From assembly GCA_022776305.1 (NCBI GenBank), contig JALFIB010000036.1, forward strand, positions 1 to 40,220: a stretch of DNA of 40,220 nt. The letters run 5' to 3'. Both the position numbers and the translations under genes were made by a program. The notes under the pieces are model-generated. The model searched no databases, was not told the DNA's origin, and saw nothing but the letters and a program-made list of their open reading frames with translations. Positions 1 through 40,220 of this stretch are shown in pieces. The stretch's first letter is position 1; each line of letters starts with the position of its first letter. This DNA is from Lachnospiraceae bacterium. GTDB lineage: Bacteria > Bacillota > Clostridia > Lachnospirales > Lachnospiraceae.

Positions 1-701
1 ATTCCATAGGCGGTGGTGGAGGATTGATTTCTCTTCCCGCCTACCTCATCGCAGGCCTCCCTGTCCATCAAGCAATTGCCACCAATAAAATGTCTTCCAC
101 TTTCGGAACCACTCTGGCTACCATACGTTTCATAAAAAACCGTCTTGTAAACTTCCGTATTGCCGTTTTATCTGTTCTTTTAGCTGTGATCGGCGCTTCC
201 ATCGGTGCAAACCTTTCACTGTTGATACCAGAAAAAATCATGCACTATATTTTGTTTATCGTGTTGCCAGTTTCTGCTTTTATCGTATTAAACAAACAGC
301 TTTTCAAGGAAAGCGATACTGATGACACCGTGATTCCGAATCTGTGCATGTACCTGACTGCTGCAGCGTCCGCTTTCACCATTGGATTATATGATGGATT
401 TTACGGCCCGGGAACCGGTACATTTTTAATCATTTCTTTTACTGTTTTTGCAAAAATGAGCATTCGAAGTGCCAATGCTCATGCCAAGGTGATCAATCTG
501 ACTTCCAATGTGACTTCCCTTGTAGTCTTCCTATTCAATGGCCAGATAATCCTTCCTCTCGGCTTTGCCGCTGCAGTGTGCCACATGGCCGGCAGCTATT
601 TAGGATCAGGGCTGGTACTCGCAAAAGGAGCTAAGATCGTAAGACCGATTATTATCATTGTTTTATTTTTGTTGCTGCTAAAGATACTTGGGATATTTTA
701 A
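1..701 (+). CDS. TauE/SafE (TSUP) family membrane exporter, 5' truncated
   Basis: The reading frame is open from base 3 and begins in mid-protein with SIGGGGGLISLPAYLIAGLP, the glycine-rich first-helix signature of TSUP permeases, so the true start lies left of the window. A second half-repeat with the same type of motif follows (GFYGPGTGTF near residue 130 of the visible part). Several hydrophobic helices run to the C-terminus ILGIF. Family members move sulfite, sulfoacetate or other small organic anions across the cytoplasmic membrane; the substrate here cannot be told. The gene converges on the GntR gene at 824 and ends just before a bidirectional terminator. Its closeness to a catabolic locus may be chance. 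Confidence 0.9.
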   Translation, partial: SIGGGGGLISLPAYLIAGLPVHQAIATNKMSSTFGTTLATIRFIKNRLVNFRIAVLSVLLAVIGASIGANLSLLIPEKIMHYILFIVLPVSAFIVLNKQLFKESDTDDTVIPNLCMYLTAAASAFTIGLYDGFYGPGTGTFLIISFTVFAKMSIRSANAHAKVINLTSNVTSLVVFLFNGQIILPLGFAAAVCHMAGSYLGSGLVLAKGAKIVRPIIIIVLFLLLLKILGIF

Positions 702-720
702 ACATCATTATTTATAAAAA

Positions 721-775
721 GACTGATGTCGTTGAAAAGCAAAATCCTCAAACGACAACAGTCCTTCTGTTTTTT
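721..775. terminator. bidirectional terminator between the TSUP exporter and GntR-1
   Basis: The stem pairs 721-733 with 751-763 (GACTG and GTCGTT arms around one mismatch). A T-run follows on the plus strand (CTGTTTTTT), and a shorter one (CTTTTTAT) on the minus strand. It can end both converging transcripts. The block 752-798 is almost identical to 7674-7718 behind the DapA-family gene. Confidence 0.8.
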
Positions 776-823
776 ATTTATGATACATATTTATTCACAA
801 CGCAATACAGTCCAGATAAAATT

Positions 824-1537
824 CTATACAATCCTCTCTACATTTTGTAAAGCTTTCTTCAAATGTTCATGCATTTCCTCTTCCGCCGTTGATGCATCAT
901 GTTCGGAAAGGGCATTCAGTATTTTGTTATGAAACTCCATTGCCTCATCCACACTGCTCCAGTTTTCCAGATCCTTCTCAAGGAACATCGCATCCTGTAT
1001 GATGTTTCTCATAGCTTGTATCAGCATTTCCAATAAATGGTTTCCTGATGCTCGGGCTATCATAATGTGAAAATCCAGATCTGTCTCGCGGCGTTCCTGC
1101 ACAGAAAGCGTTTTGTCCATCAACTTTTTCTGAAGCTGTTCCAATTCCTCCAGTTCTTTCTCGCTGATCTGATCCGCTGCCCTTTTGCATGCAGAGGTTT
1201 CCAGTACCATCCTTGTATCATATATTTGTTTATAATCAATGTTGTCCAGTACGATCATACGGCTCATCACATCTGAAAGATTATCCGCTTTTGGCCTTGT
1301 CACAAAATTTCCGGTTCCATTTCGCGACTCAACCAACCCTCGTTCTTTCAGTATGTTTAAAGACTCCCTCACTACATTTTTACTTACATTAAAATTGTCT
1401 GCCAAAACCTGCTCGGAAGGCAATCTCGCCTGATCTCCCAGTTCCTCGTTCAAAATCACATCTTCCAGACGGTCTGCTATCTGTTCCGAAAGTTTTGCCC
1501 TGACTATCGTAAAATTGTGAGTCTTCACTGTCTCCAT
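824..1537 (-). CDS. GntR/FadR-subfamily transcriptional regulator (GntR-1)
   Basis: This 237-residue protein has an N-terminal GntR winged helix-turn-helix (about residues 12-80, with LPSEQVLADNFNVSKNVVRES and LKERGLVESRNGTGNFV) and an all-helical FCD effector domain (about 95-230). FCD regulators bind organic acids or sugar acids and usually repress the catabolic operon beside them. It is the last gene of the hydrolase/ABC transporter operon, starting 7 bases after the permease stop, so it is probably translationally coupled. It is clearly paralogous to the regulator at 8746-9459: long identical stretches lie across the HTH and at MIVLDNIDY and QAMRNIIQD. The likely operator is CTGT-N3-ACAG at 7518 and 16357 (inference). 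Confidence 0.93.
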   Translation of the reverse strand: METVKTHNFTIVRAKLSEQIADRLEDVILNEELGDQARLPSEQVLADNFNVSKNVVRESLNILKERGLVESRNGTGNFVTRPKADNLSDVMSRMIVLDNIDYKQIYDTRMVLETSACKRAADQISEKELEELEQLQKKLMDKTLSVQERRETDLDFHIMIARASGNHLLEMLIQAMRNIIQDAMFLEKDLENWSSVDEAMEFHNKILNALSEHDASTAEEEMHEHLKKALQNVERIV

Positions 1538-1544
1538 ACAGTGA

Positions 1545-2492
1545 TCATACCTTTTCAGAACGAGTAACTGATATAATGACAGAGACTAATACAATTAACC
1601 CATACGCCATTTTTTGAACACCATATGGAAGATTCAGGGCTACAAGGATTCCCAGAAGGATCGTAATGGTCAAGGAACCGGCAACCGTACCAAGGTAATT
1701 TCCTTTTCCTCCCAACATCGACGTTCCTCCAATCGCAACGGCTGCAATTGACTGGAATTGGTAAGTGTCACCCATAGCCAGATAACAAGATCCCACTTTT
1801 CCGGCAAGCAGGGCACCGGCAATGCCTGCCGTCACGCCACTGATCGCATAAGATAAAATAACGGTATTGTTTACTTTAATTCCAGAATACTTTGCTACTG
1901 TCGCATTATTCCCGATGGCAAAAAGCTTACGTCCATATTTCATTTTAAAAAGCATCAGCATGATGACTACTGTTAAAATAATCCAGATGATCACCAGATA
2001 AGGGATGCCAAAGAGATTGTCTTGACCAAGCTTTAAAAGGAATTCCGGTGCAGACTGTCCCGGGCTTCCCTGTGTGATCGCTACAAGTGCTCCCTGCAAA
2101 ATAATATTCATACCCAAGGTCATTACAATGGCAGGAACTCTCAAGTATGAGATACAAAATCCGTTAATCGCTCCTAATCCAAAGGTAACTACAAGCATCA
2201 GAGGAATGCCCCATACAAGATTCGCATTACTGGATCCTACCAAATTGGAAACCATATATGCCCCAATGGTCATCATCCACGCTACGGACAGGTCGATTCC
2301 TCCTGTGATGATCACAAGCGTCTGACCGACAGCTACAATACCGATTAACGCTGATTCCAAAAATACTGTCCTGATATGTGACAAGCTGGCAAAGCCAGGC
2401 ATATAAATTGAAAACCCTACAAACAGCGCGATCGCAATCACGTAGCAAAAAACAACTGACTGGTTTCTTTTGATCGTTGCTTTTATGTTCAT
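1545..2492 (-). CDS. ABC sugar-type transporter permease (RbsC family), second copy
   Basis: A 315-residue polytopic membrane protein of the ribose/galactose (BPD_transp_2) permease family. GIVAVGQTLVIITGGIDLSVAWMM near residue 55 is the family signature, and the late loop AIGGTSMLGGKGNYLGTVAG matches the EAA-like region that contacts the ATPase. Its start codon overlaps the stop of the upstream permease (TAATG), which implies coupled translation and a heteromeric permease. The substrate is unknown. Family members import pentoses, hexoses, autoinducer-2 and polyols. Confidence 0.93.
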   Translation of the reverse strand: MNIKATIKRNQSVVFCYVIAIALFVGFSIYMPGFASLSHIRTVFLESALIGIVAVGQTLVIITGGIDLSVAWMMTIGAYMVSNLVGSSNANLVWGIPLMLVVTFGLGAINGFCISYLRVPAIVMTLGMNIILQGALVAITQGSPGQSAPEFLLKLGQDNLFGIPYLVIIWIILTVVIMLMLFKMKYGRKLFAIGNNATVAKYSGIKVNNTVILSYAISGVTAGIAGALLAGKVGSCYLAMGDTYQFQSIAAVAIGGTSMLGGKGNYLGTVAGSLTITILLGILVALNLPYGVQKMAYGLIVLVSVIISVTRSEKV

Positions 2493-3460
2493 TACTCAAC
2501 CAGCTCCTTTCTTTCGTGGCGAATCTCAGAAATTGTTGAGAACAATACTGCTATGATCAGCAATGCTCCCTGAAATAACGTCGACCAGTAAGAGGATGCC
2601 CCTGCAAATACTAACAGGTCATTGATTGCTTTGAATGTTAAAACACCTACAACGGTACCATACTGCCCGCCAATACCACCTGTTAAAAGGGTTCCTCCGA
2701 TTACGGTAGCTGCAATAGCCTGGTTAAAGAAACTTTCACCGGCTGTAGGAGAACCTGTTGCTGTTACTGCAACTCGATACAAACCACAAAGGGAAGCAAA
2801 TACTCCTGAAGCTGCATAGGCAAAGTAATTTACTCTTTTTACGTTAATACCATTTAAAGAAGCTGCATGGGCATTGTTTCCTACCGCATACAAGGAAATA
2901 CCCAGATTTGTTTTCTTAAACCATGTCCACAATAAGAGACACACTATGATGATAATCAGAGCTACAGAGAATTTCCCTCCGAACCGATGCGTGAGCGCGC
3001 TTACAAATCTCCACGGGACATCCCCTCCGTCTTTCGGTAAAACAAGATATGCAATACCTCCACAGATATACCAGGTTGCAAATGTAACGATAAAGGGCTG
3101 GATCTTGAATTTCTGGATAATAAAGCCATTGAAAAATCCAACTCCTACTCCGATGGCAATGCATAATACACACACTAGAACAACCGATACCCAATTGTCT
3201 TGCATATACACTGCCGCAACACTGCTGGTTATACTGATCACACCTGCTATAGACAAGTCAATACCGCCCACAAGAAGTACAAATGTCTCACCGACCGCAG
3301 CAAATAGAAGCGTGATGGCCGATTCAGCCTTTAAACTGATCCAGCTCATAGTCAGTAAATTCGGCTGCAGGCAAAAGGTGATCGCTTCCAAAATCACAAA
3401 CAAAATAATAGATACTTTAGCGGGTGATTTCCAAAATGCTGATTCTTTGATTTTTTTCAT
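2492..3460 (-). CDS. ABC sugar-type transporter permease (RbsC family), first copy
   Basis: A permease of about 322 residues with the motif AAVGETFVLLVGGIDLSIAGV and the later ATVIGGTLLTGGIGGQYGTVVG. I set the start at the ATG at 3460 (MKKIKESAFW), because a GGGAGGA ribosome binding site lies just upstream. The longer in-frame GTG start at 3475 would put that site inside the gene. It follows the ATPase gene by 15 bases. It pairs with the next gene as the two membrane halves of one importer. Confidence 0.92.
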   Translation of the reverse strand: MKKIKESAFWKSPAKVSIILFVILEAITFCLQPNLLTMSWISLKAESAITLLFAAVGETFVLLVGGIDLSIAGVISITSSVAAVYMQDNWVSVVLVCVLCIAIGVGVGFFNGFIIQKFKIQPFIVTFATWYICGGIAYLVLPKDGGDVPWRFVSALTHRFGGKFSVALIIIIVCLLLWTWFKKTNLGISLYAVGNNAHAASLNGINVKRVNYFAYAASGVFASLCGLYRVAVTATGSPTAGESFFNQAIAATVIGGTLLTGGIGGQYGTVVGVLTFKAINDLLVFAGASSYWSTLFQGALLIIAVLFSTISEIRHERKELVE

Positions 3461-3475
3461 TGATCTTCCTCCCAC

Positions 3476-4972
3476 TTAAACAGCCTGTTCACCCACAGAT
3501 ACACGGATGATGTTTTCCCTGCTGATTAATTCTTCATCCAGCCTTCCGGTGATCCTACCATTATTCATAATAACGATACTGTTGCAAACGTTTACCAATT
3601 CTTCCGTATCGGTAGAGTAAAACAGGATTGCCTTGCCTTCTTTTGCAAATTGTTTTGTAATATTGAACATTTCCTTTTTCGTTCCCACATCCACACCTCG
3701 GGTAATATCATACATAAGGACGATATCAGGCTCTGTAGCAATTTCTTTTGCCAAAACTACCTTTTGCTGGTTACCGCCACTCAAGGTACCTGTCAGCGTC
3801 TCGGGAGATTCAGCTTTTATTGAAAGTGCTTTCATACCGCGTTCAACGACTTCCGCCTCTTTTGATTTTGATAAGAAAAGCCCGCTGCATACTTTATTCA
3901 AACACGGCAGCACAATGTTTTCACGTACACTTTGTTTCAACACAATTCCTTGAATACCACGTTCTTCAGGAATCAATGCGATTTTTTTCTCCATCGCTTT
4001 TGAGGTACTATTCAGTTTTACAACCTCTCCATTGATCTTGATTTCTCCTTTGTATGGCATTAAACCAAATAAACATTTGAATAATTCCGACTGTCCCTGT
4101 CCGGCCAATCCTCCTACTCCCAGAATCTCACCGGCTCTGATATCAAGATTAATATTGCGAAGAGAATGTCCACAGTTCACGTCTTTCATTGATACAACAA
4201 CTTTGTTTTCCTGCGTGAACCTTTCTTTCTTTGGATAGTACCCTCCGATCTCACGCCCCAGCATCAACGCCACAAGCTGGTCGGCATCTGCCTCTTCCAT
4301 TTTTAGGTCTGCTACATCAGTTCCTGCACGGTACACAATGACTCTGTTGCAAAGGGAACGGATTTCGTCAAGTCGGTGAGAAATGAAAATGATCACTTTC
4401 TGTTCTTTTGATAAACGGCGAATAATATCCATCAGCCATTTTGCATTTTTTTCTGACAGCGCCGAGGTTGCCTCGTCAAAAATAATGATATCCCCATCCC
4501 TGTTCAGCGCTTTCAAAATTTCCAGAACCTGTTTTTGTGATAAAGACAGCGTCTTTACTTTCGTTTTCGGATCCATCGGTTCCAAATCATATTTTTTAAA
4601 TAATTCAATCGTTTTCTTTTCCAGGTCTTTGTAGTTGACTCTGCGTACGGCATTTGTCTCATAAAATCCTAAGAAAAGGTTTTCTGCAATCGTAAGCTCC
4701 GGTACGAGGCTTAATTCCTGATATACGGCACATATCTTCTGTTCAATTGCATTTTTCGTGCTGGTAATATTCAATTTTTTCCCTTCAAAATAGATTTCTC
4801 CGGAATCCGGCTTATATTCGCCGCAAAGTGTCTTTATCAGCGTACTTTTTCCCGCTCCGTTTTCTCCCAAAAGGGCTACGATATCGCCTCTGTCTGCATT
4901 AAAATTAGCATTGTCCAGAGCCTTTACTCCGGGAAAGGACTTACATACGTTTCTCATTTCAAAATCAGACAT
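3476..4972 (-). CDS. ABC transporter ATPase with two nucleotide-binding domains (RbsA/MglA type)
   Basis: At 498 residues it has the usual length for the double-domain sugar ATPases. Domain 1 has a perfect Walker A (GENGAGKST near residue 36), a weak signature (LSLSQKQ) and Walker B IIIFDEATSAL. Domain 2 has a degenerate Walker A (GLAGQGQSE), a good signature (LSGGNQQKVVLAKE) and MYDITRGVDVG in place of the common EPTRGIDVG. Such asymmetry is normal for this family, although YDI for EPT is a little unusual. It energises the two downstream permeases. A ribosome binding site AGAAAGGA precedes the ATG. Confidence 0.95.
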   Translation of the reverse strand: MSDFEMRNVCKSFPGVKALDNANFNADRGDIVALLGENGAGKSTLIKTLCGEYKPDSGEIYFEGKKLNITSTKNAIEQKICAVYQELSLVPELTIAENLFLGFYETNAVRRVNYKDLEKKTIELFKKYDLEPMDPKTKVKTLSLSQKQVLEILKALNRDGDIIIFDEATSALSEKNAKWLMDIIRRLSKEQKVIIFISHRLDEIRSLCNRVIVYRAGTDVADLKMEEADADQLVALMLGREIGGYYPKKERFTQENKVVVSMKDVNCGHSLRNINLDIRAGEILGVGGLAGQGQSELFKCLFGLMPYKGEIKINGEVVKLNSTSKAMEKKIALIPEERGIQGIVLKQSVRENIVLPCLNKVCSGLFLSKSKEAEVVERGMKALSIKAESPETLTGTLSGGNQQKVVLAKEIATEPDIVLMYDITRGVDVGTKKEMFNITKQFAKEGKAILFYSTDTEELVNVCNSIVIMNNGRITGRLDEELISRENIIRVSVGEQAV

Positions 4973-4991
4973 ATTCGTTCCTTTCTAAAAC

Positions 4992-5026
4992 TATAGTGGG
5001 ACCATTCTTACAACAGCCCCACTATA
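4992..5026 (-). other. intercistronic hairpin between binding-protein gene and ATPase gene
   Basis: A 9-bp perfect stem (TATAGTGGG with CCCACTATA) closes a 17-base loop and is followed in the minus transcript by a short T-rich stretch. It sits in the 91-base gap after the solute-binding protein gene. Such hairpins often stabilise the binding-protein message or partly terminate transcription, so that the binding protein exceeds the membrane parts. That role is inferred. Confidence 0.6.
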
Positions 5027-5063
5027 TGATTCAATTAATCAACATCAGAATTCTATTGCTAAT

Positions 5064-6206
5064 TTACTCTTCTCCAGTTAATACGCTCATCGGAATATCA
5101 ATACCAAAATCGCTGTTTACTGGCGGCCAGATCAATTCGTCCGGACCATCTTCGAAGTAGTTAACGCCTTCTTCAGCCTGCTCGATCACTACATCAGAGT
5201 ATTCTCCCATGTCATATCCAACAGATGTAGCAACGAATGCACAGTCGAGAACTGTTGTTTCTTCCATCTCTTCTCCGTCAAGGATACGGATAGCAAAGTT
5301 CAATGCATTTGCACTTAAACCTGCATAATAAGCATCAATGATACCTTCCGCACCGTTTGCCATCAGGGCTTTCAGGTTTCCGTTGTATCCGCCGCCGCAG
5401 CTTACCGGAATGTCAAGTCCTGCTTTGCTGAATGCGTTGATGACCGCTGATACATAACCTTGAGTTGTAACTGCATCAATATCTTCATTTGCTGCGATCA
5501 AGCTTGAAAGAGCCTGCTCACCTTTTGCAGGATCATAATCGTCCTGATAAGAAGCAAGAATATTGATGTTCTCATAAGTTTCAAATACTTCTACAGATGC
5601 ATTGTATTCCAGTTCTGCTTCAGCAGCACCCTGAAGGCCTTCACAGAGAACAACATTTCCTTCTTCACCGATTGCCTGTGCCATCCATGTAGAGATGATC
5701 CTGTAGTTTCTGTCGCCATCAAATTTGATGTGGTAAACATTATCTGCTGAGATAGAAGCCGGCTGGTCAAATACTACAACAAGGATACCTGCATCTACCG
5801 CTCTCTGGATTGCCTGATTTACACCTGTCTCAGATGCCGGGTCAACAAGGATTGCATCGTATCCCTGAGCTGCAAGGGCATCAATAGAGGCTGACTGTGA
5901 CTCTGCATCATTTTCACAGTTTACGATGGTCAGTTCACATCTGCTTGCATACGGTTCCTGAGATGCAACATATTCAGCAATTGCCTCCATCTGCTGTCTC
6001 CAGTCATTACCCATGTAAGAATTGCTCAGAGCGATCTTATAGGTATCACCTTCCGGATTGATTTTGTCGGTATCTGTTTCTCCCGCTGTTTCTTCAGCCG
6101 CTTCCGTCACGGCTTCTGTCTCCTCAGCAAATACGCTCATGCTTCCGACCATCGATGTTGCAACCATTGTTGCTCCAAGTAAACATGCTACGACTTTCTT
6201 TTTCAT
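5064..6206 (-). CDS. ABC transporter substrate-binding protein (periplasmic-binding protein type 1, sugar)
   Basis: About 380 residues. The start at 6206 (MKKKVVACLLG) is chosen because AGGAGGG lies just upstream; the ATG 45 bases earlier has no such site. The N-terminus is a signal peptide ending near SVFA-EET. It is followed by an acidic Thr/Glu-rich spacer and a two-lobed binding domain (YKIALSNSYMGNDWRQQ, GYDAILVDPAS, VVVFDQPAS). No lipobox cysteine is present, which is unusual for a Gram-positive binding protein that must stay at the membrane. It leads the rbs-type transporter genes behind the M24 hydrolase and probably delivers the substrate of that operon. Confidence 0.92.
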   Translation of the reverse strand: MKKKVVACLLGATMVATSMVGSMSVFAEETEAVTEAAEETAGETDTDKINPEGDTYKIALSNSYMGNDWRQQMEAIAEYVASQEPYASRCELTIVNCENDAESQSASIDALAAQGYDAILVDPASETGVNQAIQRAVDAGILVVVFDQPASISADNVYHIKFDGDRNYRIISTWMAQAIGEEGNVVLCEGLQGAAEAELEYNASVEVFETYENINILASYQDDYDPAKGEQALSSLIAANEDIDAVTTQGYVSAVINAFSKAGLDIPVSCGGGYNGNLKALMANGAEGIIDAYYAGLSANALNFAIRILDGEEMEETTVLDCAFVATSVGYDMGEYSDVVIEQAEEGVNYFEDGPDELIWPPVNSDFGIDIPMSVLTGEE

Positions 6207-6265
6207 TTGATTCCCTCCTGTTTTCTTTTTCTTTTTGTGTATGGTAAGCATTCCTGCTTAGGCCC

Positions 6266-7429
6266 TTAATGGATCCCCCACGGGAACTTATTCAATGGAA
6301 CTGCCCCGTTTGATGTGATATGGAGCATACGCTCTAATCGTACTCCGGTTTTTCCTGATTTTCCCGTATACATCTGTGGTTCAATGCAGACTACCATGTT
6401 TTCTTCTATCACAGAATCATCAACATATGTGAATCTAGGATTTTCATTTACATTACAGCCAATCTGATGTCCCTGATAACTACAGAATGTCATGTTGTGT
6501 TTTTTATACTGTTCTTCCATGATGCTGTTCACTTCTTTAAAAGTCCGCCCCGGATAAATCGCCTCCAGTCCGGCGTCGAAAGCATCTTTTACTGCCCTGA
6601 AATACCTAAGCTGTTCCTCATCCGGTTTTGCCCAAAATACAACGGAATTTGAACAATCTCCCCAGTATCCGTTTACCCTTGGGCTAATATCCATAATTGC
6701 AATATCGCCTTTTTCCACTTTTCGGCAAGTGGGGCCAAGAGGGTAATCGCTAAGCCCTGTATTTGGCCCGGTAACCAACTCACCAACGAAAGGTGTCAGG
6801 CAACCGGCTGCTTTTGATGCAGCTTTTTGCACTTCGAACCAAATATCCATCTCTGTGTAATTCCCTTCGTTCTGGGAAATCTCATATAATCTTTCCTGCG
6901 CTGCATCTGCCACTCTGGCTGCTTCAGCAAGGCCCCTGATATCCTCAGGGGTTTTAATATAACGGCTGTCAATCATAATCTGGGATACGTTTTCAATGAT
7001 ACACGCAGGAAGTACCTTTTTGATCACTGAAAGAGTATGTTCAACTGTAAAATTCGGTTCTATTCCTACTACAGGCTTTTCCTTTCCTCCAGCCATTTCT
7101 CCCAAAACTTTACTCAATGTACCATCATAATTAAGATCTACATCGTTAGTTTCTAAATGAGTAAAGGATCGAAAAGTTGCCGCATCCGTAATTCCCGAAC
7201 GGATAATTTTGTTTCTATACATGTCTGATGAAACCAGCTGTACTTTCTCATTTTCCGCATCTACAACAGCTGTCACCATGGGAATTCCGTTGGATACATC
7301 TCCCATCCATGCCGGCCAAAAGGGAACATCAAATCCACTGACGTATTTAATATTGGCTCCATTTGTCAAAACCGCTAAGTCCATTCCCTGCTCTCTCATT
7401 TTTTGAAAGACCTTTTTATCTCCGTGCAT
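6266..7429 (-). CDS. M24-family metallohydrolase (creatinase/Xaa-Pro peptidase fold)
   Basis: A 387-residue protein with an N-terminal creatinase-like domain (1-160) and a C-terminal pita-bread domain. All five metal ligands of the M24 family are visible: Asp247, Asp258, His321, Glu350 and Glu366. It should therefore bind two metal ions and be active. Family members cleave Xaa-Pro peptides, creatine or ectoine, and one branch is a DMSP lyase, so the substrate is open. It is the first gene of the operon that continues into the ABC importer and GntR-1, which suggests it acts on the imported compound. GGAGG precedes the ATG; a SigA promoter lies about 100 bases upstream. Confidence 0.88.
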   Translation of the reverse strand: MHGDKKVFQKMREQGMDLAVLTNGANIKYVSGFDVPFWPAWMGDVSNGIPMVTAVVDAENEKVQLVSSDMYRNKIIRSGITDAATFRSFTHLETNDVDLNYDGTLSKVLGEMAGGKEKPVVGIEPNFTVEHTLSVIKKVLPACIIENVSQIMIDSRYIKTPEDIRGLAEAARVADAAQERLYEISQNEGNYTEMDIWFEVQKAASKAAGCLTPFVGELVTGPNTGLSDYPLGPTCRKVEKGDIAIMDISPRVNGYWGDCSNSVVFWAKPDEEQLRYFRAVKDAFDAGLEAIYPGRTFKEVNSIMEEQYKKHNMTFCSYQGHQIGCNVNENPRFTYVDDSVIEENMVVCIEPQMYTGKSGKTGVRLERMLHITSNGAVPLNKFPWGIH

Positions 7430-7517
7430 TTTTTACCTCCGGTCTGCCTTTTTACCATTTCTCTCTTTATGTTGCTTTGCTTGCAATGTTTATTCCTTTT
7501 TTGTTTTATTCCTTGTC

Positions 7518-7532
7518 ACCTGTCTTACAGGT
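7518..7532 (-). promoter_or_regulatory. candidate GntR operator at the M24/ABC operon start
   Basis: The perfect inverted repeat ACCTGT-CTT-ACAGGT lies directly after the -10 box, over the expected transcription start. The core CTGT-N3-ACAG recurs at 16357-16367 in the same place relative to the other promoter. Short palindromes of the TGT-N3-ACA kind are typical of FCD-type GntR repressors (family knowledge). Binding by GntR-1 or GntR-2 is inferred. Confidence 0.7.
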
Positions 7533-7561
7533 ATGATACACCCCCTCCCCGATTGTGTCAA
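7533..7561 (-). promoter_or_regulatory. SigA promoter of the M24-ABC-GntR-1 operon
   Basis: Read on the minus strand: -35 TTGACA, spacer of exactly 17, -10 TATCAT. The flanks upstream (TGTGGAA before the -35) and downstream (operator, then GTGACAAG) match those of the promoter at 16370-16398. An inverted repeat TGTG-N7-CACA overlaps the -35 in both. Confidence 0.85.
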
Positions 7562-7635
7562 TTCCACATTTTAGACGAATTATACACTATTTTTTTGTGC
7601 ATATTTAACAATTTATTTTCTGTAGAAATACACAA

Positions 7636-7688
7636 AAGGACTGCTGCCATTGGTGAGCATTATAAACTCACGAACGACAACAGTCCTT
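7636..7688. terminator. terminator behind the DapA-family gene
   Basis: Arms AAGGACTG (7636-7643) and CAGTCCTT (7681-7688) form the stem, with an inner GTGAG/CTCAC pair. The T-run is short on the minus strand (CCTTTTGTG) and better on the plus strand (CTGTTTTTATTT). It ends the GntR-2/aldolase unit. The remaining sequence of the 339-base gap 7430-7768 is the promoter and operator listed above. Confidence 0.7.
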
Positions 7689-7768
7689 CTGTTTTTATTT
7701 ATGATACGTATTCATTCAAAAATAGTGTATCAATATTCCATTTTGATTCTGTTTTGCTTCTAACTTGA

Positions 7769-8674
7769 TTAGATCAATACGTGCTTGTAGTCAAGTCTGT
7801 TCATCTCGTCAAGCAATGCTTTTTCCTGCTCCGGTGTAAGGTTTTCCATCGGACGTCTCATGTTGCTTGTCTTGATGATGCCTTCCTCTTTCAGGATTAC
7901 TTTGTATGCAGCGATATTGTTGATTGCACACATGGTTGCATTCAGCACGTTTGTACGACGCTGTAATTTTGTAGCAAGATCATAATCTTTCTTCTGTACA
8001 GCATCCCAGATTGCAGCATAGTGCTCTCTAACGATCATAGCGTTTCCGGATACGACACCGTCTCCGCCTACTGCGCAAAGTGCTTCAAAGAGATGGTCCG
8101 GTCCAACAAGAACGCTGAACTTCTCGTCATTTACCATCATGAACTGCTGAAGCTTTGTGAAATCCGGATAGCTGTATTTGATACCCAGTACGTTCGGGCA
8201 CTGTTTTGCAACTGCTTCACAAACTGCAGCGTTTACGTCATTGATCGCATTCTGCGGAATTGCATACATATATACCGGGAAATCTTTGGATACGCTGTTT
8301 GCAACTGCTACATAGAAATCAATCAGTCCCTGATCGCTCAGTTTGTAGAATGCCGGTGTAACAACACCGATTCCGTCTGCACCGATCTTCTCAGCATGCT
8401 GAGCCAGTTCGATAGTATCTTTCAGGTTCCAAGCACCAACATGAACAAATACCGGTACTCTCTTTGCAGCCTGAGCTACTGTTACTTCAGCAACCAGTTT
8501 TCTCTCCTCAACTGTCAGGTACATCATTTCACCTGTTGTTCCGCAAGGATAAAGGCACTGAAGACCGCCATCGATCACATAATCAACAAGGCTCTTCAAA
8601 GATTCTACATCGATGGTATCCTCATCTGTAAGCGGTGTAACGATTGGTACTACTGTTCCATATAATTTCTGCAT
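7769..8674 (-). CDS. DapA/N-acetylneuraminate lyase family aldolase
   Basis: A 301-residue class I aldolase of the DHDPS/NAL family. Visible marks are the GTTGE carboxylate-binding loop (45-49), the active-site tyrosine in VYMYAIP (Tyr137) and the Schiff-base lysine in GIKYS (Lys166). The family joins or cleaves pyruvate with an aldehyde. A catabolic setting with sugar-acid type dehydrogenases points to a 2-keto-3-deoxy acid or similar lyase rather than lysine biosynthesis (inference). It follows GntR-2 by 71 bases, with AGGAGAG before its ATG, and ends at a terminator. Confidence 0.9.
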   Translation of the reverse strand: MQKLYGTVVPIVTPLTDEDTIDVESLKSLVDYVIDGGLQCLYPCGTTGEMMYLTVEERKLVAEVTVAQAAKRVPVFVHVGAWNLKDTIELAQHAEKIGADGIGVVTPAFYKLSDQGLIDFYVAVANSVSKDFPVYMYAIPQNAINDVNAAVCEAVAKQCPNVLGIKYSYPDFTKLQQFMMVNDEKFSVLVGPDHLFEALCAVGGDGVVSGNAMIVREHYAAIWDAVQKKDYDLATKLQRRTNVLNATMCAINNIAAYKVILKEEGIIKTSNMRRPMENLTPEQEKALLDEMNRLDYKHVLI

Positions 8675-8745
8675 TTCTTTCTCTCCTTTTATGTGTGTAT
8701 TTATTTTAATTAATAGATACCGTTTTTATAAACCGAATCACTGGG

Positions 8746-9459
8746 CTACAGACTGCGCTCCACATTTTTCATCGCTTTCTCCAGATGGGCATGCATTGCT
8801 TTATCAGCTGCAGCCGGATCATGAGCAGAAAGACCATCTAAAATATCGCGGTGAAACTGGATCGCCTCGTCCACACTGTCCCATGTTTCTATATCTTTTT
8901 CCAAAAACATAACATCCTGAATGATATTCCTCATGGCCTGAATCAGAACGACCAACAGATTATTCCCTGATGCTTTTGCAATAGCAACATGGAAATCCAG
9001 ATCAATGGAACGGCGTTTCCGTATAGGAAGATTTTTATCCTGAAGCCTCTTGTGGAGCTTTTCAAGCTTTGCCAGTTCCCCGTCTGTAATCCTCATTGCA
9101 GCCCTCCTGCAGGCAGAAGTCTCCAGTACGATTCTCGTATCATAAATCTGTCTGTAGTCAATATTGTCCAACACGATCATCCGGCTGATAACGTCAGAAA
9201 GATTATCTGCTTTTGGCTTTGTCACATAATTCCCCGCACCGTTACGCGTTTCCACAAGGCCGCGCTCTTTCAGGGTGTTCAATGATTCGCGCACCACATT
9301 TTTACTCACATTAAAATTTTCTGCCAGTGTCTGCTCAGACGGAAGTTTTTCACTGTCTTCCAGTTCTTCATTCAGTATCATGTCTTCAAGCCTGTCTGCA
9401 ATCTGTTCAGACAGCTTTGCTCTTACAATCGTAAAATTTTTATCTGTAATCGCTTCCAT
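8746..9459 (-). CDS. GntR/FadR-subfamily transcriptional regulator (GntR-2)
   Basis: A 237-residue paralogue of GntR-1 with the same length and layout: winged helix at about 12-80 (KLPSEQTLAENFNVSKNVVRES) and an FCD domain after residue 95. The recognition helix FNVSKNVVRESLN is shared exactly with GntR-1 apart from the residue following, so both should read the same operator. The effector-side halves differ more. It is the first gene of a unit with the DapA-family aldolase and lies between the ABC half and the TRAP half of the locus. Confidence 0.93.
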   Translation of the reverse strand: MEAITDKNFTIVRAKLSEQIADRLEDMILNEELEDSEKLPSEQTLAENFNVSKNVVRESLNTLKERGLVETRNGAGNYVTKPKADNLSDVISRMIVLDNIDYRQIYDTRIVLETSACRRAAMRITDGELAKLEKLHKRLQDKNLPIRKRRSIDLDFHVAIAKASGNNLLVVLIQAMRNIIQDVMFLEKDIETWDSVDEAIQFHRDILDGLSAHDPAAADKAMHAHLEKAMKNVERSL

Positions 9460-9527
9460 ATCTGTGCCTCCATCAATTTTCCGGTAAATATCCTTTATAG
9501 AGCCATATATACCGTCAAATTACAGCT

Positions 9528-9556
9528 ATCTTAGCACATCTCTTGCCAGCTTTCTA
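9528..9556 (-). promoter_or_regulatory. probable promoter of GntR-2 and the aldolase
   Basis: On the minus strand: TAGAAA (4 of 6), spacer 17, TAAGAT. It lies about 70 bases before the GntR-2 start. It has no copy of the CTGT-N3-ACAG operator at the start site, so this unit may be controlled differently from the two structural operons. Confidence 0.45.
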
Positions 9557-9569
9557 CACCTAATTTTAC

Positions 9570-9593
9570 TGATTGATAAATTTTTTTCAATCA
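9570..9593 (-). terminator. AT-rich hairpin at the end of the TRAP/dehydrogenase operon
   Basis: TGATTGA pairs with TCAATCA around an A/T loop and overlaps the stop codon of the last dehydrogenase gene. There is no clean T-run after it, so it may be a weak terminator or a 3' stabiliser. Confidence 0.4.
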
Positions 9594-10547
9594 TACAAGT
9601 CTATGCCAAGGATTTTGGTTTCTGTACAAAACATCAAGAATTGCATCTGCTGTACGCATTCCCGTTTCCGCATAGTTCTCATAAGATTCCGCTGCGGTAT
9701 GCGGTGTACAGATATAATTCGGGTACTTAAAGATCGGTGTATCTTTGGTTACCGGCTCATGTTCAAATACGTCTGAACCGTATCCTGCGATCTTACCTGA
9801 TTCGAGTGCCTCGCATACAGCTGCCTCATCAGCATTTACCCCTCTTGAAGTATTGACGATATATACGCCGTCTTTACAAAGTGCGATGGCTTCCTTTCCG
9901 ATAAAGTGGTATGTCTCCGGCATAGCCGGTACATGGACGGAAAGAATATCACTCTGTTGCAGGACTTCCTCCCTGCTGCACATAGTGACACCAAGTTCTT
10001 TTGCTGCTGCTTCATTCGGATAGGGATCATATGCAAGAATATGGCAGGAAAATCCTCTCAAAATAGTTGCCACATTTCTCGCCACTGCGCCAAATCCAAG
10101 CAGACCCACTGTTTTTCCGTGAAGTTCTGTAACCATCAGCCTGCGCCACTGTCCCTGTTTCGTTTCCTGATTGAGCTGCGGGCATTCACGGAGCAGGTTC
10201 AGCATCAGCATCACTGCATGCTCTGCCACAGAAACCGCATTGACACCCGGACAATTCGTGCAGACCACTCCATGACGTTTTGCAGCCTCCAGATCATAAT
10301 TATCCACACCCACACCAAACCTTGCAAGTACCTTCAGCTTCGGCGCCGCACTGAGGATTTCCTCATTCCATACCTCAACGCCTGCCACCGCACCGTCAAT
10401 ATCAGAAACCAGTTCCTTTAACTGCTCTTGTGAAAGGGGGCCGCCCGTAGTGTTCTCAATCACTTCACATCCGTTTTCTTCCAGATAAGCTTTTGCCTTT
10501 GCGCAATACTTTGAATAATTTGGCAATGCTGCCAATACTTTTTTCAT
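9591..10547 (-). CDS. D-2-hydroxyacid dehydrogenase, phosphoglycerate dehydrogenase-like (copy 2)
   Basis: A 318-residue NAD-dependent 2-hydroxyacid dehydrogenase. The nucleotide-binding loop is GLLGFGAVA (148-156). The catalytic triad is Arg235 (NTSRG), Glu264 (FEHEP) and His283 (TPHTA). There is no ACT or other serine-binding domain, so feedback-regulated serine synthesis is unlikely. It is a distant paralogue of the gene at 12127. It is last in the TRAP operon, 14 bases after an SDR gene. Having two such enzymes and two SDRs suggests stepwise oxidation and reduction of a hydroxy acid at different carbons or of opposite stereochemistry (inference). Confidence 0.9.
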   Translation of the reverse strand: MKKVLAALPNYSKYCAKAKAYLEENGCEVIENTTGGPLSQEQLKELVSDIDGAVAGVEVWNEEILSAAPKLKVLARFGVGVDNYDLEAAKRHGVVCTNCPGVNAVSVAEHAVMLMLNLLRECPQLNQETKQGQWRRLMVTELHGKTVGLLGFGAVARNVATILRGFSCHILAYDPYPNEAAAKELGVTMCSREEVLQQSDILSVHVPAMPETYHFIGKEAIALCKDGVYIVNTSRGVNADEAAVCEALESGKIAGYGSDVFEHEPVTKDTPIFKYPNYICTPHTAAESYENYAETGMRTADAILDVLYRNQNPWHRLV

Positions 10548-10561
10548 GTCATTTCTCCTCT

Positions 10562-11290
10562 TTACCAGCGATTGAATCCCCGCATTACCAGTGTCTGGCT
10601 GTTCATTCCCTCAGATAAGTCGGAAGCTAAAAATACTGCTGCATTTGCCACAGTCTCAGGCTGGAACAAGTCCCCGCCGGCCTGCAGGATAAATTCCCGC
10701 CGCTCTGATTTCTGGAACAGTTCTGTATCTACCGGTCCCGGGCAGATCACATTGACACGGATGCCAAGGGGGCGCACCTCATCACCTACCGCCTGTGTCA
10801 GGCACACAACGCCTGCTTTTGCCGTGGCATATGCCGCACTTCCCGGCAGTCCGCGCAGGGCAGCCCCGGAACCAATATTCACTACGTTTCCGGACTTGCG
10901 CTCTGCCATATAAGGCATGACTGCTTTCATCATCAGCATAACGGAACGCAGGTTCATCTCGCAGATCTCATCGAACACTTCAATGGGCATCTCCAAGAAA
11001 GGCATCTCTTTCGATATTCCCGCATTATTTACAAGGATGTCGATTTTTTCATGCTTCTTAATAATCTCTGCCACCATGTTTGTCACGCTTTTCCAATCAC
11101 GGACGTCACACACATAGCAGTCTGCATTTCCGCCTTTTTGCCTGATCTCAGCCTCCACGGTTTTCAGTGTATCCATTTTCCTGCCCACGAGGATCGCACA
11201 GGCTCCCTCTGATGCCATTTTTACGGCGATGGCTTTTCCGATTCCCCGGCTTGCACCGGTAACTAAAGCTGTCTTTCCTTCTAGTAACAT
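10562..11290 (-). CDS. short-chain dehydrogenase/reductase (SDR), FabG-like, copy 2
   Basis: A 242-residue classical SDR: cofactor loop TGASRGIG (11-18), NNAG (88-91) and active-site YxxxK at Tyr154/Lys158 (AAYATAKAG). The C-terminus RGFNRW is short. It acts on an alcohol/ketone pair with NAD(P)H; the substrate is not deducible. It sits between the other SDR gene and a hydroxyacid dehydrogenase with short gaps, all in one direction. Confidence 0.9.
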   Translation of the reverse strand: MLLEGKTALVTGASRGIGKAIAVKMASEGACAILVGRKMDTLKTVEAEIRQKGGNADCYVCDVRDWKSVTNMVAEIIKKHEKIDILVNNAGISKEMPFLEMPIEVFDEICEMNLRSVMLMMKAVMPYMAERKSGNVVNIGSGAALRGLPGSAAYATAKAGVVCLTQAVGDEVRPLGIRVNVICPGPVDTELFQKSERREFILQAGGDLFQPETVANAAVFLASDLSEGMNSQTLVMRGFNRW

Positions 11291-11325
11291 CTTGTTCCTC
11301 CCGATTTTACAAGTATCTGAGACTA

Positions 11326-12105
11326 CTATTTATCTCTCCATGCCATTGCAGCATCCTGAACGGCAAACTTTCCGCCTGTGATCTCAATGTCACAGGCTGT
11401 TATATACGCCGCCGCATCCGATGACAAAAATACAACTGGTTTTGCCAGATCCTCCGGTCGTCCGATTCTTCCCGCCGGAATGTCTTTTACAAATTTTTCC
11501 TGATACTCAGAGATAAACTCTTCGCTGATCCCTGTAAGTATCATTCCCGGAATATATCCCAGAACGCGGATCCCATAGGGAGCAAGGGAAGCCCCCGCAG
11601 TTTTTGTCAGGCTGGAAACACCTGCTTTTGTCGCCGCATAAACAGCTCCGTTGGCATGGGGGATCAGCGCTGCAAAGCTGGAAGCGTTGATGATCACACC
11701 GGACCCCTGAGGGATCATATGCTCTGCCGCAATGCGGGTACCCCAGAAAACACCGTCCAGATTGATCCGATTTACCTGTTCCCATTCTTCCACTGTAAAA
11801 TCCATAAACCTGCGGTTGATGGCAATGCCTGCATTATTGATCCAGATGTCAATGTGGCCGAACTTTTCCGCCACACGGCCGGCAAATGCCCGTACTTCTT
11901 CTTGTTTGCTCACATCGGCAGTTTCGTAATAAATGGAATATCCTTCCTCAGACGCTTCTTTCGCAAATTCTTCCAGAACCTGCAGGCGCCTTCCGAACAC
12001 TGCCACCTGAACGCCTTCTTTTAAGTACTCTTTCGCAATCGCTTTACCAATACCGGTAGCTCCTCCGGAGATTACCGCTACCTTCCCTTGTAAATGTAAA
12101 TCCAT
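11326..12105 (-). CDS. short-chain dehydrogenase/reductase (SDR), copy 1
   Basis: A 259-residue classical SDR with GGATGIG (14-20), NNAG (90-93) and the catalytic Tyr156/Lys160 in AVYAATKAG. The sequence PAGRIGRPEDLAKPVVFLSSD near residue 215 is the usual C-terminal SDR block. It belongs to a different subgroup from its neighbour: the loops around 95-105 and the C-terminus differ, so the two are unlikely to be redundant. It lies 21 bases after the first hydroxyacid dehydrogenase gene. Confidence 0.9.
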   Translation of the reverse strand: MDLHLQGKVAVISGGATGIGKAIAKEYLKEGVQVAVFGRRLQVLEEFAKEASEEGYSIYYETADVSKQEEVRAFAGRVAEKFGHIDIWINNAGIAINRRFMDFTVEEWEQVNRINLDGVFWGTRIAAEHMIPQGSGVIINASSFAALIPHANGAVYAATKAGVSSLTKTAGASLAPYGIRVLGYIPGMILTGISEEFISEYQEKFVKDIPAGRIGRPEDLAKPVVFLSSDAAAYITACDIEITGGKFAVQDAAMAWRDK

Positions 12106-12126
12106 AGGACCGCCTCATTTTCGTTT

Positions 12127-13098
12127 TTATCGGTTGACACAGTGCTCCGGTTCTTCCCCTTTCAGAACCTTAATAATATCTCTTGCCGTAGTCATACTTA
12201 CGTTATGGTAGGATTCTTCTGTCTCTGCACCTGTATGCGGAGTCAGAACGATGTTCTTGCATTTTAAGATCGCTGCATCCTTCGGAAGGGGTTCTACCTC
12301 AAATGCATCCAGCGCAGCTCCTGCGATCTGACCGCTTTCCATTGCTCTTGCCAAAGCGTCAAGGTCAACGAGGGCACCTCTTGCCGGGTTGATCAAAAAT
12401 GCACCTTTTTTCATTGTTGCAAATGTCTCATCATTGAACAGATGGTATGTATCCGGTGTTGCCGGAATATGAATGCTGACGATGTCACTCTTTGTAATGA
12501 CCTCTTCTCTTGTGGTCATTTTTACCCCAAGCTCTTTTGCTGCTTTTTCGTTGGGATATAAATCAAATGCCAGTACTTCCACATCAAAGCTCTGCAGTTT
12601 CTTTGCTACAAGCCTTGCGATGGCACCGAATCCCAGCAAGCCTATGGTCTTTCCTTTGATCTCATTTCCCATAGCCCTTGGCCACTCACCATTTTCCATA
12701 GCTTTGTGGAGGGGAACTACGTATCTGAGCAGGTCAAGCATAAATGCGATGGTAAGCTCAGCTACTGCATTGGAATTTTGTCCCGGAGCATTGAGTGCTG
12801 TCACCCCATATTTCTTTGCCAGCTCTCCATCGATGTTGTCTACACCTACGCCAAACTTTGCCACTGCCTTAAGGTTTGGCAGAGCCTGATATTTCTTTTC
12901 ATCGCGGTAATCATCCATACCGATCAATGCTGCAACGATGGTATCCTTCTGAGGATGGTTCTCGATTTCTTCTGTGGTGTAGGATGGGAATGATTTTTCT
13001 GTATCATAGATTACTCCGTAGCCGTTTTCTTCAAATAATTTCCATGCATCCTTGCACAATGTATCAAAATGTGATGCCGATACCAATACGTTCTGCAT
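12127..13098 (-). CDS. D-2-hydroxyacid dehydrogenase, phosphoglycerate dehydrogenase-like (copy 1)
   Basis: A 323-residue protein when started at 13098 (MQNVLVS), where AAGGAGAG precedes the ATG; the start 24 bases upstream would place that site inside the gene. It has KFGVGVDN (81-88), cofactor loop GLLGFGAIA (153-161), and catalytic Arg240 (NPARG), Glu269 (FEVEP) and His288 (TPHTG). It lacks the ACT domain of biosynthetic SerA. It follows the TRAP binding-protein gene and probably oxidises or reduces the imported acid (inference). Confidence 0.9.
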   Translation of the reverse strand: MQNVLVSASHFDTLCKDAWKLFEENGYGVIYDTEKSFPSYTTEEIENHPQKDTIVAALIGMDDYRDEKKYQALPNLKAVAKFGVGVDNIDGELAKKYGVTALNAPGQNSNAVAELTIAFMLDLLRYVVPLHKAMENGEWPRAMGNEIKGKTIGLLGFGAIARLVAKKLQSFDVEVLAFDLYPNEKAAKELGVKMTTREEVITKSDIVSIHIPATPDTYHLFNDETFATMKKGAFLINPARGALVDLDALARAMESGQIAGAALDAFEVEPLPKDAAILKCKNIVLTPHTGAETEESYHNVSMTTARDIIKVLKGEEPEHCVNR

Positions 13099-13155
13099 AA
13101 ATCTCTCCTTCTTTCCCGCCATTTTCTTAATGTCGTCTTAATATATTTTTTTACA

Positions 13156-13189
13156 GGAATCGCCCTGCCATCCTGTGCAGAGCGATTCC
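13156..13189 (-). other. intercistronic hairpin after the TRAP binding-protein gene
   Basis: GGAATCGC (13156-13163) pairs perfectly with GCGATTCC (13182-13189). The minus transcript continues with TGTAAAAAAA rather than a T-run, so an mRNA-stabilising or processing hairpin that keeps the binding protein abundant is more likely than a full terminator. Confidence 0.55.
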
Positions 13190-13230
13190 CTTTTACCTAT
13201 TTATCAGCCATGCACGCTACAGGCTAAATT

Positions 13231-14337
13231 TTAATATCCAAATGTTGCGTTTACGTCTTCGATGGTTGCTGCATAAGCTTCGTCGCCCATGTAGTTCTCT
13301 TCGATCATTGCAGCTGCTGATGCATAGAATGCATCCATATCCAGTTCATCCTGACCTACGATTGTAAGACCAGCTTCTTCCATTGTCTTGTAGCACTCAT
13401 CTGTGAATGCATCAATATCTACTTTGTACTGGTCGCCAAGGTATTTCTGGAACAGAGCCTGAGCAAGTGCCTTGTAGTCATCCGGAAGTGCATCCCATGC
13501 TGTTGAGTTTGTGTAGAATGCAGAGATCAGGTAGCAGTGCTCTGTCTGATAGAATGTATCCAGAACTTCGTAGAATTTACCGTCAACTGTGTTGGAAGCC
13601 GGATTGTCCTGTCCCTGAACTACACCTGTCTGAAGTGCTGTGTAAAGCTCTGTGTAAGCGATCGGCACCGGAGTAGCACCAAGTGCGGAGATAACGTTCT
13701 GCCATACCTGAGCGTCCATACAACGAACCTTTGTACCCTTCAGTTCTTCCGGAGATGTGATCTGTTTTACACCCTTTGTGGAAAGACATCTGGAACCGGA
13801 GCACTGGAAGCCAAGTGTTACGAGATTGGAAGCTTCTTCCAGCTCTGCCCACATCTCATGTGCCATATCAGCTGTAGCAAGGTATGTCAGCTGGTCTTCT
13901 GCTGAATGGAACAGGTACGGAAGTGCGAAAACACCGATTCTCTCAACGTAGTTCGGCATAACGGTTACGTTGGAAGTAACGAACTGTACTGTGTTGTTGC
14001 GGCAAAGCTCAACTGCTTCGTTCTCAGAACCAAGCTCTGAATTGTAGAATACGTCCCATGTGAATTTGCCGTCTGTGAGCTCTGCAAGATCCTCAGCGAT
14101 TCTTGCGATAGCTACGGACTGGGGATTGTCCTCTGTCAGGCAGCTTGCGACTGTCCAAACGATTTCATCTTCAGATGTGATCTCAACATCAATGTTTGCT
14201 TCCGGATCACCTTCACGGTAGTAAACGCCCCATCCCGGATAGTGCTCTTCCTCAGCCTGAACGGTGCAAACCATTGCGCTCATTGCCATTGTTGCAGCAA
14301 TTGCCACTGACATAGCTTTTACAATTCTTTTTTTCAT
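13231..14337 (-). CDS. TRAP transporter substrate-binding protein (DctP family)
   Basis: A 368-residue extracytoplasmic protein. The N-terminal signal peptide runs to about VQA-EEE; the cysteine at residue 24 is not in a lipobox context. The DctP fold is shown by LKGTKVRCMDAQVWQNVISALGATP (arginine that clamps the substrate carboxylate) and YTALQTGVVQGQDNP. TRAP binding proteins usually bind carboxylates, which fits a hydroxyacid or sugar-acid pathway. The gene comes after DctQ and DctM, set off by a 146-base gap with hairpins. GAAAGGAG precedes the start. Confidence 0.93.
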   Translation of the reverse strand: MKKRIVKAMSVAIAATMAMSAMVCTVQAEEEHYPGWGVYYREGDPEANIDVEITSEDEIVWTVASCLTEDNPQSVAIARIAEDLAELTDGKFTWDVFYNSELGSENEAVELCRNNTVQFVTSNVTVMPNYVERIGVFALPYLFHSAEDQLTYLATADMAHEMWAELEEASNLVTLGFQCSGSRCLSTKGVKQITSPEELKGTKVRCMDAQVWQNVISALGATPVPIAYTELYTALQTGVVQGQDNPASNTVDGKFYEVLDTFYQTEHCYLISAFYTNSTAWDALPDDYKALAQALFQKYLGDQYKVDIDAFTDECYKTMEEAGLTIVGQDELDMDAFYASAAAMIEENYMGDEAYAATIEDVNATFGY

Positions 14338-14376
14338 TACTTGTTCTCCTTTCGGTTTTAAAATGTTTTATTTAGT

Positions 14377-14442
14377 AAAGCGGAGGTTACCAGACCGCTT
14401 TCCTACGTAGTGATAGTTGGCCAAATGGCGCCTGTACGCCAT
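14377..14442 (-). other. two hairpins in the DctM-DctP gap
   Basis: AAAGCGG (14377-14383) pairs with CCGCTTT (14395-14401), and ATGGCG (14425-14430) with CGCCAT (14437-14442). They lie in the 146-base gap before the binding-protein gene. A role in uncoupling DctP expression from the membrane subunits is plausible but inferred. Confidence 0.55.
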
Positions 14443-14483
14443 CTGACCGTGTAAGTACCGCAAATGGGACTTACTTGATTCGA

Positions 14484-15785
14484 TTATACTGCCATGCCAA
14501 GAAGTCTCGGGATCGTCAATGTAATTGCCGGGCAGAAGGTAACGAGGGCAAGGGCAACAAACATCGGGATCAGCCATGGCATGACGTACTTGACGACTTT
14601 ATTAAACGGCGTCTTCGTGGCACCTGCCAGCATGAACAGTGACTGTCCGTAAGGCGGAGTCATAAGACCGATCATCAGGTTCATAACTACGATGATACCA
14701 AGGTGGATCTCAGAAATACCGAGCTGCTGAACCAGCGGCTGGAAGATCGGTACCAGAAGAAGGATCGTCGGTGTAGAGTCAAGGATCATACCAAAGAACA
14801 GAAGGATCAGGTCGATCAGCAGCAGGATGATCCATTTATTTGTGGTAAGGGAAAGCATACCGTTCAGCATCAATTTTCCAAGATGCTCAAACTGGAGTAC
14901 CCATCCAAAGAGGGATGCGGATGCAACGATAGCAAGTGCTGGTACGATACCTGTAACTGTTTCGCTGACGCTGTCTTTGATTTTGCTTACCGGCATCTCT
15001 TTATATACGAAGCAAACGACTACGAGACAGTAAGCAATGGCGATACAGGAAGCCTCGGTCGGTGTGAAGATACCGCAGGAAATACCGCCTAGGATGATGA
15101 CGATCATCATCAAAGCCCAGAAGCTCTTTCTGAACAGCTGCCATCTTACTTTCCACGGCTGCTTTGCATGTACCTTATATCCTCTCTTCTTCGCAGCAAT
15201 GAATACGTAAACTGCAAGGATCAGTCCGATAACAATACCGGGGCCTACACCTGCCATAAACAGAGTACCTACAGAAACGCTTGCCGCAGCTCCGTAAATA
15301 ACCATCGGGATGGAAGGCGGAACGATCGGTCCCATGGTAGCAGATGCAGCAGTAACACCAAAGATCAGATCATCTTCGTATCCCTCATCTCGCATGGCTT
15401 TGATCTCAACCTGACCAAGTCCGCCTACGTCTGCAAGGGCAGATCCGGACATACCGGAAAAAATAAAGGATGAAAAGATATTAACGTATGCAAGACCGCC
15501 CGGGTAATGACCCAGCATAGAACGGCACCATCCGAAGATACGGTCTGTGATACCGCCCTGATTCATGATAATACCTGCCATCATGAACATGGGGATAGCC
15601 AGAAGCACGAAGTTGTTCAGGCTGCCGTACATCTTTGCCATAACTGCCATGTTATCAATGCCGCCATGAAGAAATACATAAGCAAGGCCGCTGCATAGAA
15701 GACTCAGGTAAATCGGCGCTCCGAAAAACAGAAATACTACAAATATTACAAGAAAAGCGATAAACGCTACACTAAAACCACCCAT
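14484..15785 (-). CDS. TRAP transporter large permease (DctM family)
   Basis: A 433-residue membrane protein with about 12 helices. Family marks include LLAIPMFMMAGIIMNQGGITDRI, SGSALADVGGLGQVEIKAM, ITAASATMGPIVPPSIPMVIYG-type blocks and VMNLMIGLMTPPYGQSLF near the C-terminus. It is the ion-coupled translocation subunit. Its start is 2 bases from the DctQ stop, so the two are coupled. Together with DctP and DctQ it forms a secondary importer, most often driven by sodium. Confidence 0.94.
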   Translation of the reverse strand: MGGFSVAFIAFLVIFVVFLFFGAPIYLSLLCSGLAYVFLHGGIDNMAVMAKMYGSLNNFVLLAIPMFMMAGIIMNQGGITDRIFGWCRSMLGHYPGGLAYVNIFSSFIFSGMSGSALADVGGLGQVEIKAMRDEGYEDDLIFGVTAASATMGPIVPPSIPMVIYGAAASVSVGTLFMAGVGPGIVIGLILAVYVFIAAKKRGYKVHAKQPWKVRWQLFRKSFWALMMIVIILGGISCGIFTPTEASCIAIAYCLVVVCFVYKEMPVSKIKDSVSETVTGIVPALAIVASASLFGWVLQFEHLGKLMLNGMLSLTTNKWIILLLIDLILLFFGMILDSTPTILLLVPIFQPLVQQLGISEIHLGIIVVMNLMIGLMTPPYGQSLFMLAGATKTPFNKVVKYVMPWLIPMFVALALVTFCPAITLTIPRLLGMAV

Positions 15786-15787
15786 GA

Positions 15788-16264
15788 TTACGCCTCCTTA
15801 AACTGCGGAATGTGCTCTGTGATCAGTTTCTCGATAATACGGATCACATTCAGAATCGCACTGATGGCAACGATCGATGTAGTGATACCCTGATTGATCC
15901 GCAATACAGATGTAACAGAATTACTCATATAAATGATGTACTGTACTCCGTAAAATCCGATCCATACGAAGATGGCCAGTGCTACGATATCCCAGAAGAT
16001 CGTAAACAGAACAGATACTTTCTTCGGCATCTTATCCAGTACGATCGTCACATTGATGTGCTTATCGTATTTTGTACCATAAGAAATTCCCATAAAGATG
16101 AGCCAGATGAACACTAATCTTGCTGCTTCTTCCGTCCATGTGAACGGGCTGTTGAAAACAACACGTGAGATGATTCCGGCCATAACGATAAAGAACAGGG
16201 CTACGAATAAAGCCATCATGATCCATCGTTCAAAATTATCCAAAACATACTTTAATTTCTTCAA
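15788..16264 (-). CDS. TRAP transporter small permease (DctQ family)
   Basis: A 158-residue protein with four predicted membrane helices and the DctQ signature FTWTEEAARLVFIWLIFMGISY at about residues 40-62. It partners DctM in the membrane. It is the first gene of the operon, with its promoter and operator about 100 bases upstream. Confidence 0.93.
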   Translation of the reverse strand: MKKLKYVLDNFERWIMMALFVALFFIVMAGIISRVVFNSPFTWTEEAARLVFIWLIFMGISYGTKYDKHINVTIVLDKMPKKVSVLFTIFWDIVALAIFVWIGFYGVQYIIYMSNSVTSVLRINQGITTSIVAISAILNVIRIIEKLITEHIPQFKEA

Positions 16265-16356
16265 CTTATTTACCTCCTAATTTTCTTACACTCTCAAAAT
16301 ATGAAAACCCTCCTGTCCTCCTCTCTTTCAGCCTTTTTTCACGTACTCCTTATCAC

Positions 16357-16367
16357 CTGTACTACAG
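16357..16367 (-). promoter_or_regulatory. candidate GntR operator at the TRAP operon start
   Basis: CTGT-ACT-ACAG, an inverted repeat next to the -10 box, in the same position as the longer palindrome at 7518-7532. The loss of the outer base pairs seen at the other site suggests a weaker version. Confidence 0.6.
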
Positions 16368-16369
16368 CA

Positions 16370-16398
16370 ATGATACCATACTTTGACAATTGTGTCTA
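16370..16398 (-). promoter_or_regulatory. SigA promoter of the TRAP/dehydrogenase operon
   Basis: On the minus strand: TAGACA, spacer of exactly 17, TATCAT. The surrounding sequence aligns with the promoter at 7533-7561 (shared TGTGGAAT before and ACAGGTGA after). The rest of the 424-base gap 16265-16688 holds the hairpin and terminator listed next and an AT-rich stretch without other visible signals. Confidence 0.82.
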
Positions 16399-16568
16399 TT
16401 CCACATAATAAATGAATTTGAGCATCGATTTTTGTACATATTTTTTATTCTTATTTTATAAAAAGTTTATTTTTTTGCGAAATATAAAGGTATTTCTCGT
16501 GTTTTCCAAAACTGATTTCGTTATTTTTTCGTCAATGCCACTTTGAGTAAGAGGAACAGGCATTTTTA

Positions 16569-16597
16569 CGTTATAGGAAATCGTAATTTCTATAACG
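16569..16597. repeat. conserved hairpin element, copy A
   Basis: CGTTATAG...CTATAACG closes an inner AAAT/ATTT pair around CGTA. The core GGAAATCGTAATTT is shared with copy B at 26987-27028, while the outer stem bases differ in a paired way (TATA/TATA here, TCT/AGA there). Both copies lie just downstream of a minus-strand terminator. Confidence 0.6.
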
Positions 16598-16604
16598 AAA
16601 AAAA

Positions 16605-16642
16605 GACCGTTATGATGATCTTTCCTGACCACCAAAACGGCC
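16605..16642 (-). terminator. terminator of the ATP synthase operon
   Basis: On the minus strand GGCCGTT pairs with AACGGTC (one G-T pair), followed by a run of seven T. It lies 47 bases past the atpC stop. Confidence 0.8.
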
Positions 16643-16688
16643 TTCGCCTATAACTTCTGCCTTATAAATATAAGTATATTCTGCAAAA

Positions 16689-17105
16689 CTACAGGTTTAC
16701 ATTTTTGTTTTTCTTCCCTTTTAACCTTGAAATGGCTCTCGCCAGTGAGGCTTGGGAGATCCTATACTCTTGAATGGACTGCTTCTGGCGCATCTCCTCT
16801 TTGGCGCGCTCCAGCGCTTCCTGCGCTCGCACCTCGTCAATGTCTTCCGGACGTTCTGCCGTATCCACTAACACCATCGCCCGGTTATTTGCCATTTGGG
16901 CGAATCCGCTTCCCACGATGGCTGTCTCCCAGACTCCGTCCGGTTTTTTAAACCGCATCTCGCCGGGCTGGACTGCCACAACGATATCATCATGGTGGGC
17001 CATAAATGCCCACTCACCGTCGAGTCCCGGAACGATAGCCACTTCACACATTCCATTATAAAAGACCTTGTCGCTGGCCACCACTCTCAAATGAAACTCA
17101 GCCAT
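16689..17105 (-). CDS. atpC: F1Fo ATP synthase epsilon subunit
   Basis: A 138-residue protein with the N-terminal beta sandwich (FHLRVVASDKVFYNGMCEVAIVPGLDGEWAFMAHHDD) and the C-terminal helical hairpin (AQEALERAKEEMRQ...ASLARAISRLK). It links the gamma rotor to the c-ring and can inhibit hydrolysis. It is the last gene of the operon, 26 bases after atpD. Confidence 0.96.
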   Translation of the reverse strand: MAEFHLRVVASDKVFYNGMCEVAIVPGLDGEWAFMAHHDDIVVAVQPGEMRFKKPDGVWETAIVGSGFAQMANNRAMVLVDTAERPEDIDEVRAQEALERAKEEMRQKQSIQEYRISQASLARAISRLKGKKNKNVNL

Positions 17106-17131
17106 GGTATCCTACTCCTTCCCGGAAGCCA

Positions 17132-19497
<2,366 letters not shown>

Positions 19498-19532
19498 CTG
19501 CTCACCACCTATTTCTATTTTTTATGCTTTTC

Positions 19533-21344
19533 CTAATTCTCAGAAGCATTCAGCCAAGAAGCTTTAAATTCTTTGGCCGCATCAAGAATCCTTCCTTTTA
19601 GCTCATCGCTAAGCGTACCGCTTACCGTCAATTCCTCCATGATGTCAGAATGGTTTTCGCGGAACCATACAAGCATGTCGTTTTGGAAGGATTTCATCTT
19701 TGGAAGTGGGACTTCCAGCATCACCTTGCCGGTAGCAGCACAAAGTGTTACCACCTGTTCTGCCATAGAAAGCGGATGGCAAAGGGGCTGTTTCAACAGC
19801 TCCATCAGACCTTTTCCGTACTGGAGAAGCTCTTTGGTCGCCGGATCCAGATCGGAACTAAACTGTGTAAACACTTCCATCTCACGGTACTGGGCAAGAT
19901 CGATACGGATACTTCCCGCAGCCTTTTTCATTGCTTTAGTCTGTGCCTCGCCTCCCACACGGGACACGGAAAGTCCTACGTTCACTGCGGGGCGCATGCC
20001 TGAGAAGAATAAGTCACTCTCAAGGAAGATCTGACCGTCCGTGATGGAGATCACGTTGGTAGGGATATAGGCTGAGAGGTCACCTGCCTGCGTCTCAATA
20101 ATGGGAAGGGCTGTGATAGATCCTCCCCCGGCTGCCTCATTCAACCGGCTGGACCGTTCCAAAAGCCTTGAATGAAGGTAGAATACATCTCCCGGATATG
20201 CCTCACGTCCCGGTGACCGTTCTAGCAAAAGGGACAGTGCGCGGTATGCAACTGCATGTTTTGAGAGATCGTCGTACACGATCAGCACATCTTTTCCCTG
20301 ATGCATGAAATATTCTGCCATGGCTGTAGCAGAATAAGGTGCTGCATACTGAAGGGGTGCCGGATCTGAAGCCGTGGCAGCCACAACAATGGTGTACTCC
20401 ATGGCATCGTATTTTTTTAATGTATTGACTAATTTTGCAATGGTAGATGACTTCTGTCCGATGGCTGCATAAATGCAGATCACATTTTTCCCTTTCTGGT
20501 TCAGGATCGTGTCGAGGGCAATGGATGTCTTTCCTGTCTGTCGGTCGCCAATGATCAGTTCACGCTGTCCCCGGCCAATGGGGAACATGGAATCAATGGC
20601 AAGGATCCCTGTTTCCAAGGGAACGCTTACCGATTTCCGCTCCACGATTCCCGGAGCCTCTGCTTCCATAGGGCGGTAATCTGCTGCCGGGACATCGCCC
20701 AGTCCGTCAATAGGCGCACCCAGTGGATCTACCACTCTTCCCAAGAAGCTTTCGCCCACCGGGATACCAGCTCTGCGATACGTTCTCGCAGCCCGTGCCC
20801 CTGCACGAATCCCCGTATCTCTTCCAAAGAGGATACATGCCACTTCATCCCGGCGGATGTCCTGCACCATGCCTTTTACTCCATTGTCAAATACCACAAT
20901 CTCGCCGTACATGGCATGGTCAATCCCTTCAATGTTTGCAATGCCGTCGCCTACCCAGTTTACGGTACCGACTTCACTTTCCTTTGCTTTTAAATCGAAA
21001 TCTTCTATTTTACTTTTTAAGATTGAAATAATGCCTTTTAAGCCCTGCGTATTTCCGGAAATATTACCCAGCTGCTCTTTCATCTGGCTGATTCTTCCGC
21101 TTGTTGACCAGTCGTATTCTTTATCGCCGATGGTCAGCACAAATCCTCCGCCAAGTGAAGGGTCTTGTATGCACTCCAGATGAATCTCATCCGAACCACA
21201 TTTCGATGCAGCAAAGCTGCGGATCTTTTCCAGCTGTTTTTCGTCGGGAGCTGTCACACAGCGCAGTACCGCCTGCACAGACGGCCTGCTCTTTACGCTG
21301 CCCTTCTGGCACATTTCTGCATTTTTTTCTACTGACTGTTCCAT
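19533..21344 (-). CDS. atpA: Fusion of delta C-terminal domain with full-length alpha subunit of F1Fo ATP synthase
   Basis: A 603-residue protein, about 100 longer than normal alpha. Residues 24-93 match the C-terminal domain of the delta subunit: [19 protein letters not shown], then [20 protein letters not shown] and [11 protein letters not shown] correspond to the family blocks (DPSLIGGF.., GD...DGS, RGRLE.L). From about residue 103 a complete alpha follows: [23 protein letters not shown]-loop GDRQTGKTS (266-274) and the arginine-finger region GLSVSRVGG. The six-helix N-terminal domain of delta is absent, and no separate atpH lies in the 25-base gap after atpF. Normal F1 has one delta and three alpha, so the fusion would give three delta C-domains. 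An internal ATG at 21083 with GGAAG 10 bases upstream could make plain alpha. Confidence 0.93.
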
Positions 21345-21369
21345 ATTATTCTCCGTTCCGTCTGACTTC

Positions 21370-21861
21370 CTATTTCTGGTTGTGGCCGTTTACTTTTTCA
21401 AGGAAGCGGTCGTAAAGCGCATGGTCGGTATCTTCTCCTTCTGCAGCGCCGGCCATCTTTGCAGCTGCCGTCAGTACCATATCCCGTACCTCCGCATCTG
21501 CCTGTTCCAGTATGGCATTCTTTTCTTTCTCTGCGTCTGCCTGCGCTTTTTCTACAATAGCCCCTGCCTTGTCCTTTGCTTCACTTACAATGCGGGAATA
21601 CTCTGCAGATGCTTCTTTTCTGGCTTCTGCCACGATCTTCTCTTTCTCACTTTTTGCTTCGCCAAGCAGTGTCTCATACTGCGCCTTGCTCTCCTGCGCC
21701 TGTGCTTCTTTTTCATTTGCCTGGGCAAAAATACTGTCAGCTTCCTGTTGGCGTTTTTCCAAGATCCCATTGACCGGTTTAAACAAAAAACGTTTCAGTA
21801 AAAAATAGAGAATCAGTATATTGATAATGTTAAACAAAATGTTCCAATCTAACCGAAGCAT
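21370..21861 (-). CDS. atpF: F1Fo ATP synthase b subunit
   Basis: 163 residues: one N-terminal membrane helix ([22 protein letters not shown]), then a long charged alanine-rich coiled coil (about 35-145), the peripheral stalk. The C-terminal part, which normally binds the delta C-domain, ends [15 protein letters not shown]. In this operon its partner would be the delta C-domain carried by alpha. Confidence 0.95.
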
Positions 21862-21906
21862 TTCTCTTCCTGCCTTTCTGGTTTTATCTACTTTTTCTTT
21901 CCGTAA

Positions 21907-22131
21907 TTATTTCAAGAACAAAATAATAAGCAGGGCGATAACGAAACCATAAATTGCGGTTGCCTCTGCCAGAGCACATCCAAGAAGAAGGATCTTACTG
22001 ATCTTACCTTCTGCTTCCGGCTGCCTTGCTACTGCATCTGCTGCTTTTGCCGTTGCGATTCCAATACCGATACCAGCTCCGATACCTGTCAATACTGCGA
22101 TACCTGCTCCAATTGCAATTAATGTACTCAT
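21907..22131 (-). CDS. atpE: F1Fo ATP synthase c subunit
   Basis: 74 residues forming a two-helix hairpin with the loop ARQPEAEGK and the ion-binding Glu in LAEATAIY. The sodium-type ligands are missing: the position equivalent to Gln32 of the Ilyobacter c subunit is Ile, and the residue after the Glu is Ala rather than Ser. That predicts proton coupling (inference by alignment from memory). It is a small hydrophobic ring subunit in the standard place between a and b. Confidence 0.96.
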
Positions 22132-22167
22132 TTGTCATTCTCCTTTTCGATTTTATGTATGTATCAT

Positions 22168-22854
22168 TTACTCCACAGCTTCTTTAATAAACAGTGATGT
22201 CAGGAACACAAAAACGTATGCCTGGATCAATCCGTCAAATATATCAAAATAAAAACTAAAGGGAAGTGGAAGGCCTACCGGAAGGATCTGTTTGATCAGT
22301 TCCATGATTACGAAGGCACCTAACACATTTCCAAATAATCGCATGCACAAAGACAATGGCCGGATAAAAATCTCCAGCACGTTGATGGGGGCAATGACTG
22401 CCACCGGTTCAGCAAAGCTTTTGAACCATTTTTTTACACCCTTTTTCCTGATTCCGGATGCTTCGATCAAAATAATGCTCATCAGTGAAAGGGCAACCGT
22501 TACGTTCAGGTCCTTTGTAGGCGGCTTCAATCCGAAAAGCCCGATCACATTGGATAAAGCAATGTAGATCAGCACGGAAACCAGATAAGGCACGTATTCT
22601 TTTGCTTCTTCCCCGATCATTCCCCTGACAAAGTTTTGCAGCCACGTAACAATAAATTCCGCTACTGCCTGACGTTTACTGATCTGGTTTACTTTTAGAT
22701 CTCTGGTCAGCCAAATCGAGAGCAACACAATAAACGCCATAATGACCCATGTGATCACCGTGGATTCAGCTACTTCCATTCCACCCAAAACCGGAATCGT
22801 AAAGACGGTTTCGCAATTCAGTTCTTCAAGCAGGTTTTCTGCCAGACGTTCCAT
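22168..22854 (-). CDS. atpB: F1Fo ATP synthase a subunit
   Basis: 228 residues, five to six membrane helices. The essential arginine lies in PLSLCMRLFGNVLGA, and the C-terminal helix has FDGLIQAYVFVFLTSLF. It forms the ion half-channels against the c-ring. It is the first gene of the operon. No atpI/atpZ lies upstream; instead a leader of about 185 bases with tandem repeats precedes it. Confidence 0.96.
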   Translation of the reverse strand: MERLAENLLEELNCETVFTIPVLGGMEVAESTVITWVIMAFIVLLSIWLTRDLKVNQISKRQAVAEFIVTWLQNFVRGMIGEEAKEYVPYLVSVLIYIALSNVIGLFGLKPPTKDLNVTVALSLMSIILIEASGIRKKGVKKWFKSFAEPVAVIAPINVLEIFIRPLSLCMRLFGNVLGAFVIMELIKQILPVGLPLPFSFYFDIFDGLIQAYVFVFLTSLFIKEAVE

Positions 22855-22931
22855 AGCACCGCTTCCTTTCCATAAATTTTTCCTCCTTTTCCTCTTCTTT
22901 CGCTGTCACTGTCAAGCACTGATGTTCCTCA

Positions 22932-23015
22932 TCCGGCACACTGAGTCCGATGCACAGTATCCGGTGCATTGTATCCGGTGCACTGTATCTGGTGCATTAT
23001 ATCCGGTGCATTGGG
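22932..23015 (-). repeat. six 14-bp tandem repeats in the atp operon leader
   Basis: Six contiguous 14-base units start at 22932, 22946, 22960, 22974, 22988 and 23002. The plus-strand consensus is TCCGGTGCAYTGTA. They lie between the atp promoter (-10 at 23047) and atpB, so they are transcribed. One unit gives TATAAT on the minus strand, which might act as an extra -10. Confidence 0.85.
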
Positions 23016-23046
23016 AAATATCTGCTTGCCATTCAAGACGCGATGT

Positions 23047-23097
23047 ATTATACTCGTTTTATTTCAATGTGTACAATATATATTTTGTTTGTATGAT
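23047..23097. promoter_or_regulatory. divergent promoters sharing a palindromic -35 (atp operon and LysR gene)
   Basis: Minus strand: -35 TGTACA (23070-23075), spacer 17, -10 TATAAT (23047-23052) for atpB. Plus strand: the same self-complementary TGTACA, spacer 16, -10 TATGAT (23092-23097) for the LysR gene. The two cannot easily be used at once, so a regulator bound here could switch between them. Confidence 0.7.
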
Positions 23098-23127
23098 ATA
23101 TCAAATTGGTATGGCAGGTAGATAATA

Positions 23128-24027
23128 ATGAACATTACTTATGATTATTACCGGATTTTTTATTACGTTGCAAAGTACAAAAATATAACTCAGGCCGCAG
23201 ACGTACTGATGAGTAACCAGCCCAATGTATCCCGGGCCATCAGTAATCTGGAGCATGAGCTTGGATGCCGTCTTTTTATGCGCTCCAACCGCGGAGTCAC
23301 TCTTACTCCGGAAGGCCAGCGCCTTTTCAACCGTGTCAGCGTAGCGCACCAGCAGTTAAAAGCTGCCGAACAGGAACTCTCCGATGCCAAAAGCCTGAAA
23401 AACGGTATCGTCTCCATCGGCGTAAGTGAAACGGCCTTAAATGCCGTCCTGCTTCCCAGACTGCAAAAATTCCATACCCTTTATCCCGGTATCCGGATCC
23501 ATATTTCCAGTGTTACCACCTCTCAGGCTATAACGTCTTTGAAAGCAGGATTAGTTGATTTTGCAGTGGTCACCACTCCTATCAATATTTCACGGCCCCT
23601 CAAAGAGATCCCGCTTTTGACCATCCGGGAACAGCTTGTCGGCGGCCCACGTTTCCGATATTTGTCAAAAGCTGTCTTGAAGCTGGAAGATCTGCACAAT
23701 TATCCTCTGATCTTCCTGAATTCCCAGACCAATACGAGGGACTTTTACAATCAGTTCTTTTTTGAGCACGGTTTAACCCTGCTTCCGGAGATCGAAGCGG
23801 CTACTACAGACCAGATCCTTCCTATGATCAAACATGATCTTGGGATAGGTTTCCTCTCTGATGTCTGTGTAAAAGAAGCCATCCAAAAAGAGGAAGTCTT
23901 TGAACTCCATTTAGACTGTGAAGTACCGGGCCGGCACATCAGTCTGGTAAAAGACGTTTCCCGTACCAGCAGTATTGCAGTACGGGAACTAGAAAAACTT
24001 TTACAGATGCCCTACCATCAGGGATGA
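23128..24027 (+). CDS. LysR-family transcriptional regulator
   Basis: 299 residues. The N-terminal winged helix (1-60) has YYVAKYKNITQAADVLMSNQPNVSRAISNLEHELGCRLFMR, the classic LysR pattern. The rest is a two-lobed effector domain (about 90-290: VSIGVSETALNAVLLPRLQKF, GLVDFAVVTTPI, LGIGFLSD). LysR proteins often control the divergently transcribed neighbour, which here is the ATP synthase operon; that would be an uncommon target, so control of atp is only a suggestion. The effector is unknown. Confidence 0.93.
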   Translation: MNITYDYYRIFYYVAKYKNITQAADVLMSNQPNVSRAISNLEHELGCRLFMRSNRGVTLTPEGQRLFNRVSVAHQQLKAAEQELSDAKSLKNGIVSIGVSETALNAVLLPRLQKFHTLYPGIRIHISSVTTSQAITSLKAGLVDFAVVTTPINISRPLKEIPLLTIREQLVGGPRFRYLSKAVLKLEDLHNYPLIFLNSQTNTRDFYNQFFFEHGLTLLPEIEAATTDQILPMIKHDLGIGFLSDVCVKEAIQKEEVFELHLDCEVPGRHISLVKDVSRTSSIAVRELEKLLQMPYHQG

Positions 24028-24028
24028 G

Positions 24029-24142
24029 CATTTTCCTCGTCGCCATGGCAGAGACAAGATAAGCTTCGCATATCTCGCTCTGATCAGCGGTCGCCAAATG
24101 TCCATTCGTGCAAACACGATGTCCATTTTTCTCGTCGCCATG
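24029..24142. repeat. 19-bp direct repeat downstream of the LysR gene
   Basis: CATTTTCCTCGTCGCCATG at 24029-24047 recurs with one mismatch at 24124-24142. Function unknown. No gene is visible between the copies. Confidence 0.5.
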
Positions 24143-24150
24143 ACAAAAAA

Positions 24151-24190
24151 AGAACTGCTGCAGTGTTTTTTACACACTTACAACAGTTCT
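24151..24190 (-). terminator. terminator of the small-protein gene pair
   Basis: AGAACTG (24151-24157) pairs with CAGTTCT (24184-24190), with an inner GTGT/ACAC pair. Seven T follow on the minus strand. It overlaps the last codon of the minus-strand gene. Confidence 0.85.
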
Positions 24191-24426
24191 CATTCACTAT
24201 GTTCATCTCTCAGCTGTTCCAGCTTTCGGATATGCCCTTGGTCCAGTCCCGTCCCCACGATCCCTCTGTTGAGATAATCGGCACATTGTACCATCAACTC
24301 CACATTTTCAGACATCATGTCTGTGACACGGTACTCTTCAAAGGTTCCCTGAACCACCGCCAACACCCATTTTTGATGTTTCAGGCTCTGCATTACAAGC
24401 CATCTCAGCCCGCCACATTCCTGCAT
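24190..24426 (-). CDS. small conserved-looking hypothetical protein (78 aa)
   Basis: I do not recognise a named family. The protein is mixed alpha/beta in appearance, begins MQECGGLRWLVMQSLKHQKWVLAVVQGTFEEYRVTDMMSENV in two blocks, and has no membrane segment or signal peptide. Its start overlaps the stop of the 72-aa gene by one base (TGATG), so the two are translated together. It ends at a good terminator, which supports it being a real gene. Confidence 0.7.
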   Translation of the reverse strand: MQECGGLRWLVMQSLKHQKWVLAVVQGTFEEYRVTDMMSENVELMVQCADYLNRGIVGTGLDQGHIRKLEQLRDEHSE

Positions 24427-24644
24427 CAGTCAATATAACCGTCCGTCTTGTACGTATTGTACTGTTTCTTTATTTTAATAAAGATCGTACCATCACTTTC
24501 TTGCCTCTGGTCCACCAGCTGGTATTTTGTTTTTTTCCGGTCCATAAGCTCCAGAAATTTTTTCAGGTCCTCCTCTGGTTTCGCATCATTATACGTATCA
24601 AATCGAATCGTCTGCTCCAAACATGCACTGGTAATTCGTTTCAT
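24426..24644 (-). CDS. small hypothetical protein (72 aa)
   Basis: A charged, soluble 72-residue protein with the run EEDLKKFLELMDRKKTKYQL and a C-terminal basic stretch IFIKIKKQYNTYKTDGYID. A strong AAGGAGGA site precedes the ATG, and a -10 TATAAT (24741-24746, minus) and a perfect palindrome lie upstream, so it is likely expressed. Function unknown. It is coupled to the 78-aa gene. Confidence 0.72.
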   Translation of the reverse strand: MKRITSACLEQTIRFDTYNDAKPEEDLKKFLELMDRKKTKYQLVDQRQESDGTIFIKIKKQYNTYKTDGYID

Positions 24645-24689
24645 TATCTATTCCTCCTTTTTGAATGACACCTAGCCCCCTTAGACCTA

Positions 24690-24709
24690 AAAATACATGC
24701 ATGTATTTT
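24690..24709. promoter_or_regulatory. perfect 20-bp palindrome upstream of the small-protein operon
   Basis: AAAATACATG followed directly by CATGTATTTT. It lies about 25-45 bases after the predicted start from the -10 TATAAT at 24741-24746 and before the 72-aa gene. A dimeric repressor site is the simplest reading. Confidence 0.55.
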
Positions 24710-24878
24710 ATGTCCATTCGTCCCTTGGCTCTTTTCATGAATTATATCATAAGGAATCGATAACATGTAAGCAGTTTTTGAAATTTTGTTCAATTTTCCG
24801 AGATTTAGCGCCGTATAAATTGTGCATATTTCACATGGTCAAGCAGATATTCGCAATCCGCTTCGCTACTTGATTCGG

Positions 24879-25490
24879 TTAAAACTCTTTTTTACTATAA
24901 ATCCAAAAGCTCACAGAAATGGACACCGGCATTAGGACGATAGCCAAAACCACTGCTATGATTACCATTGCCTCCGGGGATACCCCTGTGAAAACAGCGG
25001 GAATCTCCACATCCTGCAAAAACACTGCCACAAGGGAGATAACTAAAAAGACAGCGATCATCATATATCTGCCCTTTTCTGTGCCAAATCGGAAAATAAT
25101 AGGAAACACAAGATCCGTCATAAACAACCCCAAGGCAAAGAATATGGCAACCATCGGCAGAAATTCCATGATATCCATTTTCATGCAAGCGCTCAGGATC
25201 CCAAAAAGCAGGATTCCAACTACCAGCGCAAGAAAGGCCAATAGGTATTTCGATAAAATGATTTCTTTTTTTCCTATCGGCATGGTGAGTGCATATTTAT
25301 CCCATCCCGCTTTTTCATCATAAGCCCAGGAAGACATAGAAAACATCACTGCAAATACTGCCAGCGCTCCTCCCAGAAATCCCGCATTTTTTTGCATCCA
25401 GGCGATAACGCCCCAAATAACTATGATAAAAAGATAAGTTTTTGCCAACTGTTTTAAATTCATCAGGTCTTTATAGAGCAAGCTTCTCAT
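24879..25490 (-). CDS. ABC-2 type transporter permease
   Basis: A 203-residue protein with six hydrophobic segments, beginning MRSLLYKDLMNLKQLAKTY, the typical start of small ABC-2 permeases. The motif SSWAYDEKAGWDKYALTMPIGKKEIILSKYL (about 52-85) is the cytoplasmic coupling loop of this family. It forms an export-type ABC system with the ATPase whose stop it overlaps by 4 bases. Substrates of such YtrA-linked systems are often cell-envelope antibiotics or are unknown. Confidence 0.9.
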   Translation of the reverse strand: MRSLLYKDLMNLKQLAKTYLFIIVIWGVIAWMQKNAGFLGGALAVFAVMFSMSSWAYDEKAGWDKYALTMPIGKKEIILSKYLLAFLALVVGILLFGILSACMKMDIMEFLPMVAIFFALGLFMTDLVFPIIFRFGTEKGRYMMIAVFLVISLVAVFLQDVEIPAVFTGVSPEAMVIIAVVLAIVLMPVSISVSFWIYSKKEF

Positions 25491-26335
25491 CTCGATCCCT
25501 CCTTTACATGATAGAGCATGATATCCTCGATAGATGCATGTTCCTGCAGGAAGCTTCCCGGTATCCTTCCCCTAAGAGCCAGAGCTTCTACGCCAAAACT
25601 GTTTTTTCTAACTCCGATGATCGCTTTTGGATCCAGTGCGGAAAAATCCTGTTCGCTGCATTTTACGATGACGTATTTTTCCTGCAGCGCTTCTTTCTCT
25701 TCGCTGAAAACCACTTTCCCTTTATGGAGAAAGGTGATATAATCGCAGATCTTTTCCAGATCGCTTAATATATGGGAAGAAATCAAGATGCTGTGGCTTT
25801 CGTCCTGCATAAAATCCAAAAAAATATCTAAGATCTCATCCCGCACGATGGGATCCAGCCCACTGGTGGCTTCATCGAGGATCAACAGTCTGCTGTCGTG
25901 GGAAAGCGCCACTGCTATGGACAGTTTCATTTTCATGCCTCTTGAAAAGTCTTTGACCTGCTTATCTGAGGGCAGGTTAAATTCTTTTTGAAGGTTTTCA
26001 AAACGGACTTGATTCCAGGTTTTGTAGCATTGGCGCATCATTTTATGGATTTCTTTCAGTCTCATGCAGTCCGGAAAATTACATTCATCCATCACCACAC
26101 CGATATGCTCTTTTAGCTTCCTGTTCTCCGTAGTCATAGCTTCCCCAAGGACTTTCACCTCTCCCTCGTCACGTCTGGCAAGACCGAGGAGTAATTTGAT
26201 GGTCGTACTCTTTCCTGCTCCGTTCTCTCCGATCAATCCCATCACACAACCTGTAGGCAGCTCTATATTGACATGGTCCAGAACAAACCCCGGATAGGAT
26301 TTTGTAAGGTTTTTGATTTCAAGTGCATTACTCAT
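25487..26335 (-). CDS. ABC transporter ATPase (ABC-2 exporter type)
   Basis: About 282 residues from the ATG at 26335 (MSNALEIKNL), preceded by AGGGGG; the GTG 33 bases upstream is less likely. Walker A is GENGAGKSTT, signature FSRGMKMKLSIA, Walker B LLILDEATSGLDP. The C-terminal 80 residues are the extra domain common in antibiotic-export ATPases. It is second in the operon after the GntR gene. Confidence 0.93.
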   Translation of the reverse strand: MSNALEIKNLTKSYPGFVLDHVNIELPTGCVMGLIGENGAGKSTTIKLLLGLARRDEGEVKVLGEAMTTENRKLKEHIGVVMDECNFPDCMRLKEIHKMMRQCYKTWNQVRFENLQKEFNLPSDKQVKDFSRGMKMKLSIAVALSHDSRLLILDEATSGLDPIVRDEILDIFLDFMQDESHSILISSHILSDLEKICDYITFLHKGKVVFSEEKEALQEKYVIVKCSEQDFSALDPKAIIGVRKNSFGVEALALRGRIPGSFLQEHASIEDIMLYHVKEGSR

Positions 26336-26371
26336 AACATCCCCCTGACTTGTGCTCACCTCGCACACTAC

Positions 26372-26453
26372 TTTTTAATCTGCTATTCACCGCAGTACAT
26401 CAATTCCAACATTTTTCAGTCTGCTATTCCCCGCAGTAAATTAATTCCAACAT
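26372..26453 (-). repeat. 41-bp tandem duplication across the regulator's stop codon
   Basis: Two copies with a 41-base period. The inner copy encodes the last residues of the GntR gene (LELIYCGE and stop), and the outer copy repeats the same codons and stop downstream with a few mismatches. Confidence 0.8.
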
Positions 26454-26798
26454 GTCTTTCAACTCGTCCAAGGTTAAGTTGCAACCCATTGATAAACGGA
26501 CGATTTCCTGCATATGTTCTTCAATACTTTTCAGCTGCTCTTCTCTGACAAAATCAAGATTTTTCTCAGCAACGTAGCTGCCTTTGCCCGGTACTGTCAC
26601 AATAAATCCGTCACGCTCCAGTTCTTCGTATGCCCGCTTCGTGGTGATCACGCTGATACGGAGCTCTTTCGCCAAAAAACGCATGGAAGGAAGAGCATCT
26701 CCTTCTTTCAGTTCCCCTGCCATAATCAATGCTTTTATCTGTGACGTGATCTGATCGTATATCGGCTGGCCGCTTGAATTACTGATGATGATATTCAT
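26424..26798 (-). CDS. GntR-family regulator, YtrA subfamily
   Basis: 124 residues: a GntR winged helix (PIYDQITSQIKALIMAGELKEGDALPSMRFLAKELRISVITTKRAYEELERDGFI in successive blocks, about 10-68) and only a short C-terminal dimer helix, the YtrA plan. YtrA regulators repress their own operon with an ABC exporter. A matching palindrome covers its own -10 box. The 3' end is duplicated in tandem. Confidence 0.93.
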   Translation of the reverse strand: MNIIISNSSGQPIYDQITSQIKALIMAGELKEGDALPSMRFLAKELRISVITTKRAYEELERDGFIVTVPGKGSYVAEKNLDFVREEQLKSIEEHMQEIVRLSMGCNLTLDELKDMLELIYCGE

Positions 26799-26832
26799 TT
26801 GGTGCCTCCTTTAGAGCTGTATTGCTTTTGTT

Positions 26833-26875
26833 TTACTGTATATATTCATTATATACAGTAATCACAAGATGTCAA
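26833..26875 (-). promoter_or_regulatory. autoregulated promoter of the GntR/ABC exporter operon
   Basis: On the minus strand: TTGACA (26870-26875), spacer 16, TATAAT (26848-26853). An inverted repeat with 12-bp arms (TTACTGTATATA at 26833-26844 with its complement at 26850-26861) covers the -10, as expected for a YtrA-type operator. Confidence 0.85.
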
Positions 26876-26986
26876 TACCTTTTTTCAAAATTCTAAGTCT
26901 ATTTTGAATTTTTTCTGTACGTGTGATGTTTTTTTCTGCATGTGTGATGGGATATTCCGCTCCCCGGGTCGCATCCTCGCAGAGCA

Positions 26987-27028
26987 TTTTTACGTTCTAG
27001 GAAATCGTAATTTTCCAGAACGTAAAAA
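26987..27028. repeat. conserved hairpin element, copy B
   Basis: Twelve-base arms TTTTTACGTTCT and AGAACGTAAAAA enclose GGAAATCGTAATTTTCC. It shares its core with copy A at 16569-16597, with a compensated stem change. Its left part also supplies the A/T run next to the terminator at 27029. The rest of the 370-base gap 26799-27168 holds the promoter above, the terminator and the repeat below. Confidence 0.6.
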
Positions 27029-27068
27029 GAATGCTGCAAAGTAACGGTTTCATTACTCTACAGCATTC
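27029..27068 (-). terminator. terminator of the AlaX/aldo-keto reductase operon
   Basis: GAATGCTG (27029-27036) pairs with CAGCATTC (27061-27068). The minus transcript continues with five T. Confidence 0.8.
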
Positions 27069-27124
27069 GATACAAATTGAATCTACTCCCTTCTCTTGGG
27101 ATTGATTTCCTTTCGAAACTCTTT

Positions 27125-27182
27125 CATACGCTTTTTGTACGCTTTTTCATACGCTTTTTGTACGCTTTTTAATACGCTTTTC
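27125..27182 (-). repeat. 11/12-bp tandem repeats at the aldo/keto reductase stop codon
   Basis: On the minus strand the unit AAAAAGCGTAY(G) occurs five times, in alternating 11- and 12-base spacing (period 23). The first unit is the last coding triplets of the gene (Lys-Ala-Tyr, then stop). Confidence 0.85.
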
Positions 27183-28191
27183 CTGCCAGAATCTCTTTAT
27201 AATCTTTCAGGTTTTTCGCGAGAAGCTCCGGCGTATTCAAATGGTATGGACATTTGCTCATACACTGTTCACAGTGGAGGCACTCTTCGATCTTCATCAT
27301 TTTTGCCTGCATTTCCGGTGTAAGCTGGGCAGCTGACGGGGCGCGGCGGATCATCAGCGACATCCGGGCGCAGTTATTGATCTCAATCCCGGCCGGACAT
27401 GGCATACAATAACCACATCCACGGCAGAATTCTCCCATCAGTTCTTTCCTGTCATGTTCGATCACGGCACGAATCTCATCTGTCATCTGCGGCGGGCAAT
27501 CAATATAGGACAAGAATTCCTCCATTTCGCTCATGCGCTGTACGCCCCAGATGGGAAGCACATTGTCATACTGTGCTTCAAAGGCATAGGCTGCAGCAGA
27601 ATTTGTGATCAGTCCGCCTGAAAGGGCTTTCATAGCAATAAATCCCATGTCTTTTTCTTTACATGCGCGGACAAGCGCAATATCATCCTCCGTGGCCAGA
27701 TAGCAGAATGGGAACTGGAGTGTCTCGTAAAGCCCTGACTCAATTGCCTCATTTGCCACAGCCAGACGGTGGTTTGTAATACCGATATGGCGGATCTTTC
27801 CTTGCTTTTTCGCCTCCAGCATGCACTCGTACACGCCGCTGTCATCTCCCGGCTTCGGGCAGAAAGACGGATTGTGGAACTGGTAAATGTCTAAGTAATC
27901 TGTCTTTAAATTAGTCAGTGTGGTGTCAAGGTCTTTCCAGAAATCCTCCGGCTTCACAGCTGCTGTTTTTGATGATATGTAGACTTGGCTGCGGACATCT
28001 GACAGCGCAAGGCCCAGCTTATGTTCGCTGTCTGTGTAAAATCTGGCCGTATCAAAAAATGTCACCCCACGGTCGTAGGCCGTCCTGACAATCTTCACCG
28101 CCTCCTCATCGCTGATTCTCTGAATGGGAAGGGCTCCAAATCCATTTTTATTCACCACGATCTCTGTTTTTCCCAATCTGACTGTATCCAT
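27169..28191 (-). CDS. aldo/keto reductase with C-terminal 4Fe-4S domain
   Basis: 340 residues. The N-terminal TIM barrel keeps the AKR tetrad Asp47 (FFDTARFY), Tyr52, Lys75 (SSKTA) and His106 (YQFHN). The C-terminal 90 residues carry cysteine clusters CRGCGYCMPC and CLHCEQCMSKCP, typical of ferredoxin-like iron-sulfur binding in Clostridial AKRs. It probably reduces a carbonyl with NAD(P)H, with the cluster giving electron transfer or stability. It follows the AlaX-type gene by 32 bases. Confidence 0.92.
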   Translation of the reverse strand: MDTVRLGKTEIVVNKNGFGALPIQRISDEEAVKIVRTAYDRGVTFFDTARFYTDSEHKLGLALSDVRSQVYISSKTAAVKPEDFWKDLDTTLTNLKTDYLDIYQFHNPSFCPKPGDDSGVYECMLEAKKQGKIRHIGITNHRLAVANEAIESGLYETLQFPFCYLATEDDIALVRACKEKDMGFIAMKALSGGLITNSAAAYAFEAQYDNVLPIWGVQRMSEMEEFLSYIDCPPQMTDEIRAVIEHDRKELMGEFCRGCGYCMPCPAGIEINNCARMSLMIRRAPSAAQLTPEMQAKMMKIEECLHCEQCMSKCPYHLNTPELLAKNLKDYKEILAGKAY

Positions 28192-28223
28192 TTTTCTTCC
28201 TCCCTTTGATCTATTCCATTGTT

Positions 28224-29405
28224 TTATGATTCAAACATCCGAAGGATCTCTTCCTGCGTTCCTGTAAGGGATCCTTGTACCATTTCCGGCTTTCCGCCGC
28301 CTTTTCCGCTAAAAGCTTCATTCAGCTTCTTAGAAAGCTCCCGCACATCTTTTTGTTTGCTGCCAAGGATATACCGGTAGCCGTTCGCATCATTTCCCAC
28401 GAAAGCACCGCAAATACCGCTGCAGCGTTCCGTGGCATCATTGACAAAATTGCGGACAGCAATATTGTCAAAATCCTCCACAAAAATGCAGACGTAGGAA
28501 TCTTCCGCCTTGATCTCATCCAGCCTCTGTTTCAAATAAGATTCCTGAAGGTGATTCAGATGCTCCCGTATTTTCATCATCTGTTCTTTCTGGTGTACAA
28601 CAGCTTCTCCGATCTTGTCCGGTTTTGCGGAAAGGGCCACTGACACCTCCGTCACAGATTTTTGTTTTAACCGGTAATCCTCCAAAGCGCGCATACCGCT
28701 GACCATAGTCATACGGCAGCCGCCGCGGTGCTTGTCACAAGCCAGAATTTTAATCAGCCCGATCTCTCCGGTCCGGCTAAGGTGCGGAGCACAACAGGCA
28801 CATCGGTCGATTCCCGGGATATCCACGATCCTTACCTGGCCCTCGATCTCAATCTTGCTACGATACTCAAGGGTCTGAAGCTCTTCTTTTGAAGGATACA
28901 GGATGTTCACCTGTATATTGTCAAAAACTGCCTGGTTCGCCAATACCTCAACCTCTCGCACCTGCTCCTCATCAAGTTCACCGTTAAAATCCAATGTGGT
29001 CACTTCAGCACCAAGGTGAAAGCCAACATTATCATATCCATGAAGGCGATGTACGATGCCGGACAAAATGTGTTCTCCTGTATGCTGCTGCATCCGGCTA
29101 AACCGCTCCGCGAAATCAAGTTTTCCTGTTACATGGGCACCTACCTCAAAAGGTGCTTCTGTCATATGGCTAATGATACCTTCTTTTTCCTGCGTGTCCA
29201 GTACCCTGACATCGTCGATCCATCCGATATCCCCAAACTGCCCTCCTCCCTCAGGGAAAAAAGCAGTGCGGTCAAGCACCACGCGGTAGCCTTTTTTCTC
29301 TTTTTCACAAGATACCACCTCTGCCGTAAATTCTTTCATGTAACCATCTTTATAATACAATTTTTCTGTCGCATTTTTACGGTCTGTCATCAATTTTTCT
29401 TCCAT
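28224..29405 (-). CDS. alaX: alanyl-tRNA editing protein, AlaX-L type
   Basis: 393 residues. It contains the AlaRS second-additional-domain metal site: HxxxH (His108, His112 in QQHTGEHILSG) plus Cys204 and His208 in CACCAPH. The C-terminal DHHA1-like domain ends KGGGKPEMVQGS, as in AlaRS. Such proteins hydrolyse Ser-tRNA(Ala) or Gly-tRNA(Ala) in trans and protect translation fidelity. The start is taken as the annotated ATG with AGGAG 10 bases upstream; an internal ATG five codons on is possible. It is transcribed with the AKR gene. Confidence 0.92.
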   Translation of the reverse strand: MEEKLMTDRKNATEKLYYKDGYMKEFTAEVVSCEKEKKGYRVVLDRTAFFPEGGGQFGDIGWIDDVRVLDTQEKEGIISHMTEAPFEVGAHVTGKLDFAERFSRMQQHTGEHILSGIVHRLHGYDNVGFHLGAEVTTLDFNGELDEEQVREVEVLANQAVFDNIQVNILYPSKEELQTLEYRSKIEIEGQVRIVDIPGIDRCACCAPHLSRTGEIGLIKILACDKHRGGCRMTMVSGMRALEDYRLKQKSVTEVSVALSAKPDKIGEAVVHQKEQMMKIREHLNHLQESYLKQRLDEIKAEDSYVCIFVEDFDNIAVRNFVNDATERCSGICGAFVGNDANGYRYILGSKQKDVRELSKKLNEAFSGKGGGKPEMVQGSLTGTQEEILRMFES

Positions 29406-29432
29406 AATATATGTCTCCTCTCCATTACGTCC

Positions 29433-29461
29433 ATTTTCTTATAACTGTCTGAAAAAGTCAA
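29433..29461 (-). promoter_or_regulatory. possible promoter of the AlaX/AKR operon
   Basis: On the minus strand: TTGACT, spacer 17, GAAAAT (4 of 6). It lies 28 bases before the start codon. The -10 is weak. Confidence 0.4.
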
Positions 29462-29531
29462 GTGAAGGACGGGGCAATCCGTAAATCTCATTCCAAAACA
29501 AGCAAAGCCCTTACGTCGGCGAAGGATAAAA

Positions 29532-29575
29532 AAGAGGCTGCTGCAAAATATAAAAATACTCTGCAGCAGCCTCTT
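29532..29575 (-). terminator. terminator of copA
   Basis: A 14-bp perfect stem (AAGAGGCTGCTGCA with its complement), then a run of six T on the minus strand. Confidence 0.92.
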
Positions 29576-29590
29576 CTTTATCCTCCGCTT

Positions 29591-29800
29591 TTACTCGATA
29601 GAGGTTACCTCATAATCCTGATCCTCCACCGTTTTTTTCAGCACATCATCTGCAATCGTCCCATTTAATTTCACAACTGCAGTCCCGTTTCTGTAGCTGA
29701 CAACAGCCTCCTCTACCTGAGGCAGCGCCTCCAGACATTTCTTGACTCTTGCCTCGCAGTGTCCGCACATCATTCCGTTGATCTTCATTGTTTTTTCCAT
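29591..29800 (-). CDS. copZ: CopZ-like copper chaperone, nested in frame at the 3' end of copA
   Basis: A 69-residue heavy-metal-associated domain with MMCGHC metal motif. It is the C-terminus of the CopA fusion, but its Met codon at 29800 has a textbook ribosome binding site (AAGGAGA at 29809-29815, 8-base spacing). Free CopZ can thus be made from the same message. The lysine-rich stretch KKERKT just before it is the translation of that site, which suggests copA once stopped upstream and the genes fused by loss of the stop. Independent translation is inferred. Confidence 0.7.
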
Positions 29801-32281
29801 TGTTTTTCTCTCCTTTTTATTTTGTTTGGTTTCTTTTTTTTGTTTGATTTTTTTATCCCGCCTTGTTTCATACATTTGAAACAGATTAAGCCTGAGGGCA
29901 TTGGTCACAACGCAAAAACTGGAAAGGCTCATGGCGGCTGCTCCGAACATGGGATTTAACTTCCATCCAAAAAGAGGATACCAGATTCCTGCCGCCAAAG
30001 GAATACCGATCACATTATAAATAAATGCCCAGAACAAGTTTTCATGGATATTGCGCAGTGTGGCACGGCTTAAACGGATGGCAGCCGGAACATCCAGCAG
30101 GCGGCTCTTCATCAGTACAAGGTCTGCGGCATCAATGGCTATATCGGTACCTGCCCCGATGGCAATGCCAATATCGGCCCGTGTCAATGCGGGAGCATCA
30201 TTGATGCCGTCTCCTACCATGGCCACCTTCCCCTGCTTCATCAAGGAACGGATCACACTTTCTTTTCCATCCGGAAGGACGCCTGCAATCACCTCATCCA
30301 CCCCTGCCTGTGCTCCGATGGCCCGGGCAGTCCTTTCATTATCACCGGTAAGCATAACCACACGGATGCCCATAATTTGAAGCTGTTTTACGGCTTCCCT
30401 GCTGTCTTCTTTCAGCACATCCGCTACTGCTATGATGCCCAAAAGCTTTCCATCCATAGCAAAAAACAACGGCGTTTTTCCCTCATTTGCCAATCGTTCA
30501 CTGATACTTTCCTCATCTGCAGTAATCTCGGCATGAGAACGGATAAATTTTAAGTTTCCTCCAGCAAGTGCCTTGCCTTTGTACGTTCCTGCCAGGCCAT
30601 TCCCCGGTACTGCTTTAAAATCACTGATCTCTTCCCTTGGAATCCCTTTTTTCTGGGCCGCATCAAGGATTGCTTTTGCAAGAGGATGTTCACTTTTCTG
30701 CTCTAAGGCGTATGCCAGCTGAAGCAATGTATCCTCCTTTGTCCCGTTCAATGGCACAAGGTCCGTCAGCTTCGGCTCACCACTGGTGATGGTTCCCGTT
30801 TTATCAAGGGCTACGATCTCTGTTTTTCCCGTCTCCTCCAGAGAAACTGCTGTTTTAAATAAAATGCCATGCTTTGCCCCCATTCCGTTGCCCACCATAA
30901 TTGCCACCGGTGTTGCCAGGCCAAGGGCACAAGGACAGCTGATCACAAGGACGGAAATTCCCCGGGCGAGGGCAAAACCGATAGATTGACTGGACAAAAG
31001 CCATGCCAGTACCGTCACCACTGCAATAGAAATTACAGCCGGAACAAAGACGCCGGAAACACGGTCAGCCACTTTCGCTATAGGTGCTTTGGTAGCCGCC
31101 GCATCACTTACCATCTGGATGATCTGAGCCAGCGTGGTGTCCTCCCCTACACGGGTCGCCTTGCATTTTAAAAATCCAGACTGGTTCAAGGTGGCAGCAG
31201 AAACCTTGTCTCCCCTCTGTTTGTCCACCGGAATACTTTCTCCTGTAAGAGCAGACTCATTGACTGCGCTGCTTCCTTCCACGACGATTCCGTCAACAGG
31301 AATATTTTCCCCTGGCCGCACGACAAAGAGGTCGTCAATCCCTACTTCTTCAATACTTACTTCCACCTCTTCCCCGTCACGCACAACGGTGGCTTTCTTC
31401 GGTGCAAGCTTCATCAGTCCTTTTAACGCATCGGTTGTACGCCCTTTTGATCGGGCTTCCAGCATTTTTCCCACCGTGATCAGTGTCAGGATCATAGCCG
31501 CAGACTCGAAATAAAATTCATGCATGTATTTCATCACAGCATCTGCATTCCCTCTCATCTGCGCGTCTGTCATAGCAAAAAGTACATAAGTGCTGTACAC
31601 AAAAGACGCACCGGATCCCAATGCCACCAGCGTATCCATATTTGGAGCGCGGTGGATCAAACCTTTAAAGCCACTGATAAAAAATTTCTGGTTGATCACC
31701 ATGATCGCCGTCGTAAATAAAAGCTGTATCAGACCCATGGCCACGTGGTTTCCCTCTAAAACCTGCGGCAGCGGCCACCCCCACATCATATGTCCCATAG
31801 AAAGGTACATGAGCGGAATCAGCAAAACAAGAGATGCGATCAGCCTCTTTTTCATAACAGGCGTCTCTCTATCCTGCAGCATCTCCTCATATTCGGCAGC
31901 CATATTCACAGCCTGTTTTGCAGCTGTTCCCGATTCTGATTCCGATCCTGCTTGAGCTCCTGAGCCTGCTTGAGGACCTGCTCCCACTTTGGATCCTGAG
32001 CTTGCTTGGGATCCTGAGCCTGCTTGAGGGCCTGCTCCCGCTTGGGTTCCTGAGCCGGATCTTGAACCTGTACGGTTTTTGCTACCTTTCAAAGAGGCGC
32101 CGTAACCAGCCGCTTCCACAGCCCGTATCACCTGCTCCGGCGACACATCCCCTTCCACTCCCATAGAATTCGTCAGCAGGCTGACGGAGCAGGAAGTTAC
32201 ACCGGGAACCTTTGAAACGACTTTTTCCACTCTGGAACTGCACGCCGCACAGCTCATTCCTGTCACAATATATTGCTGCAT
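29591..32281 (-). CDS. copA: copper-exporting P1B-type ATPase fused to C-terminal CopZ domain
   Basis: 896 residues. An N-terminal HMA domain (MSCAAC, 9-14) is followed by a Gly/Ser/Gln/Ala-rich linker (66-120) encoded by repetitive DNA. Then come the P-ATPase core: CPC in the membrane (449-451), DKTGT phosphorylation site (Asp493), the HP motif (532-533), GDGINDAP (690-697), and YN and MSLSS in the last helices, which mark the Cu(I) subgroup. After a Lys-rich bridge (805-827) a second HMA domain (MMCGHC, 837-842) ends the protein; a C-terminal HMA is unusual for bacterial CopA. It pumps Cu(I) out of the cell. CsoR-like operators lie in its promoter. Confidence 0.96.
31922..32074 (-). repeat. 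repetitive DNA coding the CopA Gly/Ser/Gln/Ala linker
   Basis: The coding stretch repeats blocks for GSGSQAG, GAGPQAG and similar, which gives a flexible linker between the metal-binding domain and the first membrane helix. Such repeats can change in length by slippage. Confidence 0.7.
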
Positions 32282-32429
32282 ACTGGTTTCCTCCTTTTAT
32301 GAATTAAAAGATGCCATGGAACAAATGGACATAGAATTTAGGCTCATTTGTCGGGCAACTCATTAAATGATGTCAGGGGCAAAAGTCATGAACCACGATG
32401 TGCTTGCGCATGAGTGGTTATATAACTTA

Positions 32430-32486
32430 ATACCCCTCATAGGTATCTTACAGAGAAAGTATATACCCCTGTATGGTATATTGCAA
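32430..32486 (-). promoter_or_regulatory. copA promoter with two CsoR-like operators
   Basis: On the minus strand: -35 TTGCAA (32481-32486), spacer 17, -10 TATACT (32458-32463). The site ATACCCCTGTATGGTAT (32463-32479) fills the spacer, and a second, ATACCCCTCATAGGTAT (32430-32446), lies 33 bases downstream, on the same helix face. The ATACCCC...GGTAT pattern is that of copper-sensing CsoR repressors. No csoR gene is in the window, so the regulator acts from elsewhere. Confidence 0.82.
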
Positions 32487-32535
32487 GTCTTTTTTGCTTC
32501 CTTTATGTGCTTTTTTAATCCTCCGCATATTTTCC

Positions 32536-32564
32536 TGCACATTTTGTGCAAGTTCTGTTATAAT
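32536..32564 (+). promoter_or_regulatory. promoter of the cytosine methyltransferase gene
   Basis: TGCACA (4 of 6), spacer 17, TATAAT. It starts transcription about 65 bases before the gene. With the copA promoter it fills the 356-base divergent gap 32282-32637. Confidence 0.65.
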
Positions 32565-32637
32565 GTAAGGAACGCAGAAAAGCCAGCCCCTGTGGCTGCT
32601 TCTTTTATAGACTGTATACGGATGAGGAGGAAATAGT

Positions 32638-34644
32638 ATGCCCACATTTATAGATTTGTTCGCCGGTGCAGGCGGATTCAGCGAAGGTTTTTTGCAGGCA
32701 GAATACAATGGCCTGCATTACGATTTCCTGCTGGCCAGCGACATAAATCCAACTTGTGAAGTAACACACCGCATGCGTTATAATTACCAATTAGGATTGG
32801 ATACGGAGTTTTTGACGAAAGACATCACGGATCCTGATTTTCCGGAAGTGATAAGGAGCAAGATCCGCCAGAAATATGGGGATAAACCCATCGATGTACT
32901 GCTCGGCGGTCCGCCATGCCAATCTTTCAGCCTTGCCGGTACCCGCAAAAAAAATGATAAGAAGGATGATCTCTTTTCTTATTATTTAAAGATCATCTCC
33001 CTGATCAAGCCAAAATATTTTGTAATGGAAAACGTCTACGGGATCCTGACAAAATACAACGGGAAAGTAAAAGAGCGGATCTTAAGCGAGATCAACAGCA
33101 TCATAGACGCAGATGCTTTAGAAGAATTTATAACCTTATCAGAACAATATATGAAACAGCTTGACAAAAACTGCCTGCCCTATCTGGAATGCACTTATGC
33201 CTGTGACAAGCTGCGCATTGCTCTGGAAAAAGAGTCTGTCATAAAGCAAAACAGCCAGAATTACCTCGGTGCATTGGAGGCCATCGAATCAGCCGAGATG
33301 TCCCCAGAGCAGTCTTCTTATCTTCTGGATTCCATTTTGCTGAAAAAACAGGAAATGTCCCTTTCCCAGCTGGATGGATATATCGACAGGCTTTCAGATA
33401 AATTTGTCAATGCCTTCCGCAACAGCAAAGCGGTAAAAGAAGAAGAGCGGAACATTGTACGTCAGGCGCTGAACCTGATCAAGCACCAGTATTCTCTTGA
33501 GAAGATCAATCAGGCGGTCAAGCGTGAGATCAATGCCTGCCAGCTCAATTCCAGTACGTATAAATCTGAGTTTGACGCCATGACAGACACTTTGGATGAA
33601 GAACACATCCTTTCCGTGTTCTATGATGCCTGTGAAAGCATCCATGCAAAGACCGATACCATCCATGGCATTTCTGCCATCGATGAAGTAAAGCTCGCCA
33701 TTCATATTTTATATGAACATGTATTGGACACCGTAAAACGCGTGGTGAATTTGCTCTCTCCATATTTAAGCGATCAGGAAATAGATTCTCTGAAAAAACT
33801 GGCAGATTCCATACGCCTTTACCATATCGATAAAGAAATTGTCCTGAACGCTTCTGACTATGGCGTCCCCCAGAACAGGCAGCGTGTTGTTTTCATCGGA
33901 TGCCGCAAGGACCAGCCTGTCATCAGGAAAATACCGCCAACTGTCACGGAATCTGAAAAAGTAACGGCTTCCGAGGCACTGGATGACCTGCTTTTTATCA
34001 AAAACAATTCCTGCGAAACAGCCTACGACCAAGGTTATTACGAGCAGGCAAACCAAAAACCAAAGCGCTGTATTTTAGGGCAGCTTGACAGTAAAAAGGG
34101 AGAGGAACAGCGCACTTATATCGACTGGTCAAAAAAGGGGCGTTTAAACCCCGACCGTTTCCCCAATATTAAGCAGCCCACTTATACATCCGTGAATTTC
34201 TGGGCTGACGCAGACCCGGATCAATTTCAGGCCATGGAGCTGGCAAACCATCAGACCTCCAACCAAAACGATCTTGTGCGGGAGCGCTATAAGCTGATGC
34301 GCACATACGGAAGCTGGATTGCAGCCAAAGAAGCGGTCCCGGATCATCCTGCATTTGCCACCAACAAGCGTAACTACTCCTGCCTCCGCGCGGATGCCCC
34401 CAGTACCACCATTATGACTTTAGGGGACGATTACGCACATTACGGGGAAGACCGCTCCCTTACAGTCCGGGAAATGGCAAGGCTGCAGTCTTTCGACGAC
34501 AGCTTCGTATTCCAGGGTAAGCGGACCACCGGCGGCGACAGGCGGAAGCTTGAAACACCCCAGTACACGCAGGTAGGCAACGCCATCCCTCCGCTTATGG
34601 CACACGCCATCGCACTTGAAATATTAAAGCATATCAAGGAATGA
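32638..34644 (+). CDS. DNA C5-cytosine methyltransferase with large internal insert
   Basis: 668 residues. SAM-binding motif I is FIDLFAGAGGFSEGF; the catalytic Cys94 is in GGPPCQSFS; motif VI is MENV (130-133); motif VIII is YGVPQNRQRVVFIG (about 408-421); motif IX is LTVREMARLQSF; motif X is QVGNAIPPLMA. Between motifs VI and VIII lie about 270 residues, against about 40 in M.HhaI. The extra is mostly helical and acidic/basic mixed. All catalytic blocks are intact, so it should be active. GAGGAGGA precedes the ATG. It converges with vsr; no restriction enzyme partner is adjacent. Confidence 0.94.
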   Translation: MPTFIDLFAGAGGFSEGFLQAEYNGLHYDFLLASDINPTCEVTHRMRYNYQLGLDTEFLTKDITDPDFPEVIRSKIRQKYGDKPIDVLLGGPPCQSFSLAGTRKKNDKKDDLFSYYLKIISLIKPKYFVMENVYGILTKYNGKVKERILSEINSIIDADALEEFITLSEQYMKQLDKNCLPYLECTYACDKLRIALEKESVIKQNSQNYLGALEAIESAEMSPEQSSYLLDSILLKKQEMSLSQLDGYIDRLSDKFVNAFRNSKAVKEEERNIVRQALNLIKHQYSLEKINQAVKREINACQLNSSTYKSEFDAMTDTLDEEHILSVFYDACESIHAKTDTIHGISAIDEVKLAIHILYEHVLDTVKRVVNLLSPYLSDQEIDSLKKLADSIRLYHIDKEIVLNASDYGVPQNRQRVVFIGCRKDQPVIRKIPPTVTESEKVTASEALDDLLFIKNNSCETAYDQGYYEQANQKPKRCILGQLDSKKGEEQRTYIDWSKKGRLNPDRFPNIKQPTYTSVNFWADADPDQFQAMELANHQTSNQNDLVRERYKLMRTYGSWIAAKEAVPDHPAFATNKRNYSCLRADAPSTTIMTLGDDYAHYGEDRSLTVREMARLQSFDDSFVFQGKRTTGGDRRKLETPQYTQVGNAIPPLMAHAIALEILKHIKE

Positions 34645-34778
34645 TCCGCCCGACAAAGGAGCCTAACGTCGGTTATTCGTGCTTTGCTCTATCAAAATCG
34701 CCGAAAGGAATGGTCCCGGGACATAAAACAGAATTTGTGTTTTAAATAAAGCAAAATATAAGTTTCTTTAAAAATAAA

Positions 34779-34829
34779 AAATGTGCTCTTCTTTCTCAGT
34801 CATACATAATGAGTAAGATAAGCACATTT
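34779..34829. terminator. bidirectional terminator between the methyltransferase gene and vsr
   Basis: AAATGTGCT (34779-34787) pairs with AGCACATTT (34821-34829), with an inner hairpin. T-rich runs follow on both strands, stronger on the minus strand behind vsr. Confidence 0.82.
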
Positions 34830-34844
34830 CTTATTTTGTCTCAA

Positions 34845-35345
34845 TCATTCCAGATAGCCATCTTTCTCCCAGTCATCTTCCTCGCTGGCTTCTTTCTCCC
34901 AGTCATCTTCCATGGATTCCAGTTTCTGCTCCAGAATGCATTCCTCAATTACACGGACACACTCATCCGTCCTTTTTGTTATGTCTTCTCCCCAAAAATG
35001 GATCACCGTCCATCCTAAAAATAAAAGCTTCTTATCATTTTCATGGTCTCGCTCCATATTTCGCAGGATCTTTTTTTCCCAATATTCCCCGTTGCTCCCC
35101 TTCAGAAGGCGCGGACGGAGCACAACCTCCCATTCCTTTCCATGGAAAAATTCACTGTCACAAAAAACAGCGATCTTATACTTCGTTAGGGCAATATCCG
35201 GCTTTCCCGGCAGTTCTTTATAATTCTTCCGGTACCGATACCCTTTTTTCCACAGCGCTTTACGCAGCTTGACCTCAATTGACGTATCCTTTCCGCGGAT
35301 ATTCGACATCACTTTATGTCTCTGTTCCTTCGTAAAAACATCCAT
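34845..35345 (-). CDS. vsr: very short patch repair (Vsr) mismatch endonuclease
   Basis: 166 residues. Vsr marks: MSNIRGKDTSIE near the N-terminus, GKPDI (metal-binding Asp50), FCDSEFFHGKEW and the later NMERDHENDKKLLFLGWTVIHFW in parts. Vsr nicks DNA 5' of T in T:G mismatches that arise by deamination of 5-methylcytosine, so pairing with a C5 methyltransferase is its usual context. The last 20 residues contain EDDWEK twice, from a 30-bp tandem duplication. A repeat array lies just before its start. Confidence 0.93.
   Translation of the reverse strand: MDVFTKEQRHKVMSNIRGKDTSIEVKLRKALWKKGYRYRKNYKELPGKPDIALTKYKIAVFCDSEFFHGKEWEVVLRPRLLKGSNGEYWEKKILRNMERDHENDKKLLFLGWTVIHFWGEDITKRTDECVRVIEECILEQKLESMEDDWEKEASEEDDWEKDGYLE
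34861..34911 (-). repeat. 30-bp-period duplication in the vsr 3' end
   Basis: A 21-base sequence coding for EDDWEK occurs at 34861-34881 and 34891-34911, identical, with a 30-base period that keeps the frame. Confidence 0.85.
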
Positions 35346-35346
35346 C

Positions 35347-35521
35347 TCATCCCCGCCTTATTAACACCATTTCATCCCCGTCTTATTAACGCCAGCTCAT
35401 CCCTGCTTTAATAACACCAGCTCATTCCCGTCTTATTAACGCCAGCTCATCTCTGCTTTAATAACACCAGCTCATTCCCGTCTTATTAATGCCAGCTCAT
35501 CCCTGCTTTAACAACATTTCC
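35347..35521 (-). repeat. seven 25-bp tandem repeats between the HAD phosphatase gene and vsr
   Basis: Seven contiguous 25-base units start at TCAT at 35347, 35372, 35397, 35422, 35447, 35472 and 35497. The plus-strand pattern is TCATYCCYGYYTTAWTAAC then RCCAGC. The last unit is the final codons and stop of the HAD gene. On the minus strand each unit contains a purine-rich GGGATGA-like block, so new start sites near a weak ribosome binding site recur in shifting frames. The array lies in the likely transcript leading to vsr. Confidence 0.9.
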
Positions 35522-36297
35522 AGCATATAGGCGATCCCGTCATGGTCATTGTCCTTCGTCACATATTCAAATTTCTCTTGGATGTCTTTTGGCGCATTTC
35601 CCATGGCAACGCCACATCCTACTGCCTGCAGCATTTCCATATCATTGTAATTGTCTCCGAAGGCAATGGTCTCCCGCACATCTGACTTCCAATGCTCACA
35701 CAGGATTTTGACAGCTTCCGCTTTGTTCACACCGAGATCCATGATTTCCAGTAATATGGGCGATGACCTTACTGTATTCACTTCAGGAAAGTTTTCTTTC
35801 AGCTGCATCTCGATCTCCGGAACCTGATCTTCCTCACAGATCAACAAGATCTTATGCACTTTTTCTTGGGGCAAAACAGAATCAATGCTACCTTCCCTTG
35901 CACAAGCCTCCACGATCCCCTCTTCCCGGACGATCCTCGGATCCTTCCTGTCCTTAACGATCCAATCATCTCCCGAAAAAATATTCCATGTCAAAGAAAA
36001 CTTCTTCGTCTCCAAAAACGAAATGATCTCTTTCGCCTTTGGCTGCGCCATTCCCTTTTGATAAACCACCGTTCCATCTTCATCCAGTATGTACGCCCCA
36101 CTGTAGGATATCACCGGGCAGCGGAAACCATTCTTCCTCATGATGGGAAATATCCCGGAAGGGCTTCGGGCAGATACAATCACGAATCGAATCCCTCGTT
36201 TTTCCAGACCAAGTATAGCCTCCCTTGTCATGGGAGTCACGACATGGCGGGAATTCAGCAAAGTCCCATCAATATCACTAAATACAATTTTATACAC
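35497..36297 (-). CDS. HAD-superfamily phosphatase, Cof type
   Basis: 266 residues. Motif I DIDGTLLNS (nucleophile Asp8, Asp10), motif II near FVIVSARS, a C2-type cap in the middle and motif IV FGDNYNDMEML. Cof-type enzymes remove phosphate from sugar phosphates, FMN or pyridoxal phosphate; the substrate is not deducible. The start is GTG with AGGAGGTG 12 bases upstream. The 3' end is the source of a 25-bp tandem array. Confidence 0.93.
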   Translation of the reverse strand: MYKIVFSDIDGTLLNSRHVVTPMTREAILGLEKRGIRFVIVSARSPSGIFPIMRKNGFRCPVISYSGAYILDEDGTVVYQKGMAQPKAKEIISFLETKKFSLTWNIFSGDDWIVKDRKDPRIVREEGIVEACAREGSIDSVLPQEKVHKILLICEEDQVPEIEMQLKENFPEVNTVRSSPILLEIMDLGVNKAEAVKILCEHWKSDVRETIAFGDNYNDMEMLQAVGCGVAMGNAPKDIQEKFEYVTKDNDHDGIAYMLEMLLKQG

Positions 36298-36324
36298 CTT
36301 TTATGTCCACCTCCTGCCCGGCAA

Positions 36325-36489
36325 GCTGATGATCCGCTTGGCATGTTATGTTCCGAGTTTTCTATACCCGTTTCGTATGACATATGCTGCAATTTTTTAT
36401 CCGCTTAGCATGGAACATACCGCACTTTTTTTATCCCCTTAACATGACGCATGCTGTACTTTTTTATCCGCTTAGCATGATGCATGCTG
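36325..36489 (-). repeat. about five 33-bp degenerate tandem repeats at the yidC-like stop codon
   Basis: On the minus strand the unit starts CAGCATGCATCATGCTAAGC, then GGATAAAAAAGTA. The first copy codes for Gln-His-Ala-Ser-Cys and the stop. Three copies are clear and two more distant. They fill the gap to the HAD gene. Confidence 0.8.
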
Positions 36490-37131
36490 AACTCTTCTTT
36501 TCTGTATTTCTATAATGTTGAAAATAAGCTGCTCTATCGTCTGGAATAATCCGGAAGTAAAACAATACAACCCCAACCCGGATGGAATCACAAACAAATA
36601 TAAGCTATTTACAAGCAAAATGGCTGCAATAGAACCGACCGGCTGTTTTTGAAGCTCCAATTCCTTGAAAAACCTCATATAAGGATAAGTCTGCGGCAGC
36701 AGCTGCACGATCAATGTGGCAATGGGCATAAGAAACAATTGGTCCCTGACCAAAAGAGAGGAAATCCACGGTAACAGCACAGTTGCGCATGCAGCAGCTG
36801 AGATCATGCGAATTGCATTATATAACCCGAGCATAACCGGCAACTGCAGCACAGAAACGAGACAGCTGCCCACCCCTGTACCATTTTCTTGATAGACTCT
36901 CTGTACCTCTTTTTCCATCTGCTTTTGATTCTTTTTATATTTGCTTTTGATCACATCGATTTTTTTGCTGATTTCTTTTTGTTTTTCCATCTGCCTGCGC
37001 TGCCTGATGTCCAGAGGCACCAAAAGAGTTCTGACCAAAACGGTCACAATTACAATAGCAACTCCATAATCACCTGTAATAGAAAAAAATACTTCAATGA
37101 TATATTTCAAAAAACCAATAAAAATACTCAT
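36472..37131 (-). CDS. yidC: short YidC/Oxa1-family membrane insertase
   Basis: 219 residues. The conserved hydrophilic-groove arginine lies in the early helix VTVLVRTLLVPL (Arg34). A basic coiled stretch (RQRRQMEKQKEISKKIDVIKSKY, split over 43-66) forms the cytoplasmic hairpin. Four further helices follow, with LQLPVMLGLYNAIR and PSGLGLYCFTSGLFQTIEQ as family blocks. It lacks the long C-terminal tail and a lipoprotein signal, so it looks like an accessory paralogue rather than the housekeeping YidC near rpmH. It follows a membrane-anchored MerR gene by 90 bases. Confidence 0.9.
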   Translation of the reverse strand: MSIFIGFLKYIIEVFFSITGDYGVAIVIVTVLVRTLLVPLDIRQRRQMEKQKEISKKIDVIKSKYKKNQKQMEKEVQRVYQENGTGVGSCLVSVLQLPVMLGLYNAIRMISAAACATVLLPWISSLLVRDQLFLMPIATLIVQLLPQTYPYMRFFKELELQKQPVGSIAAILLVNSLYLFVIPSGLGLYCFTSGLFQTIEQLIFNIIEIQKRRVQHASC

Positions 37132-37221
37132 AAACTTTCCTTCTCCTTTTTATTTTTCCGGAAAATTCAGGTTACCACTTATTTTAATATAATATTCGCT
37201 TTTCTTTTGCGCCTGCGGTTT

Positions 37222-37881
37222 TTATTTATTCTTTCTGTATTTCCAGAATCCATATCCATAAACACCGATGATCACTGCATACATCAGCATCAGAATAACA
37301 CTGAATTCTTCTTTTCCAGTAAACACTTCAATCAGGTGATGGGTGGGGAGCGCAAGAATCCCGATCCAAAAGCAAATTGACAAGATCCGAGTTGCCCAAG
37401 GCCAACGAATCAGCCAAGAAGTCATCGGCCTGTAATAAAACACCCCGTTCTGGGTATATTCGTTAATATCATCCAACAGCTCCGTAATTTCAGAAAAACC
37501 TTTCCCTTTTTCTTCTTCACGATGGACGTAATCCAGATATCGGTCGATATGCTCCTCATCAATCCCCTGTTCCATCAAAACCAGATCGCATAATTCCATC
37601 GCTCCTTGAAGATTAGTGATCTGTTCTTCCAGTTCCTTCTTCTGCCTGATTAGAACATCCCTAAGCTCGACTTGATGATTTAGCAGCAGATCAATGGTTT
37701 CAACCGATATCCCCATTTTACGGTAAATCAATATCTCCTTTATCCGAAGGACGTCTCCTTCCGAATATTCCCGATAATTGCTTTCCTCTTCTCTTACCGG
37801 GGCCAGCAGCCCTTTCCTTTCATAAAACCTCACATTGCTCACATTCAGTCCTGTGCGCTTTGCAACTTCTCCAATCCTCAT
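37222..37881 (-). CDS. MerR-family regulator with two C-terminal membrane helices
   Basis: 219 residues. Residues 1-70 are the MerR winged helix (MRIGEVAKRTGLNVSNVRFYERKGLL, YSEGDVLRIKEILIYRKMGISVETI). A coiled coil (about 72-108) follows for dimerisation, then a linker, then two hydrophobic segments at about 164-181 and 194-213 ending in KYRKNK. A DNA-binding protein held in the membrane can sense envelope or membrane-insertion state. With the YidC-like gene downstream the pair looks functionally linked (inference). Its own promoter has the MerR 19-bp spacer. Confidence 0.9.
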   Translation of the reverse strand: MRIGEVAKRTGLNVSNVRFYERKGLLAPVREEESNYREYSEGDVLRIKEILIYRKMGISVETIDLLLNHQVELRDVLIRQKKELEEQITNLQGAMELCDLVLMEQGIDEEHIDRYLDYVHREEEKGKGFSEITELLDDINEYTQNGVFYYRPMTSWLIRWPWATRILSICFWIGILALPTHHLIEVFTGKEEFSVILMLMYAVIIGVYGYGFWKYRKNK

Positions 37882-37923
37882 AGTACATGCTCCTTCTATG
37901 TTTTCATTTATAATGTTTTACTC

Positions 37924-37954
37924 TTTATACAGCCTGCACCAAGTGAAGAGTCAA
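37924..37954 (-). promoter_or_regulatory. MerR-type promoter with 19-bp spacer and operator
   Basis: On the minus strand: TTGACT (37949-37954), a 19-base spacer, TATAAA (37924-37929). The spacer holds the inverted repeat CTTCAC-TTG-GTGCAG (37934-37948). Overlong spacers with a central palindrome are the hallmark of promoters that MerR proteins activate by untwisting DNA. Confidence 0.85.
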
Positions 37955-38034
37955 GTATATTTCATAAATTTGTTTCTATTATAATATATTTTTATGGAGC
38001 AGTCATTCATTTAGGGTAATTCTCATTATTAAAA

Positions 38035-38847
38035 TTAGATTAAATATTCCTGAATCAAAATATTCACCGACTTAATGCTGATTGGATTCTGTTTTGTCTC
38101 TGCCGTGATAAGAAGATTTTTTCCCGGCAAAATACCAGACGCTTCCATACTCTGGATTCGTTTTATTGCATTTTCTGCGTATTCCGCGTCATCCATCATC
38201 CCAAGATGCTCCCAATAATACACTTTTCGTGTTCTCTTATTCAAGATTGTAAAATCCGGATATATTATTTTACTATCCAATAACTTTAAAGGGTATTCAT
38301 ATCGATACGGTATATTCTTTCGTTCAAACAGATCCGCCAATATCTTCTCAGATTTTGATCTTACCCGTTCCCCCTTCACTGTATAAATTTCCACCATACC
38401 TTCCGCAAATTCTTTTCCCTTATCTTTTACGTTCTGCCATTTTTCTGCGTATTCCTCATCTGAAATAAACTGCGGAATAATTAATTTTTTTCGCTCGCTA
38501 TGGCATTTTTCATAAACCTCTGTCGGATCTGCCTGCATGTAAACATCTCTCATTTTACTTGCAGCTTTTAACCTGTTCTCTAATATTTTTAATAACCTCT
38601 GATCATAATCCTTCTGCGCCAGATTCCTAACTAGCTCCTGCTGCTCTTTTCTGATATATTGACGACGTATCGGTGTTTCTACTGGTGATAATTGTCTGCA
38701 ATTTCTACGATAGTACTGTATAGATCCATTACTGCGGTTAATTTGCAATGTACCCTCCGGATACGTACATAAATTCTGTTTTAATTGCTGAATTATTCTT
38801 TCTAGCTCTGCAATCTCTTGATTTAATTTGTTAATTATTTCTGTCAC
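38035..38847 (-). CDS. predicted PD-(D/E)xK nuclease-fold protein with N-terminal coiled coil
   Basis: 270 residues. The first 100 are charged and helical (IAELERIIQQLKQNL, KILENRLKAASKM). The C-terminal half shows a nuclease-like triad: Glu167 in RSKSEKILADLF, Asp198 in IIYPDFTIL and Glu213 in YYWEHLGMMDD. This layout is common in Clostridial proteins without a defined role; a phage-defence or DNA-processing role is possible but not shown. The start is GTG after GGAGGAAAT. A -10 TATAAT lies at 38895-38900 (minus), directly beside a large tandem array. Confidence 0.7.
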   Translation of the reverse strand: MTEIINKLNQEIAELERIIQQLKQNLCTYPEGTLQINRSNGSIQYYRRNCRQLSPVETPIRRQYIRKEQQELVRNLAQKDYDQRLLKILENRLKAASKMRDVYMQADPTEVYEKCHSERKKLIIPQFISDEEYAEKWQNVKDKGKEFAEGMVEIYTVKGERVRSKSEKILADLFERKNIPYRYEYPLKLLDSKIIYPDFTILNKRTRKVYYWEHLGMMDDAEYAENAIKRIQSMEASGILPGKNLLITAETKQNPISIKSVNILIQEYLI

Positions 38848-38937
38848 ATTTCCTCCTATATTCTTAATGAAAATTTTTTGCTCTTTTACAAGTAATTATA
38901 ATCAGTGATACAGTAAACTTTGTTTTGTGATGGTTCT

Positions 38938-39487
38938 GACATGTACTTATGCTCTTGATTTACATGGATATTTTTTATGCGATGGCTTAGGCATGTATTT
39001 TTACTCTTGATTTACATGGATTTTTGTTACGCTTTGATCCTGACATGCATTTATGCTCTTGATTTACATAAATTTTTGTTGTGACATGATTCTGACATGT
39101 ATTTATGTCCCTATTCTACATGGATATTTGATGTGCTATGGCCCTGACATGTATTTATGTGCCTATTTTACATGGATATTTCTTGCGCCATGGCCCTGAC
39201 ATGTATTTACATTCTTGATTTGCATGGATATTTGTTGCACTTTGATTCTGACATGTATTTATATGCCTATTTTACATGGATGTTTGTTGTGCCCTGATCC
39301 TGACATGTATTTACACTCTTGATTTGTATGGATATTTGATGTGCCCTGATCCTGACATGTATTTATGCTCATAATTTACATGAATATTTGATGTGCCCTG
39401 ATCCTGGCATGTATTTACACTCTTGATTTGCATGGATATTTGTTGCACTTTGATCCTGACATGTATTAATACACTTGCTTTACGTGA
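38938..39487. repeat. 52-bp tandem repeat array, ten and a half units
   Basis: Units start exactly every 52 bases from 38938 (GACATGTAYTTA...) to 39458, with a further partial unit before the first (from about 38914). Each unit carries an inverted repeat CATGTA...TACATG around a short loop. Two loop types alternate (CTCTTGAT and CCTATT). No unit has unique spacer-like sequence. It is non-coding on both strands and fills much of the 1149-base gap 38848-39996. Confidence 0.93.
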
Positions 39488-39550
39488 AAATAATAAGGAT
39501 AATTTTTTTGACATGAAAATACGATCGGAGTATCGGATTTTGTTTGATAA

Positions 39551-39578
39551 AACCCCAGAAGCCTAAGCCTCTGGGGTT
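39551..39578 (-). terminator. terminator behind the tuf fragment
   Basis: AACCCCAGA pairs with TCTGGGGTT, with inner GC pairs. On the minus strand TTTTATC follows. It is a strong, housekeeping-type terminator 35 bases after the tuf stop. Confidence 0.85.
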
Positions 39579-39613
39579 AAGATTTGAATTAATGCTCTAA
39601 TAACAGGCTATAA

Positions 39614-39667
39614 TTACTCAATGATTGTAGCAACACGGCCTGAACCTACTGTTCTACCACCTTCACG
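39614..39667 (-). pseudogene. tuf: orphan 3' end of the elongation factor Tu gene
   Basis: The minus strand reads REGGRTVGSGRVATIIE and stop, the highly conserved C-terminus of EF-Tu. Upstream the match ends at once: the frame continues as KTQDKRDNTPDEK back to a TAG, which is not EF-Tu. So only the last 17 codons and the terminator remain. Likely a duplicated attachment site or a recombination scar. TCACGTTT occurs at the junction (39663) and again 24 bases on (39687). Confidence 0.85.
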
Positions 39668-39996
39668 TTTTTCGTCTGGCGTATTATCACGTTTATCCTG
39701 TGTTTTCTAGCCCATTTTATCTATGTAATCCTGCTCTGTCCATATTGTCCATGACATTCTCTGATTTTTTGTTGTCAAAGTGTTGTCATTCAGTTATACC
39801 AACATAACACAGATGACCTCAAAAGAAAATTTAGGATGGAAAAGGCACTGTATATGGTAATTGTAGAGTATGTGGGATTGAAAACATTGGCTTTATAAAA
39901 TAATTTCACTCTGCCGATATTGCAATATATCTCCCACATCCTTGCACCACATATATAAACCAAGCGCACCTATTCAAACTCTATTCCCATAGTAGT
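39668..39996. other. non-coding stretch next to the tuf fragment
   Basis: No gene of convincing length is visible on either strand. It contains a direct repeat TGTTGTCA spaced by AAG (near 39771-39789) and short broken frames, as expected of decayed DNA at an island edge. Confidence 0.5.
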
Positions 39997-40220
39997 TTAT
40001 TGTGTCAAAAAGAGTTTATCATGATAATTATTAACGCTTTTAACCTTATTATCTAGAACTCGAACTATTCTTTGGCCTTCAAGAGCAACACCCTTTATAG
40101 ATTGATGATCATATGGAACTTTAGCTAAGGCATGAATCAATTTATCTCTGTTTCTTTTCCAATTTGTAATCTCCGTAAGCATTTCAATCGTAATACGATT
40201 CCTTACATATGGAACAAGAA
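39997..40220 (-). CDS. C-terminal part of an unrecognised protein, cut by the window edge
   Basis: The frame is open to the right edge (LVPYVRNRITIEMLTEITNWKR in reading order), so the 61-residue ATG-started version is too short. Visible are about 73 residues, soluble and helical. The stretch RNRDKLIHALAK resembles the RX4-6H motif of HEPN RNases, but one motif in a fragment is weak evidence. I do not recognise the family. Confidence 0.6.
   Translation of the reverse strand, partial: LVPYVRNRITIEMLTEITNWKRNRDKLIHALAKVPYDHQSIKGVALEGQRIVRVLDNKVKSVNNYHDKLFLTQ

Follow-up and report, generated by a model that had tools for sequence, protein, structure and literature searches.

The window analysed here, a stretch of 40,220 nucleotides of DNA from a Lachnospiraceae bacterium, carries on its minus strand an F-type ATP synthase operon (22854 to 16689) in the order atpB, atpE, atpF, fused atpHA, atpG, atpD and atpC, and profile searches place the genes for a, c, b, alpha, gamma, beta and epsilon all within this one operon (Table 1). 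A separate delta gene is absent from the operon. What it holds of delta forms the beginning of the alpha protein: the match to the delta (OSCP) family, which passes the curated cut-off with an E value of 8.4e-11 for the whole fused protein, or 3.6e-12 when only residues 1-103 are searched, takes in the C-terminal half of the 172-position profile, and profile positions 1-97, the N-terminal six-helix domain, find no match in the fused protein. The remainder is a complete alpha, in which the alpha/beta family covers all three domains over residues 123-593 and the atpA model TIGR00962 runs from residue 103 to residue 596 at 736.9 bits against a cut-off of 484.45. Between the end of the atpF frame (21370) and the start of the fusion (21344) there are only 25 bases, so the delta N-domain cannot fit there. 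The initial annotation had read the gene in this way, as a delta C-domain followed by a complete alpha, with the N-domain missing and a non-covalent joint replaced by a covalent link, and in our judgement it was right on each of these points.

An AlphaFold2 model built on 23 aligned sequences predicts a strand-helix-strand-strand-strand-helix order for residues 23-93 (pLDDT ~80), low confidence for residues 92-122, and the alpha fold thereafter. Ahead of the C-domain, codons 2-11 of the fused gene share 22 of 30 nucleotides with codons 2-11 of a fused gene of the same genus that retains the whole of delta (L098), whereas the second-best codon-frame stretch within the L098 delta part shares 14 of 30; judging by this match, the first 11 codons are a leftover of helix 1 of the delta N-domain. 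Fold searches with the predicted models of both proteins were uninformative on the delta part, as alpha chains filled the lists, and 9jc1, the engineered enzyme discussed below, was not among the best 50 entries listed for either model. As for the neighbourhood of the operon, genes for a TRAP transporter (DctM, DctQ) follow downstream on the same strand, and a gene for a LysR-type regulator lies divergently upstream of atpB; a stretch of the LysR region, at 71.5% identity, adjoins the fused operon of another genome of the genus (G325) too.

Table 1. Features of the window, with the complete atpH genes found elsewhere in the host genome
Feature	Location	Strand	Evidence
Fused atpHA: delta C-terminal domain and complete alpha, 603 aa	19533..21344	-	Pfam, TIGR00962, alignment to 9jc1
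Remnant of delta N-domain helix 1 (putative), codons 1-11 of the fused gene	21312..21344	-	Codon match to L098
Delta (OSCP) C-terminal domain, residues 18-92	21069..21293	-	PF00213 positions 98-172; pLDDT ~80
Linker joining the delta C-domain to alpha, residues 93-104	21033..21068	-	Ungapped against engineered 9jc1 linker; model
Alpha subunit proper, residues 105-603	19536..21032	-	TIGR00962; PF02874, PF00006, PF00306
atpF, subunit b, 163 aa	21370..21861	-	PF00430, E 7.3e-19
atpE, subunit c, 74 aa	21907..22131	-	TIGR01260, 58.6 bits (cut-off 43.95)
atpB, subunit a	22168..22854	-	NF004486, 327.8 bits (cut-off 272)
atpG, subunit gamma	18532..19497	-	PF00231, E 1.1e-95
atpD, subunit beta	17132..18535	-	TIGR01039, 830.4 bits (cut-off 462.85)
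atpC, subunit epsilon	16689..17105	-	PF02823 and PF00401
TRAP transporter genes (DctM, DctQ)	14484-16264	-	
LysR-type regulator	23128-24027		
Complete atpH, ordinary operon L105	C185:7794-8303		PF00213, profile 1-170 of 172
Complete atpH, ordinary operon L106	C1:11952-12464		PF00213, profile 1-171 of 172

Distribution and forms of the fusion

The fusion recurs in related genomes. With the delta part as query, a match, fused or unfused, is found in 114 of 299 family genomes. A 52-row alignment (A1) of the delta C-domain, linker and alpha start, applied at a threshold of 1e-25 to 248 family genomes (the host genome and others with a completeness of 95% or more), matches 63, and in 53 of these, host included, the matched frame is unbroken, although one of the 53 (G089) has a short frame of 270. 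The remaining 10 have a stop within the frame; one of them (G007) is a true fusion, its stop lying upstream of its own start. In the window's genus, 11 of 47 genomes carry the fusion, 8 with whole delta and 3 with the C-domain only (host, G301, G325). Among 398 genomes sampled from the phylum, at least 15 outside the family have the fusion in an unbroken frame, and the 83-126 residues that these carry ahead of alpha are too short for a whole delta. Named records are also among the fused forms: Clostridium fessum SNUG30386, Oribacterium sp. oral taxon 078 F0262, Caproiciproducens galactitolivorans YR-4 and Parablautia sp. Marseille-Q6255 have the whole-delta fusion, and Candidatus Choladousia intestinipullorum has the C-domain alone.

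We examined 72 fused family loci (71 fetched, plus the window), of which 43 have the C-domain only, 28 have whole delta and one (L072) has a b-delta-alpha chain. All 72 keep the order c, fused alpha, gamma, beta, epsilon, none has a separate delta, 71 have a separate b, and an a-subunit is recognisable in 65. By sequence, then, the family presents a series that runs from free delta, through whole delta fused to alpha, to the C-domain alone fused to alpha. For example, the fused protein of L098 matches PF00213 over profile positions 8-172, N-domain included, and its model (from the named record L150) predicts six helices, then the C-domain, then alpha. The delta and alpha genes of unfused sister operons often overlap by four bases, and a small indel at this overlap could fuse them.

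Several operons depart from the common plan in other ways. In L072 (positions 2356-4689; genome G068), a single frame of 778 residues joins b, the delta C-domain and alpha, with Pfam matches to ATP-synt_B, OSCP and the alpha domains; the operon is without a separate atpF, and the first 281 residues of the chain find one match in the G068 genome. In 19 C-domain-only operons (L060, L066, L076-L082, L084-L092 and L107), c has an N-terminal stretch that looks by eye like a signal peptide; in L084, the sole one of the 19 tested, Pfam places the c domain at residues 44-107 of 111. The a-subunit of these same 19 operons is weakly matched or unmatched. An unfused sister operon, L141, has two consecutive atpE-like open frames (~1412-2081).

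Origin of the fusion and loss of the N-domain

How often did the fusion arise? We built a tree of alpha from 125 rows, 95 of them fused and 30 free, leaving out rows fetched twice (L147-L155, L167, L170, L177, L184, L185, L187), rows of odd or unclear reading (L157, L158, L161, L183), rows cut by a contig end (L138, L169, L171, L186) and near copies (L160, L162, L180, L174-L176, L179). Of the fused rows, 80, mostly from the family, form one clade (SH-aLRT 97) within the unfused sister operons; the 15 others are 14 rows from outside the family and L083. One genome from outside the family (G643) falls in the family-type fused clade. Four changes between the fused and free states are needed on this tree. 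On a 67-row subset, the hypothesis that all fused rows share one origin is rejected (p-AU 8e-44), and the 10 outside rows of that subset are compatible with one clade (p-AU 0.63), so that delta-alpha fusions have at least two origins. In other words, the Lachnospiraceae-type fused alphas are a clade of their own, and fused alphas overall have no single common origin.

The N-domain was lost more than once after fusion. Counting within the 80-row clade, with only loss allowed and L072 scored as C-domain-only, we obtain 18 losses when the tree is kept fully resolved; collapsing branches with support below 80, 90 and 95 lowers this to 13, 10 and 6. The whole-delta fusion L083, which a weak fork places off the main fused clade, was excluded here. 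In a tree of alpha, beta, gamma and a from 21 operons, the window pairs with L103 (100/98), and L102, which has the C-domain only, pairs with whole-delta L098 (100/96), so that two losses fall within the window's genus. By these trees the N-domain was lost repeatedly, between 6 and 18 times, once the fusion was in place.

Translation starts and selection

Is the C-domain carried by every alpha chain or by only some of them? Each of the 30 unfused genes has, close to the beginning of alpha, a start codon whose Shine-Dalgarno energy is -6 or lower (mean -11.9). In the fusions, by contrast, the best site at the alpha start is at background: it averages -3.25 in whole-delta fusions (n = 33) against -3.19 in control windows within alpha, and -3.90 in C-domain fusions (n = 61) against -4.00. 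The window likewise has no internal alpha start above background, its best Shine-Dalgarno energy being -3.5. If no alpha start rises above background, alpha would be made only as the fusion, and each F1 should, as a rule, carry three delta C-domains. The initial annotation was right to raise the stoichiometry puzzle of three alpha-borne C-domains in one enzyme. There are exceptions with a good internal start, for example L113 (-11.0) and L117 (-8.1), nine codons ahead of the alpha core; L048 and others have a usable internal start as well, and the triple fusion L072, seen in a single genome, has an ATG with a fair Shine-Dalgarno site inside the alpha start. As a general explanation, an internal start is ruled out by the background-level signals across the 33 and 61 fusions.

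Comparison of six pairs of loci shows that the C-domain with its linker is under purifying selection, weaker than that on alpha. In the four pairs with computable dS, dN/dS of the C-domain and linker is 0.055-0.28 (for window-L103 and L100-L101 it is uncomputable, the synonymous sites being saturated, and dS is high in the other pairs); for alpha it is 0.028-0.065 in five of the six pairs. In the pair of the window and L102, the values are 0.28 for the C-domain and 0.045 for alpha.

Relation to known enzymes

The initial annotation knew of no delta-alpha fusion, and on this point it does not hold. Ueno et al. 2025 describe a Bacillus PS3 FoF1 in which the delta C-domain was fused to alpha and the N-domain removed (PDB 9jc1), and name a natural delta-alpha fusion without the N-domain in Acidaminococcus fermentans, together with UniProt entries G4Q3K6 and A0A1I2C5T3, predicting a multi-stalk enzyme there (PMC12229609). 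The rationale given is that the delta N-domain, sitting on the three-fold axis, restricts the enzyme to one stalk; the paper also states that every ATP synthase so far has one a-subunit per complex (PMC12229609). The engineered fusion forms up to three b2 stalks with an a-subunit on each; cryo-EM particles with 0, 1, 2 and 3 stalks make up 15, 51, 26 and 8%, respectively, and the H+/ATP ratio is 5.8 versus 3.0 (PMC12229609).

The window shares with this delta-DeltaN-alpha FoF1 the absence of the delta N-domain and the placement of the C-domain on a complete alpha, and residues 35-215 of the window's protein align with residues 16-196 of 9jc1 over 181 residues without a gap, junction included. 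There are differences too: the engineered enzyme was designed, and its stalks were counted on particles, whereas those of the window's enzyme are predicted from genes; and the engineered enzyme also had the epsilon C-domain removed, whereas epsilon in the window keeps it (PF00401). The Acidaminococcus fermentans protein, G4Q3K6 and A0A1I2C5T3 have the same build as the window, as far as the authors' own description goes. The architecture thus has precedents, in a designed enzyme and in a single natural case mentioned in print, and the fusion reported here is not a first. Among the papers we found, only PMC12229609 describes a natural delta-alpha fusion, and we did not find in this literature that the fusion extends across Lachnospiraceae-type operons, that it has intermediates with whole delta, that the N-domain was lost repeatedly, or that a b-delta-alpha chain exists.

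A fusion of delta to b, the arrangement seen in other enzymes, is ruled out for the window: its atpF product has ATP-synt_B as the sole Pfam family above cut-off. In mycobacteria, b carries the whole of delta, one per enzyme. That b-delta protein (PRK13428; PDB 7jg5) likewise joins delta to a neighbouring subunit, whereas the window has the C-domain only, and has it on alpha. N-ATPases, in turn, are described in PMC11738941 as having delta absent or fused with b, in the gene order beta-epsilon-X-X-a-c-(b delta)-alpha-gamma. The likeness is that delta is reduced and its C-terminal half is borne by another subunit, alpha in the window and b in N-ATPases, and the b model of N-ATPases, TIGR03321, does match residues 20-91 of the window's fusion weakly with its positions 174-244 (E 0.011). 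The window's operon is not an N-ATPase operon: alpha, beta, a and c score 604.6, 601.5, 120.4 and 43.5, all below the curated alt_F1F0 cut-offs of 750.5, 752, 302.1 and 130.85, and the gene order here is a-c-b-(delta C)alpha-gamma-beta-epsilon.

A candidate multi-stalk enzyme and its alternatives

What kind of enzyme would such an operon encode? The features that the sequences show are the fusion itself, the loss of the N-domain and its recurrence after fusion in this clade, the lack of an alpha start above background, the purifying selection on the C-domain, and genomes with no other F-type ATPase found. The best explanation, and by a small measure a probable one, is a natural multi-stalk enzyme with more than one b2 stalk and a-subunit per F1 and a higher number of ions per ATP. 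Delta would survive in it only as a b-binding C-domain on the alpha N-terminus of an F-type ATP synthase that is otherwise complete; each F1 would present three identical b-binding heads around the three-fold axis, and the N-domain, whose place on the axis would normally limit the enzyme to one peripheral stalk, would be gone. Depending on supply, one F1 could then accept two or three b2 stalks that each bring an a-subunit, and with more ions per ATP the enzyme might work at low ion-motive force. We prefer this reading because the architecture of the window is that of the engineered enzyme, from whose like build the number of stalks and the raised ion/ATP ratio are inferred; that work also offers an answer to the stoichiometry puzzle, in that removal of the N-domain leaves every C-domain able to bind a separate b2 stalk and a-subunit (PMC12229609). 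Against this reading count the one-stalk and stalkless particles of the engineered enzyme, the single fused genes with a good internal start, the faster evolution of the C-domain relative to alpha, and the 28 of the 72 fused loci that retain the whole N-domain, so that fusion alone does not demand its loss. That the lineage evolved multi-stalk synthases stepwise, by whole-delta fusion first and repeated deletion of the N-domain afterwards, going from one stalk to up to three with an a-subunit on each, is a proposal that we regard as evenly balanced between right and wrong.

The strongest rival, which we consider possible though doubtful, is that three C-domains accompany a single b2 stalk, the covalent tie to alpha having replaced the grip of the N-domain and left it to decay. 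Repeated loss of the N-domain after fusion fits this reading and the multi-stalk one equally, as a tether would make the N-domain redundant, and about half of the engineered particles bear one stalk (PMC12229609). Predicted translation signals, taken as a proxy for a:b:gamma in 21 free, 32 whole-delta and 28 C-domain operons (excluding L072, the outside and ordinary rows, and 20 operons of the signal-peptide type or allied to it), are also in keeping with a single stalk: with kinship ignored, a is unchanged, b weaker and gamma weaker in the C-domain fusions, mixed signs that give no clean indication of more a and b per gamma. What speaks against a single stalk is that one gene product supplies all three chains, so that nothing singles out one C-domain, and that the engineered enzyme, to which the window aligns ungapped across the junction, binds extra stalks that retain their a-subunits.

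Could the fused enzyme instead borrow a free delta from another operon, or be no more than a vestige alongside the genuine ATP synthases? The host genome, a draft of 303 contigs that is 89% complete and 6.4% contaminated, does have two further OSCP matches, each a complete atpH in an ordinary atp operon of its own (L105 and L106), which makes three F-type operons in one draft genome. Where the contigs show their genes, the two ordinary operons have the same gene order as the fused one, but they keep a separate whole delta, which the window's fused operon does not. Their atpA genes are 76.6% identical across 1433 nt, and one of the two operons may be contamination. Another fused genome of the genus, G325, likewise has two ordinary operons; both match L106 (~85%, ~2.5 kb) rather than one each matching L105 and L106. 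The c subunits of L105 and L106 have a Gln..Glu-Thr-Thr pattern, which we take to be the Na+ ligand set of Na+-type enzymes, and the window's c is without that Gln. As the c subunits differ, the delta genes of the two ordinary operons would serve other enzymes, and the fused enzyme is probably distinct from theirs and of the H+ type. The claim of no free delta gene in the initial annotation thus stands for the fused operon and fails for the genome; an intact atpH elsewhere, which that annotation would have taken as evidence against it, does exist twice over, yet both copies appear to belong to other enzymes.

A wider search covered 51 fused genomes, namely 50 of the 53 (without the host, G089 and G790) and G007, some of them called fused from frame length alone. 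A separate whole delta is present in 31, and in G075 delta is in two pieces on two contigs, as borrowing or a vestigial copy would allow. In 19 of the 51, by contrast, there is one OSCP match, the fusion itself (E 0.01 or better), and one gamma, with one-contig G791 and C. fessum (G222) both among them; the fusion is the only F-type ATPase found in these 19, in a search whose OSCP model missed the fused C-domain of one of the 51 (G184) and which a diverged delta could escape. Together with dN/dS far below 1 wherever computable and a gene order kept in every fused locus, this makes a borrowed delta or a vestigial copy improbable.

Even less probable, and in our view very unlikely, is mixed translation, in which an internal start yields free alpha, and one fused and two plain alpha chains restore the classical stoichiometry of one delta. 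The usable internal starts in L072 and a few genes (L113, L117, L048) would permit it there, but alpha-start signals at background in both forms of the fusion and in the window, against strong ones in every unfused gene, argue against it. An assembly or gene-calling artefact, to which a fragmented and partly contaminated host draft might have pointed, is almost certainly not the explanation, since the same build is found across many assemblies, one-contig G791 included, and the whole-delta form occurs in records without a metagenome label (Clostridium fessum, Oribacterium sp. oral taxon 078, Parablautia sp. Marseille-Q6255).

Implications

In the accepted view, as PMC12229609 presents it, the c-ring sets the ion/ATP ratio, and the engineered enzyme broke the limit of one a-subunit by removal of the N-domain and a tie of the C-domain to alpha. 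The present survey yields material for testing whether nature has done likewise: both forms of the fusion within one genus, unfused sister operons, and genomes in which only the fused enzyme was found. If the multi-stalk reading is true, the b-delta-alpha chain of L072 would tie one b directly to every alpha, and the number of stalks, hence of ions per ATP, would be an evolvable trait. If the natural enzymes are like the engineered one, a large group of anaerobes would make ATP at a gear ratio beyond the accepted range.
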